Counted from the stretch's first letter, positions 1 through 62,572 are shown. The stretch: 62,572 nucleotides of DNA from Spirobacillus cienkowskii (GCA_003339605.1 QOVW01000062.1:1-62572), one strand, 5' to 3'. Notes: a model not told the origin generated them from the letters alone. Made by a program: numbers and translations.

Positions 1-309
1 GCTAAAAACAAAAAAGTGTTCGAGGAACTCGCCATGCAAGATAGATTATTTGAACAAGCAAAAGAAACTTTGTACTTTTTGAGTCATCACCCCGAAGAAC
101 TAGCGGCATACACCCAACGTTTAAAATATCTGTTAGATACCGCTTCTCGACTTGATGATGCCAGAACTGAAGGTAAAGCTGAGGGCATTCAAATAGGTGA
201 GCATAAAAAAGCGCTTGAAACAGCAAAAAAATTAAAAGCCAGAGACTTCTCAATGATAGATATTATAGATATGACTGGTCTCTCTCCAGAAGAAGTGGAA
301 AATCTTTAA
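1..309 (+). CDS. Rpn/PD-(D/E)XK-family nuclease (transposase-like), C-terminal part
   Basis: The reading frame is open to the first base of the window, so this is the 3' end of a longer gene; the catalytic nuclease domain lies outside. The visible part has the tail typical of Rpn (recombination-promoting nuclease) / PD-(D/E)XK transposase-family proteins. It holds a helical stretch with a YLLDTAS block, then a charged EGKAEGIQIGEHKKA segment, and ends in a small helix-turn-helix-like block, DIIDMTGLSPEEVENL. These proteins are linked to recombination and are often multicopy. Family assignment rests on the tail alone. Its stop is about 275 bp from the 3' end of tRNA-Asp. Confidence 0.7.
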   Translation, partial: AKNKKVFEELAMQDRLFEQAKETLYFLSHHPEELAAYTQRLKYLLDTASRLDDARTEGKAEGIQIGEHKKALETAKKLKARDFSMIDIIDMTGLSPEEVENL

Positions 310-540
310 TTATTGGAAGCGCTGGGCGCAAAGCCGCTGTGCTTCTGGTTTCATTATGACTGCTCGTTTTCCATTGCTGTACCAAACGTCTTACTCTTCG
401 CTCCAACTACTTAGCTGCGGTAGCCCCATGGTCAGGTAATCAATAGTGACTACACAACAATTAGAAAAAAATTAATCGATAAGGCATTAACTCGTACATA
501 AGAACAAGAATGCAGCCTTGTTTTGTTAAATATAAAATAA
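310..540. other. Intergenic region between Rpn-like gene and tRNA-Asp
   Basis: No convincing reading frame or RNA gene was found here. The first part (about 310-430) looks less AT-rich than most intergenic DNA in this window, and an imperfect stem can be drawn near 314-348. This may be the trailing end of the Rpn element, but no terminal repeat was recognised. Confidence 0.4.
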
Positions 541-586
541 GCCACAAAAAAAGCCGTTATCAAACGATAACGGCTTTTTTTGTGGC
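541..586 (-). terminator. 21-bp perfect palindrome, terminator of tRNA-Asp
   Basis: Bases 541-561 are the exact reverse complement of 566-586, with a 4-base AAAC loop. The core AGCCGTTATC/GATAACGGCT stem is flanked by A-runs and T-runs, as in an intrinsic terminator working in both directions. The outer GCCAC/GTGGC arm runs into the tRNA and includes its encoded CCA end (583-585). Confidence 0.85.
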
Positions 587-659
587 GGGATGGACGGGAC
601 TTGAACCCGCGACCTCCGGCGTGACAGGCCAGCGTTGTAACCAACTCTACTACCACCCC
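583..659 (-). tRNA. tRNA-Asp (anticodon GTC)
   Basis: A 77-nt cloverleaf on the minus strand. The acceptor arm is GGGGTGG paired with CCATCCC, with one G-T wobble. The anticodon loop is CTGTCAC on a five-base-pair stem, giving GTC (Asp). The T arm is GCGGG-TTCAAGT-CCCGT, the discriminator base is G, and CCA is encoded. The D stem has one mismatch. Confidence 0.95.
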
Positions 660-750
660 ACTTGTGAAAAGATGTATGCCAGAGAAGAACTCTGATTGCA
701 AGCGATTATACAAAAAAATTTTAAACCAGAATATTTATTATTAATATCAA

Positions 751-1095
751 TTATTTAAATAGAGCAGGGACGCCTCCCAAAAGAACAATCAAACCAAAAA
801 CAATACCCCCTATCGCAAACGCATAAAAAAGACCTGTCAGTATAAAGAACTTGATATTTGGTTTTTTTAATGGTTTTTCAGAGGTTTTTACGACACTACG
901 CGTTGTAAAACGTGTGTTCTGAGGCTGCTTAAGATTTCTCGCCAGAGAATCCTGCCCCATTCTCGCCGAAAACAGTTTTGTTTTTTTGTTTTCGGCTTTT
1001 AGCCTATGTTCGCTAATTTGGATAACTTTTCCGCCTGAATTATGCTCACTCGTTCTAAAGCGTAATGAACCCGACTGGAATAAGTTTCTTACCAT
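751..1095 (-). CDS. Small membrane protein of unknown function
   Basis: I do not recognise this 114-residue protein. The start chosen is the ATG at 1095 because GAGGAGG lies 8 bases upstream; a longer frame to 1146 has no comparable site. The first two thirds are basic and polar (many Arg, Lys, Ser, Gln) and probably cytoplasmic. The last ~30 residues form one hydrophobic segment (FILTGLFYAFAIGGIVFGL) ending in PALFK, suggesting a tail-anchored or single-pass inner-membrane protein. It lies downstream of prfC on the same strand, about 125 bases away. No catalytic motif is visible. Confidence 0.6.
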   Translation of the reverse strand: MVRNLFQSGSLRFRTSEHNSGGKVIQISEHRLKAENKKTKLFSARMGQDSLARNLKQPQNTRFTTRSVVKTSEKPLKKPNIKFFILTGLFYAFAIGGIVFGLIVLLGGVPALFK

Positions 1096-1221
1096 AATTT
1101 TAACCTCCTCATAACGAGAAGAAATTTGTGAGAATCTTATGTTCAAATATTATACTTTATATTAAGTAAGAATCCAATGGTATCGACAAACATTTATACA
1201 GCTTTTTTGTGACAAAAAAAT

Positions 1222-2868
1222 TTATGGCTCAAATACACTTGTCGCCATATCCATCATGTTGCCATGCAAACTGGAATTGCTTGAAAATAATCTTATATAT
1301 GGGCATTTTTCTTGAAAGTAAGATAATGAGAAGTCATTTTTAAATAAAAACAAATAACATCCCTGCATGTCCCTTACTGACACAACATCCGTTTGCTCTT
1401 TAGCCCGAGCAATATCATCAATAGAAGCATTGGTCCAACGCGCATGCTTAAAAGACAAATTTTCTAAGCTACATTCCACATTATATTCATTTTTTAGGCG
1501 AAAGAGGAGAACATCAAACTGCAAAACACCCACTGCCGCTAAAATTGGATCACTGGCTGCGCGACTTTCATCAACAAACATTTGCACAGTCCCTTCTTGG
1601 CACAACTGCACCAAACCCTTTAGCAACTGTTTTCGCTTTAATGCAGAGGTTGTTCTAACAACAGCAAAGTTTTCGGGAGCAAAGGCGGGAATCCCTTCAA
1701 AAACAAAATCGCCATTTTCAACAAGAGAATCACCAATTGCAAAAATTCCGGGGTCGTATATCCCTACCACATCACCTGCATACGCCTTTTCTAACGTACT
1801 TCTATCCTGCGCAAAAAACTGCTGGGGGTGAGTAAGTCGAATTTCACGATTAAGACGAGGTACTTTTACATTTAACCCAACCTCATAAGCTCCACTCACT
1901 ATACGTAAAAAAGCAATACGATCCCTATGTTTTGGATCCATATTGGCTTGGATTTTAAATATAAACCCACTAAATTGGGTAGAAAAAGGATCAATTTTTC
2001 CTTCGCTACTTCCTTTAGAAGATGGAGGAGGCGACATGTCTAAAAACTTTTCAAGAAATAAACGCACTCCAAAATTTGTCATTGCTGCCCCAAAAAACAC
2101 GGGAGACAATTGACCTTTTAAAAATTTCTCGTGCGAAAACGCGTCTCCTGCCATCTCAACCATTTCTAGGCCATCAAGTGCTCCCGATAATAAATCAGCG
2201 GGGACGCATTGTTCAATTTGCACTTTATCAGACAGAGGAATAATTTTTGCCACAGTTTCTGTTGTGGTATTTCTCCCTTCAAAAAAATGCAAACATTTCG
2301 ATTCGCGTTCAATAATGCCTTTAAACCTTTCACCCGAAGAAACTGGCCAATTCATAGGATACGTTGCAATATTTAAAACGCTTTCTATTTCATGCATGAG
2401 ATCAAGGGGATCTTGCGACTCTCTATCCAGTTTATTGACAAAAGTAAAAATAGGAATGCCACGCAACTTACAAACCTCAAACAGCTTAATGGTTTGCGCT
2501 TCTACACCTTTTGCAGCATCTATAAGCATAATTGCAGCATCTGCCGCAGCAAGAGTTCTATAAGTATCTTCAGAAAAATCTTGATGCCCGGGAGTATCCA
2601 ACAAATTACATACAACATTTCTATATTCAAAATTCATCACGCTTGTGGACACAGAAATACCGCGTTGCTTTTCGAGCTCCATCCAGTCAGAGGTTGCAAA
2701 TTTTTTTGATTTTTTTGCTTTAACCGAACCTGCCAAACGAATTGCGCCACCTAAAAGTAGCAACTTTTCGGTCATGGTTGTTTTTCCTGCATCAGGATGT
2801 GAGATAATGGCAAACGTTCTTCTTCTGTTTACTTCATTGTTTAGAGTATGTTTGTCAATGGAAGACAT
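1222..2868 (-). CDS. prfC: Peptide chain release factor 3 (RF3)
   Basis: RF3 is a ribosome-dependent GTPase that removes RF1/RF2 from the ribosome after peptide release. The protein is 548 residues, close to the usual ~530. The GTPase motifs are clear: P-loop SHPDAGKTT near residue 23, DTPGHQDFSEDTYR near 92 and NKLDRE near 147. EF-G-like domain II and the RF3 C-terminal domain follow. RF1 (prfA) is also in this window at 47 kb, in a separate operon. The family assignment is firm. Confidence 0.96.
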   Translation of the reverse strand: MSSIDKHTLNNEVNRRRTFAIISHPDAGKTTMTEKLLLLGGAIRLAGSVKAKKSKKFATSDWMELEKQRGISVSTSVMNFEYRNVVCNLLDTPGHQDFSEDTYRTLAAADAAIMLIDAAKGVEAQTIKLFEVCKLRGIPIFTFVNKLDRESQDPLDLMHEIESVLNIATYPMNWPVSSGERFKGIIERESKCLHFFEGRNTTTETVAKIIPLSDKVQIEQCVPADLLSGALDGLEMVEMAGDAFSHEKFLKGQLSPVFFGAAMTNFGVRLFLEKFLDMSPPPSSKGSSEGKIDPFSTQFSGFIFKIQANMDPKHRDRIAFLRIVSGAYEVGLNVKVPRLNREIRLTHPQQFFAQDRSTLEKAYAGDVVGIYDPGIFAIGDSLVENGDFVFEGIPAFAPENFAVVRTTSALKRKQLLKGLVQLCQEGTVQMFVDESRAASDPILAAVGVLQFDVLLFRLKNEYNVECSLENLSFKHARWTNASIDDIARAKEQTDVVSVRDMQGCYLFLFKNDFSLSYFQEKCPYIRLFSSNSSLHGNMMDMATSVFEP

Positions 2869-3002
2869 GGGTTTCTCCTATGGGACACTAAAAGACTGCT
2901 TTTTGCTAGCACAATTTTGACACTATGGGAATTTCAGAGTTACAAGATTGCTAGGATACTTGAGCACAGGTGAGTCACTTCATGCACCGAGAGGCATTTT
3001 TT

Positions 3003-4403
3003 ATGAATCAAGTAAGTTTACTACAGCTTAGGGAAGTTGCAGATCAAATGATCATGCTTGCTAGCACCTTCCAAATAAAACCACACTATCTTCGTGCAAA
3101 ACAAATTCGTCAAGCAGATAAATCACTGATTATGGTTGACGCTTTTTTTTCGAGAAATCTTAGTATTGAAGCAAAACAATGGCTAGAATCATTAAATGGA
3201 CTTAGCGTATTGCGTAAAAAGCTCGCTTCACTAGAAGAAAAACAACGAGAAATTGATGAGCTCGAAACCAGATTAAATACTTTACAATCCATAATCCAAA
3301 TTTGGTGTTCTTTAGAAGAGCCCGATAAGCAAAAAATAATTCAAAATGCGAAAAGAGCACAAGAGTTTATTCAAAATAACTTAGAAAAAACAGAAGCTCA
3401 CATTATTCACCGTTACAACAGATTCTCTGCCCTAAAAGATTTAACGCCTTATGCCGACAACGCAAGTTATCTATGCGAAGCTGTTTTTCACTACGAAAAT
3501 CGCGAAAAATATGAGTCAAACATCGAAAAAGTAGAACAAAAAATACTCAATGCCAAAGAAAGACTAAAAACAGTCAACAGAGGTTTTTGGTTGGCGGTTA
3601 TTTTTTGTTTATTTGTTGTCACAATTCCTATTTGCTTTTTATTTGTAATTAGCCTTTGGAAACGCAAAAAAGAAATAGAAAATCAAATTGCCAACAGCGA
3701 AGAAACTTTACGCCGTGAAAATAAAAGACTTGTTGCAGCCGAAGAAGGAGCGATTGTCGCACAAGACATCAGATCGCACCTAGGCGATATGTCTCTTGAG
3801 CAAATTAGAAATACTCTGGCAGAAGTTAGAGATCTCCGTGCCGAATTTCAAGGTCCAGAAAGAACCACAAGCACAACAGCAATTTTGCTGAGTTTTATTG
3901 ATTTACATCGCATCAAGCTTTCAGAGTTATTTGGAGAAATTCCAGAAAATCCCGTTAAAGTCTTTAAATGGTTTTACGAGCATGTTTCTAGATGCCAAAA
4001 CACAGAACAAACAATTCAAAAATTAATGGAAAAAAAACAAGAAGTTTTACAGCAACAAAAGCAAATTACCAAAGGATATTCGAAAGAAATTTTGATTAAT
4101 AGTATAAAAAAATTAGATTTTGTTTTAAATTCAACCATGAAGTTTACTTTTGACACAGAAAATAAAGCTCATTTTGCAGACATTTGCACAAAAATACCTC
4201 CTATTCTTGCGCAAATCCGAGAAGTTTTATTTTTTGTGAGCAGGAGTCATCCAATTGACGCCCAATATTGGGAAATGTTGCGCCTTAAAATTCAGGGATT
4301 TTCAAATATAATGTCTTTGTGTGTCTTAGATGCAGAAATTGCAAATTACGACCTTGAGCTTGTAAATGCTAAGCCTATTGAAGCAAAGAAAGGTAACGCA
4401 TGA
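3003..4403 (+). CDS. Coiled-coil membrane protein, first gene of an unknown four-gene operon
   Basis: An unrecognised 466-residue protein. I chose the ATG at 3003 because GAGAGG sits 8 bases upstream; an in-frame GTG at 2970 has no clear site. It is strongly helical. There are heptad-like Lys/Glu/Leu stretches around residues 70-110 and 160-190, then one transmembrane segment near 194-216 (FWLAVIFCLFVVTIPICFLF). A second charged coiled-coil stretch follows (KRKKEIENQIANSEETL), then a long helical C-terminal domain. There is no signal peptide at the N-terminus. It overlaps the next gene in an ATGA, so the two are probably translationally coupled. A structural or scaffold role is possible, but no function is assigned. 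Confidence 0.75.
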   Translation: MNQVSLLQLREVADQMIMLASTFQIKPHYLRAKQIRQADKSLIMVDAFFSRNLSIEAKQWLESLNGLSVLRKKLASLEEKQREIDELETRLNTLQSIIQIWCSLEEPDKQKIIQNAKRAQEFIQNNLEKTEAHIIHRYNRFSALKDLTPYADNASYLCEAVFHYENREKYESNIEKVEQKILNAKERLKTVNRGFWLAVIFCLFVVTIPICFLFVISLWKRKKEIENQIANSEETLRRENKRLVAAEEGAIVAQDIRSHLGDMSLEQIRNTLAEVRDLRAEFQGPERTTSTTAILLSFIDLHRIKLSELFGEIPENPVKVFKWFYEHVSRCQNTEQTIQKLMEKKQEVLQQQKQITKGYSKEILINSIKKLDFVLNSTMKFTFDTENKAHFADICTKIPPILAQIREVLFFVSRSHPIDAQYWEMLRLKIQGFSNIMSLCVLDAEIANYDLELVNAKPIEAKKGNA

Positions 4404-5092
4404 GTAAATTTCTAAAATGGCTCTGTATATCCCAAATTTTATGTATACAAAGTTTTGCTTTTGCAGAAAGTGAAGAAAATAAAATTAGTTTTGATTTTAC
4501 TAAAATGTCTATTTCTGCTTTTGGTGTTTTTAACGTAACACAAGACATTAAAGGGGATAGTGTTGCCGCAGAAGTCAACGCACGCAAAAATGCATTATCA
4601 AACATTTCTAATTACTTTAAAAATACTTGCAATAAAATTGAAAAAAACCAACTTGGCACTAAACCAGAATGGGAAAATCTTTTTCGTTCGCAAGGCAGTG
4701 AAATTTATGCAAACGGATTTGTAAAAGTTTCACTTGCAGCCCCATACCGCGACGTATTAAAAACACCAAATAGTGCAAAAAAGAAACCAGTAACAACAGA
4801 AGATGGTAAAAAAATTGCTTTTTCTATGCATTTAACGCTTCCAGGTAATGCAGTACAATGTGGCGCCATTATTCTTGATACAGGAAACAATAAAAAGGTT
4901 TTGGTTTCACCTGCAAAAGTAGTGTCCTCATCAATTGGCCTGACTCTCGTAAAGCTCGCTTTTGATGGCAAATCAGAATTAAAGCCAGCAACACCAGAAG
5001 ATGCCGCAATTTTACAAAACTCAACACTTGCAAAGGATCCTTATGTACCTGCTAGTGTTATTCCTATTGTCGTTGTTATTCCTGAACAATAG
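4400..5092 (+). CDS. Exported protein of unknown function (second gene of the operon)
   Basis: A 230-residue protein with a clear Sec signal peptide (FLKWLCISQILCIQSFAFA) and likely cleavage after AFA near residue 22, so probably periplasmic. The mature part is mixed alpha/beta. It includes an EVNARKNALSNISNYF helix, the kind of Ala/Asn-rich helix also seen in LPP20-like lipoproteins, but the resemblance is weak. Two cysteines are present in the mature chain (near 72 and 155). It overlaps the upstream gene by 4 bases and the downstream gene by 50 bases. No homologue recognised. Confidence 0.75.
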   Translation: MSKFLKWLCISQILCIQSFAFAESEENKISFDFTKMSISAFGVFNVTQDIKGDSVAAEVNARKNALSNISNYFKNTCNKIEKNQLGTKPEWENLFRSQGSEIYANGFVKVSLAAPYRDVLKTPNSAKKKPVTTEDGKKIAFSMHLTLPGNAVQCGAIILDTGNNKKVLVSPAKVVSSSIGLTLVKLAFDGKSELKPATPEDAAILQNSTLAKDPYVPASVIPIVVVIPEQ

Positions 5093-5813
5093 TTTTGCAA
5101 TTAGCGACAAATCCAATACAAACAACTCTTTTCAAATTCAAGAAAAAATTCCTTTTATTGTGTTTGTATGTGAATACTGTAATACAAAACAACAAAAAAT
5201 TTCAAATAATTACAATAAAAACTTTGTACAAAAATTAAAAAAATTTGAACTTTATCACGATCGCAACTGGTCAAAAGAAACACAAAATGTAATTAAAAAA
5301 CAGCAAGATAGCGAATATCAAGTACTGGGTACTAAAAGCTGGCCTCCTCAAATCCCTTTTGCAATTTCACCATTAAGCAAAGAAAATGGGTTACTTGTAT
5401 TTGTTAACTATCCAAAAGAACAAGGTTCAGCACAACCAATAGAAACTAAAAAATATATATTATTTTACAAAAAACAGGTCATTATTGGAGAAAGTGAGGA
5501 CGTTGTTCTCGAAAGCTTAACCAACAACCTACCAAAACTAAGTAATAAAATGGGTGTAAAGTTCTTTATTGCTAAAGACATTTCTGGCAATGAAATACCT
5601 GCCCTAGAAAATGTAATAAAAAACTTTACAGCAAACAAAAATTCGATAATGATTCCTTACGAAGTGACTAAAGGTGGTGTCTATTATCGTAGTGATATCA
5701 ACGTATCAAAGATCATGCATACCATAAAACAAGTAAACCAAAATGTCCCTAATCTATCTGCCAAAATAGCTAGTGGAACAATCGATGTAATAGAAGTAAC
5801 AAAATCAAAATGA
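5043..5813 (+). CDS. Exported protein with CxxC motif (third gene of the operon)
   Basis: An unrecognised 256-residue protein. The start at 5043 is chosen because AAGGA lies just upstream and because the protein then begins with a compact signal peptide (MYLLVLFLLSLLFLNNSFA). The earlier ATG at 5001 would bury that signal behind 14 polar residues. The mature protein has an early CEYC motif near residue 40, which could bind metal or form a disulfide, then a Lys/Asn-rich domain. Its first 50 bases lie inside the 3' end of the preceding gene in another frame. The stop overlaps the next start (ATGA). Confidence 0.72.
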   Translation: MYLLVLFLLSLLFLNNSFAISDKSNTNNSFQIQEKIPFIVFVCEYCNTKQQKISNNYNKNFVQKLKKFELYHDRNWSKETQNVIKKQQDSEYQVLGTKSWPPQIPFAISPLSKENGLLVFVNYPKEQGSAQPIETKKYILFYKKQVIIGESEDVVLESLTNNLPKLSNKMGVKFFIAKDISGNEIPALENVIKNFTANKNSIMIPYEVTKGGVYYRSDINVSKIMHTIKQVNQNVPNLSAKIASGTIDVIEVTKSK

Positions 5814-6298
5814 ACAGCTTGGAACAAATATTTAAACTTTCGCTCTATGCATACATTAATTATTTAAATCTAAAATCAAACCACATTAAGCAATTAAACG
5901 AGAAAGAATTTTATAATATAATTATAAATAATTTTAATAAATATGATGATTTTTTTAATAACACAAAAATATGCCCTCAATTGATAAATACTTTTTTATC
6001 ACAAACACAAATACTGTGTGAATATGAAGCAATGACTTTTATGCCTGACGATATTATTGATGAATATAATGATACTAAATTAAATATTGAAAAAACAATT
6101 GATAAAATTATTTATGAAATTTCATTACAAAAACACTTAAAGCAAGAAAACTTAAATTTGCTAGATAGACGATTATTTATAGGATTCGTCAACACTTTTA
6201 AAGAATGGACTGAAGATATTAAATTTTTTAAAAATAATGATAATGATAAATTTTTACTTTTACAAGAATCACCATTAATCTCATTGTGTCTATTCTAA
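5810..6298 (+). CDS. Cytoplasmic helical protein of unknown function (fourth gene of the operon)
   Basis: A 162-residue acidic, helix-rich protein with no signal peptide or membrane segment. It is rich in Asn, Asp, Leu and Ile (for example DDIIDEYNDTKLNIEKTIDKI). The start codon overlaps the stop of the upstream exported protein, indicating coupled translation with the envelope genes. rsmE follows 22 bases later. No family recognised. It may be a cytoplasmic partner of the membrane and periplasmic proteins encoded upstream, but that is inference from position only. Confidence 0.65.
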   Translation: MNSLEQIFKLSLYAYINYLNLKSNHIKQLNEKEFYNIIINNFNKYDDFFNNTKICPQLINTFLSQTQILCEYEAMTFMPDDIIDEYNDTKLNIEKTIDKIIYEISLQKHLKQENLNLLDRRLFIGFVNTFKEWTEDIKFFKNNDNDKFLLLQESPLISLCLF

Positions 6299-6320
6299 AA
6301 TTAATGCAGGTAAAAATAAA

Positions 6321-7097
6321 ATGACAATACAAAAACAATGCTGGACAATTTTAAGCGACGAATTAAATATAGAAAGCGAAAATATTACATTAAAAGATCA
6401 AGAACACCATTACGCTTGTAATGTGTTACGACTCAAAAATAACGACTCAGTAGAAATCACAAATTGTTATGGATTAAAAGCAACAGGAATTATTGTTAAT
6501 GCTAATAAAAAAGAACTAAAAATTAAAATATTAGCAATAAATAAACACGCAGCAATCCAACCAGTAATTCACTTATGGCTAGCAATGCCAAAACTTTCAA
6601 CAGCTGAAGATGTGATTGCAATGAGCTCAGAAATGGGCGTCAGTCAAATTCATATTTTTAAAAGCGAAAAATCTTTTACAAAATCTCCTTTAAAAATGGA
6701 AAAAGCAATACAATTAAGTAGAGAGGCAACACGAATTAGTAAAAGTGCATTTGCATCTGAAATTTATTATTATGCATCTATGAATGAGTTTTATGAAAAA
6801 AATGAAGTTCAAAAAAATTCTAAGCAATTAATTTTATTTTGTGATGAAAGTCATATTTACGAAGGCAAAATACAGAATTCAATTTTAAAAATTTTGCAAA
6901 ATAATTTTACACCAGAAACAAAAGAAATATGCATTTTAATAGGACCTGAATCCAGCTTTTCAAACAAAGAGAGAGCGTTTATTTTAAACAATATTCCTTC
7001 TTTGCCTGTATCATTAGGGCCAAACCTATTAAAAGTGCCTAATGCTGTTGCAAGTGCGCTAGGAACAGTAATAAGCTTCAGAAATGATTTCAGTTAA
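6321..7097 (+). CDS. rsmE: 16S rRNA (uracil-1498 N3)-methyltransferase
   Basis: RsmE is a SPOUT-class methyltransferase that modifies U1498 of 16S rRNA. The protein is 258 residues, normal for the family. The N-terminal PUA-like part contains DQEHHYACNVLRLKNND, matching the usual HHL.VLR block. The C-terminal SAM-binding knot has LIGPESSFSNKERAF and SLGPNLLKVPNAVASAL. The last motif deviates from the usual LGxRILRxETA (R to K, ETA replaced), so substrate handling may differ. The gene ends in a TTAA shared with the stop codon of aguB on the opposite strand. Confidence 0.85.
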   Translation: MTIQKQCWTILSDELNIESENITLKDQEHHYACNVLRLKNNDSVEITNCYGLKATGIIVNANKKELKIKILAINKHAAIQPVIHLWLAMPKLSTAEDVIAMSSEMGVSQIHIFKSEKSFTKSPLKMEKAIQLSREATRISKSAFASEIYYYASMNEFYEKNEVQKNSKQLILFCDESHIYEGKIQNSILKILQNNFTPETKEICILIGPESSFSNKERAFILNNIPSLPVSLGPNLLKVPNAVASALGTVISFRNDFS

Positions 7098-7957
7098 ATC
7101 TTACCATCTAATGTTAGTAAGTTTTTATAAAACTCTGGTCTTCTGTCTCTAAAAAAGCCCATACCAGCTCTAAAAGCTTCTGTCTCACTAAAACTCAAAT
7201 CTGCATAAATAATAGTTTCAGACTCTCTATCTGCCTCGGCAATTTTATCGCCCGTATAACTGCTTACAAAAGAACTGCCATAAAAATTCATATTTTTCTC
7301 TATGCCAACCCTGTTTGCAGCGGCAACATAAACTGCATTGCTGACAGCATGGCCAATCATAGCTCTTTGCCACATGTCTTTCGTATCCAAAGAATGTGCC
7401 TCAGGAGGTTCGCTGCCAATTGCTGTAGGATAAAGTAAAAGGTTAGCTCCTTGTAACACCATACTGCGCGCGCATTCAGGAAACCACTGATCCCAACAAA
7501 TCCCCACACCAATTTTTCCATACAATGTATTCCAAACTTTAAAACCTGTATCACCTGAATTAAAGTAATACTTTTCTTGGTAACAAGGCCCGTCAGGAAT
7601 ATGAGATTTTCGATAAACCCCCATTATACTTCCATCAGCGTTAATCATAGCAAGACTATTATAATAAGCCTGACCCGATTTTTCAAAAAAACTAACTGGT
7701 AATACTACTTTTAATTTCTTTGCTAACAACTGAAAGTGCAATAAAAAAGGATGATTTTCAACTTCATTAGCTAAAGCAAATAAATGATCAAATTGCTCCT
7801 GACAAAAATAATGATACTCAAACAATTCAGGAAGAAGAATTACATGAGCCCCATTTTTTGCAGCCTTTTCTACGTATTGAGTTGCTTTCTCAATATTAGT
7901 TTGCACATGATCAGTCATTTTTATTTGAATAAGAGCAAGTTTCGTAGTTTTTTGCAT
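7094..7957 (-). CDS. aguB: N-carbamoylputrescine amidase
   Basis: A nitrilase-superfamily enzyme that hydrolyses N-carbamoylputrescine to putrescine, CO2 and ammonia. The protein is 287 residues. The catalytic triad is visible as Glu44 (LLPELFEYHYF), Lys117 (YRKSHIPDG) and Cys154 (GVGICWDQWFPE). The DQWFPEC context and the PDGPCYQEKYYF block are typical of AguB rather than other nitrilases. It starts 3 bases after aguA ends, so both form an agmatine-to-putrescine operon. The 3' end overlaps convergent rsmE by 4 bases with no terminator between them. Confidence 0.94.
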   Translation of the reverse strand: MQKTTKLALIQIKMTDHVQTNIEKATQYVEKAAKNGAHVILLPELFEYHYFCQEQFDHLFALANEVENHPFLLHFQLLAKKLKVVLPVSFFEKSGQAYYNSLAMINADGSIMGVYRKSHIPDGPCYQEKYYFNSGDTGFKVWNTLYGKIGVGICWDQWFPECARSMVLQGANLLLYPTAIGSEPPEAHSLDTKDMWQRAMIGHAVSNAVYVAAANRVGIEKNMNFYGSSFVSSYTGDKIAEADRESETIIYADLSFSETEAFRAGMGFFRDRRPEFYKNLLTLDGKI

Positions 7958-7960
7958 TAA

Positions 7961-9010
7961 TTATAGTCTCCAAATTTGGCCCGCAGGTTGTTGTTGTGTA
8001 ACACAATGAAACGAGCCTCCTCCTGAAATAATGTATTTCGATTTTAATCCAATAACCTTATGCTCAGGAAAAACTGTTTCTAGAGTTTTTAATGCCTTAG
8101 CATCATTTGGATCATCATAAGTTGGTACCACAACAAAACCATTGCCAATATAAAAATTAGCATAAGTGCACGGCAGACGCTTTCCATCAATTTCCATTTT
8201 ATTTCTAGGTAAAACAAGAGGAACAAGATTAAAATTATTACCCGATAAATCTGTCGCTTTCTGCAAAACGTCTAAATTTTGCTGCATAGTCGCATAATTT
8301 AAATCGGTCTTATCGTCCGTAATAGAATAGACAATCGTATTTGCATTTACAAATCTTACAATTGTATCAATATGGCCATCAGTGTGATCACCTTCTAGTC
8401 CATTTTCTAGCCAAATTAGCTTATTAATACCTAAATAATTTTTAAGATATTGTTCAATGTCATCTTGTGTTAAGTTAGGGTTACGCATTTTACTTAAAAG
8501 GCATTGTTTTGTTGTTAATGCCACACCATTTCCGTTAACATCTAAAGATCCCCCTTCCATCACAACAGATGTTTGAAAAAAAGGAACTTTTAAATATTGC
8601 GCAACATAATTTGGAGCTAAGGTATCTAGGTCCCACTTAAATTTTTGTCCCCAGGCATTAAACTCCCAATTAACAAAGCTTAAGTTCTCAGCTTGTTTAA
8701 TAAATATTGGTCCATTATCTCTAAACCAAATATCGTTTAATGGCACATTATGAATAGTAACGTTTGAGTTGTTTTTAAATCTTGCATTTGCATCGATTTC
8801 CGCCTCTTGAGAACCAACAATTAAATTTACAGGCTCGTAAGTAGAAATTGTAGAGACTAACTCCTCAAACTCTTGTCTCACTTCTGATAAATGCCCAAAC
8901 CAATTTTCTTCATCAAACGGCCAGCAAGTCCATGTTGCAGCGTGCAAAGACCATTCAGCAGGCATAGAAAAACCTAGATTTAACGGTATATTATTAATTA
9001 TATCTGGCAT
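7961..9010 (-). CDS. aguA: Agmatine deiminase
   Basis: Converts agmatine to N-carbamoylputrescine, the first step of the ADI route to putrescine. The protein is 349 residues, a member of the PPAD-type guanidine-modifying superfamily. Visible signatures are PAEWSLHAATWTCWPFDEENW near the N-terminus, NDIWFRDNGPIF, EGDHTDGHIDTIVRF, and the nucleophile Cys336 in GGGSFHCVTQQQP. It is followed within 3 bases by aguB, which completes the pathway. No arginine decarboxylase is in this window, so agmatine must come from elsewhere. Confidence 0.95.
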   Translation of the reverse strand: MPDIINNIPLNLGFSMPAEWSLHAATWTCWPFDEENWFGHLSEVRQEFEELVSTISTYEPVNLIVGSQEAEIDANARFKNNSNVTIHNVPLNDIWFRDNGPIFIKQAENLSFVNWEFNAWGQKFKWDLDTLAPNYVAQYLKVPFFQTSVVMEGGSLDVNGNGVALTTKQCLLSKMRNPNLTQDDIEQYLKNYLGINKLIWLENGLEGDHTDGHIDTIVRFVNANTIVYSITDDKTDLNYATMQQNLDVLQKATDLSGNNFNLVPLVLPRNKMEIDGKRLPCTYANFYIGNGFVVVPTYDDPNDAKALKTLETVFPEHKVIGLKSKYIISGGGSFHCVTQQQPAGQIWRL

Positions 9011-9124
9011 TAAAAACCCTTTTTAAATCAAAAAAATTTCAATATCTGAACACCAGAGAAATTGTTACATGATAGTTTTTTTCTCGTCTAGCAAATTATT
9101 TGTTTGTAATTATCAAAAGGATTC

Positions 9125-9481
9125 TTAACCTGCGCCTTTAAAAACCCGAGCAGTTATTGTTTTAACTTCTTTCATAATAACTTTGATCTTTTTAGCTTCA
9201 ATAATATAGTCTTTCATTGCATCATATGCTTTTCTTTCGTCTCCGCCCGCTGCAATCCATTGAGCAATTGTCGATCCCCCTATAAAATCACTGGGATGAG
9301 CAAATATTACTTTGTGAGCTTCTAGATACGAGGTTGGTGTATCTAGTCCTTCCTTTTCAAACAAATTTAATGCAAAAAGAAGACAACGATGAATAGACTC
9401 TTCTACATAAGAGACTTCCATCCCTCTTGAGAAGACAATTTTATCTTTAATTTTAAATTTTGTAGAACTTTCTAAAGCCAT
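9125..9481 (-). CDS. Small cytoplasmic protein of unknown function
   Basis: An unrecognised 118-residue protein. The ATG at 9481 is preceded by GAGGAG 8 bases upstream; an in-frame GTG at 9496 overlaps that site and is less likely. It is predicted soluble and helical, with a central HPSDFIGGSTIAQWIAAGG block and a basic C-terminus (KKIKVIMKEVKTITARVF). There is no membrane segment. It lies between aguA and the HU gene on the same strand, with the HU terminator just upstream, so it probably has its own promoter. Confidence 0.6.
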   Translation of the reverse strand: MALESSTKFKIKDKIVFSRGMEVSYVEESIHRCLLFALNLFEKEGLDTPTSYLEAHKVIFAHPSDFIGGSTIAQWIAAGGDERKAYDAMKDYIIEAKKIKVIMKEVKTITARVFKGAG

Positions 9482-9573
9482 AGAACCGCTCCTCACTCGC
9501 CAAACAGGTATCGGCAGAAGGTGTAAAATTCCTTAAGAGAGCTTAATAAGAAGAGGTATTTTAGATTTTAAAT

Positions 9574-9610
9574 AAAAAAAGGAACTAGTATTGTTTTTAC
9601 TAGTTCCTTT
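9574..9610 (-). terminator. Intrinsic terminator of the HU gene
   Basis: A 13-bp perfect inverted repeat, AAAGGAACTAGTA (9578-9590) and TACTAGTTCCTTT (9598-9610), with a 7-base loop. Read on the minus strand it is followed by a run of seven T. It lies about 25 bases after the stop of the HU gene. Confidence 0.88.
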
Positions 9611-9634
9611 CTAATGTAAAAAAGTTCACTAAAA

Positions 9635-9967
9635 CTATTTTCTTTTTTTAGCGGCTGATTTTCTTTTTACACCAACTTTATCTTTAAGAGACGAAGCAAC
9701 TCTAAAACTAACCTTTTTAGATGCTGGAATTTTAATTTCTTCACCAGTTTGAGGATTACGTCCCTTGCGTGCTGCACGATCTTTAACTTGTAAAATACCA
9801 AGTTTATCAATACGAACTTTCTTACCAGCAGCAACGTGATCTTCAATTGCATCAAGAAAAGCCGCAATGACTTCTTTCGTTAATTTTTTTGGTAATTGAT
9901 CAAATCTAGAAGAAACTTCAACAGTTAAAGCAGAAGTAGAAACAGTTGCAACTTTTCTTTTTGACAT
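9635..9967 (-). CDS. HU/IHF-family histone-like DNA-binding protein
   Basis: A 110-residue nucleoid protein. The start at 9967 is chosen over the frame start at 9988 because AAAGGA lies upstream at a suitable distance. The family fold is clear: an N-terminal helical part with LTKEVIAAFLDAIEDHVAAG, then KVRIDKLGILQVKDRAARKGRNP, with the DNA-intercalating RNPQTGEEIKIPASKKVSF arm. The protein is longer than the usual 90 residues, with ~15 extra N-terminal residues and a basic tail (KRKSAAKKRK). Such tails are known to increase DNA binding. A strong terminator follows. Confidence 0.93.
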   Translation of the reverse strand: MSKRKVATVSTSALTVEVSSRFDQLPKKLTKEVIAAFLDAIEDHVAAGKKVRIDKLGILQVKDRAARKGRNPQTGEEIKIPASKKVSFRVASSLKDKVGVKRKSAAKKRK

Positions 9968-10064
9968 ATAATAAATATCCTTTCGCATAAAAGTTAAATG
10001 GATCTTTAAATATCTTTGCCTAAAATCAACCTAATATCAAGAGGCAAAGTATATTTTTTTTATT

Positions 10065-10077
10065 TCCTATTGTAGGA
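10065..10077. promoter_or_regulatory. Small palindrome upstream of pyridoxal kinase gene
   Basis: TCCTA-TTG-TAGGA is a 5-bp inverted repeat with a 3-base centre in the divergent region between the HU gene and the pyridoxal kinase gene, 58 bases before the latter. It could be an operator, but the repeat is short and may be chance. Confidence 0.2.
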
Positions 10078-10134
10078 TAGGCAAAACTTTGAGTACAAAC
10101 TTCTCAAAGCAAATAATCAGAAGGGATATATACC

Positions 10135-10995
10135 ATGGATCAATCAATACTTTCAATACAATCTTGTGTTAGTTACGGTCATGTTGGAAATAGCGCTGTT
10201 ACTTTTCCTTTGCAACGTTTGGGAGTTGAAGTTTGGCCAATACATACAGTTCATTTTTCCAATCATACTGGATATGGCAAATGGGGAGGCAGGGTTTTTG
10301 ACATAGACGCTGTCAGAGATGTGTTTCACGGTATTAGGGATCGTGGGGTTTTAGCAAAATGCAATGCCTTATTGAGTGGATATATGGGCAGTCAAGAACT
10401 CGGTAAAGTCATGATAGAAGCTATCTTAGAGTTGCGAAAATACAACATCAATACAATTTACTGCTGCGATCCTGTAATGGGAGATGTGGGCAGAGGCTTT
10501 TTTGTTAAACCAGGAATTCCGGAATTTTTTAAAGATGAAATGATAAAATATGCGACAATAATGACTCCTAACCACTTTGAATTCGAATACCTATGTGGCG
10601 AAAAAATTGAAACACTCGAACATGCGATTTCTGCAGCGCAAAACCTTATAAAAAAAGGTCCAGAAGTTGTTGTTGTAAGCAGTTTAATATTAAATAATAA
10701 TAAAAACTCAAACTTAAGCATACTAGCAGCAAATAAAAACTCGGTATATCTTATTACAACACCTTACATTCCAATTTCGCTTAACGGCACAGGAGATCTG
10801 ACCTCCGCTTTATTTACTCATTTTTATTTAAAAGATTCAGAAAATATAGGAAACGCATTAGAAGAGACAGTCTCTAGAGTATTTAGTATTATAGATGCAA
10901 CTCATTTAGAAAATTCTAGGGAACTACTTCTAGTTAAAGCACAAAATTACTTAATTAATCCAAAGTTTAATTTTAAAGCGGAAAAAATTAATTAA
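10135..10995 (+). CDS. pdxY: Pyridoxal kinase
   Basis: Phosphorylates pyridoxal (and related vitamers) to pyridoxal 5'-phosphate. The protein is 286 residues in the ribokinase fold. Signatures are SIQSCVSYGHVGNSAVTFPL at the N-terminus, CDPVMGD, TPNHFEFEYLCG and the anion-hole/catalytic LNGTGDLTSALF near residue 220. This arrangement fits the PdxY/PdxK group rather than ThiD-type kinases. The last four bases (TTAA) are shared with the stop of the convergent MgtC-like gene. Confidence 0.92.
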   Translation: MDQSILSIQSCVSYGHVGNSAVTFPLQRLGVEVWPIHTVHFSNHTGYGKWGGRVFDIDAVRDVFHGIRDRGVLAKCNALLSGYMGSQELGKVMIEAILELRKYNINTIYCCDPVMGDVGRGFFVKPGIPEFFKDEMIKYATIMTPNHFEFEYLCGEKIETLEHAISAAQNLIKKGPEVVVVSSLILNNNKNSNLSILAANKNSVYLITTPYIPISLNGTGDLTSALFTHFYLKDSENIGNALEETVSRVFSIIDATHLENSRELLLVKAQNYLINPKFNFKAEKIN

Positions 10996-11528
10996 TCCAT
11001 TGTACTATTTTTACCTGAAGATTCTGTTTGGTTTTGATTAAGATTTCTTATATATTTTTTTTCAAAATGAGCTACAAAAGATAAAAACACAATAAGCCCT
11101 ACAGTAATAACAATAGTGCTTAAATAAATTCCATAGCCTGCTAAAATTCCCAGAGCAGAAACTGTCCAAATTACAGCTGCAGTTGTTAAACCTTGAACCT
11201 TACTTGAAGATTTAAATATTGCACCTGCTCCAATAAAACCAATTCCGGAAACAATTTGAGCAACAATTCTCGTTGCATCAAGTCGCTGTCCACTATGAAT
11301 TAAATCAGTATTAGAATAATCTGTCATGACCAAAGAAAGAGCCGTAAACATTGCCGATGCAACACAAATTAAGGCATTAGTCTTAATTCCTGCTAATTTT
11401 CCTCTTATTTCTCTTTCTACTCCAACTATAGTACCAACTAATAATGCAACCCCGACTCGAGGCAACAAAAATAATAAAATATCTAGTTCTGATATTTGAT
11501 GATTTGGAATAGGCACTTCTGAGAGCAT
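10992..11528 (-). CDS. MgtC/SapB-family inner-membrane protein
   Basis: A 178-residue integral membrane protein with about five hydrophobic segments. The family signatures are LLVGTIVGVEREIRGKLAGI with its conserved Glu/Arg pair, KTNALICVASAMFTALS and GIGFIGAGAIF. MgtC-family proteins are associated with low-Mg2+ survival and virulence and, in Salmonella, with F-ATPase inhibition. This protein lacks the long C-terminal cytoplasmic domain of true MgtC and is the short SapB-like form, so its role is open. It is convergent with the pyridoxal kinase gene. Confidence 0.88.
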   Translation of the reverse strand: MLSEVPIPNHQISELDILLFLLPRVGVALLVGTIVGVEREIRGKLAGIKTNALICVASAMFTALSLVMTDYSNTDLIHSGQRLDATRIVAQIVSGIGFIGAGAIFKSSSKVQGLTTAAVIWTVSALGILAGYGIYLSTIVITVGLIVFLSFVAHFEKKYIRNLNQNQTESSGKNSTMD

Positions 11529-11683
11529 TGTAAATCCATAAATTTATTAATTATGTCTATAATTCATCATTTAATTGTAAAATGTTTGAAATTATTTCAC
11601 GCATCGCCAAAGTTATGACCAATTCTAAATTTTCATTCATAAACGCCGATCTCAAGTTAATCGAAATTTAAAGGTTAACCAAT

Positions 11684-11977
11684 ATGAATGAAAAAAAACC
11701 TGAGCTAAACGAAGATGATCTATTAAGATACATGAGAGACCAAGCTTGCCGTGCAGAAACTTCTGGTATTGCAGCTAAAAAATTTTCTCATTTTCAAAAA
11801 TTACTAACAAAAGTATATTCACTTTCAGATAAAGAATTTGATATTGCGTTTTCAACTCTTGAGTCAATGATTGAAAGTTTTAATAGCAAAAAAACAAATT
11901 CAGAAGATGAAGAAAAAATAAAAAATTCACAAAAAAACAAAGAAAAAACTATAGAAATAATTTCAAATAAACAATAA
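11684..11977 (+). CDS. Small charged hypothetical protein
   Basis: An unrecognised 97-residue soluble protein. The N-terminal ~65 residues look like a compact helical domain (DDLLRYMRDQACRAETSGIAAKKF and a SDKEFDIAFSTLES helix). The C-terminal third is a low-complexity Lys/Asn/Glu tail. The ribosome binding site is weak (AAAGG, 11 bases upstream). It is a single gene between the divergent MgtC-like gene and a convergent lipoprotein gene 6 bases away. Confidence 0.55.
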   Translation: MNEKKPELNEDDLLRYMRDQACRAETSGIAAKKFSHFQKLLTKVYSLSDKEFDIAFSTLESMIESFNSKKTNSEDEEKIKNSQKNKEKTIEIISNKQ

Positions 11978-11983
11978 ATTTAA

Positions 11984-12820
11984 TTAAAAATATTCATGAA
12001 TATCAATAATAAAAATATCGTATGTAGTTCGAAACATAACACTAGTTGGCACAACTACATCAGAATTAACAAAACCAACCCATTTTAATTCCAAATCAGA
12101 ATCTTTAACAAAAGGACCATAATAAAATCTACTATTTGCAATAATACCGTAACCATTATTATTTTTAGTTACAGAGATATAACTATTAACATAAACCTCT
12201 CTATCAAGTAAGTTAATTGTGGATCTAGAAAAATAACTTTTATTTATAATATTTGGTAAATTTACGGTTTTATTACTTAACAAAGACTCTGCTTCTTTTT
12301 TATTTAAAATTTCTTTTTTATCATTTTTATCTTCTTTATCTTTGACATAAAAAATACCGTCTTCTTCTGAAACAAACTGAAATGGAAGTCTACCACAAAA
12401 AATATTCCTCAATCCTTTTGATCCAAGTCCTGATAAAAAACTAGAAATTTTTTCAAAGCTTTGATGAGAATAAACTGTGTTTTGTTCAGTAAGATAATTT
12501 ATATCATAGCCATTAAGCTCAAAAGATAAATAATCTTCACCTAATGGCCCTATAGCAGTTGATTTAAATGTATTATAATTATTTTTCCATACCCCCTCCA
12601 TTTGTAAAGAAAATTTTTCTTTACCATCAATAATAAAATCAGCAAAAAATTGCGGATTTTTAGAAGAAAAACATTTGTTTTGAATTTGATTAATTATATC
12701 TAGGATTTTATCTTTTGAATCTACCCTAACAAGTTCTTTTTTTATTTTCATAGAAATACATGAATTAAATAAAATAAAAAAAGAAATAATTACAATTATT
12801 TTAAAAAAATTTTTTTTCAT
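11984..12820 (-). CDS. Predicted lipoprotein of unknown function
   Basis: A 278-residue protein with a lipoprotein signal peptide: a basic start, a hydrophobic core and the lipobox LFNSC with Cys21 as the lipidation site. After cleavage it would be anchored in the inner or outer membrane. The mature region is beta-rich (FADFIIDGKEKFSLQMEGVW, SFELNGYDINYL), loosely reminiscent of LolB/LppX-like lipid-binding lipoproteins. That is an impression only. It lies 4 bases downstream of gshB and is probably co-transcribed with it. Confidence 0.65.
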   Translation of the reverse strand: MKKNFFKIIVIISFFILFNSCISMKIKKELVRVDSKDKILDIINQIQNKCFSSKNPQFFADFIIDGKEKFSLQMEGVWKNNYNTFKSTAIGPLGEDYLSFELNGYDINYLTEQNTVYSHQSFEKISSFLSGLGSKGLRNIFCGRLPFQFVSEEDGIFYVKDKEDKNDKKEILNKKEAESLLSNKTVNLPNIINKSYFSRSTINLLDREVYVNSYISVTKNNNGYGIIANSRFYYGPFVKDSDLELKWVGFVNSDVVVPTSVMFRTTYDIFIIDIHEYF

Positions 12821-12824
12821 ATTT

Positions 12825-13799
12825 TTATTTCACCATTAATTGAAATACTTTTCCAGCTATATTTTTACCCGTCAATGATTCATAAGTTTTTAGACCCGTA
12901 GGTGAAGTTATATTAATTTCGCCAACACGATTCCCAATTAAATCGAGTCCTGCAAAACAAATATTTTTTTCATTTAAAAATTTTGCTAACTTTTCACAAA
13001 TATTTTTTTGTTCTTTACTCATTTCTTTAATCACAGGCTTACCACCTTGCGCAAGATTTGAAGCAACTTTACCACGAGAAGGAAATCGCACAAAGCTTGC
13101 AATAACTTTTCCTTTTACAATAATAACCCGTCTGTCACCTTCTGAGTGTATTTCAGGCAAATAAGGTTGAATTAAAACTTTTTCTTTAAGGAATTTGTTT
13201 ACTTGCTTTTTATTTAAAATTGTTAGTAATTCATTTTTATTAGGCAGTAAAGAAACATCTTCTCCGCCATGCCCTAGCCAAGGCTTACAAATTATCCCAT
13301 GGGTTAAAATATCTTTATTAGTATTACAAAATTCTTCAACAATTTCTACAGAAGAAGTTAAGCATGTAGGAATAATATTATGAGTATTAATAATTTTCTC
13401 AGAAAAGGCTCGCCATTGCAAAGCTTTTTCATGATAAGTTAATAAAGTATCTGCTGAATTAATAGTTGGTACTTCTTTTTGCGATGCTAGAATCCAACAC
13501 AAATCTTTATACTCTTCATTAAACGGTGGATCCTTTCTTACAAAGCAAATATTAAAAAAATTTAGAGGATATTTTTTTTTACCAAGAGACAGATAATCAA
13601 TTTTTAAATTAGAAATTGTTTTAATTTGACAAACTTCATTAATATAAATCTTTTCACCAAAAACATGAACATTTTCTGACAAAGACCAAAAAACATTCCA
13701 AGATTTAGCAATTGCACTTTGACATAATGCTATACTAGAATCCGTTGCAAGGTTAACCTTTGTCAAGGAATCTGCAATTATTATTAAATTCTTATTCAT
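12825..13799 (-). CDS. gshB: Glutathione synthase
   Basis: An ATP-grasp ligase joining gamma-glutamylcysteine and glycine to form glutathione. The protein is 324 residues, close to E. coli GshB (316). The N-terminal domain carries FVRKDPPFNEEY. The ATP-grasp core has KPWLGHGGEDV and GDRRVIIVKGKVIASFVRFP. The C-terminal signature is FAGLDLIGNRVGEINITSPTG, where the Glu and Asn are Mg2+ ligands. No gshA is visible in this window. The lipoprotein gene follows at 4 bases. Confidence 0.92.
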   Translation of the reverse strand: MNKNLIIIADSLTKVNLATDSSIALCQSAIAKSWNVFWSLSENVHVFGEKIYINEVCQIKTISNLKIDYLSLGKKKYPLNFFNICFVRKDPPFNEEYKDLCWILASQKEVPTINSADTLLTYHEKALQWRAFSEKIINTHNIIPTCLTSSVEIVEEFCNTNKDILTHGIICKPWLGHGGEDVSLLPNKNELLTILNKKQVNKFLKEKVLIQPYLPEIHSEGDRRVIIVKGKVIASFVRFPSRGKVASNLAQGGKPVIKEMSKEQKNICEKLAKFLNEKNICFAGLDLIGNRVGEINITSPTGLKTYESLTGKNIAGKVFQLMVK

Positions 13800-13878
13800 A
13801 TAAGCTTGATTCCTTTTGTTGAACTTAGCTATTAATTTAAAAGTTTATAATATTTATTTATTAATTGCAAACCAACAC

Positions 13879-13908
13879 TTGCAAAAAATAAAAATTAAAT
13901 GCTATAAA
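13879..13908 (+). promoter_or_regulatory. Putative sigma70-type promoter for hmgA
   Basis: TTGCAA (13879-13884) and TATAAA (13903-13908) are separated by 18 bases, about 45 bases before the hmgA start codon. This fits a -35/-10 pair. The region is very AT-rich, so chance matches are possible. Confidence 0.35.
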
Positions 13909-13952
13909 ATAGTCTCATTTAACTCATCACTTTAAATGGGAGCTTAACCAAA

Positions 13953-15128
13953 ATGATTGATTATCGAAAACTTGGTTTTGTTTCAACAAAGCAACACACA
14001 ATCTGTGAATTTGAAGGTAAAATGCTCATTGAGCACGTGATTACGCGCTCTGGCTTTAGTAATCAGTATTCAATATTATATCAAAAAAGAGCCCCTACCC
14101 ATGAAGTCAGCGCAGAAATTTTTAATCACGAAAATCCTTTTTTTCCTTCTTTTAAAATTAAAAACAAACATGAATTAAAACGCTTACATTTTCAAACAGG
14201 TCATTATAAAAACTCAGGAACAATGCTCGAGTCTAGAGCTATTTTACTCACAAACAAAAGCTGTTCTGTAGGCATTGTGCAAATTTCCAAAAACGATAAA
14301 TATTTTTTTTCAAACGCAGATGCTGATGAAATCTTTTTTACAGTAGAAGGAAATGGTATATTACAAACAATTTTAGGAGAAATTGACTATAAAAAAGGTG
14401 ACTATTTGTTTATTCCTAAATCTATTCCTTACCGCTTTCTTCCTAACAATCCCTCTAATATGCTTATTATAGAAGGAAGCAATAACTTTGATATTCCACA
14501 AGAATTTAAACAAAATACAGGACAAATTCGCCTAGATGCTCCTTATAATCATAGAGATTTTAAATCACCAACACGTCTTCCAACAATTCAAGACAATGAA
14601 AATTTTCCTATTATTATTAAAAAAGATCATCAACTTTCAATACATGAATATACAGATTTTCCTTATAAAATAGTAGGATGGGATGGCTGGTACTGGCCAT
14701 TTTGTTTTTCTGTAAACGACTATCAACCTAAAACAAGCTCTATTCATCTGCCTCCTACAGCACATACACTATTTTCTGCCGAAAATTTTTACGTCATGAA
14801 TTTTGTACCAAGAATACTCGATTACCATCCCAAAGCTGTTCCTTGCCCGTGGCCACATTCTAATATCGACTGCGATGAAGTGATTTTTTATGTCAGCGGC
14901 GATTTTACCAGTCGTAAAGGAATTTCAAATTATTCAATAAGCTATCATCCTTCTGGTATTCCGCACGGCCCCCATCCAGAACGATATGAACAAAGTGTTG
15001 GTGCAAAATTCACACAAGAACTCGCAATTATGGTTGACACTTTTGAACCATTATCGATAACTGAAGCTGCAATGACTCTTGAAGATCCAAAGTATCATTA
15101 TACTTGGAATAGTCATTCGCATTTATAA
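13953..15128 (+). CDS. hmgA: Homogentisate 1,2-dioxygenase
   Basis: A cupin-fold Fe(II) ring-cleavage dioxygenase that opens homogentisate to maleylacetoacetate in tyrosine and phenylalanine breakdown. The protein is 391 residues. Characteristic blocks are DADEIFFTVEGNGIL in the N-terminal part, CDEVIFYVSGDFTSRKGI, HPSGIPHGPHPERYE and ELAIMVDTFEPL in the C-terminal iron site. The protein is shorter than the ~430 residues of many bacterial enzymes but has both halves. No hpd, maiA or fahA neighbour is present, so the pathway genes are scattered or the enzyme acts in pigment control. Confidence 0.88.
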   Translation: MIDYRKLGFVSTKQHTICEFEGKMLIEHVITRSGFSNQYSILYQKRAPTHEVSAEIFNHENPFFPSFKIKNKHELKRLHFQTGHYKNSGTMLESRAILLTNKSCSVGIVQISKNDKYFFSNADADEIFFTVEGNGILQTILGEIDYKKGDYLFIPKSIPYRFLPNNPSNMLIIEGSNNFDIPQEFKQNTGQIRLDAPYNHRDFKSPTRLPTIQDNENFPIIIKKDHQLSIHEYTDFPYKIVGWDGWYWPFCFSVNDYQPKTSSIHLPPTAHTLFSAENFYVMNFVPRILDYHPKAVPCPWPHSNIDCDEVIFYVSGDFTSRKGISNYSISYHPSGIPHGPHPERYEQSVGAKFTQELAIMVDTFEPLSITEAAMTLEDPKYHYTWNSHSHL

Positions 15129-15154
15129 TAACTACATATAAAGCTGGCGATTTT

Positions 15155-16297
15155 ATGACACAAATTGAAACGAAATCTACTTTTAACATAATTTTAACAG
15201 GTGGCGGAACCGCGGGGCATGTTTGGCCTCATTTTGCATTATTTGAATCAAGCAATTCGCATCTTGCCCAAGCTTTTCATGAAAATAAAATACAAGTGCA
15301 CTATGTTGGTTCAAAGTCGGGTATGGAAAAAGATCTTGTTACCAAAAATCAGCCCTCATGGCATTATCATTCAATTGAGACTGGAAAACTACGTCGTTAC
15401 TTTAGTTTAAAAAACATTTCTGATCCATTTTTAATATTACTAGGAGTTATTCAAGCATTTTTTTTAATTGGCAAAGTTAAAGCTTCACTTGTTTTTTCTA
15501 AAGGAGGTTTTGTTTCAGCCCCTGTTGTGTGGGCTGCATGGTTACGAGGTGTGCCTGTTGTCATTCACGAAAGCGATGCGACACCTGCACTTGCAACCAA
15601 ATTAACTTTACCATTTGCATTTAAGGCATTAGTTGCATTTCCAGATACTATTACAAAAATGCCGCAAATTTTTCAAAATAGAATTTATGAAATGGGTTTA
15701 CCAATTCGTGAATCTTTATTTTCTGCCACCAAAGATCAGGCGATTGAATTTTTTTCACTTGATAAAGAAAAAAAGACAATTTTAATTTTTGGTGGAAGCT
15801 TAGGAGCAAGAAGTTTAAACCAAAAAATGTTTGAAATTATTCCATCACTAATTAATAATTATAATATTATTCATATAGTAGGAAAAGGCAATATTACTCA
15901 AATTTCAAGTTCAAAAAATTACAAACAATTTGAATTTCTAACTGCAGAAATGAAATATGCCTATGCAGCGGCCGATCTTGCTATTTGCAGGGCAGGAGCA
16001 AGTAGTATTTTTGAACTTGCTGCAGCAAGAATACCTATGATTTTGGTGCCACTTGGTTTGCACGCAAGCCGCGGCGATCAAATTATAAATGCTAAAATAT
16101 TTACAAACAAAGGTTGGGCACAATCAATTGATGAAAGTACGTTTCAAAACGAAACGGCAATTAAACTTATTGAATTAACATTCACTTCATTAGAAGAAAG
16201 AAAAAGGGCATTAGAAACAGCTCCTGCAAAAGATTCTTCATTTAAAATAGGAGAACTAATTTGGGATATTTTATTAAAATTTGAGGCCAAAAAATAA
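15155..16297 (+). CDS. murG: UDP-GlcNAc:undecaprenyl-pyrophosphoryl-MurNAc-pentapeptide GlcNAc transferase
   Basis: A membrane-associated GT28 glycosyltransferase that converts lipid I to lipid II in peptidoglycan synthesis. The protein is 380 residues. The N-terminal acceptor domain has LTGGGTAGHVWPHFAL, SKGGFVSAPVVWAAW and HESDATPALATK. The C-terminal donor domain has IFGGSLGARSLNQ and AICRAGASSIFELAAARIPMI, which bind UDP-GlcNAc. It lies outside the usual mur/fts division cluster, between hmgA and tsaE, whose start overlaps the final base here. Confidence 0.95.
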   Translation: MTQIETKSTFNIILTGGGTAGHVWPHFALFESSNSHLAQAFHENKIQVHYVGSKSGMEKDLVTKNQPSWHYHSIETGKLRRYFSLKNISDPFLILLGVIQAFFLIGKVKASLVFSKGGFVSAPVVWAAWLRGVPVVIHESDATPALATKLTLPFAFKALVAFPDTITKMPQIFQNRIYEMGLPIRESLFSATKDQAIEFFSLDKEKKTILIFGGSLGARSLNQKMFEIIPSLINNYNIIHIVGKGNITQISSSKNYKQFEFLTAEMKYAYAAADLAICRAGASSIFELAAARIPMILVPLGLHASRGDQIINAKIFTNKGWAQSIDESTFQNETAIKLIELTFTSLEERKRALETAPAKDSSFKIGELIWDILLKFEAKK

Positions 16298-16857
16298 TGT
16301 TAGATAAAAAATTTATTTCCTCAAATATTTTTAATATTTTAAATAGTAACAATAATTTTAACTTTACAATATTAATCGAATTATCTGAACTTCATATACT
16401 TGCAGAATCTATTATTCCGTGTTTATTACCTGGAGACTGGATTTTTTTAGATGGAGATTTAGGAAGTGGTAAAACAGCTTTAACAAAACAGCTATCAATT
16501 GCTTTAGGAGCAGAAAGTTTTTCTACAAGTCCTACTTTTTCAATTTTAAACACAGAAACTCTAAACAAAGAAAAAAGTATTCTAGATAAATCAATTAATT
16601 TAAACAAACTTATCCATTTAGATCTTTATCGTCTAAAAAGTGGAAAAGAATTAAATTTTTTAGGCTTAGAAGATGAATTCAATCTTTCTTCATCTATTTG
16701 TATCATTGAATGGCCATATAATATTGATGAGCCTGATTATGAAAATTTTTTTAAATTAACAAAATGCCCAAAACCCAAAAGAATTCTTGAAATATCAATT
16801 GAGTTAACAGAAGACCAACTCATAAGAAGTTATGCTTTTAAAAAAACTGAGATTTAG
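16297..16857 (+). CDS. tsaE: tRNA N6-threonylcarbamoyladenosine biosynthesis ATPase
   Basis: TsaE is the P-loop ATPase that works with TsaB and TsaD to make t6A37 in ANN-decoding tRNAs. The protein is 186 residues, a little longer than the usual ~150. The extra length comes from an N-terminal extension and an insertion near residue 95. The Walker A motif is DGDLGSGKTALTKQL near residue 50. SPTFSILN and LIHLDLYRL follow as expected, and IIEWP is the family's C-terminal signature. It overlaps murG by one base, so the two are co-expressed. Confidence 0.93.
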   Translation: MLDKKFISSNIFNILNSNNNFNFTILIELSELHILAESIIPCLLPGDWIFLDGDLGSGKTALTKQLSIALGAESFSTSPTFSILNTETLNKEKSILDKSINLNKLIHLDLYRLKSGKELNFLGLEDEFNLSSSICIIEWPYNIDEPDYENFFKLTKCPKPKRILEISIELTEDQLIRSYAFKKTEI

Positions 16858-16954
16858 ATAAATTCCAAAAGTCAAAATTCATACACATAGAATAAAATTA
16901 CTATAAGATATATATTTAAAAATATCAAATACCATAATTTTAAAAAGGTGAAAA

Positions 16955-18049
16955 ATGAAAATCATAAAAATACTATTTTTTATTTTAACTATACTTTTTA
17001 ACACTAAAGTTTTTTCAATTTCTGTTACTTTTATAAACCCAGGAAAATCTGATGAGGATTTTTGGGTCACCTCTTCAAAATTTACTCAAGCTGCTGCAAA
17101 AAGTTTAGGCATTGATCTTGAAGTTTTGTACGCCGAAAGAAATAGAGTTTTAAATGTTAAAATTGCCGAAGAACTATCTCAAAGAACAAAAAAACCAGAT
17201 TTTGTTTTTATTGTAAACGAAAAACTTTTAGCAGAAGAAATGCTTCAAATTTTAGACAAATATAAAATAAAAACTTTTTTAATTCATTCAGATTTAGTTC
17301 CGGAGCAAAAGAAAAATTTATCCAATCCAAGAGAAGTACTAAAAAATTGGATTGCAACAATTGTACCAGATAACGTTTTTGCAGGTCATTTAATTGCCAA
17401 GGGAGTTTATGATACAGCAAAACAAAATAAAAAATTAAATACCTATAATTTAATTGCAATTCATGGCGATAAAGCCACTCCAACCTCACAAGAAAGAAAC
17501 CTCGGTTTACAAAAATTTTTAAAGGAAAATCCAAAAATTAATTTAAAACAATCTTTGTACGCAGAATGGAATAAAGACATTGCATACGAACAAACTAAAA
17601 TTATTTTACAACGATACAATGATATCAATATGATTTGGGCTGCCAACGACCCTATTGCAATTGGAGCTTTAAAAGCAGCGCAAGAAAGTAAAAAGTCTCC
17701 TGGAAAAGATATTTTTATAGGTGGGCTAAATTGGCTAAACGAAGCAATTCAATCAGTAAAAGATAATAAGCTTGCAATTTCTGTCGGTGGTCACTTTATG
17801 AATGGGGCATGTGCACTAATTGTTTTGTATGATTATGTTAAAGGCATTGATCTCAAAGAAAAGGATCATAAAATAGAAATTAAAGTTTTTTCATCTGTAA
17901 ACTCTAAAGAAGCACAAAACTTTTCACAACTTATGAAAGAAGAACATTGGAGTAAAATAGATTTTAAAAGGTTTTCAAAATTTCATAATAAAACTTTAAA
18001 AACCTATAATTTTAACTCAAAAAAAATACTAAATACACTTAAAAAATAA
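16955..18049 (+). CDS. Periplasmic sugar-binding-type protein (orphan)
   Basis: A 364-residue exported protein with a signal peptide ending near VFS (residue 20). The remainder resembles the LacI/periplasmic-binding-protein type 1 fold (Peripla_BP_4). It contains TFINPGKSDEDFWVTSSKF, a central NLIAIHGDKATPTSQERN with a conserved GD/ER pattern, and MIWAANDPIAIGALKAAQES near the hinge. No permease or ATPase gene is adjacent, so it may feed a distant transporter or act as the sensing partner of a receptor kinase. Substrate unknown. Confidence 0.75.
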   Translation: MKIIKILFFILTILFNTKVFSISVTFINPGKSDEDFWVTSSKFTQAAAKSLGIDLEVLYAERNRVLNVKIAEELSQRTKKPDFVFIVNEKLLAEEMLQILDKYKIKTFLIHSDLVPEQKKNLSNPREVLKNWIATIVPDNVFAGHLIAKGVYDTAKQNKKLNTYNLIAIHGDKATPTSQERNLGLQKFLKENPKINLKQSLYAEWNKDIAYEQTKIILQRYNDINMIWAANDPIAIGALKAAQESKKSPGKDIFIGGLNWLNEAIQSVKDNKLAISVGGHFMNGACALIVLYDYVKGIDLKEKDHKIEIKVFSSVNSKEAQNFSQLMKEEHWSKIDFKRFSKFHNKTLKTYNFNSKKILNTLKK

Positions 18050-18068
18050 GTGATATATAATTAAAAAT

Positions 18069-19817
18069 TTAGCAATATTTCTTATATTCATCTTCTATTT
18101 CTTGCACCAAAACTTTAACAATATCATCTATTTTTACTTTTCTTGTTTCTGCCCTATTGTCACGATATTTTAATTCCACACAATTTTCTGCAAATGTTTT
18201 AGGAGAAAGAATAATTCTAAATGGAATACCAATTAAATCTGCATCTGCAAATTGCGACCCAGGTTTTTCATCTCTATCATCAATTAGTACCTGAATTTTT
18301 TGGTCACACAAATTTTTATAAATTTCTTCAGAGGTATTAAAAATATTTTGTTCTTTTTTATTTAGTACGCAAAAATGCACTTCAAAAGGAGACACTGGGA
18401 GAGGAAAAATAGGTCCTCTTTCATCATGACTTTCTTCAATTATAGCTGGTAATAGTCTTGTAATACCAATTCCATAACATCCCATAATTGGATATTGTTT
18501 TTTGCCATTTTGATCAAGATAAGTGCAATTCATTCCTTCAGAATATTTAGTACCTAAATGAAAAATGTTACCTATTTCAATACCTCTCGTTGTGGCAAGT
18601 GAATGACTACAATTTGGACACGGATCACCTTCGCGTGCAGCAGCAATATCACCAATAATTATTTTTTCTCTATCTGATACTTGAGAAAGCAAATCTCTAT
18701 CGGCATTAAAATTTACAAAATGAAAATCTTTTTCATTTGCTCCAACAACTAAATTACGACTCTTAACAACGGTATGATCTAATATTACAATACAATTTTT
18801 TAGATTAAGCCCAATAGGTCCAGTACTTCCTGCAACACCACCAGCACGCACAATTGCATCATGAGAAGCAGGTACAACTTCAGACTGCACCAATGTTCTC
18901 ACTTTTTTATCTATAACCTCTAGATCACCACGCACAAAAGCAATCACAGGCACATTTGAAAGAGTTTGAAACATCACAGCCTTTGCTGTTTTATCTGGAG
19001 ATACTTCAAGATGTTTGGATAGCATTTCAATAGTTTTTATATTTGGGGTATGAACTTTATTTAAAGCAAGCTCTGACTCATTGCAATTAATAACATAAGG
19101 AGACGTTGAAATTTCTTCGTTAGCCGCATATTTGCATTTTGGACAAGTAATAAGTTTATCTTCACCAGTTGGTACTAACATTTGAAATTCGTGAGAATAC
19201 TTACCACCAAATAAGCCATTATCAGACATAACACTTACAAAATTTTTACATCCTGTTCTTTTATAAAATCGATTATAAGCGCTATACATTTTATCATAAT
19301 ATTGCTTTAAGTCATCTTCATTTGTATGAAAACTATAAGCATCTTTCATGGTAAATTCACGCAAGCGAATCAAACCACCACGAGGTCTTGGCTCATCTCT
19401 AAATTTTGTTTGAATTTGATACATCATCACGGGTAATTGACGATAACTAGTAATTTCTGTACGTGCTAAGTAAACAACAGGTTCTTCATGAGTTGGATTT
19501 AAAACCATTTGTTTTTCATGACGATCTTTAAACTTCATCATGTCTTTACCAAATGTTTGATAGCGACCCGTTTCTTCCCAAATATCTTTAGGAGAAGCAC
19601 AAGGCAATCGAACCTCCTGCCCCTCAACAGATTCCATTTCTTCACGACAAATTTTTTCGATCTTAGATATACAACGCATTCCTAAAGGAAGAATGCCATA
19701 AATACCTGCAGCAAATTGGCGCATAAAACCGCCTCTAAGCATAAATTTATGGCTTGGAAGCTCGCTATCTCTAGGTGTTTCTTTAATTGTTTTCGCCACT
19801 AACTTAGACATACGCAT
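18069..19817 (-). CDS. proS: Prolyl-tRNA synthetase
   Basis: A class II aminoacyl-tRNA synthetase of the long bacterial type (582 residues). Motif 2 is FRDEPRPRGGLIRLREFTMKD; the motif 3 region is GCYGIGITRLLPAIIEE. The insertion between them, near residues 235-385, is the YbaK-like editing domain that removes misacylated Ala (AKAVMFQTLSNVPVIAFVRGD). The anticodon-binding domain is C-terminal (VLIDDRDEKPGSQFADADLIG). GGAG lies 10 bases before the chosen ATG. A cluster with a methyltransferase, HAD phosphatase and metG lies upstream on the same strand. Confidence 0.96.
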   Translation of the reverse strand: MRMSKLVAKTIKETPRDSELPSHKFMLRGGFMRQFAAGIYGILPLGMRCISKIEKICREEMESVEGQEVRLPCASPKDIWEETGRYQTFGKDMMKFKDRHEKQMVLNPTHEEPVVYLARTEITSYRQLPVMMYQIQTKFRDEPRPRGGLIRLREFTMKDAYSFHTNEDDLKQYYDKMYSAYNRFYKRTGCKNFVSVMSDNGLFGGKYSHEFQMLVPTGEDKLITCPKCKYAANEEISTSPYVINCNESELALNKVHTPNIKTIEMLSKHLEVSPDKTAKAVMFQTLSNVPVIAFVRGDLEVIDKKVRTLVQSEVVPASHDAIVRAGGVAGSTGPIGLNLKNCIVILDHTVVKSRNLVVGANEKDFHFVNFNADRDLLSQVSDREKIIIGDIAAAREGDPCPNCSHSLATTRGIEIGNIFHLGTKYSEGMNCTYLDQNGKKQYPIMGCYGIGITRLLPAIIEESHDERGPIFPLPVSPFEVHFCVLNKKEQNIFNTSEEIYKNLCDQKIQVLIDDRDEKPGSQFADADLIGIPFRIILSPKTFAENCVELKYRDNRAETRKVKIDDIVKVLVQEIEDEYKKYC

Positions 19818-19843
19818 AACAAAAAAACTCCAAATTTTATTTT

Positions 19844-20755
19844 TTAATGTATATTATTTAAAAACTGCTCAAGAGATATTGATTTATCACCAATATGTTT
19901 TTTCAATTCTTGATATTCATTTTGTGCAGATTCTAAATAACTTCCACGACGTATACATGTAATTAAACGATTTTTAGGCGTATGAGTTGAGGGCACAAAC
20001 TCTGTTGCAGTCACTTCATATCCTTTTGAACGAAGCAAACACATTCTCAGTGCATCGGTAAAATGCGCTGCCACTTCTCGCCTTACCTGTGGCGTATGAA
20101 AGACTGGTGACAAAGGATGTGTCTGCGTATCTTCTTTCCAAAACCGAGCAAGCTCAGCCTGGCAACAAGGAGCCACAGCAATAAAATCTGATTTTTCTTG
20201 CACAGCAAAAGAAAGCGCTAAATCTGTGGCAACATCACATGCGTGTAAGGCAACAACAGCATGAGGACGCGTTTCTTTATTCCATTTATAATCCGAAATT
20301 GAAGTTGCTTCAAAAGATAAAATATTTGCAAAACCTAGTTTCTGTGCTTTATTTTGACAGTCTTTAATTATTTTAGAATTGCTATCTACTCCTACAATTT
20401 CTACAGGGTGTTTCCATTTTTCTAAAAAACTCCACGCAAGCAAGAAAGTAAGATATGATTTGCCACATCCAACATCTAAAATTCTCACAATTTTATGTCG
20501 CGAAATAAGAGACTCAATATGAGATTCAATTAAATTATACATATGATTAATTTGTATAAATTTTTTTACGTTATCGGGAGACATAGAAGCATCAGAGTTT
20601 AATAAACCCAGCGATAAAAGCAAATCGGGAGCCGTAATTGGTGTGATTGCATATTTTTTTTCGCCTAAAAGCTTTTCTATTCTTTTTTTATTCCACCAGT
20701 TTAATGCCAATTCTTTAAAACTAACTGGTTTTTTATATATTTCCATATGTTTCAT
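19844..20755 (-). CDS. Class I SAM-dependent methyltransferase (Methyltransf_32-like)
   Basis: A 303-residue predicted methyltransferase. The SAM-binding motif I is RILDVGCGKSYLTFLLAW near residue 92, and motif II ends in VGVDSNSKI. Downstream, VVALHACDVATDLAL and AVAPCCQAEL match the GSTCD/METTL-like group (Methyltransf_32), whose Cys-Cys pair is conserved. The substrate is unknown; RNA is plausible given the aminoacyl-tRNA synthetase neighbours. Its start codon overlaps the stop of the upstream HAD gene (ATGA), so the two are translationally coupled. Confidence 0.82.
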   Translation of the reverse strand: MKHMEIYKKPVSFKELALNWWNKKRIEKLLGEKKYAITPITAPDLLLSLGLLNSDASMSPDNVKKFIQINHMYNLIESHIESLISRHKIVRILDVGCGKSYLTFLLAWSFLEKWKHPVEIVGVDSNSKIIKDCQNKAQKLGFANILSFEATSISDYKWNKETRPHAVVALHACDVATDLALSFAVQEKSDFIAVAPCCQAELARFWKEDTQTHPLSPVFHTPQVRREVAAHFTDALRMCLLRSKGYEVTATEFVPSTHTPKNRLITCIRRGSYLESAQNEYQELKKHIGDKSISLEQFLNNIH

Positions 20756-21597
20756 ATTCCAAAATTAAAAAGTTTTTCTAAAAACACAGCAACACCATCT
20801 TCATCATTTGAAAGTGTTCTAATTTTTGCAGCATTTAAGGCATGTTCATCTGCATTCGCCATGGCAACTCCTAATCCAGCGAGGGATAGCATTTCAACAT
20901 CATTTTCTCCGTCTCCAAAAGAAATCGCTTCGTTAATATGGATTCCTAAATAATCACACACATATTGCATAGCAATACCTTTATTCATATTTGAAGAACC
21001 CAATTCAATCCAAGGCCAACCATTAAATGTGCAAAAGCTAACGTTATAAGGCTTTAAAAGCTCAGATTGCTCTTTTAAAAAAGCTCGCCTGTCACTCTCT
21101 GGAGTTAACAAAAAAAGAAAACTGACAACAGATTCATAAAAAGGGTTATCAACATCAAATTCTTTAATATCATTGTCATAATGGAAGGAAAAATCGTTTG
21201 AATTTAAATAATGGGGTCGCAAGCAATAAAAAGAACTCGATGTATCTGCAATTAAATTTTGAATAGAATAGTTAAGTTTATTATTTAATATATTTTTACA
21301 CATGTTAACAACAGTTTTTTTTAATTTATTATCTAAATAAACAAGCATCATTGAGTATCCATCATCTACATGTTTTTTAATATCACTTCCATTTAATGTA
21401 ATAACAGGAGTTTTTAAGTTGATTTCTCTTGTTACATTTCTCACTGATTTTAAAGTCCTACCTGTAGAAATTACAACATGAATTCCTAATTCTATTAATT
21501 TATTTAAACAACTAACATTTCTTTGCGAAATTACTTTTCTAGAATTTAAAAGAGTTCCATCCAGATCTACAAATATTGCTTTATATTGAAAACCCAT
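20752..21597 (-). CDS. Cof-type HAD phosphatase
   Basis: A 281-residue haloacid-dehalogenase-superfamily hydrolase of the Cof/YidA subgroup. Motif I is FVDLDGTLLNSRK, motif II is VVISTGRTLKS, and motifs III/IV are ISFGDGENDVEMLSLAGLGVAM. The large C2-type cap lies between them. Cof enzymes dephosphorylate sugar phosphates, pyridoxal phosphate or flavin precursors, but the substrate cannot be read from sequence. It is coupled to the downstream methyltransferase by a 4-base overlap and follows metG by about 30 bases. Confidence 0.88.
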   Translation of the reverse strand: MGFQYKAIFVDLDGTLLNSRKVISQRNVSCLNKLIELGIHVVISTGRTLKSVRNVTREINLKTPVITLNGSDIKKHVDDGYSMMLVYLDNKLKKTVVNMCKNILNNKLNYSIQNLIADTSSSFYCLRPHYLNSNDFSFHYDNDIKEFDVDNPFYESVVSFLFLLTPESDRRAFLKEQSELLKPYNVSFCTFNGWPWIELGSSNMNKGIAMQYVCDYLGIHINEAISFGDGENDVEMLSLAGLGVAMANADEHALNAAKIRTLSNDEDGVAVFLEKLFNFGI

Positions 21598-21626
21598 ATT
21601 TTTTCCCTTTTGAATTTATACGTAAT

Positions 21627-23618
21627 TTAACTTAACAGAGCTCCCTCTTTTAAATGATTAGAAAGAAAAATTGGGCTTACCTTTCCTTCTACAGTTTCTG
21701 TAGCGATAACCATTCCTTCGCTTACTCCTAATCTCATTTTTCTTTTTGCAAGATTTGTCACAACAATCACTTTTTGATTAACAATTTCTTCTGGCTTAAT
21801 CCATTCTCTTATTCCAGAAAAAACTTGTCGTTCACCAAGCTCTCCTATTGATACCAAAAGTCTAAGTAATTTATCAGATCCTTCAACACACTCAGCACTA
21901 ATTACCGTAGCAATTCGCATTTCTATTTTTGCAAAATCTTGAATTTGAATTTCACTACTAGTATTATTATTGTTGTTCTCAGATTTAATTCTTTTTTCTA
22001 TATTTTCATTTTTTAGCTTTTTCACTTCAACATTTGTTACAATATTTTTTTTCTCAACCAACTCAAGCTCTTTATTTATATCTATTCTCGAAAAAAGCTT
22101 TGGAATATCATTTATAACAAATTCAAAATTAATTGCATAAAAATCTTTCGATCTTTCAAGACAATTTGATAGATCTAAAACATTTTCGCCGATACTTTTA
22201 AGTAAGCATTCCATTTTTTTAGGGAAAAACGAATAAGAAGCATACCCAACAACTCTTAAAACTGCAATACTCACTGCTAATATATTGCTTAAGCATTTTA
22301 AATCATTTTCGTTATTACTTTTATACAAATCCCATGGTTTTTGATTTGCTATATGTTTATCAGTAATAGAAATTAAATTCCAAATTTCTGTCATAGCATC
22401 TGCAATTCTAAATTCATCAAAATATTTTATCACATTATTTATTGCATTAACTGAAGAATTTTTAATTTCTTTTTGCTCGTCTGTTAAAAAGTCGAAATAA
22501 AATTTAGGAATTTTATTATCAAAATATTTTTCTATCATGGTTAGAGTTCGAGAAAGCAAATTACCCACTCCATTTGCTAAATCAGCATTATATCTTTCAA
22601 AATATGCTTTCCATGAAATATCTATATCTTCTCCTGGATTTGTGACTCTAAAAGCATAATTGACAAACATATCTCTACCAAAATGCAGAATTTGATCTAC
22701 AGTAACAACATTACCCAAACTTTTAGACATTTTATGCCCATCTTTTAACAACCAACCCGTTACGTATAGTTTTGGAACTGGGACATCTAACGATAAACAC
22801 ATTGCAGGCCAAAAAATTCCATGAAATTTAAGAATATCTTTTCCAAGAATATGATAAGCGTTTTTCCAAAACTCACTTTTTCTTGCAGCCTCTATTCCGC
22901 CAATACCAGTAATATAATTTGGTAATGCATCAAACCAAACATAAGCGACATGCTCAGTATCAAAAGGTAACTCGACTCCCCAAGTCAACCTAGTTTTAGG
23001 ACGCGAAATACTCAAATCACCTTCTAAACTATTTAGCATAGATAAAAGTTCATTTTTATAACGTTCTTGATGAGTGATTCTATGACTAGAAATTAATTCT
23101 ATAAGTTGTTCACGATATTTAGAAGTTTTAAAAAAATAATTTTTTTCTTTACGAAGCTCTGTTGGCCTTTTATGAACTAAACAATTGTTGTGTTCATCTC
23201 TTTCATTACTCGTTAAAAAACCTTCACATTTAATACAATAAAAACCTTCATGTTCACCAAAATAGATATCGCCTTTTTTATAACAATAATTTAATATATC
23301 TTGAACATTTTTTATATGATTTTTGTCTGTCGTTCTTATAAAAATATCATTATTAATTTCAAATTTTTCAAATTCATTTTTCCATAAAGCAGCCATTTTA
23401 TCGACTAACTGCTTTGGAGTCACTTCGAGTTCTTTTGCTCTAGACTGCACAGCTTCGCCATGCTCATCCAAACCAGTTAAAAATTTTACTTCCATTCCTC
23501 TATGTAAATAGTGCGTTTTTAAAATGCTGGCTAATATTGTTGCATAAACATGCCCTGCATGAGGATCGCCATTGGCATAGTAAATAGGCGTTGTAAAATA
23601 TTTATAGGCTTTACTCAT
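21627..23618 (-). CDS. metG: Methionyl-tRNA synthetase with C-terminal tRNA-binding domain
   Basis: A class I synthetase of 663 residues. The HIGH-type motif is DPHAGHVYATILASI and the KMSKS motif is GHKMSKSLGN. A zinc-knuckle region has CIKCEGFLTSNERDEHNNC. The anticodon-binding helical domain follows. After a Lys/Asn-rich linker near residues 520-555 comes an EMAP-II/Arc1-like tRNA-binding domain (EMRIATVISAECVEGSDKLL) that aids dimerisation and tRNA capture. rpoZ is upstream, with a terminator between them, so metG probably has its own promoter. Confidence 0.96.
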   Translation of the reverse strand: MSKAYKYFTTPIYYANGDPHAGHVYATILASILKTHYLHRGMEVKFLTGLDEHGEAVQSRAKELEVTPKQLVDKMAALWKNEFEKFEINNDIFIRTTDKNHIKNVQDILNYCYKKGDIYFGEHEGFYCIKCEGFLTSNERDEHNNCLVHKRPTELRKEKNYFFKTSKYREQLIELISSHRITHQERYKNELLSMLNSLEGDLSISRPKTRLTWGVELPFDTEHVAYVWFDALPNYITGIGGIEAARKSEFWKNAYHILGKDILKFHGIFWPAMCLSLDVPVPKLYVTGWLLKDGHKMSKSLGNVVTVDQILHFGRDMFVNYAFRVTNPGEDIDISWKAYFERYNADLANGVGNLLSRTLTMIEKYFDNKIPKFYFDFLTDEQKEIKNSSVNAINNVIKYFDEFRIADAMTEIWNLISITDKHIANQKPWDLYKSNNENDLKCLSNILAVSIAVLRVVGYASYSFFPKKMECLLKSIGENVLDLSNCLERSKDFYAINFEFVINDIPKLFSRIDINKELELVEKKNIVTNVEVKKLKNENIEKRIKSENNNNNTSSEIQIQDFAKIEMRIATVISAECVEGSDKLLRLLVSIGELGERQVFSGIREWIKPEEIVNQKVIVVTNLAKRKMRLGVSEGMVIATETVEGKVSPIFLSNHLKEGALLS

Positions 23619-23647
23619 AATAAAATAATCCTTTTATAATTCAAAAT

Positions 23648-23680
23648 AAAAAACTGGATACTGTTTGGTACAGCATCCAG
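23648..23680 (-). terminator. Intrinsic terminator of rpoZ
   Basis: An 11-bp inverted repeat with one mismatch (23654-23664 with 23670-23680) and a 5-base loop. On the minus strand it is followed by six T. It lies between the rpoZ stop and the metG start. Confidence 0.85.
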
Positions 23681-23726
23681 CTTTGAAATTTATTGAGCAA
23701 ATAAGCTCAACAATAAAACACGACTA

Positions 23727-23954
23727 TTACTTAACCTTAATTGGGAGATGCAGCCCTGGTACAATTTCCGCATTTTTAATTCCTACTTTTCCAGCGGCAA
23801 TTTCTCTAAGAGCTGTTACTGCTTCCTTATTCTTGCACTCTACAAGAGGATCGCTGCCTTTTTGAAGTTGTCGCATACGACGCGCAGCTAACATCACAAC
23901 AGCAAAACGATTTGGAATTTGATCGAGACAATCTTGGACAGAAATACGAGCCAT
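23727..23954 (-). CDS. rpoZ: RNA polymerase omega subunit
   Basis: A 75-residue protein that assists assembly and stability of RNA polymerase by binding beta-prime. The family pattern is clear: [20 protein letters not shown] at the start and [11 protein letters not shown] in the central helix. [15 protein letters not shown] helix follows, close to the usual K.AL.EIA.GKI. An intrinsic terminator follows. The usual gmk and spoT neighbours are absent. The upstream region is shared with the divergent peptide-transporter gene. Confidence 0.93.
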
Positions 23955-23991
23955 AATGCTTCCTTAGAAAGAGCAAAAGGTGAAAGAATGC

Positions 23992-24007
23992 ACTGTTATT
24001 AAACAGT
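23992..24007. promoter_or_regulatory. Palindrome in the divergent rpoZ / peptide-SBP region
   Basis: ACTGTT-ATTA-AACAGT is a perfect 6-bp inverted repeat with a 4-base centre, 38 bases upstream of rpoZ and about 140 bases upstream of the transporter gene. A TATATACT stretch follows. It could be an operator or promoter-associated site; no regulator is identified. Confidence 0.3.
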
Positions 24008-24148
24008 ATATATACTTTGTAGCAATAGCCAAAGACTGCGTCAACACGTTTTTCTGATGAAAGTTGGAAGTTTGCTTCATTTTTTTCTACCATCTTAGGG
24101 ATCAAGCACGTCGAGTACGTTTGACCTCTTAAAAGGAGATAAACGCTA

Positions 24149-25720
24149 ATGAATAGTCGCTACACAATAAAAAGAATAATAATTACAGCAATTTCTGCAT
24201 TACTGGTTGCTTATATTGTATATCTTTCTGCATCAAATTCCAACAAAGATGACAATGACAAATCGTCTAAAAATACGATAACAATTGCGTTTGATTCAAA
24301 AATTACAACTGGAGACCCAAGGCTTATTGGTTCTGACGCAAATAGCCAGTACCTAGAAAATTTAAGATTCCTCAGTTTAATGAGTTATGATGAACAAGGT
24401 TCTCTCATCAATATATTAGCAAACAACGTAAAATCACTCTCAAATAAGTCTTGGCAAATTTTTCTAAAAAAAGGTGTCAAATTTAACAATGGGCGCGAAA
24501 TTGATGCATTTGATGTTGAAGCAACATACAATTATATCATCAATACCCCAGAAGGTTTTCCTCCTAGCCCAAGAAAAGCCGCTTTTTCAAATGTATTAAC
24601 TTTCAAAGCAAAAGATAAAGACACATTACAAATCAGCCTTAAAGAGCCTGATGCTTCTTTTTTAAACAATTTAATTATTGGTATTCTTCCAAAAGAAGCA
24701 ATAACCACACAACCAAATGAAATCAATAATAAAGGCTTTGAAAGCGGCCCATTTATACTAAAGTCAATAAGCGCTTCTGATTGGACCCTCGTAAAAAATC
24801 CAAACTACAACCACTCTTCATTAGCACAAATTGAAAAGCTTGTTTTTAAAATTATTCCAGATAGCGGAACCCGTTATGCAGCCTTGGCAAGGGGAGATAT
24901 TGACATCGCCCAAAATGCAATCGACCCAGACAAAGTCTCTCTGATACAAAAAACTAAAAACAGCAATTTCGAAGTACTCAGCGCTCCAAAATTAGCAACC
25001 ACATACCTTGCCTTTAACTTTAGAGATCCGAATTTTAACATTCTTAAAATTCGCCAAGCAATTGCTTATGCCATCGATAGACAAAGTCTTTTACAGTTTA
25101 GGCTTCAAGGACAAGGACTTATTGCAACTGGAATGTTTCCAAACAATAATTTCTTTTATGACAGCTCAATTCCAGAAATAACTTATAATCCTCAAAGAGC
25201 GAAAACTCTTCTCAAAGAAACAAGTGTCAAAGAGCCACTAGAATTTATCATAAAAGTCTCAAATAATAATAAATCAACAGTTGAAGTGGCAAAAGCGATT
25301 GCCGCCAACCTAAAAGACGTAGGATTTTCACCCACAGTAGAAATGCTAGAAAATAATGTTTTTTTAGAACAAGTCAAAAAAGGTTCTGCAAAGGTCTGGA
25401 TATCTCAATGGGTTGGTTTTAAAGACCCCGACCATCTTCGTTTTGTTTTTTCATCAAATATGATTCCTCCTGCCGGTGGAAACCGAGGAGCATATTCAAA
25501 TCCTTCTATTGATAATCTCTTACAAGAAGGGCGCGAAGAAATGGACCCAAAAAAGCGTAAAATGATTTATGATCAAGCGCAAAAATTATTAGCAGGAGAT
25601 CTTCCTTATGTTTACTTATGGCATAATCTTAATATAGCTATAGTTTCAAAAAGAGTAAAAGGATTTAAATTATATGCTGATGGTCGTTACTGGTCGCTTG
25701 TAAACGTAACAAAAGATTAA
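24149..25720 (+). CDS. Peptide/nickel-type ABC transporter substrate-binding protein
   Basis: A 523-residue exported solute-binding protein of the SBP_bac_5 (OppA/DppA) family. An N-terminal hydrophobic segment (ISALLVAYIVYLSA) serves as signal peptide or anchor; no lipobox is seen. Family blocks include GREIDAFDVEATYNYI, GTRYAALARGDIDIAQN, IRQAIAYAIDRQSLL and the C-terminal LAGDLPYVYLWHNLNIAIVSK. AAGGAG precedes the start. Two permease genes follow directly, but no ATPase gene does. Probably an oligopeptide or dipeptide binder; the exact ligand is unknown. Confidence 0.9.
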   Translation: MNSRYTIKRIIITAISALLVAYIVYLSASNSNKDDNDKSSKNTITIAFDSKITTGDPRLIGSDANSQYLENLRFLSLMSYDEQGSLINILANNVKSLSNKSWQIFLKKGVKFNNGREIDAFDVEATYNYIINTPEGFPPSPRKAAFSNVLTFKAKDKDTLQISLKEPDASFLNNLIIGILPKEAITTQPNEINNKGFESGPFILKSISASDWTLVKNPNYNHSSLAQIEKLVFKIIPDSGTRYAALARGDIDIAQNAIDPDKVSLIQKTKNSNFEVLSAPKLATTYLAFNFRDPNFNILKIRQAIAYAIDRQSLLQFRLQGQGLIATGMFPNNNFFYDSSIPEITYNPQRAKTLLKETSVKEPLEFIIKVSNNNKSTVEVAKAIAANLKDVGFSPTVEMLENNVFLEQVKKGSAKVWISQWVGFKDPDHLRFVFSSNMIPPAGGNRGAYSNPSIDNLLQEGREEMDPKKRKMIYDQAQKLLAGDLPYVYLWHNLNIAIVSKRVKGFKLYADGRYWSLVNVTKD

Positions 25721-25729
25721 AGGAATATA

Positions 25730-26650
25730 ATGCTAAAAGTTTTTTTTCAGCGATTTTTTCAGCTGCTTGCTGTTTTATGGGGTGTGTCATCAATTGTTTT
25801 TTTTCTACAAAGAATGATTCCTGGAAACCCTGCGGATACCATTTTAGGCGTAGACGCTTCTGATGCCGATAAGTTAGAGTGGTTAGCAAAATACGGTCTT
25901 AACGATCCATTATGGAATCAATATTTAAATTTTTTAAAAAATTTAATTCATGGAGATTTAGGATTTAGCTATTCAAGTTTTATTCCTGTAACGGAATTAA
26001 TATTACCAAGGCTTTGGGAAACAGTACAACTCGCTACAGTTGCTTTTATTTTTTCTATTTTGATTGCAACTTTTATTGGAATTATTAGCGCATCTCAAGC
26101 AGGAAAATTTTTAGATAAAGCTGCAGCAATTGTTTCTTTACTTGCTATATCAGCACCCAGCTTTATTATTGGCCCTGTATTAATGTGGATATTTGCTGTA
26201 AAGTTAGATTATTTTCCATTAATGGGCAATGAAGGCCCGAGTTCATTTATTCTTCCAGCAATAACACTCGGGGCATCGCTAGCTGCTTTTTCAAGCCGTA
26301 TGATAAGAAGCGGAATTGTTGATGTATTACAAGAAGATTATATTCGAACGGCTAAAAGCAAAGGGCTATCGCAATTTATAATCTTAACTAAACACGCTTT
26401 AAGAAATGCTTTTTTACCCACACTTACAGTGTTAGGAATGCAATTGGGTGTATTACTTAGTGGAGCGGTCATCACAGAACAAATTTTTAATTGGCCAGGT
26501 TTAGGAAGTCTTATTGTAGAAGCTGTTCAACAACGAGAATACAATATAGTTTCTGGTTGTGTTATAATTATGGCTACAATTTATGTGGTATGTAACCTTT
26601 TAGTTGACATTTTATACCGCATTTTTGACCCAAGGGTGCGATTAACATGA
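25730..26650 (+). CDS. Peptide ABC transporter permease, DppB-type
   Basis: A 306-residue BPD_transp_1 permease with about six membrane segments. The N-terminal IVFFLQRMIPGNPADTILG is the typical DppB/OppB start (RLxPGDP). The EAA-loop region reads EDYIRTAKSKGLSQFIILTKHAL. The C-terminus has ITEQIFNWPGLGSLIVEAVQQ. It forms a heterodimer with the next gene's product in the inner membrane. It overlaps the downstream permease gene by 4 bases and starts 9 bases after the SBP gene. Confidence 0.92.
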   Translation: MLKVFFQRFFQLLAVLWGVSSIVFFLQRMIPGNPADTILGVDASDADKLEWLAKYGLNDPLWNQYLNFLKNLIHGDLGFSYSSFIPVTELILPRLWETVQLATVAFIFSILIATFIGIISASQAGKFLDKAAAIVSLLAISAPSFIIGPVLMWIFAVKLDYFPLMGNEGPSSFILPAITLGASLAAFSSRMIRSGIVDVLQEDYIRTAKSKGLSQFIILTKHALRNAFLPTLTVLGMQLGVLLSGAVITEQIFNWPGLGSLIVEAVQQREYNIVSGCVIIMATIYVVCNLLVDILYRIFDPRVRLT

Positions 26651-27501
26651 CAACATTATTTAAACGTTTTTTTAAAATTGTAAGACAAGATAAAACAACA
26701 ATTGTCTCTGGCTTAATTCTTATTTTTTGGTTTTTTATTGCAATATTTCCTCTTGTTTTTGATTCTCTAGCAATTATTCCGATTCATTTACAAGAAAGGT
26801 TACAAGACCCTTCTACTCAATATTGGTTTGGCGTTGATGGCAACGGACAAAGCGTTGGCTTACTCATTATGAATGGAGCCTCTACATCACTCATTGTAAG
26901 TTTATTTACTGTTAGCATGAGCTTAATAGTTGGAATTCCAATGGGGGCAATTGCAGGTTTTTTTGGAGGTAAAATAGATGCTTTAATTTCTCGAATTATT
27001 GATATATTATTAGCTTTTCCACCAATGGTTTTGCCTATTGCTATTATGGCCTTTTTTGGTGGTGGTTTGCTTAATGTTGTCATTGCATTGAGTATCACAG
27101 GTTGGGTCAGCTATGCGCGTGTAGTTCGCGGCCAATTTTTATCTTTTAAAGAAAGAGAATTTGTTGTTGCTGCAAAATCACTAGGTGCAAATAATAGCAG
27201 GTTGATGTTTAAACATATTTTTCCTAACACAATATCACCACTGGCTGTGCAAGCAACGTTTTCTTTAGCAGGAGTGATCATTGCCGAGGCTGGACTTAGT
27301 TTTTTAGGATTAGGAGTTAGCCAAAATCATGTGAGTTGGGGTGGTTTATTAAACTCAGCACGAGATTATTTAACCACAAATCCTTCACTAGCTTTTTTTC
27401 CAGCCTTAGCATTATTTACCGTTGTTGCAAGTTTAAATTTTGTTGGCGAATCCCTCCGATTAATGTTTGATCCAAAAAGTATTGGAGCAGGCAGGACTTA
27501 A
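26647..27501 (+). CDS. Peptide ABC transporter permease, DppC-type
   Basis: A 284-residue permease, partner of the preceding gene. Six membrane segments are visible. The family pattern includes HWFGTDxxGQ-like YWFGVDGNGQSVGLLI, GIPMGAIAGFFGGKIDALISR, and the EAA loop EFVVAAKSLGANNSRLMFKHIFPN. The C-terminal GLSFLGLGVSQNHVSWGGLL is typical of DppC/OppC. The operon ends here without an OppD/OppF-type ATPase; the next gene is 160 bases away and belongs to another transporter, so an ATPase must be supplied from another locus. Confidence 0.92.
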   Translation: MTTLFKRFFKIVRQDKTTIVSGLILIFWFFIAIFPLVFDSLAIIPIHLQERLQDPSTQYWFGVDGNGQSVGLLIMNGASTSLIVSLFTVSMSLIVGIPMGAIAGFFGGKIDALISRIIDILLAFPPMVLPIAIMAFFGGGLLNVVIALSITGWVSYARVVRGQFLSFKEREFVVAAKSLGANNSRLMFKHIFPNTISPLAVQATFSLAGVIIAEAGLSFLGLGVSQNHVSWGGLLNSARDYLTTNPSLAFFPALALFTVVASLNFVGESLRLMFDPKSIGAGRT

Positions 27502-27610
27502 AAAATTTTAATTTATTAAATATTAATACAAAAGAATACCATTAACAAAAAATAAACTATTACAATTATAATATTATTTTATTGGACAAATAAACAAAAA
27601 ATATGTAATA

Positions 27611-27624
27611 AACATTTTAATGTT
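27611..27624. promoter_or_regulatory. Palindrome upstream of the choline transport operon
   Basis: AACATT-TT-AATGTT, a 14-base inverted repeat, lies 37 bases before the start of the choline-binding protein gene. It sits just after a possible promoter (TTGGAC, 18-base gap, TAATAA). A TetR-type (BetI-like) operator would fit the context, but no regulator gene is in the window. Confidence 0.3.
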
Positions 27625-27660
27625 ATGTTTTAGAGGTTTTATCCAATTTTTGAGGGAGCT

Positions 27661-28605
27661 ATGAGGTTTCTTTTTATAGCATGTACAATTTTTTTTGGAC
27701 TATTGCACATACAAAGTTACTCAAAAACACAATGTAAAAAAATAAGATTTTCGACAATTGGCTGGACAGACATCACTGCATCAACAGCAATAGCAAGCGA
27801 AATATTGCAATTGCTGGGTTACGAAACTAAAACTATCAATCTATCTCTACCAATGACATTTGCTAGCTTAAAAAACAACGACGTTGATATTTTTTTAGGA
27901 AATTGGATGCCAACAATGAAGGCGGATATCACTCCCTATCAAAATCAAGGATCGATAGAAACCATAGGAACAGTTTTGAAAGGAGCTAAATATACGCTCG
28001 CAGTACCTAAATATGTTTTTGATGCCGGAGTAAAAAGTTTTAAAGATTTACATAAACATAAAGATAAATTTCAAGGAAAAATATATGGATTGGAACCAGG
28101 TAACGATGGAAATAGAATTATTTCAAATATTATCCAAGGTAACAATTTTAATTTAAAAAACTGGAAACTTGTCGAATCTAGCGAACAAGCCATGTTAATG
28201 GAAGTATTGCAATCAGCCAAAAGAAATAAATGGATAGTTTTTTTAGGATGGGAACCCCATCCAATGAATAAAATGATTCAAATTTCTTATTTAACTGATG
28301 GAGATTTATACTTTGGCCCTCATGAAGGAGGGGCAACAGTATATATTAATAGTAGAAAAAATTATTCAAAAGAATGTCCTGAAATTAGTAAATTTTTTAG
28401 TAACTTCAATTTATCAATTGAAGACGAATATCAAATGATGAATATGATTATCGATCAAAATATTTCTCCAAATATTGCTGCAAAAAAATGGGTTAAAAAC
28501 AACATTAACAAGGTCGAAAAATTTTTAGTAAATATAAAAAAATCGAATAGTAATTATATCAGTATAGACGAGTTAAAAACATTAATTCAAAAAAATAACT
28601 ATTAA
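27661..28605 (+). CDS. Choline/betaine ABC transporter substrate-binding protein
   Basis: A 314-residue periplasmic binding protein of the OpuAC/ProX class. The signal peptide (FLFIACTIFFGLLHIQSYS) ends near residue 21. The RFSTIGWTDITASTAIASE block matches ChoX-type choline-binding proteins (typically VGWTDI.ATTA). NDVDIFLGNWMPTM and the later FLGWEPHPMN carry the Trp residues used to cage quaternary amines. Choline is the best ligand guess because choline dehydrogenase closes the cluster; glycine betaine remains possible. Confidence 0.88.
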   Translation: MRFLFIACTIFFGLLHIQSYSKTQCKKIRFSTIGWTDITASTAIASEILQLLGYETKTINLSLPMTFASLKNNDVDIFLGNWMPTMKADITPYQNQGSIETIGTVLKGAKYTLAVPKYVFDAGVKSFKDLHKHKDKFQGKIYGLEPGNDGNRIISNIIQGNNFNLKNWKLVESSEQAMLMEVLQSAKRNKWIVFLGWEPHPMNKMIQISYLTDGDLYFGPHEGGATVYINSRKNYSKECPEISKFFSNFNLSIEDEYQMMNMIIDQNISPNIAAKKWVKNNINKVEKFLVNIKKSNSNYISIDELKTLIQKNNY

Positions 28606-28624
28606 TTTTTTCTAAAGGGAACTT

Positions 28625-29461
28625 ATGCAAAAAATTCCGATTGGAAATTGGATAGAAGAATTAATAAATTATATTATTAACAATTCGGAAAACTATTTTA
28701 GGATAATTTCTGATTTTATAAACACATTAATTAATTACATCATTGATAAATTTGAAGAAATACCTCCTTTAATTTTAATTTTAATATTTCTAATCATTTT
28801 CTATTTAATCAAAAAAAATTTAAAAAATACTATTATAATTGCAGTAGGATTTTTTTTAATTTTAAATTTAGGATATTGGAGAGAGTCAATAGAAACCGTA
28901 ACATTAGTTTTAATTTCCACTTTTTTCTCTACAATTTTTGGACTTCCTATTGGGATATTTTGTGCGCATAGACCAAAAGCATATTCTCTCTTAAAACCAA
29001 TATTAGATTTAATGCAAACAGTTCCTACATTCGTTTACTTAATTCCTACTCTTATTTTATTTGGACTTGGTATTGCACCAGGTATATTTTCTACAATCAT
29101 TTTTTCTATGCCATCTGTAATAAGACTGACCTATTTAGGAATTAATAAAGTTCCAAATAGTCTTTTAGAGGTTGCTGACTCATTTGGCGCTGGAAATTGG
29201 AAAAAACTTTGGACAATAGAAATTCCGTTTGCAAAACATTCTATACTTACAGGCATCTCACAATGCATCATGCTTTCTTTATCCATGACAGTTATTGCTG
29301 CTCTCGTAGGAGCAGATGGTTTAGGAAAATCTGTTATTCAAGCACTTAACACCGTTAACATTGTAAAAGGTTTTGAGTCAGGATTAGTCATAGTCATTAT
29401 TGCAATAATACTTGATAGAATTTTATACGAATCTAATAAAAAATTAGGTGAATCAGTATGA
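28625..29461 (+). CDS. Choline/betaine ABC transporter permease
   Basis: A 278-residue ProW/ChoW-type permease. An N-terminal amphipathic stretch precedes the membrane part (LILILIFLIIFYLI). The signature FGLPIGIFCAHRP, then LDLMQTVPTFVYLIPTLILFGLG and GIAPGIFSTIIFSMPSVIRLTYLGI, is typical of ProW. The EAA loop reads VADSFGAGNWKKLWTIEIPFA. The stop overlaps the ATPase start by 4 bases. It forms the membrane channel of the transporter with the preceding SBP. Confidence 0.9.
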   Translation: MQKIPIGNWIEELINYIINNSENYFRIISDFINTLINYIIDKFEEIPPLILILIFLIIFYLIKKNLKNTIIIAVGFFLILNLGYWRESIETVTLVLISTFFSTIFGLPIGIFCAHRPKAYSLLKPILDLMQTVPTFVYLIPTLILFGLGIAPGIFSTIIFSMPSVIRLTYLGINKVPNSLLEVADSFGAGNWKKLWTIEIPFAKHSILTGISQCIMLSLSMTVIAALVGADGLGKSVIQALNTVNIVKGFESGLVIVIIAIILDRILYESNKKLGESV

Positions 29462-30312
29462 ATAATATTTGTTTTCAAGTTAATAACTTAAATCTCGTAT
29501 TTGGTAAATATGCTAATAAAGCCCTTACAGAACTTAAAAAAGGAAAATCAAAAGAAAAAATTTTTAATGAGTTAAATTGCACAGTAGCAATAAATCACGT
29601 AAATATTTCAGTATTTTATGGAGAAACTTTAGTGATCATGGGAGCCTCTGGATCAGGAAAATCCTCTTTGCTACGATGTTTTAATGGAATTAACGGAAGA
29701 ACCAACGGAGCGACTGCAGGAAATATTAAATTTTTTGATAATAAAAGTAAAGAAAATTTTGATATCTTAAATTGCTCTAAAAATAAAATTACAGAAATTC
29801 GCAAGCATAAAATTTCAATGATTTTTCAAAATTTCGCTTTAATGCCTTGGCGTACTGTAGAAGAAAATATTGCATACCCACTTGAAATCCAAAAAATTAA
29901 GAAAACTGAAATTAAAAATATTGTTTATGAAAATCTTAACATAGTAGGTTTATCACAATGGAAACATAAATACCCAGAAGAACTTTCAGGGGGAATGCAA
30001 CAAAGAGTTGGTATTGCAAGAGCATTCGTAACAAATGCAGAGATTCTGTTAATGGACGAACCTTTTTCTGCATTAGATCCCTTAAATCGCAAACATTTAC
30101 AAGATGAAATATTACAATTTAAAAATAAATTAAAAAAAACTATTATCTTTGTTTCTCATGATTTTAAAGAAGCAATTAAATTAGGAACTAGAATTGCAAT
30201 CATGGATTCTGGTAAAATATTGCAAATTGGAACAGCAAAAGAAATTATTGAAAATCCTAAATGCGATATAGTAAGAAAATTTGCTGAAAAAGAAACAGGA
30301 TATTTTAATTAA
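29458..30312 (+). CDS. Choline/betaine ABC transporter ATP-binding protein
   Basis: A 284-residue ProV/ChoV-type ATPase. Walker A is GASGSGKSSLLRC, the Q-loop is MIFQNFALMPWRTVEEN, the ABC signature is LSGGMQQRVGIARAF, Walker B is ILLMDEPFSALDP, and the switch is FVSHDFKEA. The N-terminal ~45 residues carry the VFGKYANKALTELKKGKSKEK segment specific to ProV-like proteins. The protein ends soon after the nucleotide-binding domain, so it lacks the tandem CBS domains that sense ionic strength in ProV/OpuA. Activity may therefore not be osmotically gated. Confidence 0.92.
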   Translation: MNNICFQVNNLNLVFGKYANKALTELKKGKSKEKIFNELNCTVAINHVNISVFYGETLVIMGASGSGKSSLLRCFNGINGRTNGATAGNIKFFDNKSKENFDILNCSKNKITEIRKHKISMIFQNFALMPWRTVEENIAYPLEIQKIKKTEIKNIVYENLNIVGLSQWKHKYPEELSGGMQQRVGIARAFVTNAEILLMDEPFSALDPLNRKHLQDEILQFKNKLKKTIIFVSHDFKEAIKLGTRIAIMDSGKILQIGTAKEIIENPKCDIVRKFAEKETGYFN

Positions 30313-30360
30313 AAAATAAATTTATTTAATTTATAAATTTTTTTATGAAAGGGTAAAATA

Positions 30361-32061
30361 ATGAAAAATAAATTTTATGATTTTATTATCGTTGGAGGAG
30401 GTTCTGCTGGCTGTGTTTTAGCAAATAGGCTGAGCAGCAATTCGGCCAATAAAGTTTTGGTACTTGAAGCAGGAAGGCCAGACTACATTTGGGATATTTT
30501 TATCCATATGCCAGCTGCTCTCATGTACCCTTTAGGAAGTAAATTTTACGATTGGTGTTACCACACAGACCCTGAGCCTTTCATGAACAAAAGAAAAATT
30601 TTTCATGGAAGAGGAAAAATTTTGGGGGGATGTAGCTCCATTAATGGAATGATTTATATTCGAGGCAATCCTCTTGATTACGAAAAGTGGGCAACTCAAA
30701 AAGGCTTAGAAAACTGGGATTACTCTCATTGCCTACCCTACTTTAACCGCGCTGAGACGAGAATGATAGGTGCGGATACCTATCATGGGTTTTCTGGACC
30801 ACTTATGCTTGAAACAGCTCCCTGTGAAAATCCATTGTTTCATGCATTTTTTAATGCAGCTCAAGAGGCTGGTTACCCATTAACAGGAGATGTCAATGGC
30901 TACAGACAAGAAGGTTTTGGACGCTTTGATCGCAATATCAATAGAGGCCGAAGACTCTCTGCCTCTAGAGCTTACCTACATTCTGTAAAAAGAGTTCGGC
31001 AAAATTTAAAAGTAAAATGCCGCGCCCTAACAACAAAAATAATTTTTGATGAAAACAGAGCAATCGGTGTTGAGTATCAACAATTTGGGATTAATCATAA
31101 AGTTTATGGAGGAGAAATTATTTGCTGCGGAGGAGCGTTTAATTCTCCACAGCTATTACAACTCTCAGGAATAGGAAATGCCGATGATCTAAAAAAACTT
31201 GGAATTCATGTTGTTACAAATCTTCCTGGCGTTGGACAAAATCTACAAGATCATCTTGAGGTCTATGTTCAGCATGCCTGCAAGCAGCCTGTGAGCTTAT
31301 ATCCAGCGCTTCAGTGGTGGAATAAACCTAAAATCGGTTTTCAATGGCTATTTCAAAGAAAAGGCGCAGCCGCAACAAATCATTTTGAAGCGGGAGGGTT
31401 TATTCGTAGCAACGAAAATGTGACTTATCCTAACATTCAATTTCATTTTTTACCTCTTGCCGTGCGGTATGATGGCTCTTCACCAAATCAAGGGCATGGA
31501 TATCAAGTTCATATCGGCCCTATGAATTCTGATGCCAGAGGACATGTAAAAATTCGTTCGAACAACCCAAAAGAGCACCCAAGCATTCAGTTTAATTATC
31601 TTTCAACACCTCAAGACCGCAAAGAATGGGTTGAAGCGATTCGCTGTGCTCGAACAATTTTAAATCAACCTGCATTACAACAATATAATGGAGGCGAAAC
31701 TTCACCTGGCCTCCATGTCGAATCTGATGACGATATTTTAGACTGGGTTGCGAGAGACGCGGAAACTGCGCTTCACCCATCGTGTAGTTGTAAAATGGGA
31801 GAAGACCCTATGTCTGTTATCGATCCCAAAAACATGGGCGTTTACGGTGTGAAAAACCTTAGACTTGTTGATGCATCAGTTATGCCATTTGTGACAAACG
31901 GCAACATTTATGCGCCAGTTATGATGATTGCTGAAAAATCTGCGGACATTATTTTAGGAAATAGTTTGCTACAACCTATTCAAGCAGAATACTATCAGTA
32001 CAACAAAAATAACCTAAATATACAAACTAATCCTCAAGATACAATACATGCACTATCTTAA
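30361..32061 (+). CDS. betA: Choline dehydrogenase (GMC oxidoreductase)
   Basis: An FAD-dependent oxidase/dehydrogenase that converts choline to betaine aldehyde and, in some enzymes, on to glycine betaine. The protein is 566 residues. FAD binding is shown by [19 protein letters not shown] at the N-terminus. GMC signature 1 lies in [20 protein letters not shown], and signature 2 in [15 protein letters not shown]. The C-terminal HPSCSCKMG holds the catalytic His region. It follows the choline transporter by ~50 bases. No betB or betI is adjacent. Codon use looks slightly richer in GC than its neighbours. Confidence 0.92.
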
Positions 32062-32218
32062 AAATCTGTTACATTATTATAAAAACACATAAAAAATACT
32101 GTAAAATTGAGAATTAATAAAAGCAAGCAATTTTTCCTTTAAAAAAAATTAAATAATCCGAAAATTAATATAATTTGTTACGTTATAACTTGTACGATAT
32201 TGCAACTTGGATAAAACG

Positions 32219-33946
32219 ATGGAAGATTTTACAAATAATATAGATTTTACAAAAATATTTTTAGAAGAAGCTAAAGAAACTTTAGAAAAGTGGGAAAAAA
32301 CCTGTTTAGAAATTGAAAAAAATCCAAATCAAGAAGAATTTACTACATTATTTAGATACGCCCACAACTTAAAAGGATCAGCTAAATCTGTAAATTTAAA
32401 CAATTTTGCGTCATTTATTCATAAAGTAGAAGATTTTATTACTCTTTTAAGAGATGGTAAAAAACAATTTAAAAACGAATATGTTTCATTGTTTTTAAAA
32501 TGCCATGCTTTTATGGAATATTGGTGTACAAAACTTGAATCTGATACAAATTTTATTCCTTCTGACTTAAATGATATTAATTTTGTAATTGAACAAGTTA
32601 TCAGTAAAAGTAGTGATGCTATTTCACAAAGTTATGAAATAATTTCTACTTCTACGGGATCGAAAAACACAACTTCTAACAATAACGAAAATAGCAATTC
32701 TAATCCAAGTAAAAAAAATATAAAAGCAGATTCAATTAGAATACCCGCTAATAAAATTGATATAATAATAGAATATATCAGCGAATTATGCACTCATCAT
32801 GCAGTGATATCGCATTGCAGCTCCACTGATTCATACAATTCAAAATCATTCAAAAATTCTGTTCAAATAAGTGACAAAATAATTAAAAATTTACAGACTA
32901 ATGTTTTTTCACTAAGAATGATTAATTTACAAACACTTTTTCAACGTCTTGAGAGAACTGCAAAGGACTTAGCACGACAACAAGGAAAAGATCTAGAAAT
33001 TAATATTGAAGGTTCTGAAGTTGAACTAGATAAAAATATAATAGAAAATATAGTTGATCCATTTGTTCATGTAATTAGAAATGCAGTCGATCACGGTTTA
33101 GAAAAAAGCGAAGAACGAGCAAATAAAAATAAACCAATTAAGTCAAAAATATTACTTTCTGCAAAACAAAACATAAATGATGTTGTCATTTCAATTCAAG
33201 ATGATGGAAAAGGAATTGACCGCGATAAAATTTATGCAAAAGCTGCAGAAAAAAAGATTATCAATGGAGATGAAGAATTAAGTGAACAAGAAGTTTATCA
33301 ACTTCTCTTTAAACCAGGATTTTCTACTGCAGAGTCAATCACAGAGGTATCTGGAAGAGGTGTTGGTTTAGATGTGGTAAATCAAGCTCTCAATGATATT
33401 GGTGGATTTGTTCATATAACAAGCGAAATAAATAAAGGAACTTGCTTTGAATTCCATTTACCCTCAAATCTCTCAATCATAGAAGTACTAACAATCAAAG
33501 TTGATGGACTTAATTACGTTATTCCAATTACAGAAATTAAAGAAGTTTTAGATTTAACAAAAATAAAAGTTGATCATGTTACAAATAGTGAAAATATTGC
33601 ATTATTGCGAGAATTTCCAATAATTATTAAAACATTATCAAAATACTTACCAAATAATTTAAAAAGCGGCCAAGATAACAACACAAATAAAATTGCGTTA
33701 GTCACAAACCATCAAGATAGTCATTATGCTTTTGAAATTGATGAACTATATGGAATAGAAAGCATTGTAGTTAGAAAAAAAAGCGAAAAATTTAATGATA
33801 TAAAATATTATATAGGTTCCGCAGTTCTTCCAAATGGCGAACCTGCATTTATCTTAAGTCTTATAGAACTTATCAAACAAATAATTCTTCCAAAAACACA
33901 AATTCTTAATATTGAATTAAGGAGAAATGAAATTGAGCATAAATGA
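32219..33946 (+). CDS. cheA: CheA-type chemotaxis histidine kinase, lacking the P2 domain
   Basis: A 575-residue signalling kinase. The ATG at 32219 is preferred to the in-frame TTG at 32207; neither has a strong ribosome site. Domain order: Hpt domain, residues ~5-105, phospho-acceptor His49 in LFRYAHNLKGSAKS; an Asn/Ser-rich linker (~125-165); dimerisation helices (~165-240); ATPase with HVIRNAVDHGLE, DDGKGID and SGRGVGLDVV; CheW-like domain (~415-560). No CheY-docking P2 domain fits in the short linker, and no receiver is fused. It overlaps cheW by 20 bases. Confidence 0.93.
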   Translation: MEDFTNNIDFTKIFLEEAKETLEKWEKTCLEIEKNPNQEEFTTLFRYAHNLKGSAKSVNLNNFASFIHKVEDFITLLRDGKKQFKNEYVSLFLKCHAFMEYWCTKLESDTNFIPSDLNDINFVIEQVISKSSDAISQSYEIISTSTGSKNTTSNNNENSNSNPSKKNIKADSIRIPANKIDIIIEYISELCTHHAVISHCSSTDSYNSKSFKNSVQISDKIIKNLQTNVFSLRMINLQTLFQRLERTAKDLARQQGKDLEINIEGSEVELDKNIIENIVDPFVHVIRNAVDHGLEKSEERANKNKPIKSKILLSAKQNINDVVISIQDDGKGIDRDKIYAKAAEKKIINGDEELSEQEVYQLLFKPGFSTAESITEVSGRGVGLDVVNQALNDIGGFVHITSEINKGTCFEFHLPSNLSIIEVLTIKVDGLNYVIPITEIKEVLDLTKIKVDHVTNSENIALLREFPIIIKTLSKYLPNNLKSGQDNNTNKIALVTNHQDSHYAFEIDELYGIESIVVRKKSEKFNDIKYYIGSAVLPNGEPAFILSLIELIKQIILPKTQILNIELRRNEIEHK

Positions 33947-34424
33947 AGAAAATAAAGATTTATATCTTGTTTTTAGCTTAAATGAAGAAATGTATGGCAC
34001 CCAACTCCTCCAAGTAAGAGAAGTTATAGAAAAACAAGAGGCTAAGCCGGTTCCAAATACCATTGATTCATACTTGGGAGTGATTAATGTGCGTGGCGAA
34101 ATAATTGGAGCAATAGATTTAAGAATAAAATTTGGTTACCCAATAGTTGAAGAAGTGCAAAAAAACTCTGCAATGATAGTTTTTAATACTTCATCTGGCG
34201 CAATTGCTGTCTTAACTGATAAGCTCGAAGGAGTCTTTCAACTCAATTTAGTAGAAAAATATCAAAAACCTAAAATTGAATCAAAAATTCCAAATGATCA
34301 CATTATTGGTATGTACCAATTTAAAGACAATATTATTACAGTTATTGATTTGTTTTCTATAGTAGATAGACAAGAAATAGCTGATGCCAATATACATAAT
34401 AATGAAATTAAGGAATCAATATGA
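33927..34424 (+). CDS. cheW: CheW-type coupling protein
   Basis: A 165-residue adaptor linking chemoreceptors to CheA. The fold pattern is [25 protein letters not shown], then [22 protein letters not shown], the classic CheW core, and [22 protein letters not shown]. The annotated ATG overlaps the end of cheA by 20 bases and has AAGGAG only 2 bases upstream. A TTG two codons later (33933) would have ideal 8-base spacing and may be the true start. The stop overlaps the receptor gene start (ATGA). Confidence 0.95.
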
Positions 34425-36532
34425 TTTTTAAAAAATTTCATCTCTCTTTAAGAGCAAAAATTATTTTATTATTTACTACAATTTTATTATTCTTATGCGT
34501 TTTTTCAATTTTACAGCAATCTAAGAATAATAATGATTTAATGAAAAAAATGGAATATATTTTAGAATCTAGTTCAGTTAATCTTGGCAATGCTATTGCT
34601 GCGCAATTTTATGAACGCTATGGCGACGTCCAAGCTTTTGCAATTAATCCAGTTCTGCAAGAAAATAATATTATAAAAATGCAAGAAATATTAAATAAAT
34701 ATTGCATTCTTTATGGAATATATGATGTTATTCTATTTGTTGATTTAAATGGAAACTATATTGCTTCAAATACGGTAGACAAAGAGAATAGGCTTATAAA
34801 ATATGAAAATTTAAAAAAATTAAATTTTTCTAAAGAATCTTGGTTTACAAATGTATTAGAAAAAAAATTTACAGAAGACAAAGAAAACAATTTTTTTGGC
34901 ACCTATTTTGAAAATCCTTCTGAAGATAAAATTATACACAGTGTATATGAGAAAAATGCATATTCAAATAGTTACAGTGCTCCTGTGTATAATAAATTTG
35001 GAAAAATTATTGGAGTTATTACAAATAGAGCTAATTTTTCTTATATAGAAAATGAAATAAAACTTGTTCATAATGAAATTGCTAAACAAGGTCATCCTAA
35101 TTCTATAATTAAATTAGTAAACAAAAGTGGATTGATTATTTCAGAGTATGATAAAAAATCAGAAATTTCTGGCGAATATATTAGAAATTTTGATATTCTT
35201 AATATAATCAATTATTTTGAAAAAAACATAGAATCTGTAAATTTCATTCAAAAACAAAAAAAAGGTGTATTTTATTCTACTAATATTGAAAATAAAAATA
35301 ATATGATAACTGGATATTTTAATATTTATTCATCCAAATGGATTCCTTCAATTAACTGGACAGTTTTAATTGAATCAGAAAAAAATTTGTTTTTTAGTCA
35401 AATTAACGAACTCAAAAATAAATTTATTTATGCAATAATATCTACTGGATTAATATCGCTCATTGCATTTTACATTATTTTAACTGCAATAAATAAAAAA
35501 TTTATCCATATTATAAAGAATCTGCAATATTCTGCTGGAAAAACATTTATAACAGGAAAAAAACTACATCATTCTTCAAAAAAAATGATGGGCGCCACCG
35601 AGTCTCAATCAGAAGCCATGCATCAAAGTGTTAGCGCAATGAGCGAAATTTCAAGCATGATTGCACAAACCGTCAATCACGTTAAAGAATGTAGCACAAA
35701 TACCTCTATTGTTAATGACAAAACAATTAGAGGAAATATTACTATGGAAAAGCTTACTAGTTCTATGGAAGAAATAGAAAAATCTAATACTGATTTAAAA
35801 AACATGGCCAGAATTTTTTCGGAAGTTACAAATAAAACATCAATTATTAATGATATTGTTTTTAAAACCCAACTATTGTCTATTAACGCATCGATAGAAT
35901 CGGCACGAGCCGGTCAACATGGTAAAGGCTTTTCTGTCGTTGCAGAAGAAGTGGGAAATCTAGCATTAACAAGTGGAAATGCAGCAAAAGAAATTCAAAT
36001 TTTGTTACAAGAAAGCCAAAAACAAGTATTTAATATTGTTGATATAACATCAAAAAAAGTTGCAGACGCTCAAGAAATCTCTACTTTTGCATCAAAAGAA
36101 TTTTTAATAATTTCTAAAGAAATAAAAAGTATAAATGAAAGATTAAAAAGTATTTCAGAAGCAACAAAAGAACAGCAATTGGGCGTTCAACAAGTTCTAA
36201 ATGCAATGTCTAAAATGGATCAAGCAACAAAGCAAAACGAAGCCTCATCAGTAAAAACAAATAAACATTCAAAATCGTTAATTAAACAAGGAAATTTTGT
36301 AGAACAAATGCTAAATATAATTCAAATATTAGTATTAGGAAAAATTAAAAATGAATCAAAAAGAATATTAAAAAATAAAGACAAAATTAATAATAATCCA
36401 AAAAATAATAGATTATATTTTAATATCAATAAAAACAATAATAATTCTAAAACAACCCAAAATAAATCAAAATCAATTAATGCTGATAACAATGATTTAT
36501 TTACTAGAAATGATGAAAATGAAAACAAATGA
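34421..36532 (+). CDS. Methyl-accepting chemotaxis protein, dCache-like sensor, no HAMP
   Basis: A 703-residue receptor. The first membrane segment is near residues 12-30. A large periplasmic region (~31-330) carries the [16 protein letters not shown] block of dCache sensors. The second segment is near 333-353. The signalling domain follows almost directly (~380-610), with tip [20 protein letters not shown] and [18 protein letters not shown]. No HAMP domain fits between. The C-terminal ~70 residues are Lys/Asn-rich and lack a CheR-docking pentapeptide. It is translationally coupled to cheW and to the CheR-CheB gene. Ligand unknown; the sensor class often binds small molecules such as amino acids. 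Confidence 0.92.
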
Positions 36533-38427
36533 GCTTAATATTTAGTGAAGAAGAAATTGAAATAATTCTAGAAATTTCACAACAAATAACAGGAATAAGC
36601 TCGGGTAGTGACCAAATTAAAAATTACATTTTAGAAGGCACCAAGCAAAGAATGTTTCAAACAAAAAGTACGAGTTTGGAAGATTATTTACAATATATAA
36701 ATGAAAATGAGAATGAATTTAAAAACTTTTTATCTTCAATAACAGTGCATACTACACACTGGTTTAGGGAGTCGAACCATTTTACATTAATAAAATTTGA
36801 AGTTATAAATTTAATAAAGAAATTTAATATAAACAATATTAGAATATTGTCTGCTCCTTGTTCAACTGGTGAAGAAGTTTATTCAATTGGTTTTATTTTA
36901 GAAACCATAAAAGGAGAATTTCCTTCTTTAAATTACGAAATAATAGGAACCGATATAGACTCATTATCTATAGAAAAATGCAAAAATGCTGTTTATCATA
37001 AATCAGGAATAAAAAATATTCCAGAAAATTATCATAAATATTTACTTTTTGGTAAAAATGAAGCCAAAGATTATTTTGCAATTAGCAAAGAGATAAGAAA
37101 AAACTGCTCATTTATTTCGGGTGATATTAGAAATGAAAATTTACTTAATTTTAATACATTTAATTTAAAAACAAATAAATTTAATATCATTATTTGCAGA
37201 AACTTATTTATTTATTTTAATCATGAAACAATTAATAAAATTATAAATAACTTTATTGCAAAACTAAATGACAACGGAATAATTTGCCTTGGGCATAGCG
37301 AAAAAATTGATGAAAAATTATATAATCTTATAAACACAGGAAATTCATTTTACAAACTTAAATCGTCTCAAACCAGTGTTCCTGAAAATTTAAATTATGA
37401 AATTGTTATATACTCAGCTTCAAAACAGAGTGAAAAGCAAATAATTTTTGATAAAATATTAGTAATTTTAAAAAATTCTAACCTAATAAATAATATTAAT
37501 GATCTCAAACAAATAAATAACTATAATAAATTAAAAATTTTATTAATTGATATAGACTCAAAAAATCCAGAATTATTATATTTTTTACATAATTATTCAC
37601 AAAAAAATAAAAATATATTTATTATTCAATGCTTATTTTCTAAGGAGGATGAGTTTAAAAGCTCAAAAGTCAATTACTTTGAAAATCAAATATTTAGTGA
37701 TATTATAGATTGTAGAAATTGCAAATCAGATATTAATCAGATCATACTTTATGTTAAAAATTTATTAAAATCTTTTAATCATGAATCATCTGCATTGTCA
37801 TCATATAAAGAAGATAATATTTTAGAAACTAAAAAAATAATGCGACATTTTTTTGAAAAACTACGACCAGAATTTATTGCAATTGGCTGCAGTACTGGAG
37901 GAACTCAAGCTTTAGAAATTTTACTAAAAAATGTTCCAAAAAATTTTCCTCCTATTTTAATAGTTCAACATATACCTTATAATTTTTCAAATGAATTTAT
38001 CAATAAATTAAAAACGATTTCTAATTTAAGCTTTGAATCGCCAAAAAACAGGCCAATACTTAAACAAGGTCATCTTTACTTGGCAGATGATGATTATCAT
38101 TTAATTATTAAAGGAACTCCAGGTGAGTTAAGAGCCGAACCTGATAACTCAACACCGCAAAACGAACTACGTCCATCAATCAATAAATTATTTCAATCAC
38201 TCGCCCATACTAAAGCAAAAGGTGTAGGCATAATTCTTACAGGTATGGGAGATGATGGAGCGCAAGGCTTATTAAGCCTTATGCAAAATGGATGCTTAAC
38301 AATCACCCAAAGCAAAAATTCGTGTGTCATTTATGGAATGCCAAGGGAAGCAGAACTCATTGGAGCAAGCCGCTATAGCGGAGATTTAATGGAAATTCGT
38401 CAAATATTAGAAAAGCTTAAAGTCTAA
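36529..38427 (+). CDS. CheR-CheB fusion with a degenerate receiver-like middle
   Basis: A 632-residue protein joining both adaptation enzymes. Residues ~1-275 are a CheR methyltransferase: TTHWFRE, then the SAM site [13 protein letters not shown] near 109, and CRNLFIYF. Residues ~285-420 resemble a receiver ([19 protein letters not shown]) but lack the acidic pair expected after beta-1 and the usual Lys pattern. Residues ~445-632 are a CheB methylesterase with catalytic Ser ([10 protein letters not shown]), His (VQHIP) and Asp (GMGDDGAQG) in place. Methylation and demethylation of the receptors are thus tied together in one chain. The start overlaps the upstream receptor gene (ATGA). Confidence 0.92.
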
Positions 38428-38528
38428 TTTTCCTATTTAATTTACTAAAGTTACATATAAATTTTCCGAAAACAGTTTAGTTAGTTTTTAAAAATAAAGA
38501 ATAAAAATTATCTTTATAGGAACGCAAA

Positions 38529-40319
38529 ATGAAACTTAGTTTTGGATTAAACACTAAATTATTTATTCTCATTGGTTTAATTAGCATTTCATTTTTAGTA
38601 AGTGGTATCTTTCTGTATGTCAAATACCAAGATATTCTTTATTTAAATAATAAACAAAATGAAATATTTTCTAACATTTGGGATTTTCAAGATTATCAAA
38701 TCTATCTTGAAGATGCCAACTTAGCTGCTATGGATATTATTGTTGAAAGAGCAAATAACATTAATAATAATCGTGTTTCTCCAGAAAGAATAGAAAAAGT
38801 TAAAAAGTCAGAAGCTAGTTTTATAAAAGTATCAAACAAAGTAAGTAAAAAAATCACAGACCCCCAAATTGTAGCTGATCTTAATATTGCTATTAGTGAA
38901 ACAAAATCTCTTTTTTCTGGGGTATATTCGCTTATTAGTTTTATTGATTCTGGCGCCAAGACACTAAATTCACTTGAAAAACTTGATAAATCAATAGATC
39001 AAAGCAAAGTTAACGCTAGTAATTATCTTGATAAAATTAGATTTAAGTATATTGATGAAAAAAATTTAACTGAAAAAATGTTATCTGAAAAAATGGGAAA
39101 TCTTGCAAGTATTTTTTTATACTTATTTGCATTTATTTTTGGTTTTCTAATTTTTATAGTTCTTCCTTATATTTTATTGTTTATCACAAAAGATATAGAA
39201 ATTATTAAAAATAAACTCAATAAATCAACTATAAATATTAAAAATAGTGTTTTTAGTTTAAATGAAATTTCTAAAAAAATGTCAGATTCTTCAAGCCAAA
39301 CATCTTCGGCTATTCATACTTCTGTAAGTTCTATTTCAGAAATAACCTCTATGCTTGCGCAAACAACAAAAAATACGATAGATACATCCAATTCAGCAAA
39401 AGAAGTCTTGATTTATTCAAATGAAGGTTCTGAAATCATGCAGCAACTTTCAATATCAATGTCAAAAATTTCTAATGCAAACAACCATCTTCAAGATATA
39501 GTGAAAATAATTGATGACATTAATGGAAAAACAAATGTGATAAATGATATTGTTTTTAAAACACAACTCCTCGCAGTCAATGCTTCTATAGAAGCCGCAC
39601 GTGCAGGCCAACATGGTAAAGGATTTTCTGTCGTAGCGAATGAAGTTTCAAATCTTGCAACTCTTAGCGGCAATGCAGCGGGAGAAATCAGAGAATTGCT
39701 CAAGACGTCGTCTGGTAGAGTTCTTGATATCATCAATAGCACTTCAGAAACTGTAAAAAGCGGAGAGTATGTCAGTCATCATGCTATTGAAAGTTTTTCC
39801 AAAATAGCATCTTCAATTTCTAGTATCTCCACTAAAATTTCTAATATTGAAACTGCTTCAAAAGAACAAGAAACAGGAATTCAGCAAGCATCTGTTGCAT
39901 TGAATCAGATGAATACTGAGACAATTAATAACAAAGAATTAGCAATTGAAAATAACAACTTAAGTGAAGTACTTATGAATGAAGCTAAAATTTTAAGCAA
40001 CATTAAAAAAGAATTAAATATTATTCTTAAAGGAAAAAACAAGAAAAAAATTGACAAGAAAAAACATAAAGATAAAAATTATTATTTTGACATAGAAAAT
40101 TTAGAAAATAGCTCATTTAAATCTAAAAAGTTGAAAAATCACTCGCATTCTAAAACAGAAGGTAACTCAAGTTATTTAAATAAAAAGAAACTTGCTTCTT
40201 TTATAGTCGATAAATTTAACAAAAAAAAGCAGCAAGAATCAAATGAGATAGAAAAAAATAACAATTTAGAAGAAATCAGTAAATCAGTCCAAATTGATAA
40301 CAAAAAACTTTTTAAATAA
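38529..40319 (+). CDS. Methyl-accepting chemotaxis protein, four-helix-type sensor, no HAMP
   Basis: A 596-residue receptor, about 100 bases after the CheR-CheB gene. Membrane segments are near residues 11-30 and 192-218. The ~160-residue periplasmic region between them looks all-helical, like a 4HB sensor. The signalling domain (~245-490) has [20 protein letters not shown] and [19 protein letters not shown] at the tip, nearly identical to the first receptor. There is no HAMP domain. A ~100-residue Lys/Asn/Ser-rich C-terminal tail without a docking pentapeptide ends the protein. Confidence 0.92.
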   Translation: MKLSFGLNTKLFILIGLISISFLVSGIFLYVKYQDILYLNNKQNEIFSNIWDFQDYQIYLEDANLAAMDIIVERANNINNNRVSPERIEKVKKSEASFIKVSNKVSKKITDPQIVADLNIAISETKSLFSGVYSLISFIDSGAKTLNSLEKLDKSIDQSKVNASNYLDKIRFKYIDEKNLTEKMLSEKMGNLASIFLYLFAFIFGFLIFIVLPYILLFITKDIEIIKNKLNKSTINIKNSVFSLNEISKKMSDSSSQTSSAIHTSVSSISEITSMLAQTTKNTIDTSNSAKEVLIYSNEGSEIMQQLSISMSKISNANNHLQDIVKIIDDINGKTNVINDIVFKTQLLAVNASIEAARAGQHGKGFSVVANEVSNLATLSGNAAGEIRELLKTSSGRVLDIINSTSETVKSGEYVSHHAIESFSKIASSISSISTKISNIETASKEQETGIQQASVALNQMNTETINNKELAIENNNLSEVLMNEAKILSNIKKELNIILKGKNKKKIDKKKHKDKNYYFDIENLENSSFKSKKLKNHSHSKTEGNSSYLNKKKLASFIVDKFNKKKQQESNEIEKNNNLEEISKSVQIDNKKLFK

Positions 40320-40322
40320 AGT

Positions 40323-41651
40323 TTATAAAAACATTAAACAACAAATTGCAATGATAGTATAAGGCAATGCTCCTAAAAATAAATACAATGGACTGATGCC
40401 ATCTTGACCCAAAGTTTTATTTAAAATTCCATAACCAATTGGGTTAGGTGCATTTGCAATAACCGTTAAGCCACCACCAGCAACCGCACCTGCAACCAAC
40501 GAGTATTTCATAGCATTCGATAAATCAGGTACTAAAGTTCCTAAATACGTTAAAGCAGCATTATCAGTAATTGCAGTCAGCCCTGTAGCTCCCAAAAATA
40601 GCGTTGAAGGATTGAGATTATTGACAACAGGAATCAACCACCATTGCTGTAAACCTCCTAAAGTAACGATCCCTCCAAGAAAAAAACCTACAAGTAAACT
40701 TTCTCTCACTTTAAGTGGATTTTGATATTCTTTAGTAACTTCAAACCATCCTATAAATAATAAAAATAATGGAACCAAAAAAGATATATAACTATGATAA
40801 ATAATGCACATAATTAAGAATAAAACATTCACAAATACAATCCAGTAAGGGGTTCTTTGTTTACCTTCTTTAAATTTATCCAATTTCGCAGTAGCTACAA
40901 TATCTTGTCTAAAATAAAAAACTGTTAAAATTGTACTTAAAAATACTGCTACTGCGGATTTCCAACCAAAATTCTTAAACATAAATAAAAGATCCCACTC
41001 CCACACTCCTGCAACTATTAAGACGGGGGGCGCTGCAAAGTGTGTTAATGTTCCACCTATCGAAATATTTACAAACAAAAGACCAAGCATGGCATATTTA
41101 AATTTGGCATTATCTGTCTTAGTAAAAAAATGTTCATACAATAATATTGCACAAACAGTCATTGCAACGGGTTCAGTAATTAAAGAACCGGTTAAACAAC
41201 CAAAAATATAAATACAACAAAATAATGCAATTCTTTGATTTAAAAATAAAATCTTAGCAAAAAATTTTGCTAAAGTATTTATTCCTCTTTCTGCTAAAAA
41301 TAAAACTGGTTTTGTAGCAGACATACACATTATTATAAATACAAATACAGCCTCTTTAAAGTCTATTGCATTTAAATAGTTAATAGAAGTATTGATTCCT
41401 AATAAAATAGAAAGCAATGCTAAAAACACAAAAGCCCAAAACCCAAAAACAACTTCTACCTCACCTAAAAAGTGAAGTAATTTTTCTGAAACTGAACCTT
41501 TTTTGCATTTATGAGCTAAGGCAACAATCCGGCTGCAACAAAATGTGTGCAAAACAGCGCATACAAACAATGCAGTTGCTGAATAAGTGATTGTGGCGTT
41601 TTGGAGAAGGTCTTGGATAATAGAAATTTTTTCTGGACAATTTAATGACAT
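40323..41651 (-). CDS. Putative Na+/H+ antiporter
   Basis: A 442-residue integral membrane protein with ~12 hydrophobic segments. It resembles the putative Na+/H+ antiporter family (Na_H_antiport_2, within the ion-transporter superfamily). Recognisable parts are FLGEVEVVFGFWAFVFLAL, NISIGGTLTHFAAPPVL and LTAITDNAALTYLGTLVP, where conserved acidic and Asn/Thr residues would lie in the transport path. A tail of AVAGGGLTVIANAPNPIG follows. It ends 3 bases from the convergent receptor gene. The ion specificity cannot be read from sequence. Confidence 0.82.
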   Translation of the reverse strand: MSLNCPEKISIIQDLLQNATITYSATALFVCAVLHTFCCSRIVALAHKCKKGSVSEKLLHFLGEVEVVFGFWAFVFLALLSILLGINTSINYLNAIDFKEAVFVFIIMCMSATKPVLFLAERGINTLAKFFAKILFLNQRIALFCCIYIFGCLTGSLITEPVAMTVCAILLYEHFFTKTDNAKFKYAMLGLLFVNISIGGTLTHFAAPPVLIVAGVWEWDLLFMFKNFGWKSAVAVFLSTILTVFYFRQDIVATAKLDKFKEGKQRTPYWIVFVNVLFLIMCIIYHSYISFLVPLFLLFIGWFEVTKEYQNPLKVRESLLVGFFLGGIVTLGGLQQWWLIPVVNNLNPSTLFLGATGLTAITDNAALTYLGTLVPDLSNAMKYSLVAGAVAGGGLTVIANAPNPIGYGILNKTLGQDGISPLYLFLGALPYTIIAICCLMFL

Positions 41652-41728
41652 CTTTTAAAACTTTCCTTGCGATTGCTAAAAAACTTTGCCATGTTAAGTT
41701 TCCCTATCTACACTTAAGGGTTTAATTT

Positions 41729-42418
41729 ATGAAATATTCTCTCATTTTTTTCGACGCAGACGATACCTTGTTCGACTTTACCAAATCTCAAGAAATTGCT
41801 TTTAAAAACGCGGTTGCGCATTTTAAAATTAACTTCCATATTGATATTCTTTATTCAGATTATAAAAAGATCAATAAAGAACTCTGGAATAATTTAGAAC
41901 AAGGTCATGTTAGCTTAGAAAGCTTAAGAGTACTAAGATTTAAAAAAATATTTGAAAAACACAGCATTCCTCAAGATCCTAGTAAATTCGATGAGTACTA
42001 TATGCAAAAAATTTCACAAAGCACAACGTTATTACCCAATGCTTTAGAAATTTGTAAATTTCTAAAATCTGCCGGCATAAATATTGGCATTATAACTAAC
42101 GGTTTTAGCGAAGTGCAAAAAAAACGAATTAGGGAATCAGAGATTTCAGAATTTATTGACTCAATTATAGTCTCAGAAGAAGTTGGCGTAAGAAAACCTC
42201 AACCACAAATTTTTGAAATTGCACTCAATCAATTTCAACATATCCCTAAAAATAAAGTTCTCATGGTGGGAGACAATCTCAATGCCGATATTCTAGGCGC
42301 TAATAGAGCAGGAATTGATTCTTGCTGGTTTCATAAACATGGGGGAGCACCCAAAATGGATATTCAACCCAAATATACAATAAATGAACTCATCCAACTT
42401 AAAAAATTAGTCTATTGA
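41729..42418 (+). CDS. HAD-family nucleotidase, YjjG-like
   Basis: A 229-residue HAD hydrolase with the small C1 cap. Motif I is FFDADDTLFDFTKSQEIAF, motif II IGIITNGFSEVQ, motif III Lys in VGVRKPQPQIFE, and motif IV MVGDNLNADILGA. The DADDTLFDF form and the NGFSEVQ block are characteristic of YjjG-type pyrimidine 5'-nucleotidases, which also clean up non-canonical nucleotides. Single gene, divergent from the antiporter and convergent with fabF. Confidence 0.87.
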   Translation: MKYSLIFFDADDTLFDFTKSQEIAFKNAVAHFKINFHIDILYSDYKKINKELWNNLEQGHVSLESLRVLRFKKIFEKHSIPQDPSKFDEYYMQKISQSTTLLPNALEICKFLKSAGINIGIITNGFSEVQKKRIRESEISEFIDSIIVSEEVGVRKPQPQIFEIALNQFQHIPKNKVLMVGDNLNADILGANRAGIDSCWFHKHGGAPKMDIQPKYTINELIQLKKLVY

Positions 42419-42434
42419 TTTATTTTAAACACGA

Positions 42435-42479
42435 CTCAAAGCTCCCATCTTGCATTTTGAGGCGCAAGAGTGAATTGAG
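42435..42479. promoter_or_regulatory. Nested stem-loop between the YjjG-like gene and fabF
   Basis: TCTTGC (42448-42453) pairs with GCAAGA (42464-42469), and CTCAA (42435-42439) with TTGAG (42475-42479), giving a nested structure in the convergent gap. There is no clear T-run, so it is only a possible bidirectional transcription end signal. Confidence 0.35.
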
Positions 42480-42482
42480 TGT

Positions 42483-43718
42483 TCACAAAATTTTACGAAA
42501 GGCCAAAGAAACATTGGTTCCACCAAAACCAAACGAATTAGAAAGTACTGCTTTAATTTCCTTTTTTAAAGGAGTTGGAGTGTAATTCAAATCGCACCCT
42601 TCACCTGGATTCTCTAAATTTATTGTTGGTGGAATAGCGCCTGTTTTAATTGACATCACAGAAAATACCGCCTCAATGCCTCCTGCCGCACCTAACAAAT
42701 GCCCTGTCATGCTTTTAGTAGAACTTACGTTTAATTTATAAGCATGCTCCTTAAAAACAGATTTAATCGCTTGCGTTTCACACAAATCATTCAGCTCAGT
42801 GGATGTGCCATGTGCATTGATATAATCAATATCTTCTAACTTAAGTCCAGAAGAGGTCAAAGCTTGTTGCATGGCACGCGCTCCTCCTTCGCCATGAGGA
42901 GCGGGTGATGTAAAATGGTAAGCATCTCCAGAAGCACCAAAGCCTGCAAATTCACAAATAATATTTGCACCTCGAGCAACCGCATACTCATAATCTTCTA
43001 AAATGAGAATTCCAGCTCCTTCACCCATAACAAAACCACTTCTATCTTTATCAAATGGGCGAGACGCTTTTTCTGGTGTGTCGGCAAAATCAGCACACAA
43101 CGCTTTCATTTGTCCAAAACCAGCAAACGATACCAAGCTTAATGCTGACTCTGCGCCACCGCATATCATTGCCTTGGCGCGACCTGTTTGTATGTACATC
43201 ATTCCATCAGCAATAGAATGCGCACCACTAGAACACGCTGTTGCAGCACAAATATTAGGTCCCTTTGCTCTAGTTTCTAACGACACAACACCTGCTGCCA
43301 TATTTCCAATAAATCCTGGTATTGTAAAAGGAGAAACTCTTTTAATTCCTTTTGTTCTTGCAATAAAAGACTGATCCTCAAGATAACCAAGAGCACCAAC
43401 ACCAACGCCAATAGAAACACCAATTTCGTCTTGGTTGTGCTCATCAATTTTTAGCGCCGCGTTTTCGAGTGCCATTTTTGCAGCGGCAACTGCCAATTGC
43501 ACAAATCTTTGATTTCTTTTTGCTTCTTTTTCATTCATGTAAAGAGTTGGGTCAAAGTTTTTAACTTCCCCAGCAATGGTGACACAGTTCTCAGGCGGCT
43601 CAAAGCGAGTTAATTTTCCAATACCGCTTCGACCAGCTATAGCATTTTCCCAGCATTCATCTAAATTATTGCCAATTGGACAAATGATCCCAAGACCTGT
43701 AACAACAACTCGTCTCAT
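42483..43718 (-). CDS. fabF: 3-oxoacyl-ACP synthase II
   Basis: A condensing enzyme (KAS II) that extends acyl-ACP with malonyl-ACP in fatty-acid synthesis. The protein is 411 residues. The catalytic Cys162 lies in ICAATACSSGAHSI, with His in NAHGTSTELND (~303) and SMTGHLLGAAGG (~339). The GFGFGGTN-type tail (SNSFGFGGTNVSLAF) is present. The acpP and fabG genes that often precede it are absent here. The upstream region holds a nested hairpin. Confidence 0.95.
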   Translation of the reverse strand: MRRVVVTGLGIICPIGNNLDECWENAIAGRSGIGKLTRFEPPENCVTIAGEVKNFDPTLYMNEKEAKRNQRFVQLAVAAAKMALENAALKIDEHNQDEIGVSIGVGVGALGYLEDQSFIARTKGIKRVSPFTIPGFIGNMAAGVVSLETRAKGPNICAATACSSGAHSIADGMMYIQTGRAKAMICGGAESALSLVSFAGFGQMKALCADFADTPEKASRPFDKDRSGFVMGEGAGILILEDYEYAVARGANIICEFAGFGASGDAYHFTSPAPHGEGGARAMQQALTSSGLKLEDIDYINAHGTSTELNDLCETQAIKSVFKEHAYKLNVSSTKSMTGHLLGAAGGIEAVFSVMSIKTGAIPPTINLENPGEGCDLNYTPTPLKKEIKAVLSNSFGFGGTNVSLAFRKIL

Positions 43719-43776
43719 TTAAAATACCTCTCTCTCATTAAAACAAAAAAAGGTCTTCACAAATACTAGCTAGCTC

Positions 43777-43846
43777 TGCATTTGTAAACGTGCTATCTAT
43801 CCAATCCGCCAGGTAATTCTTTACCTGGTTTGTTCTAACAAATGCA
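43777..43846. promoter_or_regulatory. Nested inverted repeats in the fabF / HAD divergent region
   Basis: An outer 9-bp repeat TGCATTTGT (43777-43785) and ACAAATGCA (43838-43846) encloses an inner 8-bp hairpin CCAGGTAA-TTCT-TTACCTGG (43809-43828). It lies ~60 bases upstream of fabF and ~45 bases upstream of the HAD gene. It could form a structured fabF leader or an operator pair; no known riboswitch is recognised. Confidence 0.45.
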
Positions 43847-43890
43847 ATCAACTTCTAAGTAATACACGTTGAGTAAGGAACGCAACCAAA

Positions 43891-44562
43891 ATGAAAAATC
43901 TTAAACAAATCATAATGAGTAAAAAAGCGATACTTTGGGATTTTGATGGGTGCCTATGTGACTCAGAACACATCCACTTTTTAGCATATGAGAAAGCATT
44001 TTTAAAATATAATCATACTTTAAGCGAACACGAATATTTTGAAACGTTTACACATACTGGTGCAGGTGTCTCTAAAGAAATAGAAAAATACAAAATTTAT
44101 TGTAATCCCGAAGATATTCGAGCAGATAAAGCAGTGCATTATTGGAATTTTATATCTAATAAACAAGCAAAAATATTTAATTCAATTCCAGAAATTCTTT
44201 CTATTATAAAAAATCACAAAATAATAAACTTAATTGCAAGTAATAGTCCTGCAAAAGAAATAAACTTAATTCTTTCTCAAAATAAACATGTTGAAGAAAA
44301 TATTGATTCAATTGTTGGACTTGAGCCTGGCATGCAAAAAAAACCGGCGCCCGACCTCTACCTTAAAGCCCTCTCTCTGTTAAATTTATTACCATGTGAT
44401 GTCATTGTTATTGAAGATTCAGAAAGAGGATTGCTTGCCGCACAGGCCGCAGAATGTGAAGCAATTTGGATTAAAACACCCTTTAATCTACGTTTTAAAA
44501 CAACAGCTCCATATGTTGCAGAACTTAATCACCTTGAACTTTTAAACGTATTGAAATCATAA
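43891..44562 (+). CDS. HAD-family phosphatase, beta-phosphoglucomutase-like
   Basis: A 223-residue HAD hydrolase of subfamily IA with a helical cap. Motif I is ILWDFDGCLCDSEHIHFLAY; motif II is LIASNSPAKE; motif III/IV are KKPAPDLYLKALSLL and VIVIEDSERGLLAAQAA. The EDSxxGxxAAxxA form is typical of phosphoglucomutase-like and sugar-phosphate phosphatases. AAGGAA lies 12 bases before the ATG used. A second in-frame ATG 24 bases later lacks a ribosome site. It begins a run of three closely spaced genes. Confidence 0.85.
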   Translation: MKNLKQIIMSKKAILWDFDGCLCDSEHIHFLAYEKAFLKYNHTLSEHEYFETFTHTGAGVSKEIEKYKIYCNPEDIRADKAVHYWNFISNKQAKIFNSIPEILSIIKNHKIINLIASNSPAKEINLILSQNKHVEENIDSIVGLEPGMQKKPAPDLYLKALSLLNLLPCDVIVIEDSERGLLAAQAAECEAIWIKTPFNLRFKTTAPYVAELNHLELLNVLKS

Positions 44563-44564
44563 TT

Positions 44565-45227
44565 ATGTGGATGGATAACTGGGTATTAAATTTACCACAA
44601 AAACATTGGCCTATATATAAAAATGCATTTAATTTAGAGCAACCATTTTTGTTTCGCTTTTTTGAAACCAAACAAGACGTTGTTGTTTTATCAAGCTCAA
44701 ATAAACCAGAAATAGAAGTTAATGTTCAAGAATGTACTAAAGAAAATATTCCAATTTTACGCCGCAAAGGTGGTGGCGGCACTGTTGTCCTTGGCGAAGG
44801 ATGTCTTATTCTTACTTTTGCATTTTACGCAAAAGATGTTTTTGGAAATAACAAATACTTTCGTATGATAAACCAACTTTGGATTGATGCTCTTCATAAT
44901 GCAGGATGTCATAATCTTGCACAAAATGGCATTAGTGATATCTGTTACTTAGATAAAAAAATTGCGGGAACAAGTATTTTTAGAAAAAAACATTTACTTG
45001 TTTATCAAGGCAGTTTACTTGTTAATCCAAAAATGCAACTCATCGAAAAACTTCTTGCACATCCCTCTCGTGAACCCGAATATCGAAATGGTCGTAGCCA
45101 TGACAATTTTTTAACAACTATACAACAAATTGGCTGCCCTTTATCGACTGGAGAACTTGCGGTTCATTGTCAAAATTATTTTTCAGATCATGTTGTCGAT
45201 TATTTTAAAACAGAAATTTTAACATAA
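44565..45227 (+). CDS. Lipoate-protein ligase-like protein (BPL_LplA_LipB family)
   Basis: A 220-residue protein of the biotin/lipoate transferase fold. RRKGGGGTVVLGEGCLILTF matches the RRxSGGGAV signature of LplA. DICYLDKKIAGTSIFRKK carries the Lys that contacts lipoyl-AMP. HLLVYQGSLLVNP completes the active-site pattern. Unlike E. coli LplA it has no C-terminal accessory domain, so it may transfer a pre-activated acyl group or need a partner. It starts 2 bases after the HAD gene and precedes a phosphopantetheinyl transferase. Confidence 0.8.
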   Translation: MWMDNWVLNLPQKHWPIYKNAFNLEQPFLFRFFETKQDVVVLSSSNKPEIEVNVQECTKENIPILRRKGGGGTVVLGEGCLILTFAFYAKDVFGNNKYFRMINQLWIDALHNAGCHNLAQNGISDICYLDKKIAGTSIFRKKHLLVYQGSLLVNPKMQLIEKLLAHPSREPEYRNGRSHDNFLTTIQQIGCPLSTGELAVHCQNYFSDHVVDYFKTEILT

Positions 45228-45250
45228 TAAATTTTATTAAGAATAAAAAA

Positions 45251-45940
45251 ATGATAAACCTAACCGAAACATCTTTTACAAATCTAAACAATACAGAAAT
45301 AAAAATAATTTCTTGCAACTACAATTTAGATCTCTATTCAGATTCACTTTTTACAGAATATAACATCAATTTACCAAAATCTGTTTCTGAAAGTTGCGCT
45401 AAAAGAAAAGCCGAATATCTTGCTGGAAGAGTTTGTGCAAAACATGCATTAAATTATTTTTCATTTAAAAATTGGGAACTCAATTCTCATCCTCAATTTA
45501 GATATCCATTATGGCCAGACAATATTAATGGTTCTATCACTCATACTAAACAATATGCTGCAGCAGCAGTTACAAATAATAAAAACTTACTTATAGGTAT
45601 TGATAGCGAAAAAATACTAAATCGAGATAACCTTATAAAACTTGGGAATATAATCATTAATTCAAATGAATTTAATAATATTTCAAAAAATAATAATTTT
45701 TCTGAAAACATAATATACACACTTTCTTTTTCTGCGAAAGAAAGTTTATTTAAATGTATTTTTAAATTAGTAAATAAATATTTAGATTTTCATGATTCTG
45801 AAATTTTAGAAGTTAACTCATGCAATCAATCTTTTAAAATTATTCTTAAAAATATTCCACATCTTAATAACGAATTTATTGGCTATTATAATTTACAAGA
45901 GGATAGAATCAATACAATTATAACGCATTTAAATAATTAA
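45251..45940 (+). CDS. 4'-phosphopantetheinyl transferase, EntD/Sfp-like
   Basis: A 229-residue PPTase that moves the phosphopantetheine arm of CoA to carrier proteins. The EntD-type pattern is present: KRKAEYLAGRVCAKHAL (~50-66), NGSITHTKQYAAAAV, IGIDSEKI with Mg2+-binding Asp and Glu, and FSAKESLFKCIF with the conserved KE. Sfp/EntD enzymes usually serve secondary-metabolite carrier proteins, but they can also serve acyl carrier protein when AcpS is missing. No NRPS or PKS is in this window. Confidence 0.87.
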   Translation: MINLTETSFTNLNNTEIKIISCNYNLDLYSDSLFTEYNINLPKSVSESCAKRKAEYLAGRVCAKHALNYFSFKNWELNSHPQFRYPLWPDNINGSITHTKQYAAAAVTNNKNLLIGIDSEKILNRDNLIKLGNIIINSNEFNNISKNNNFSENIIYTLSFSAKESLFKCIFKLVNKYLDFHDSEILEVNSCNQSFKIILKNIPHLNNEFIGYYNLQEDRINTIITHLNN

Positions 45941-45947
45941 AACGTTT

Positions 45948-46895
45948 TTATAACTCTTGTAACTTTATTAAAAATCGATCTTTGTTTTCATAATCACACA
46001 GCGCAAACCATTCATTTTTAGTTAATTGCCATAATGGGTGATTGATATTAATAATTTTCAATTTTTGTTTTGTCACTTTATGAGGTTGTTTTTCAGCCAA
46101 CTCCATTGCAAAAACACTATCTTTACTTAACAATTCATATTTTAAAATACTATTAAATATGCACTCGCCAAATTTTATACCCTCATTTTCAGAAACAAGA
46201 GCAATTTTGGGTTCATAATTTTTAACCGACAAATCTAAGCTTTGCCATTCGCTTTCGGTTACATAAGGCGGGTTTGCAACAACAATATCAGCAGCACCAA
46301 ACTTTGTCTTTAGGTCAAAAAATAACTCTTCACACAACACATCAGCATTTATCCATTCAACATTTTTTACATCATTACGTTCTGCATTAATTTTAGCAAC
46401 ACTTAAAGCGTCTTGCGAAATATCAACTCCAATAACCTGCGCTGTAGGAAACTCTTTTGCTAAAGCTAAAGCCAAACATCCGGAACCCGTGCAAAAATCA
46501 AAAATAACTTTAGGGGTGTTTTGTTTATGCTTATAAACTTGTAAAACAAAATCAAGCAGAGTTTCTGTTTCTGGCCTAGGAATTAAAACCCGTTTATCTA
46601 CGTAAAGCTTTAAATCATGCCAATATTTTTCTGCTAATAAATAAGCAACCGGCTCACCAGATAGCCGTTTTTTAACAAGTTCTCGAAAAATAGCTCGCTC
46701 AACTTCAGTTAACGGCTTTTCAATATCTGTATACAGCTGAATTTTAGTTAAATTTAATGCATGACTTAGCAATAACTGAGTGTCTAAAAGAGGTGTTTCT
46801 ATACCACTTTCTTTAAACCTTTTTGTGGTCCAGTTTAACACATTACGAATATTCCAAACAGGCTCTATTTTTTTGTGTTCTGAGGTTGCAGGCAT
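45948..46895 (-). CDS. prmC: Release factor glutamine N5-methyltransferase
   Basis: Methylates the GGQ glutamine of RF1/RF2, which increases peptide release. The protein is 315 residues. An N-terminal helical release-factor-binding domain ends near residue 85 in VDKRVLIPRPETETL, a family hallmark. The SAM motif is IFDFCTGSGCLALALA and the catalytic IVANPPYVTESEW is present. It follows prfA at 5 bases, the classic prfA-prmC pair. Confidence 0.95.
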   Translation of the reverse strand: MPATSEHKKIEPVWNIRNVLNWTTKRFKESGIETPLLDTQLLLSHALNLTKIQLYTDIEKPLTEVERAIFRELVKKRLSGEPVAYLLAEKYWHDLKLYVDKRVLIPRPETETLLDFVLQVYKHKQNTPKVIFDFCTGSGCLALALAKEFPTAQVIGVDISQDALSVAKINAERNDVKNVEWINADVLCEELFFDLKTKFGAADIVVANPPYVTESEWQSLDLSVKNYEPKIALVSENEGIKFGECIFNSILKYELLSKDSVFAMELAEKQPHKVTKQKLKIININHPLWQLTKNEWFALCDYENKDRFLIKLQEL

Positions 46896-46900
46896 TATTA

Positions 46901-47977
46901 TTAACCATTACCCTGAGCTTGTAACTTTAGTGCTTCAGCTTGATAATACTGGCGCAACATTGTTAGCATTTCTTGAATCTCGCCTTCCATAAAAGCATCT
47001 ATAGAATGAATTGTATGATTGATTCTGTGATCTGTCACACGGGATTGCGGAAAATTGTAGGTACGAATTCGCTCACTGCGATCCCCTCTACCAACTTGTG
47101 CTTTTCGCTCTTCAGAAAACGCTTTTTCTTTTTCTATTTCTGCAATTTCAAGAAGCTTTGCCTGTAAAATTTTCATTGCTTTTGAGCGGTTTTTAATTTG
47201 CGAACGCTCATCTTGACAAGCAACAACAATACCGCTTGGAATATGGGTAATACGTACAGCAGAATCTGTTCTATTCACGTGCTGACCACCAGCACCGCCG
47301 GCTCGATAGGTATCTATGCGCAAATCATTTTCGTTAATTGATACATCCACATCATCAGCCTCAGGCAATATAGCAACTGTAATAGTCGATGTATGCACAC
47401 GCCCTTGTGCCTCGGTTTGTGGAACTCTTTGCACGCGATGAACTCCACTTTCATACTTGAGGTCGCTGTAAACCCCTTCTCCTTCAATAAGCGCTATCAC
47501 TTCTTTAGTGCCGCCTAACTCATTTTCATTTAAAGACATAATTTCTATTTTCCAGCGCCTGCGTTCAGCATATCGCATATACGCACGAAATAACTGCCCA
47601 GCAAAAAGGCTTGCCTCGTCTCCGCCAGCACCGGCACGAATCTCAAGAAAAACATTTTTACTGTCATTTGGATCTTTAGGGAGTAAATGAATAGCAAGCT
47701 CTTTTTCAAGTACCTCATGCTGGGTTCTTAAACTTTTAAGCTCTTCAAAGGCCATTTCCTTAAGTTCTCCAGAACTTTCTGCAAGCAGCTCTTCTGTAGA
47801 CTTTGTATCCTCTTCTAGCTTTTTAAACTCACGATAAAGACGCACAGTTTCTTCTAAGTCAGCCCTCTCTTTACTGAACTTCCGAAAATCAGCATTGTTA
47901 GCAATCACTTCGGGTTGCGAAAGAAGGTTTTCTAGTTCAAGAAATCGGCGCTCTATTTTAGCAAGCTGTAACATCAT
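46901..47977 (-). CDS. prfA: Peptide chain release factor 1 (RF1)
   Basis: Recognises UAA and UAG and triggers peptide release. The protein is 358 residues, normal for RF1. The GGQ motif is in [20 protein letters not shown] (~223-242). The stop-codon recognition region ([18 protein letters not shown]) includes the typical RF1 context. RF1 and the downstream prmC form one unit; rpmE lies upstream with its own terminator. The Gln that prmC methylates is present. Confidence 0.96.
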
Positions 47978-48045
47978 AAATTCATCCCATTTTCAAAAAA
48001 GGGTGCAGTAATCAAAATGTAAGGCGTTTGTATTTGTTTAACACG

Positions 48046-48079
48046 CAAAAAGGGAGCATCCAATACTGGATGTGCTCCC
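48046..48079 (-). terminator. Intrinsic terminator of rpmE
   Basis: GGGAGCATCCA (48052-48062) pairs with TGGATGTGCTCCC (48067-48079) with a 2-base bulge and a 4-base loop. On the minus strand it is followed by TTTTTGCG. It lies ~25 bases after the rpmE stop, upstream of prfA. Confidence 0.85.
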
Positions 48080-48104
48080 CCATTTATAAAGTAAAATTAA
48101 GGAT

Positions 48105-48323
48105 TTACTTACTTGTTTGCGCTGCCTTTGCCGCATACTTGCGATTAAAGCGTTCAATACGACCAGCTGTATCGAGAACTTTATGTTTACCAGTCCAGAA
48201 TGGATGGCATACATTGCAAGTTTCTATTTTTAGTATATTTTTTGTACTACGCGTTTCAAAAGTACTACCACAAGCGCAATGGACTTCGCATGGGCCAAAT
48301 TTTGGATGAATGCTTTCTCTCAT
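48105..48323 (-). CDS. rpmE: 50S ribosomal protein L31 (zinc-binding type)
   Basis: A 72-residue ribosomal protein. MRESIHPKFGPCEVHCACG at the start is typical. The zinc ligands Cys16, Cys18, Cys36 and Cys39 (HCAC and CNVC) are all present, so this is the C+ form, with HPFWTGKHKVLDTAGRIERF as the family C-terminal signature. The zinc-free paralogue (ykgM/rpmE2) is not in the window. A terminator follows. The ~150-base leader contains two hairpins, reported separately. Confidence 0.96.
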   Translation of the reverse strand: MRESIHPKFGPCEVHCACGSTFETRSTKNILKIETCNVCHPFWTGKHKVLDTAGRIERFNRKYAAKAAQTSK

Positions 48324-48377
48324 AAAAACCTCAAAAATAATAATAGCTTACGCTTGTTCGCCTCGCTTGAAAGCCGT

Positions 48378-48426
48378 CAACCACTTATGCGGTTGTAGCT
48401 CAGGATGGCATTTAGTAGCAAATGCC
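48378..48426 (-). promoter_or_regulatory. Candidate structured leader of rpmE (two hairpins)
   Basis: CAACC-ACTTATGC-GGTTG (48378-48395) and GGCATTT-AGTAGC-AAATGCC (48407-48426, a 7-bp stem) lie 55-105 bases before the rpmE start. L31 autoregulatory leaders are known in several phyla, so this may be one, but the fold was judged by eye only. Confidence 0.4.
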
Positions 48427-48473
48427 GCGCTAAGAGTCAACTTTAAACTCAGTATTGTATCTCAAAATATATA

Positions 48474-50342
48474 TTAAAACTGTCCAACAGCCCTATGTGC
48501 CATATCAATCGCTGTATGAGTATAAGGCGACCAAGAAGAATCAGAATTTGCAATCACAATATTTCCATGCTTATGTTGTGATTGTTCAATCATTTTTTCG
48601 GTAACGCCATAGTTATCAAATAATGAGTTATATTCGTACGAATAACCATGCGACCAACGATTAACTGTAATTGCTAAAATATCTTTATCGTGCCGAAAAC
48701 CAGCTGGTCCAAACATTCTTTGTAATTGACTTCTAATTTCTTTTTCAAATTCGGCAAATGGCCTTGTCAAAAGCTTATATCTTGCAACCCTAAATGCGGA
48801 TCGGACATCCAACTTGCTATTCACGTCAATTGGAATGGAAGTCATATGCAGACACATTGGCTCATCAACATTTTTAGGATGCTTATATTCACCAATATTT
48901 ACAGGATAATCAAGCTTAACAAGCACATATGGCATTTTAGGGCAATACACTTCATGCACTCCTAATTTAACAAAAGATCGCCAATTACGAATGACAACTT
49001 TACTATAAACCATACAGGATTTTACGTTTGAGGATAAAGCTTTCTTTTGATTTAGCTCAAGATCTTTAACAATATAAGGAATCATCATATTATAGCCTGC
49101 CATTATGGCATGCCGACAATTTACTCGTTGGATTTTTCCATTTCTATTTACATATCCAATATCTACCGCCCCATGCCCCAAATTTTTAGCGACAACCACC
49201 GTGGTATTTAACCGTAAACGCACCAAATTTTGCGGCAAATCCAATTTAGAATAATCAAATTTCGCTAAAACAATATCATGCATAGAATTGCCGGTTGCTA
49301 CATTTGGAATCATTTTTCTTACTAAAAGCCTGACCAAACTCGCATTACCATCTGGAAAATGATAAATGTAAGGATCATTCAGCTCAGCCAACTCTTCTGC
49401 ATCTAAAGGTGGTAAATTTAATTTATCAAAGCCAGGAAGGCCTAATGAACGAGCATCAAACGCCGGTAAAAGATCAATCGCAAAAGCACAAAAATCTTTA
49501 CATTTACCCAAAAAATACTCAACAGCAAGCTTACTTAAATTCACATTTTTTAATAAAAAATCTTGATAACTTATTTTTGATAAGTATTCTTCTGTTTCTT
49601 TATCATTTTTTCCTGGTAAATAATTAACAGGATTTTTATGCAATTCAATGAGAGATTTTTTATCTGATTTTGGCAATGGAAATTCATTAAAAAAATCTTC
49701 AATTTTTTTACCATTCAATTCTTTAGGATCAATATCATCTGCAACTGTTCTAAAGGGATCGCCTGAAACTATTTTATCTTGTCCAAAAGTTTCTTTATCA
49801 AAAAAAACACCACGACTTAACTTCATTTTAGGGTAAAACTTTTGGTTAAAACACTTTCCTAATTCATCTATATCAACCGCAATATCTTTAAGTAAACTAA
49901 GGGCATTTTGACTATATATATGCTTAGGAGATTGCAAAGACTCAGTACCACCATAAGTCAATATAAATTTACCATTAACTTTAAATTCATTTCTCTTTGC
50001 ATGACCACCAAAATCGTCATGATTATCTATAATTAATATTTTAGAATTTTCACCATATTTATTTTGATAAAATCGAGCTGCAGATAATCCACTTATTCCT
50101 GCACCAACAATAACGCAATCGTAATTTTCTTTTATTGGTAAATTATCAATTTGAAAATCTTTCCCTTCACGTCCTAGCAAATGGGCATTTTCAAAAGATC
50201 CAGGATGATTTCCCCTTAATCCTGTTAAACTAGGTGTATAATAATTAGATCCAGACTTTGCATTTAAAATATCAATTGGACTTAATCCAGCAACTACTGC
50301 AATAGAAGTACCATTAATAAAATCACGCCTTGTAATACTCAT
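48474..50342 (-). CDS. Tat-exported FAD oxidoreductase, spermidine dehydrogenase-like
   Basis: A 622-residue flavoprotein. The ATG at 50342 is chosen over the TTG at 50363 because AAAGGAA precedes it and because it places the Tat signal (ITRRDFINGTSIAVVAGLSP) at the very N-terminus. Next come PSLTGLRGNHPGSFE, the FAD-binding CVIVGAGISGLSAARFYQ, and DNHDDFGGHAKRNEF. These blocks match my memory of Pseudomonas SpdH, which cleaves spermidine in the periplasm. It fits the polyamine genes at 7-9 kb. Exact substrate is unproven; other amines are possible. Confidence 0.78.
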   Translation of the reverse strand: MSITRRDFINGTSIAVVAGLSPIDILNAKSGSNYYTPSLTGLRGNHPGSFENAHLLGREGKDFQIDNLPIKENYDCVIVGAGISGLSAARFYQNKYGENSKILIIDNHDDFGGHAKRNEFKVNGKFILTYGGTESLQSPKHIYSQNALSLLKDIAVDIDELGKCFNQKFYPKMKLSRGVFFDKETFGQDKIVSGDPFRTVADDIDPKELNGKKIEDFFNEFPLPKSDKKSLIELHKNPVNYLPGKNDKETEEYLSKISYQDFLLKNVNLSKLAVEYFLGKCKDFCAFAIDLLPAFDARSLGLPGFDKLNLPPLDAEELAELNDPYIYHFPDGNASLVRLLVRKMIPNVATGNSMHDIVLAKFDYSKLDLPQNLVRLRLNTTVVVAKNLGHGAVDIGYVNRNGKIQRVNCRHAIMAGYNMMIPYIVKDLELNQKKALSSNVKSCMVYSKVVIRNWRSFVKLGVHEVYCPKMPYVLVKLDYPVNIGEYKHPKNVDEPMCLHMTSIPIDVNSKLDVRSAFRVARYKLLTRPFAEFEKEIRSQLQRMFGPAGFRHDKDILAITVNRWSHGYSYEYNSLFDNYGVTEKMIEQSQHKHGNIVIANSDSSWSPYTHTAIDMAHRAVGQF

Positions 50343-50364
50343 AAGGATTCCGTTCCTTTCCAAA

Positions 50365-50391
50365 AATATTATTCTAAGTATTAATAATATT
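50365..50391. promoter_or_regulatory. 9-bp inverted repeat upstream of the SpdH-like gene
   Basis: AATATTATT (50365-50373) and AATAATATT (50383-50391) form a perfect 9-bp repeat with a 9-base centre, 22 bases before the start codon. It may be an operator or a leader hairpin. The all-AT composition raises the chance of coincidence. Confidence 0.3.
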
Positions 50392-50465
50392 TATGATAAA
50401 AACAAGAACGCAATATCAATTCTTTAGGGTTAAGTCGTTTTTAAGATATATTAGATTACCAAAAA

Positions 50466-51425
50466 TTAAATTAATTTTTTCTTAGGCATAATTTTAAACT
50501 GCATTTTTTCTGTTTGAAATTCTATTTCTGCTAAAAATAAGCCTTCAGCATCCTTTATTTTCAAAAATATCTTTCTTCTCTCAAGAGAAATTTCATAAAA
50601 ATCAAAACTACTTAAAATCTGATTTTTACTCACATACATTACATTTCCAGAATTAAAAAATTTTTGAAATTCGCTATCAACGACAATAACTGGTATATGA
50701 GGTAACATCTCTTCAACTGATATAATTTTTGATTTAATATAATTAGGATTTAAAATTTTCTCATCAGTAAACAACAAGGCATCATTCACACTCCAAGGCT
50801 CTACAAATTCTCTACGTAGTTGTGAACAATGTCCAACTGTATCAATAGCAAGCGCAATATCTCGAGCAAGTGAACGAACATATGTCCCCTTGCCGCATAA
50901 CACACGAAAAGTCATACTCTGCGTTTCTAAGTCAGAGCTCAGAATTTCAAGCTTTTCAATAAAAACATTTCTTTTTTTAGTTTCTATGTCCTCTGGTAGC
51001 TTACCTAATGAACGCATATATTCATATAAAGGTTTGCCATTCATCTTTAGAGCGCTATATACAGGAGGAACCTGTTCAATAACTCCTAAAAAACTAGAAA
51101 TAATTTCTTCAGCTTTTGTTACAAAATCTGCAGGAACATTTTTAGTTTTTAGCACTCTGCCTGAATTATCTAAAGTGTCTGTTTCAGAACCAAAAGTAAC
51201 AGTAAATAAGTACTGTTTTTTGCCATCCATAATTTCATCAGATAACTTAGTTGCTCCACCAATTAAAACAGGCAATAATCCTGTAGCAAATGGATCAAGA
51301 GTGCCTAAATGACCTATTTTATCAATTTTTAATGTCTTGCGAAGTACAGAAACAACTTTATGACTTGTAACATTTGGACTTTTATCAACTAAAAAAAGCC
51401 CACACAGATTTTCTAAATTTTGCAT
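50466..51425 (-). CDS. truB: tRNA pseudouridine-55 synthase
   Basis: Makes pseudouridine 55 in the T loop of tRNAs. The protein is 319 residues. The catalytic Asp44 is in KIGHLGTLDPFATGLLPV. Further TruB blocks are YLFTVTFGSETDTLDNSG, PPVYSALKMNGKPLYEY and CGKGTYVRSLARDIA. The C-terminal part may be a divergent PUA-like domain. AAAAGG lies 8 bases before the start. It is the last gene of the rimP-nusA-infB-rbfA-truB operon. Confidence 0.95.
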   Translation of the reverse strand: MQNLENLCGLFLVDKSPNVTSHKVVSVLRKTLKIDKIGHLGTLDPFATGLLPVLIGGATKLSDEIMDGKKQYLFTVTFGSETDTLDNSGRVLKTKNVPADFVTKAEEIISSFLGVIEQVPPVYSALKMNGKPLYEYMRSLGKLPEDIETKKRNVFIEKLEILSSDLETQSMTFRVLCGKGTYVRSLARDIALAIDTVGHCSQLRREFVEPWSVNDALLFTDEKILNPNYIKSKIISVEEMLPHIPVIVVDSEFQKFFNSGNVMYVSKNQILSSFDFYEISLERRKIFLKIKDAEGLFLAEIEFQTEKMQFKIMPKKKLI

Positions 51426-51468
51426 CCTTGGGGCCTTTTACCAAAATATATATATTTGTCTCATAACT

Positions 51469-51903
51469 TTATTTGTGCTGCTGCTTATTTTTATGTTCTT
51501 CTAATTTTTCGGTTTCTGTTTCAACCTGATTGCTTCGATTGGCTTCATCAACTCGTATCTCATCACTGACTTTAGAAATTAAAGCACCAATACGTACAGC
51601 ATGCTCAACACTATCATCATAATAAAATGCCAATGCTGGAATATAGCGAACAAGCAACACCTTACCAAGCTCACGTCGAATAAAACCAGCCGCATTTTTG
51701 AGAGCTTTTTCAGCTTCCTTACGTTGCGGCGCATCACCAAAAACTGAAAAATAGATTTTTGCAACTTGTAAGTCTGGTGACATTTTTACAGAGTTCAATG
51801 TCACTTGACGAACACGTGGATCTGCAATTTCACCACGTACAAGCATTAGCGCAATATGCTCACGAATTTGTTCTGCAAGCTGAAGCATGCGTTTTGTAGC
51901 CAT
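51469..51903 (-). CDS. rbfA: 30S ribosome-binding factor A
   Basis: A small KH-like factor for late 30S maturation and cold adaptation. The protein is 144 residues. The N-terminal MATKRMLQLAEQIREHIALM, VRGEIADPRVRQVTLNSVKM with the family's DPR, and VAKIYFSVFG are characteristic. The LVRYIPALAFYYDDSVEHA block has the expected P.L.F..D.S. form. An extra polar C-terminal tail (NRSNQVETETEKLEEHKNK) exceeds the usual length. It sits directly behind infB, as in most bacteria. Confidence 0.95.
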   Translation of the reverse strand: MATKRMLQLAEQIREHIALMLVRGEIADPRVRQVTLNSVKMSPDLQVAKIYFSVFGDAPQRKEAEKALKNAAGFIRRELGKVLLVRYIPALAFYYDDSVEHAVRIGALISKVSDEIRVDEANRSNQVETETEKLEEHKNKQQHK

Positions 51904-51913
51904 AGTTGTTTCC

Positions 51914-54900
51914 TTAATTCAATGTTGCTGCAATTTCTTCAACAACAAAAGCCTCAAGGATATCTCCAACCTTAATGTCGTTATAGTTTTCAACGCCAAT
52001 ACCGCACTCAAAACCTTGCGTTACTTCTTTTGCATCATCTTTAAAGCGTTTAAGCGAACCAATACGCCCCGTGTAAATGACGACTCCATCGCGCACAATA
52101 CGAACATGAGAGTTTCTTACAACCTTGCCATCAGAAATCATGCTTCCAGCAATAACTCCCACTTTAGGTACAGAAAATGTATTTCTAACCTCAGCATGAC
52201 CAATAATTTTATCTTGCTTAATTGGAGCTAAAGTACCAACCATTGCAGCTTGTACAGATTCAATAAGCTCATAAATTATACTAAAACATTGAATTTTAAT
52301 TCCACTTTGCTCTGCAACTTGTGCTGCAACCCGGTCTGGGCGAACATTAAATCCAACAATCAATGCATTCGATGCTTTAGCCAAAATCACATCTGTTTCG
52401 GTAATACCACCCACAGCTGCATGTAAAATTTTATTTTTAACCTTTGGAGTATCAAGCTTTTGAATAGAAGTACGTATTGCTTCAGAAGAGCCATGAGTAT
52501 CAGCCTTAATAATAATAGCAACTTCTTTTGCCTTATCTTCGGCACCAGCCATCAAAGCAAACAAATCGTCCATCGAAGTTGAACGGTGAGACGCTAAATC
52601 TTTTTGACGCTGCTTTTCAATACGGTAAGCAACGGCTTCTTTTGCAATTGCGTCATTCACAACGCAATTAAATTGATCTCCTGCAGCAGGAACATCGTCT
52701 AAGCCAATAATTTCAACAGGCGTTGAGGGCTCTGCTGTGATAATTTTATTTCCGTTAGCATCATTCATTGCACGAACACGACCCATACAGGTTCCAACAA
52801 CAATAAAGTCTTGTTGTTTTAATGTTCCTTTGGTTACAATAAGCGTTGCAACAGGACCTCTAGCTTTATCAAGTTTTGCTTCAATAACAATGCCTTCGGC
52901 AAGAGTGTCTTTAGTAGCCTTCAAGTCTAAAACTTCGGCTTGCAATAAAATTGCTTCAATAAGTTCGTTTAAACCTTGGTGTGTTTTCGCAGAAACTTGT
53001 GCAAACATAGAATCTCCACCCCATTCTTCCGGCAAAACTCCTTGCTCAGAAAGCTCACGGTTAATTCTATCTAGATTTGCTCCTGGCTTATCTATCTTAT
53101 TAATTGCAACAATAATTGGAACTCCAGCTGCTTTTGCGTGAGAAATTGCTTCACTCGTTTGAGGCATCACACCATCATCAGCAGCAACAACCAACACAAC
53201 AATGTCTGTCACTTGAGCGCCTCGAGCACGCATGGCTGTAAATGCTTCGTGACCAGGAGTGTCTAAAAATGTTAATTTTTGTCCTTTGTAGTCAATTTGG
53301 TACGCACCAATATGCTGAGTAATACCACCAGCTTCCTTGGCTGCTACATTAGCAGAACGAATCGCATCGAGTAATGATGTTTTTCCATGATCAACGTGAC
53401 CCATAATTGTAACTATAGGCGGACGAGGAACAGTATTTTCATTATCGAGTTTGTTAGTCTTACGAGATAAGATATCTCCAATTGACACGCTGGTACTTTG
53501 CGTTTCAAACCCAAATTCTTGTGCAACAAACGTAGCTGTATCAAAATCTAACTGCTGATTAATTGTTGCAGACATACCTAACTTCATTAATACTTTTATT
53601 ACTGCACTTGCTTTTTGACTTAATTCACCAGCAAGATCGTTAACGGTAATATGCTCATCAATACGTACAATTTTTTTAGACGCTTTTGTTGGATTTGCGA
53701 TTTCTTGTTTTTTAACTTCTTTTTTCTTAAATGCCTGAGACGTTTTTTTGCGATTAGGGATCATTGTACGAACAGCAACAACCTGCTCGTCACCCTCACC
53801 ATAAATATCAACATCTTCTTCGTTTTCTTCTAAACGTCTTGCGCTTTTAGCACGGTTACGACGAGCGTCTTCTTCGTCTATAATTCTACGCTTTTCACGA
53901 TCTTTATCTTTGTCACGATCTTTCAAGCGAGATGGAACATCTTTAACTGGAGCTGCAGGAACATCCGCTCCCATGACAAAAGGACTACTTGTTGTCGCAC
54001 CTGAAGCACCACCTGCACGTGCAGAATAAGGCGCTCTTTCTGTACCATTTGTTGCACCAGTTTGACCACCAGGACGAGCAAAACCACCCGTACGAAACGA
54101 TGCCTGACCTTGACCCGAAGAGCTATCACGCCCTCCACCAAAGCCACGAGGAGATGAACCTACGGCACCAGAACGATTTTGCGTATCTCTTCCTGTTGCG
54201 CCTGGTTGCGCATAGCGAGAATCACGCATTCCTCCATTTTGTCCGCCCTGCGAAGGCTTCCCTCCAAAAGAATCTCGTTTTGAATAGCGTCCATCATCCT
54301 TACGGTACGTATTTTGAGTACTGAAACTTGCTGTCGTATAGCTTTGAGGTCTAGCAGTGTTTTGTGCTGCTGAAACATTATCTGCTTTTCTCACAATAAT
54401 TGCAACGCCTTCAGTCTTAGGAGAAGACCCTGGACGCGAAGTTTGTTGAGAAGCGCCTGACGCTGAAGCTGCACGAACAATTTGTGCAGAGTTTGGACTA
54501 GAAGAACTTGGAACATTGGTGGTGGTTTGCACGGTATTATTCTCGTTACTCTCTTGAGAGAGCATCGCTGTCGCACTGACTTCGGAAGGCTTTTGAGCGG
54601 TTGCACTGACGGTTCTACCAACTTCTTGCACCGAATGCTCGTCTTGAGTCTGATTAGACGCAACTTTTGTCTCTCTAATATCTTGGGTTATTGATTGGTC
54701 TCCTGCGTGAACAGAAGCTTTAAAAATTTGTTTGTTATTGACTGAACTTTCAGTAAGTTTTATATTGGAATTTACTCCATCTTTTACATTATCCACAGCA
54801 TCTGAGCCTTCTTCATTTATAGCTTGATGTGTGTCTGTAGTGTCTTTAAATTGAGCAACAGTTTCTGTTGAAGATGTTTTTTTCACAACGGATACTATTT

Positions 54901-55198
54901 TCTTTTGAACATCAACATCTTGCGGCTGACTTGTTGTTTTTACATTACTATCAGCAACATCAGACGAAGCTTCTACTTTTCGACGGATAATTAGCTTACT
55001 GGCTGCGGCTTTTTGTGCTGCTTCTTTTTCTGGATTTTTTCCAGAACGATGAAATGCCCGCAATTTAGCTGCTTCTGTTTCTGATATTGCGTTAAAATGA
55101 TTTTTGACTTGAATACCGAGTTCTTGGAGCTTAATAATGGCAGCCTTGGTCTCAATTCCCAACTCTTTAGCCAGATCAAGTACTCTAATGCGACTCAT
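51914..55198 (-). CDS. infB: Translation initiation factor IF-2, with long disordered N-terminal region
   Basis: A GTPase placing initiator tRNA on the 30S subunit. The ATG at 55198 has GGGAG 8-9 bases upstream. At 1094 residues it is well above the E. coli length (890). An N-terminal IF2_N-like domain (IRVLDLAKELGIETKAAII) is followed by ~400 residues of Ser/Thr/Gln/Gly/Arg-rich low complexity, including RGG-like runs near 310-395. A second IF2_N domain is near 520. The G domain has IMGHVDHGKTSLLDAIR (~596), DTPGHEAF and NKIDKPG. Domains II-IV complete the protein. Confidence 0.97.
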   Translation of the reverse strand: MSRIRVLDLAKELGIETKAAIIKLQELGIQVKNHFNAISETEAAKLRAFHRSGKNPEKEAAQKAAASKLIIRRKVEASSDVADSNVKTTSQPQDVDVQKKIVSVVKKTSSTETVAQFKDTTDTHQAINEEGSDAVDNVKDGVNSNIKLTESSVNNKQIFKASVHAGDQSITQDIRETKVASNQTQDEHSVQEVGRTVSATAQKPSEVSATAMLSQESNENNTVQTTTNVPSSSSPNSAQIVRAASASGASQQTSRPGSSPKTEGVAIIVRKADNVSAAQNTARPQSYTTASFSTQNTYRKDDGRYSKRDSFGGKPSQGGQNGGMRDSRYAQPGATGRDTQNRSGAVGSSPRGFGGGRDSSSGQGQASFRTGGFARPGGQTGATNGTERAPYSARAGGASGATTSSPFVMGADVPAAPVKDVPSRLKDRDKDKDREKRRIIDEEDARRNRAKSARRLEENEEDVDIYGEGDEQVVAVRTMIPNRKKTSQAFKKKEVKKQEIANPTKASKKIVRIDEHITVNDLAGELSQKASAVIKVLMKLGMSATINQQLDFDTATFVAQEFGFETQSTSVSIGDILSRKTNKLDNENTVPRPPIVTIMGHVDHGKTSLLDAIRSANVAAKEAGGITQHIGAYQIDYKGQKLTFLDTPGHEAFTAMRARGAQVTDIVVLVVAADDGVMPQTSEAISHAKAAGVPIIVAINKIDKPGANLDRINRELSEQGVLPEEWGGDSMFAQVSAKTHQGLNELIEAILLQAEVLDLKATKDTLAEGIVIEAKLDKARGPVATLIVTKGTLKQQDFIVVGTCMGRVRAMNDANGNKIITAEPSTPVEIIGLDDVPAAGDQFNCVVNDAIAKEAVAYRIEKQRQKDLASHRSTSMDDLFALMAGAEDKAKEVAIIIKADTHGSSEAIRTSIQKLDTPKVKNKILHAAVGGITETDVILAKASNALIVGFNVRPDRVAAQVAEQSGIKIQCFSIIYELIESVQAAMVGTLAPIKQDKIIGHAEVRNTFSVPKVGVIAGSMISDGKVVRNSHVRIVRDGVVIYTGRIGSLKRFKDDAKEVTQGFECGIGVENYNDIKVGDILEAFVVEEIAATLN

Positions 55199-55270
55199 CA
55201 AATAAAGCTCCCAATTATAATCATGCCAATTGTCTATGACATAGTAACAAAATTAATTAATCAATTATCT

Positions 55271-55768
55271 CTAATTATTAGAAATAATTGCAGACAAAAC
55301 TTTTACAACAGCGTCTTTACGACTCACTAATACAGCTTTGACAGCTTTTTCACTACCAAAAAACATTTTTCCAAAAGTTTTTGAGTCTACATTCACTCTC
55401 AACCCAAGAATTCTTCCACTATACTTTACAAGCACTGATTCACATTGCTTATAAAAACGCTCGCTCCCGTCGTTAGAAAAAATAAGAATTCTAGATATGC
55501 GGTTGGGAACCTTTAAGCCCTGCTTTGAGCGTAAAGCCACAAGCCCTGCTTCTTCAGTTTGTAAAAATGTTTCAATACTTTCCAAACCACCCCGGAGAGT
55601 ACCGCAGCGACGCGCAAAGGCAAGTGCTTGAATCAACTTCTCACTCAATTCAACATATGGAACTTTTACAATACCACTTGTAGAAAAAATCTGAAAAGAT
55701 TTTTGCAAAGTAAGAAACAACAGTTGGTTTTCAGTTTCAGTTTCCAATAATCTTGGCAGTTTCAGCAT
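55271..55768 (-). CDS. Possible YlxQ/L7Ae-like RNA-binding protein
   Basis: A 165-residue protein between nusA and infB, the position held in many bacteria by ylxR and/or the L7Ae-like ylxQ. Residues ~50-160 resemble YlxQ loosely: LIQALAFARRCGTLRGGLES, then RILIFSNDGSERFYKQCES, and a closing EKAVKAVLVSRKDAVVKVL. The N-terminal ~45 residues lack the Cys pattern of YlxR, so no intact YlxR domain is present. The start overlaps the nusA end by 32 bases in another frame. Assignment is tentative. Confidence 0.5.
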   Translation of the reverse strand: MLKLPRLLETETENQLLFLTLQKSFQIFSTSGIVKVPYVELSEKLIQALAFARRCGTLRGGLESIETFLQTEEAGLVALRSKQGLKVPNRISRILIFSNDGSERFYKQCESVLVKYSGRILGLRVNVDSKTFGKMFFGSEKAVKAVLVSRKDAVVKVLSAIISNN

Positions 55769-57353
55769 GTAATTTTCCAGAAAGTTTTACAGGTAACCCT
55801 GTTTTATAAGCAATTTCGTCCACATTAGAGCTTGCAACAGAATTAAAATCCGTAAACCCTGCGGTATGAATAACAGCGGCAATTTGCTCTGCCACACCTC
55901 TTAACTGCATCCAATAGCGTAAACGATCTACTGGCACAGATTTTACGTCAACTTTTTCAGGATCAAGAAGTGGTTGCGGACGAGTTTTTGCAACAATATC
56001 ATCAATTGCCGCCTCAGCCTCTTCTGACTCTGTGACATCTTCATCAAGAATTGGTTCACCCAAGTGAAATTCATCCAAATCCTCTTCTGAATTTTCTTCC
56101 AAATTGCTAGAAGCTTGCGATGCGGCCAAATCTGTTGCACCCTGAATAACTTGCTCTGCTTCTTCTTGTGTTAAACGCAACAGCTTCATCAAACTACGAG
56201 GATCCATACGCGAGATATCTGCAGGATCTTTATAGCCTTCGTTAACTAAAATTTCTGCGCGCATTTCGCCCAATGCAGGAATTTGTGCAATCACATTTTT
56301 GTATTCCTGAACCAATTCACGCATTTTGGACTCAGAACGGATATCCACTTTCCAACCCGTTAACTGAGCTGCGAGGCGCACATTTTGTCCTCTTTTACCA
56401 ATTGCTAAAGAGAGATGTTCATCAGGCACAACGACTTCCATAATATGCAAGCGTTCGTTTACAATCACCTTAGAAGGCTCAGATGGAGCCAATGCGTTGC
56501 ACACAAATCGAGCAGGATCTCTATCATACGGTATAATATCTATTTTTTCGCCTCTTAATTCTTGTACAATTGCTTGGACGCGAGCACCTTTAATACCCAC
56601 ACAAGCCCCTACAGGGTCAATAGAGGGTTCAGTACTATAGACAGCGATTTTTGAACGACTACCAGGATCACGTGCTGCACTTTGAATAACAACAATTCCT
56701 TCAGAAATTTCTGTCACTTCTTGCTCAAATAAACGAATAAGAAGCTCTGGATGCGCACGACTTAACATAACCTGCGGACCACGGGTTGATTTTTTTACAT
56801 CAACCACAAACGCAATCACTTTGTCGCGGATTTTGTATTTTTCACCAGGAATCTGCTCACGCACAGGCAATACGCCCTCTGTAGGACCCAAATCTACAAT
56901 AATATCAGCCTTATCAAAGCGACGCACCTGCCCAACAACAATTTGATGCTTTTTATCACGAAATTCGCGAACAACTTTTTCTTTTTCAGCTTCCATCACT
57001 TTTTGTACGATAGATTGCTTTGCTGCTTGCGCTGCAATACGCCCAAGTTGTTCTGTAGGCAGCTGTTCACCAATTTCATCGCCTACTTGCAAGGATTCAT
57101 CCATAGCAAGAGCTTCAGAAGCTGGAATTTGCTTACTTGTATTATTGAGATCGCTATCTGCGACAACGGTTCTATAGCGAATTAGCTCAATTTCCTCTGT
57201 TTCCTCATTGAAACGTGTTTCAAACACACAATCACCAAAATGCTTGCGTGCCGCAGTTAGAACGGCTTCCCTTAATGCGCCAACTAATAATTGACGATCA
57301 ATATTTTTTTCTTTACCAACTGTTTCGATTACACGCTTCAAATCTATTTGCAT
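55737..57353 (-). CDS. nusA: Transcription termination/antitermination factor NusA
   Basis: Binds RNA polymerase and modulates pausing, termination and antitermination. The protein is 538 residues. N-terminal domain: EKNIDRQLLVGALREAVLTA. The S1 domain (~135-200) has IIVDLGPTEGVLPVREQIPG. The KH1/KH2 pair (~235-345) has DPVGACVGIKGARVQAIV and SLAIGKRGQNVRLAAQLTGW. Two acidic/HhH-type repeats follow, as in proteobacterial NusA, one near 365-410 and one at the C-terminus. It lies between rimP and the YlxQ-like gene. Confidence 0.96.
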   Translation of the reverse strand: MQIDLKRVIETVGKEKNIDRQLLVGALREAVLTAARKHFGDCVFETRFNEETEEIELIRYRTVVADSDLNNTSKQIPASEALAMDESLQVGDEIGEQLPTEQLGRIAAQAAKQSIVQKVMEAEKEKVVREFRDKKHQIVVGQVRRFDKADIIVDLGPTEGVLPVREQIPGEKYKIRDKVIAFVVDVKKSTRGPQVMLSRAHPELLIRLFEQEVTEISEGIVVIQSAARDPGSRSKIAVYSTEPSIDPVGACVGIKGARVQAIVQELRGEKIDIIPYDRDPARFVCNALAPSEPSKVIVNERLHIMEVVVPDEHLSLAIGKRGQNVRLAAQLTGWKVDIRSESKMRELVQEYKNVIAQIPALGEMRAEILVNEGYKDPADISRMDPRSLMKLLRLTQEEAEQVIQGATDLAASQASSNLEENSEEDLDEFHLGEPILDEDVTESEEAEAAIDDIVAKTRPQPLLDPEKVDVKSVPVDRLRYWMQLRGVAEQIAAVIHTAGFTDFNSVASSNVDEIAYKTGLPVKLSGKLHAETAKIIGN

Positions 57354-57411
57354 TCAATGCACCTCAGAAAACAAGTCAAAAATTTCATGAGTCTTGGATT
57401 AAAGACCCGTC

Positions 57412-58083
57412 CTATTTTAATTTTTTAAACGCCCCTCTACGAGCCTTTTGTCTTGCCGCATCTTTTGCCATTTTTAAAGACTTCGACAGCGGATGATAAG
57501 GAAGAGCAAATGCAGCTTTAATATTATCAAGTAATATTTCAAACCGCTGAGCGCCCTCAGCAAGCACTATGACTTTAAGCCCTTTATTATCACAAATTTC
57601 ATTTAAAACCATAGTATATTTACATCTGCCTTCAATTTTTTCCCAAGTTTCGACTCTTACAACGTCTCCAACGGTTGCCTCAAAATCTTCGACATCATGA
57701 AGGGTAGGCTCTGAACCCGGCGTTCCTACGCGAACATTGACCTCATCTGCAAAAGAGTCAAGAACATTCGTTGAAAGTAGGTACTCGTGGTACTCCATGC
57801 ACTCATCAAAACTAAGAGAAGTTTCAGCATGACGCGGCACAATATCTGCTTTTACATCCGCAAAAGAGTAGCCTTTATCTACGATGATATCAACAACAGG
57901 TTGCCCTTCCTCTATTAGAAAAAGCCAGTTGCGCACTCGCATACTCATAACACCAGGATTTTTTACATCCTTTTCTTTTAAATTGACGAGTACTTCGCGT
58001 AAGTCAAATAAAACCTTGTCGTGAAGCGGCTTTGTTAGATTTTTTGGTTCATTGATCATTTGATTATCATCCATTAGATACAA
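57412..58083 (-). CDS. rimP: Ribosome maturation factor RimP (divergent)
   Basis: RimP binds pre-30S particles and assists 16S rRNA folding. The protein is 223 residues, longer than the usual 150-160. The RimP core is visible as VDIIVDKGYSFADV and NVRVGTPGSEPTL followed by VGDVVRVETWEKIEGR (compare the VSSPGxxRPL and GR signatures). The gene is first in the nusA-infB operon, as expected. TTG (58083) has GGAG 5 bases upstream and is used here; ATG at 58074 is an alternative. The N- and C-terminal extensions are unusual. Confidence 0.75.
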   Translation of the reverse strand: MYLMDDNQMINEPKNLTKPLHDKVLFDLREVLVNLKEKDVKNPGVMSMRVRNWLFLIEEGQPVVDIIVDKGYSFADVKADIVPRHAETSLSFDECMEYHEYLLSTNVLDSFADEVNVRVGTPGSEPTLHDVEDFEATVGDVVRVETWEKIEGRCKYTMVLNEICDNKGLKVIVLAEGAQRFEILLDNIKAAFALPYHPLSKSLKMAKDAARQKARRGAFKKLK

Positions 58084-58127
58084 AGTATCTCCAACTTACT
58101 GATGGGCGTATGATATTGCCTCAGCTC

Positions 58128-58144
58128 AAAGGGTGTCGCCCTTT
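58128..58144 (-). promoter_or_regulatory. Hairpin in the rimP operon leader
   Basis: AAAGGG-TGTCG-CCCTTT, a 6-bp stem with a 5-base loop, lies ~50 bases upstream of rimP. There is no T-run after it on the minus strand, so it is not a clear terminator; it could be a leader structure. Confidence 0.3.
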
Positions 58145-58303
58145 AGAAGATTAAACAATAAGCAACCTGGGTATAACGTAATGCGTCTAAAATCAAATCA
58201 AATTTTTTTTCACATGTTCAATTAGTTAAAGCCAGCAAAAAAACTTTCCAAGACACTGTAAAACCAAATTTTTTGACGCTCACAAATTATAAAAGGAGCT
58301 TTT

Positions 58304-58813
58304 GTGAAAAACACTAAGGATTCTAATTATAAAAAAATTCTTGGATTCTGGGGAGAACAGCAAGTGGACTGCTGGATGCAAAGCCAAAATTGGTCTGTCC
58401 ACGAAAAAAATCTGCGCATTCATGGCGGAGAAATTGATCGTATTTACATTCATAAATCAAATAATAAGAATTACAAAATGTGTATTGCAGAAATAAAAAC
58501 CAATTGTATTTATAGCTGTTCATCCATAAACGAAATTTTTACTGAAGTTGGAATAAAAAAATACATCAAACAAAGACAAATAAAAAATTTATACAAAATA
58601 TCGGAAAACTACCATTCAAAAGGCATAACAGAAATTTATTTAAGGTTATTTATTGTATTAAAAAGGAAAAATTATATTAAAATTGATAAAAACATAAGCT
58701 CAATGAGTGCAATTAAAGTTTGCTATGAACACGATAACTACTATATTCTTTCCATAACCCCAGAATTCACAAACATCAATGCAAGAAAAAGTTTGTTAGA
58801 AATTAGGATGTGA
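58304..58813 (+). CDS. YraN/UPF0102-family endonuclease-like protein
   Basis: A 169-residue protein of the UPF0102 group, which has a restriction-endonuclease-like fold. The core pattern GEQQVDCWMQSQNW, EKNLRIHGGEIDRIYIHK and CIAEIKTN matches the family's GE..A..L, N.R...GEIDLI and VEVK. The acidic and Lys residues of the nuclease-like site are present. The GTG start has AAAGGAG at good spacing. It is longer than typical YraN (~120) by a C-terminal extension. The function of the family is poorly defined. Confidence 0.78.
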   Translation: MKNTKDSNYKKILGFWGEQQVDCWMQSQNWSVHEKNLRIHGGEIDRIYIHKSNNKNYKMCIAEIKTNCIYSCSSINEIFTEVGIKKYIKQRQIKNLYKISENYHSKGITEIYLRLFIVLKRKNYIKIDKNISSMSAIKVCYEHDNYYILSITPEFTNINARKSLLEIRM

Positions 58814-58819
58814 GGAAAA

Positions 58820-60103
58820 TTATTCATACCTAATATTACTATATACCCAATCAACCGTTTGCCTAATATTATTATTTAAAATCTGTTCATTACTTCCTAC
58901 GCATACTGCGTATCCCATATTGTCTCCACTATACTCACGGCCATTAAATTTTTGCCCAGCTTTTGCAGTTAAGCGATAATCTGCAACAAATTCAAATTTA
59001 CAATTTTGTGCACCACTTAAAAATGTTCCACAAATTGGATTAATTAAAAAAAATCCTGCAAAATTTTTTGGCTCTTTTAAACATGCCAATTCGCTTTTTA
59101 TGTTTTTAATTTCGCATGCATCATTTTTTGCTGCAGCAAGATGCAAGTTAAATAAAAGTTTGTTTAAATCACACCCAAAGGCTGCTTTAAACATTAAATT
59201 TATTTTTCCTCCTCCAGTTCTTGCTGCAACTTCGCAAAGTTTAATATCATGACTACTGGTCACAAAAACTTCTATATGAAATGTCGAGTGCTTATAAAAA
59301 GGAAAATTTTTAATAATTTTTTTTGCAAAATTTAATAAAGGTTCTGTTAAAGGATTATTGTTATCGAGCATTGCGCTTCCAACAGAAAGCTGATTTTGAA
59401 TACTCGTTAAATCTAAATTTTTTGATAAATACTTTGAAGGCCAAGCAACCATAAGCTCAGAGTCAACTATTAAACCATCAATATGATACATTTCTGCATC
59501 AATATATTCTTCAACCATAGAATCAGAATAATATTCAGAAAAAGGAATTCTTGCCGCAAAATTTTGACTTAAACACGCTTTTAAATCTTCTTCGTTGCTA
59601 ATTTTTTTTGTAAATACAGAGCCTGATGCGCTTCTTGGTTTCACAAAAATTGGTGCATTTATTTCTTGATAAAAATTAATTAAGTCTAAAGGAGTATTTA
59701 ATGCGCTAAATTTGGGAGTTGCAATATTACAATTAACTGCATGCTCTTTCATTTTTACTTTGTCACGAAAATAAATTTCAAATTTTTCTTCGGCACCAAA
59801 AATATTAAGTTTTTTACGCAAACGACTTGCCCTTAAAATATCATCCTCACCAAAAGACATAATACAATCTACTTTAAAATCATTATGAATTTGTAATATT
59901 TCGTATTCTATTAAACCATTATTAATATAATTATCAAAATGCATCACTTTTTTAAAATTTTGCGAATAATTATAAAATTCGGTTTCGCTACATGTTATAG
60001 AGTGTTTATCAAGAAATAAAAAAATATTATGCTCTTTATTTGAAAGCCAATTATTAAAATCAAAGTCAAAAGGGTTATGTAATGTTAAAACTACAATATT
60101 CAT
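58820..60103 (-). CDS. ATP-grasp ligase of unknown substrate
   Basis: A 427-residue ATP-grasp-fold enzyme that likely joins a carboxylate to an amine or thiol. The N-terminal domain is Rossmann-like and contains CIMSFGEDDILRASRLRKKL. The ATP-grasp core has FRDKVKMKEHAVNCNIATPK, PIFVKPRSASGSVFTKKI and VEEYIDAEMYHIDGLIVDSE. Mg2+-binding residues are in HIEVFVTSSHDIKLCEVAARTGGG. This form resembles L-amino-acid ligases and other peptide-forming enzymes. The stop of the MFS gene upstream is 1 base away. It may make a small peptide-like metabolite exported by the MFS proteins. Confidence 0.85.
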   Translation of the reverse strand: MNIVVLTLHNPFDFDFNNWLSNKEHNIFLFLDKHSITCSETEFYNYSQNFKKVMHFDNYINNGLIEYEILQIHNDFKVDCIMSFGEDDILRASRLRKKLNIFGAEEKFEIYFRDKVKMKEHAVNCNIATPKFSALNTPLDLINFYQEINAPIFVKPRSASGSVFTKKISNEEDLKACLSQNFAARIPFSEYYSDSMVEEYIDAEMYHIDGLIVDSELMVAWPSKYLSKNLDLTSIQNQLSVGSAMLDNNNPLTEPLLNFAKKIIKNFPFYKHSTFHIEVFVTSSHDIKLCEVAARTGGGKINLMFKAAFGCDLNKLLFNLHLAAAKNDACEIKNIKSELACLKEPKNFAGFFLINPICGTFLSGAQNCKFEFVADYRLTAKAGQKFNGREYSGDNMGYAVCVGSNEQILNNNIRQTVDWVYSNIRYE

Positions 60104-60104
60104 T

Positions 60105-61313
60105 TTATATTTCCTTAAATTTTGGAATATTTTTTGCTTTTTTAATAATATTATCCTTAATAAACATAGTTATTATTAAAGATAAAGTAATAAACATAGA
60201 AAACACTAAGAAAATTTGTGATGGTAGCAAATAAAAACAAAAAATTCCTATTAATATAGGAGAAATTGCCTCAATCATCATCCGCCCAACGACCAATCGA
60301 CTAGTCCAAATAGTGACTTCTTGAGAATTTTGATTAAGCTCAAAAAAAATACTTCTTTTTTGAATTCTCAATAAATTCATTGATAATCCCCATAATAAAG
60401 AAATCAAAATTAAAACAAAAACATTAGACAAATAACAAATAGCTAAACCACAAACTGTAAACAGCATTGTAAAAAAATATTGAGAATTATTTTTTACCAA
60501 AATAAAACCAGTTAGGAGTATTGCTAAAAAAGCGCCTATTGCAGCAGCAGAATCTGCAATACCAAATACTGTAGCGCTCCAATTTTTTTCTGATTGCACT
60601 AATATTGGTAGCAAAAAATTAAAGCTCGTTGTCGCAAAAGCAAGAATTGAGATGTCAATATAAGAAAACCATAGTTTTTTATTATTATTGTTTAAATTTT
60701 CTTTATTATAATCTAAACAATAATTTTTTTCAGATTCATTCTTTTGATATTTAATATTTTCTAAATATTTTAAACACAAAATAAATAATACAAAATAACC
60801 TAATAAAGCAACTACGCTCACACCTTTTAATTTATAGTAATCAATAATAACACCTGCGCAAAATCCACCCAAACAACTGCCCACAGTTAAAGAGACTTGC
60901 AAAATTCGCGATGCATTGATTTCAGTAATTTCTTTATCGATAACTTTAAATGAAATAAGCATTTCGACAACTTGGTTAGTTAAATAAAACAATAAAGAAT
61001 ATAAACATATTAACACATATATATAAACTGTATTATTTGAAATATAATCAAAAAACAAGGCAAAGGAAAAAACCGCTCCAAAACATGAAAGCAACAACAT
61101 AATTGTTTTTATATTATTTGCAAAATAATCTCTAACTTCTTTAATAATAAATTGCAATATATAAGGTATAATAGAAGAAATACCTATACACAAACCAATA
61201 CTTAATTTACTTTCACCAAAGCAAATTAACGTCCAAAAAACCCCGATAAAAGAAAGTGATTCTACAAAAATTGCTAGTAACAAAATAAATGAGACAGAAA
61301 AATAGTTTTTCAA
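60105..61313 (-). CDS. MFS transporter, companion of the ATP-grasp gene
   Basis: A 402-residue membrane protein with ~12 predicted hydrophobic segments and a Lys/Asn-rich central loop near residues 195-215. The two six-helix halves of the major facilitator fold can be traced. Family subgroup is not clear. It lies 1 base upstream of the ATP-grasp gene, so the two are almost certainly co-transcribed. A role in exporting the ATP-grasp product, or importing its substrate, is inference. Confidence 0.8.
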   Translation of the reverse strand: MKNYFSVSFILLLAIFVESLSFIGVFWTLICFGESKLSIGLCIGISSIIPYILQFIIKEVRDYFANNIKTIMLLLSCFGAVFSFALFFDYISNNTVYIYVLICLYSLLFYLTNQVVEMLISFKVIDKEITEINASRILQVSLTVGSCLGGFCAGVIIDYYKLKGVSVVALLGYFVLFILCLKYLENIKYQKNESEKNYCLDYNKENLNNNNKKLWFSYIDISILAFATTSFNFLLPILVQSEKNWSATVFGIADSAAAIGAFLAILLTGFILVKNNSQYFFTMLFTVCGLAICYLSNVFVLILISLLWGLSMNLLRIQKRSIFFELNQNSQEVTIWTSRLVVGRMMIEAISPILIGIFCFYLLPSQIFLVFSMFITLSLIITMFIKDNIIKKAKNIPKFKEI

Positions 61314-61356
61314 TTATAAGCTTTCTTATAAGCAGAAATTATTTTTTAAACAAAAA

Positions 61357-62553
61357 TTAGCTAACTTCTTGTGCGATATTCTTTTTAAAACGGATCGATA
61401 TCAAATAAAATAACAAACTAATACCGACACCACAAAAAATTACTACAGAAACCGTAAATGCTTGTTGGTTATAGAATAAACTTGATAATCCTGTAAATAA
61501 AAATACCAATAAAGAACGCACACTCATATTAAACGAAGAAGTTGTGCCTCTTAAATTTGGAAATATAGAAAGTGATTCTGAAAAAATTACTGGATAACAA
61601 ATTGCAAAACCTACACAAAATAAACTAATAAAAGCCGTCATGAAATAAGCGGAAAATGCTGAATGATTACTTATTCCCATAAATATAATCGAACCTAAAA
61701 CGCAAAGAAAAACACCAAGTCTTACTATTTGAATAGGACCCAAAATTTGAATTAATTTATTTGTAAATAAACTTGTTACAGCAAACGACGCAACCACAAT
61801 TGCTTGGTGCGTTACATACTCCATTGTACTTAAAGAAAAAGTTCCCATATATAAAAATGAACTTGATGCAACAAATACCATGTAAGAAGCACACAGTAAA
61901 CTTGGAATTAAAGACGCACAAATAAACTTAAGATTTAAAAATAGTTGCTTATAATCAGCTAAAATTTTTGTAACACTAATTTTACTATCAAGTTCTTTTT
62001 TTGTTTCTGGCATAAATAAACAGATCAATGCTAAATTTACAAAACACAAAATACCAACAAACGAATAATTACCCCGCCAAGCAAATGCGTCATTAATGAA
62101 CCCACCTAAAATTGGTGCCAAAGCCATTGACGACGACATGCCTGCATTCATTAGGGCTATCAATTTCATTGCTTTATCAAATGGATAAACTTCTGCTATC
62201 ATTGCAAACACCAAAACTATTGATGCACTGGCACCAATACCTTGAATAAAACGAGCGGCAAGTAAAAACTCTATGGAAGGTGTGATAATGCAACCCAATG
62301 CTCCTATCAGCATCAGAGCATTTCCCAAAATCATAATTTTACGTCTGCCATAACAATCAGAAAGAGGACCATAAATGAGCGCGCCAATACAAAATCCTAA
62401 AAAATTATAGGCAATCGTTAATTGCACCACGCCTTCAGAAACAGAAAAATGCTTTGAAATTTGCGGAAAACTTGCAAGCGAAACATCTGTCTCAATTCCT
62501 GTTGTGATAAGCGCAAAGAAAAACAACAAAGGAAGAAATTTTTGATACCGCAT
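61357..62553 (-). CDS. MFS transporter, Bcr/CflA (DHA1) type
   Basis: A 398-residue drug/metabolite efflux-type transporter. The ATG at 62553 is preferred because AAAGGTG is 6 bases upstream; the frame extends to 62568. The N-terminal part has TDVSLASFPQISKHFSVSEG, close to the usual Bcr/CflA D.YLPALP..A. pattern. Motif A, YGPLSDCYGRRKIMILG, is intact between helices 2 and 3, and FIQGIGASASIVLVFAMIAE is the motif B/C region. About 12 membrane segments are present. It lies ~40 bases upstream of the second MFS gene in the same direction. Confidence 0.9.
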   Translation of the reverse strand: MRYQKFLPLLFFFALITTGIETDVSLASFPQISKHFSVSEGVVQLTIAYNFLGFCIGALIYGPLSDCYGRRKIMILGNALMLIGALGCIITPSIEFLLAARFIQGIGASASIVLVFAMIAEVYPFDKAMKLIALMNAGMSSSMALAPILGGFINDAFAWRGNYSFVGILCFVNLALICLFMPETKKELDSKISVTKILADYKQLFLNLKFICASLIPSLLCASYMVFVASSSFLYMGTFSLSTMEYVTHQAIVVASFAVTSLFTNKLIQILGPIQIVRLGVFLCVLGSIIFMGISNHSAFSAYFMTAFISLFCVGFAICYPVIFSESLSIFPNLRGTTSSFNMSVRSLLVFLFTGLSSLFYNQQAFTVSVVIFCGVGISLLFYLISIRFKKNIAQEVS

Positions 62554-62572
62554 AATATCACCTTTCAAAAAA

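Follow-up and report, generated by a model that had tools for sequence, protein, structure and literature searches.

A five-gene unit that appears to be specific to the order Silvanigrellales lies on contig 84 of the 126-contig, 2.736-Mb assembly of "Candidatus Spirobacillus cienkowskii", a member of that order, and the products of its first three genes most likely form a cell-envelope assembly with an ORF1-ORF2 core, a reading to which we assign a probability of roughly 0.4. The organism is a red, coil-shaped pathogen of Daphnia for which both a draft genome (PMC6284087) and a closed genome (PMC12321486) have been published. All coordinates refer to the window, that is, the whole 62,572-nucleotide stretch that was analysed. 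The four consecutive genes that had been claimed at 3003-6298 are all present as open-reading frames on the + strand at these positions, and rsmE follows as the fifth gene of the unit:

2869-3002, no strand assigned: divergent intergenic region between prfC and orf1, 134 bp, a candidate regulatory region together with the orf1 leader (from its conservation in the genus)
3003-4403, + strand: orf1, 466 aa, helical and partly coiled-coil, with one 26-residue hydrophobic segment at residues 194-219 (open-reading frame, profiles)
4400-5092, + strand: orf2, 230 aa, signal-peptide protein with invariant Cys77 and Cys154 (open-reading frame, alignment, AlphaFold)
5043-5813, + strand: orf3, 256 aa, signal-peptide protein with two putative domains (open-reading frame, alignment, AlphaFold)
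5810-6298, + strand: orf4, 162 aa, acidic and fast evolving, without a signal peptide or membrane segment (open-reading frame)
6321-7097, + strand: rsmE, 16S rRNA m3U1498 methyltransferase, fifth gene of the unit (PF04452, 4.5e-21; TIGR00046, over cut-off)

The ATG at 3003 was taken as the orf1 start rather than an alternative in-frame GTG at 2970, because one congener has an extra base between 2970 and 3003 that breaks the frame. For orf3, the ATG at 5043 was preferred over a longer start at the ATG at 5001, since only 5043 is common to the whole genus. The overlaps at 4400-4403, 5043-5092, and 5810-5813, which had been claimed to lock the four genes together, are real in the window and partly genus-specific among relatives. 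The 4-nt overlap of orf1 and orf2 was present in 7 of the 13 genomes measured, and the ~50-nt overlap of orf2 with orf3 and the 4-nt overlap of orf3 with orf4 were also present in 7/13, all from the source genus, with 9-21 nt separating the orf2/orf3 and orf3/orf4 neighbours in other genera of the main family. The unit remains compact across relatives, though not always overlapping. On the 3′ side, orf4 shares 1-4 nt with rsmE in four of the relatives (G003, G004, G005, and G007), indicating that the natural unit is one of five genes with rsmE included. That orf1-orf4 are real genes is indicated by their retention in other genera and in the sister family, where identity is low yet the frames are unbroken. 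Directly 3′ of rsmE, on the opposite strand at 7094-9010, lie aguB (N-carbamoylputrescine amidase) and aguA (agmatine deiminase), a pair that converts agmatine to putrescine.

The distribution of the unit was examined in 15 Silvanigrellales genomes, representing six genera and two families, and in 43 others of the same class; the phylum-wide search covered the same 58 genomes. Single-sequence and profile searches both found orf1 and orf2 in 15/15 Silvanigrellales, even in a genome of 1.2 Mb, and in 0/43 of the other class genomes. Profile searches found orf3 in 14 and orf4 in 13 of the 15 Silvanigrellales; orf4 was found neither in the sister family (G001) nor in G002, which belongs to a different genus, and outside the order the orf3 and orf4 profiles produced few matches, all with E values of 0.002 or weaker. 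A pattern scan for ORF1 across 84,980 species genomes returned no genomes beyond the Silvanigrellales-type ones already found, and a scan of genome contigs with ORF2 patterns alone gave no match, probably owing to the narrowness of the patterns. Thirteen rsmE-region loci of the class, one from G002 and twelve from other families, contained no remote relative of the operon when searched with the four HMMs. Orthology was checked by iterative HMM searches, started from same-genus sequences, of a local database containing decoy loci, and positional orthologues of all four genes were recovered within the main family with no false matches. The sister-family orf3 was missed by these searches and does match the full A3 profile, whose alignment contains that same sequence, so it is assigned chiefly by its position and a few motifs in common. 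Given that the four-gene unit with rsmE is kept through almost the whole order and was found nowhere else searched, it probably represents a cell-envelope assembly particular to this lineage. A phage origin was rejected, as no ORF1 relative was found in IMG/VR viral contigs and no notable match in PHROGs, and a plasmid origin was rejected as no ORF1 relative was found among plasmids.

In the source genus and three further genera, the gene order is prfC (divergent), orf1, orf2, orf3, orf4, and rsmE. The sister family has no adjacent prfC, yet the series orf1-orf2-orf3-X-rsmE is intact; here X is an unrelated 231-aa exported protein (L116 4792-5484) that occupies the orf4 slot and has no Pfam match. 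The RsmE of this family is divergent (PUA_4 1.4e-5, Methyltrans_RNA 0.0041). In G002, orf1-orf2 stand alone beside prfC, orf3 is on a separate contig, where the gene downstream of it reads as formate-tetrahydrofolate ligase, and rsmE is on a third contig. In G012, a 72%-complete MAG, orf4 comes straight after orf2, and no orf3 was found. Overall, rsmE is located 3′ of the cluster in 14/15 Silvanigrellales genomes. The gene order, whose breakup in close relatives the original prediction had counted against itself, is kept in nearly all genera and broken in G002. The strict coupling that had been claimed is not supported, as the overlaps vary and as orf3 and rsmE are unlinked, and orf4 not found, in G002.

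The only pair of genes that is never separated is orf1-orf2 (15/15, with one contig break allowed for), and orf3 lies directly 3′ of orf2 in 13 of the 15 genomes, including that of the sister family. This persistent pairing, even where the unit breaks as in G002, indicates that orf1-orf2 is the core, with orf3 a frequent third member and orf4 belonging to one family only. A narrower interpretation, that only ORF1 and ORF2 cooperate while ORF3, ORF4, and RsmE are passengers in a transcript behind a strong conserved promoter, seems to us somewhat unlikely. It would be consistent with the inseparable pair, with the displacement of orf3 in G002 and its absence between orf2 and orf4 in G012, with the failure to find orf4 in G001 and G002, and with the drop in conservation along the operon, where identity to the nearest congener of another species is 79% for orf1, 76% for orf2, 53% for orf3, and 38% for orf4. 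More turnover would be expected of passengers, however, than is seen for orf3, given its position behind orf2 in both families.

ORF1 had been described as a coiled-coil inner-membrane protein, and one hydrophobic segment is indeed present. Heptad periodicity exceeded that of shuffled sequences in segments 64-105, 211-252, 316-357, and 400-441, which makes "coiled coil" a fair description for parts of the protein. The hydrophobic segment is exactly 26 residues long in 14/14 aligned sequences; 13 of these have a proline at its centre, Cys202 is invariant, and a further cysteine in the N-domain, Cys158, is near-invariant. Lysine and arginine residues flanking the segment are nearly balanced (8-11 vs 7-9 per 30 residues in 13/14), and the net charge is positive for the N-domain in 12/14 sequences and negative for the C-domain in 12/14. 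The net charges of the two halves favour an N-in/C-out topology, and an N-terminal tail of 190 residues would not usually be exported in the absence of a signal peptide. The near-equal positive charge on both sides of the proline-containing segment, along with the near-invariant Cys158, would also suit a monotopic ORF1 that has a re-entrant hydrophobic hairpin, keeps its two helical halves cytoplasmic, and acts with ORF4 at the membrane, leaving ORF2 and ORF3 to work separately in the periplasm. We consider this arrangement improbable, as the length of the segment suffices for one ordinary span, the domain net charges fit the N-in/C-out orientation, and the strongest genetic linkage of orf1 is with the exported ORF2.

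None of the four genes could be assigned to any family in the original prediction, in agreement with our finding of no significant match in Pfam, NCBIfam, PHROGs, or PADLOC. The matches in these libraries were weak, below the curated cut-off where one exists, and differed between orthologues; for anti-phage defence (PADLOC), the only one was a 15-bit PycTM match over the ORF1 hydrophobic segment. The ORF1-ORF3 profiles identified no credible relative among PDB sequences. Homology to unrelated known systems, which would have told against a new complex, was likewise not significant in any library searched. The AlphaFold2 model of ORF2 was good (mean pLDDT 81.8, pTM 0.75) and that of ORF3 fair (pLDDT 73.5, pTM 0.55), and neither model had a Foldseek match in the PDB below E = 0.001, the best being MbtI for ORF2 (E 0.042, TM 0.18) and PqiC-type proteins for ORF3 (E 0.02, query TM 0.16). 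As judged from these searches and predicted models, the four products appear to be new protein families, outside every family library searched, with ORF2 and ORF3 models outside the folds of the PDB.

The original prediction of two signal-peptide proteins stands for ORF2 and most ORF3 orthologues and fails for three ORF3 orthologues that lack a signal peptide. ORF2 orthologues with complete ends begin in a signal-peptide-like manner, as judged by eye, and have in common A61, R62, C77, W91, S97, E101, L112, C154, G155, and P171. The presence of two invariant cysteines in an exported protein suggests a disulfide. The ORF2 model starts with a strand-strand-helix-strand-strand order, and LPP20/FlgP/FlgT-type periplasmic and outer-membrane proteins are similarly exported, with the same N-terminal order and, by eye, the same A-R-x-N-A-type helix motif following a Gly-containing strand. 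Unlike these proteins, ORF2 has no lipobox, contains an invariant Cys in a second beta-rich region, and gives no profile match and no significant fold match. Membership of ORF2 in the LPP20 family (PF02169) was rejected, as profile and profile-profile tests were both against it: the LPP20 profile matched none of 14 ORF2 members, and hhalign of A2 (ORF2) with 12 LPP20-type proteins of the same class returned a probability of 0.1%. In the source genome, the LPP20 search matched another gene, G000:C117. Among the Foldseek matches of the ORF2 model in the PDB, a weak and non-significant one to Helicobacter pylori HP1454 ranked 19th (E 0.84, probability 0.38, TM 0.22); HP1454 interacts with FlgP, and its first domain resembles LPP20 (PMC11756786).

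A flagellar motor accessory, in which ORF2 would be distantly related to ring proteins of the LPP20/FlgP/FlgT kind, with ORF1 as an inner-membrane anchor, has a slim chance, as the strand-helix start of the model, the HP1454 match, and a strong FliG (FliG_C) in 15/15 Silvanigrellales genomes are set against the lack of an LPP20 match in any ORF2, the hhalign probability, and the non-significance of the Foldseek match, and as the presence of FliG in every genome provides no contrast and makes flagellar co-occurrence uninformative. In addition to the normal FliG, most Silvanigrellales (G001-G014) have one or more divergent FliG_C-domain proteins, which in some genera lie in open frames 700-1000 residues long.

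For ORF3, a signal peptide is present in the source genus, G004, G002, and G001. In the three genomes of genus g5, orf3 begins MS..LVPLAMFLINE, without a signal peptide, which questions the periplasmic location of ORF3 in those genomes. In three genomes of one genus, orf3, here without a signal peptide, is in the frame of orf2 after a stop (L041 10747-11604, L042 8538-9401, and L043 8690-9544). An orf2-orf3 fusion by stop-codon read-through was rejected, as a separate orf3 start is present, together with a plausible ribosome-binding site, and as three stops lie between the genes in one genome. The CEYC motif that had been noted in ORF3 is present and confined to the genus; CEYC/CEFC occurs in the six aligned same-genus ORF3s only and is not conserved in other genera or in the sister family, for which reason a thioredoxin-like CxxC site was rejected. 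The C-terminal order of the ORF3 model is beta-alpha-beta-beta-alpha-beta. Mixed alpha/beta domains are also found in PqiC and PelC, ring-forming outer-membrane-associated lipoproteins, and PqiC-type structures were the top Foldseek matches of the model, with PelC at rank 7. Unlike the case for an established member of this group, these matches are not significant (E >= 0.02, that is, at least 0.02, and query TM <= 0.16) and come from a model of modest confidence, ORF3 has no lipobox (the N-terminus, ..LLFLNNSFA-ISDK, was read from the sequence as having a cleavage site without cysteine), and no PqiAB or Pel genes were recognised alongside. ORF4 is acidic and soluble, without a signal peptide or membrane segment, which agrees with the cytoplasmic location claimed for it, and its conserved residues are E132, W133, E153, and P155.

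The 134-bp region between prfC and orf1 had a mean identity of 88% within the genus, and its best 90-nt window, at 93%, was the most conserved in the 6.4 kb compared, coding sequence included. For comparison, mean identity was 31-63% in four other intergenic regions, with a best 90-nt window of at most 74%, and the third codon positions of prfC and orf1 were ~51% identical. This exceptional conservation points to a strongly constrained shared regulation, and the region may hold regulation common to release factor 3 (prfC) and the operon. A search of Rfam with the conserved leader gave no match, and sigma-70-type promoters and terminators were not above chance. RNA folding of the leader was weak (best z values of -1.2 for the window and -2.05 for one congener), and we therefore make no claim of a structured RNA.

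Wherever the contig allows, an inner-membrane component (ORF1) and a periplasmic component (ORF2) are encoded together, and a trans-envelope complex, as originally proposed, is the best reading for ORF1-ORF2, possibly with ORF3. In this complex, ORF1 would be an inner-membrane helical scaffold, most likely with ~190 N-terminal residues in the cytoplasm and ~245 C-terminal residues in the periplasm, and ORF2 a disulfide-stabilised periplasmic protein that would partner ORF1 to make up the core. ORF3 would be a second partner, mostly periplasmic, and ORF4 a cytoplasmic accessory in one of the two families, possibly a looser partner. All five genes would be co-transcribed as one unit, with rsmE sharing the transcript for expression reasons. 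The bitopic inner-membrane anchors of Tol-Pal and ExbBD-TonB offer a likeness, in that an inner-membrane protein would similarly be encoded beside its periplasmic partners; unlike those systems, the unit has no Pfam or NCBIfam similarity to them and no multi-transmembrane partner of the ion-channel type. As for the process served, our best guess is a structural or shape-related envelope function.

The Silvanigrellales are pigmented, pleomorphic or helical bacteria that include isolates from human samples as well as the Daphnia pathogen, and we found no published work on what determines their cell envelope or shape at the molecular level. Kept order-wide, down to a genome of 1.2 Mb, with no copy found elsewhere in our searches, the operon is a candidate for a cellular feature that defines its lineage. 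The stronger proposal is that the unit encodes a new trans-envelope machine, found only in Silvanigrellales and probably near-essential to them, whose protein families have no known relatives and whose promoter region, which would also serve prfC, is exceptionally conserved. We hold it to be unlikely, at about one chance in four in our estimation; if true, such a machine could account for the pleomorphic or helical shape of these cells, or act as a new accessory of a motor or of the envelope. Operons of unknown function that are restricted to one lineage are common, the present one being unusually well retained, and the function of the four families may prove ordinary; if the unit is an ordinary envelope accessory, its significance would be mostly taxonomic. 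Four new protein families with a clear ORF1-ORF2 core provide an experimental entry point in a cultured relative.

Two strains of the species differ at ~33 positions within a ~240-bp stretch of orf4 (6000-6240), and at 0-4 positions in each of orf1-orf3 and rsmE. Synonymous divergence between these strains is also raised in orf4 (pS 0.18). This pattern suggests that 6000-6240 is a recombination tract imported into orf4.
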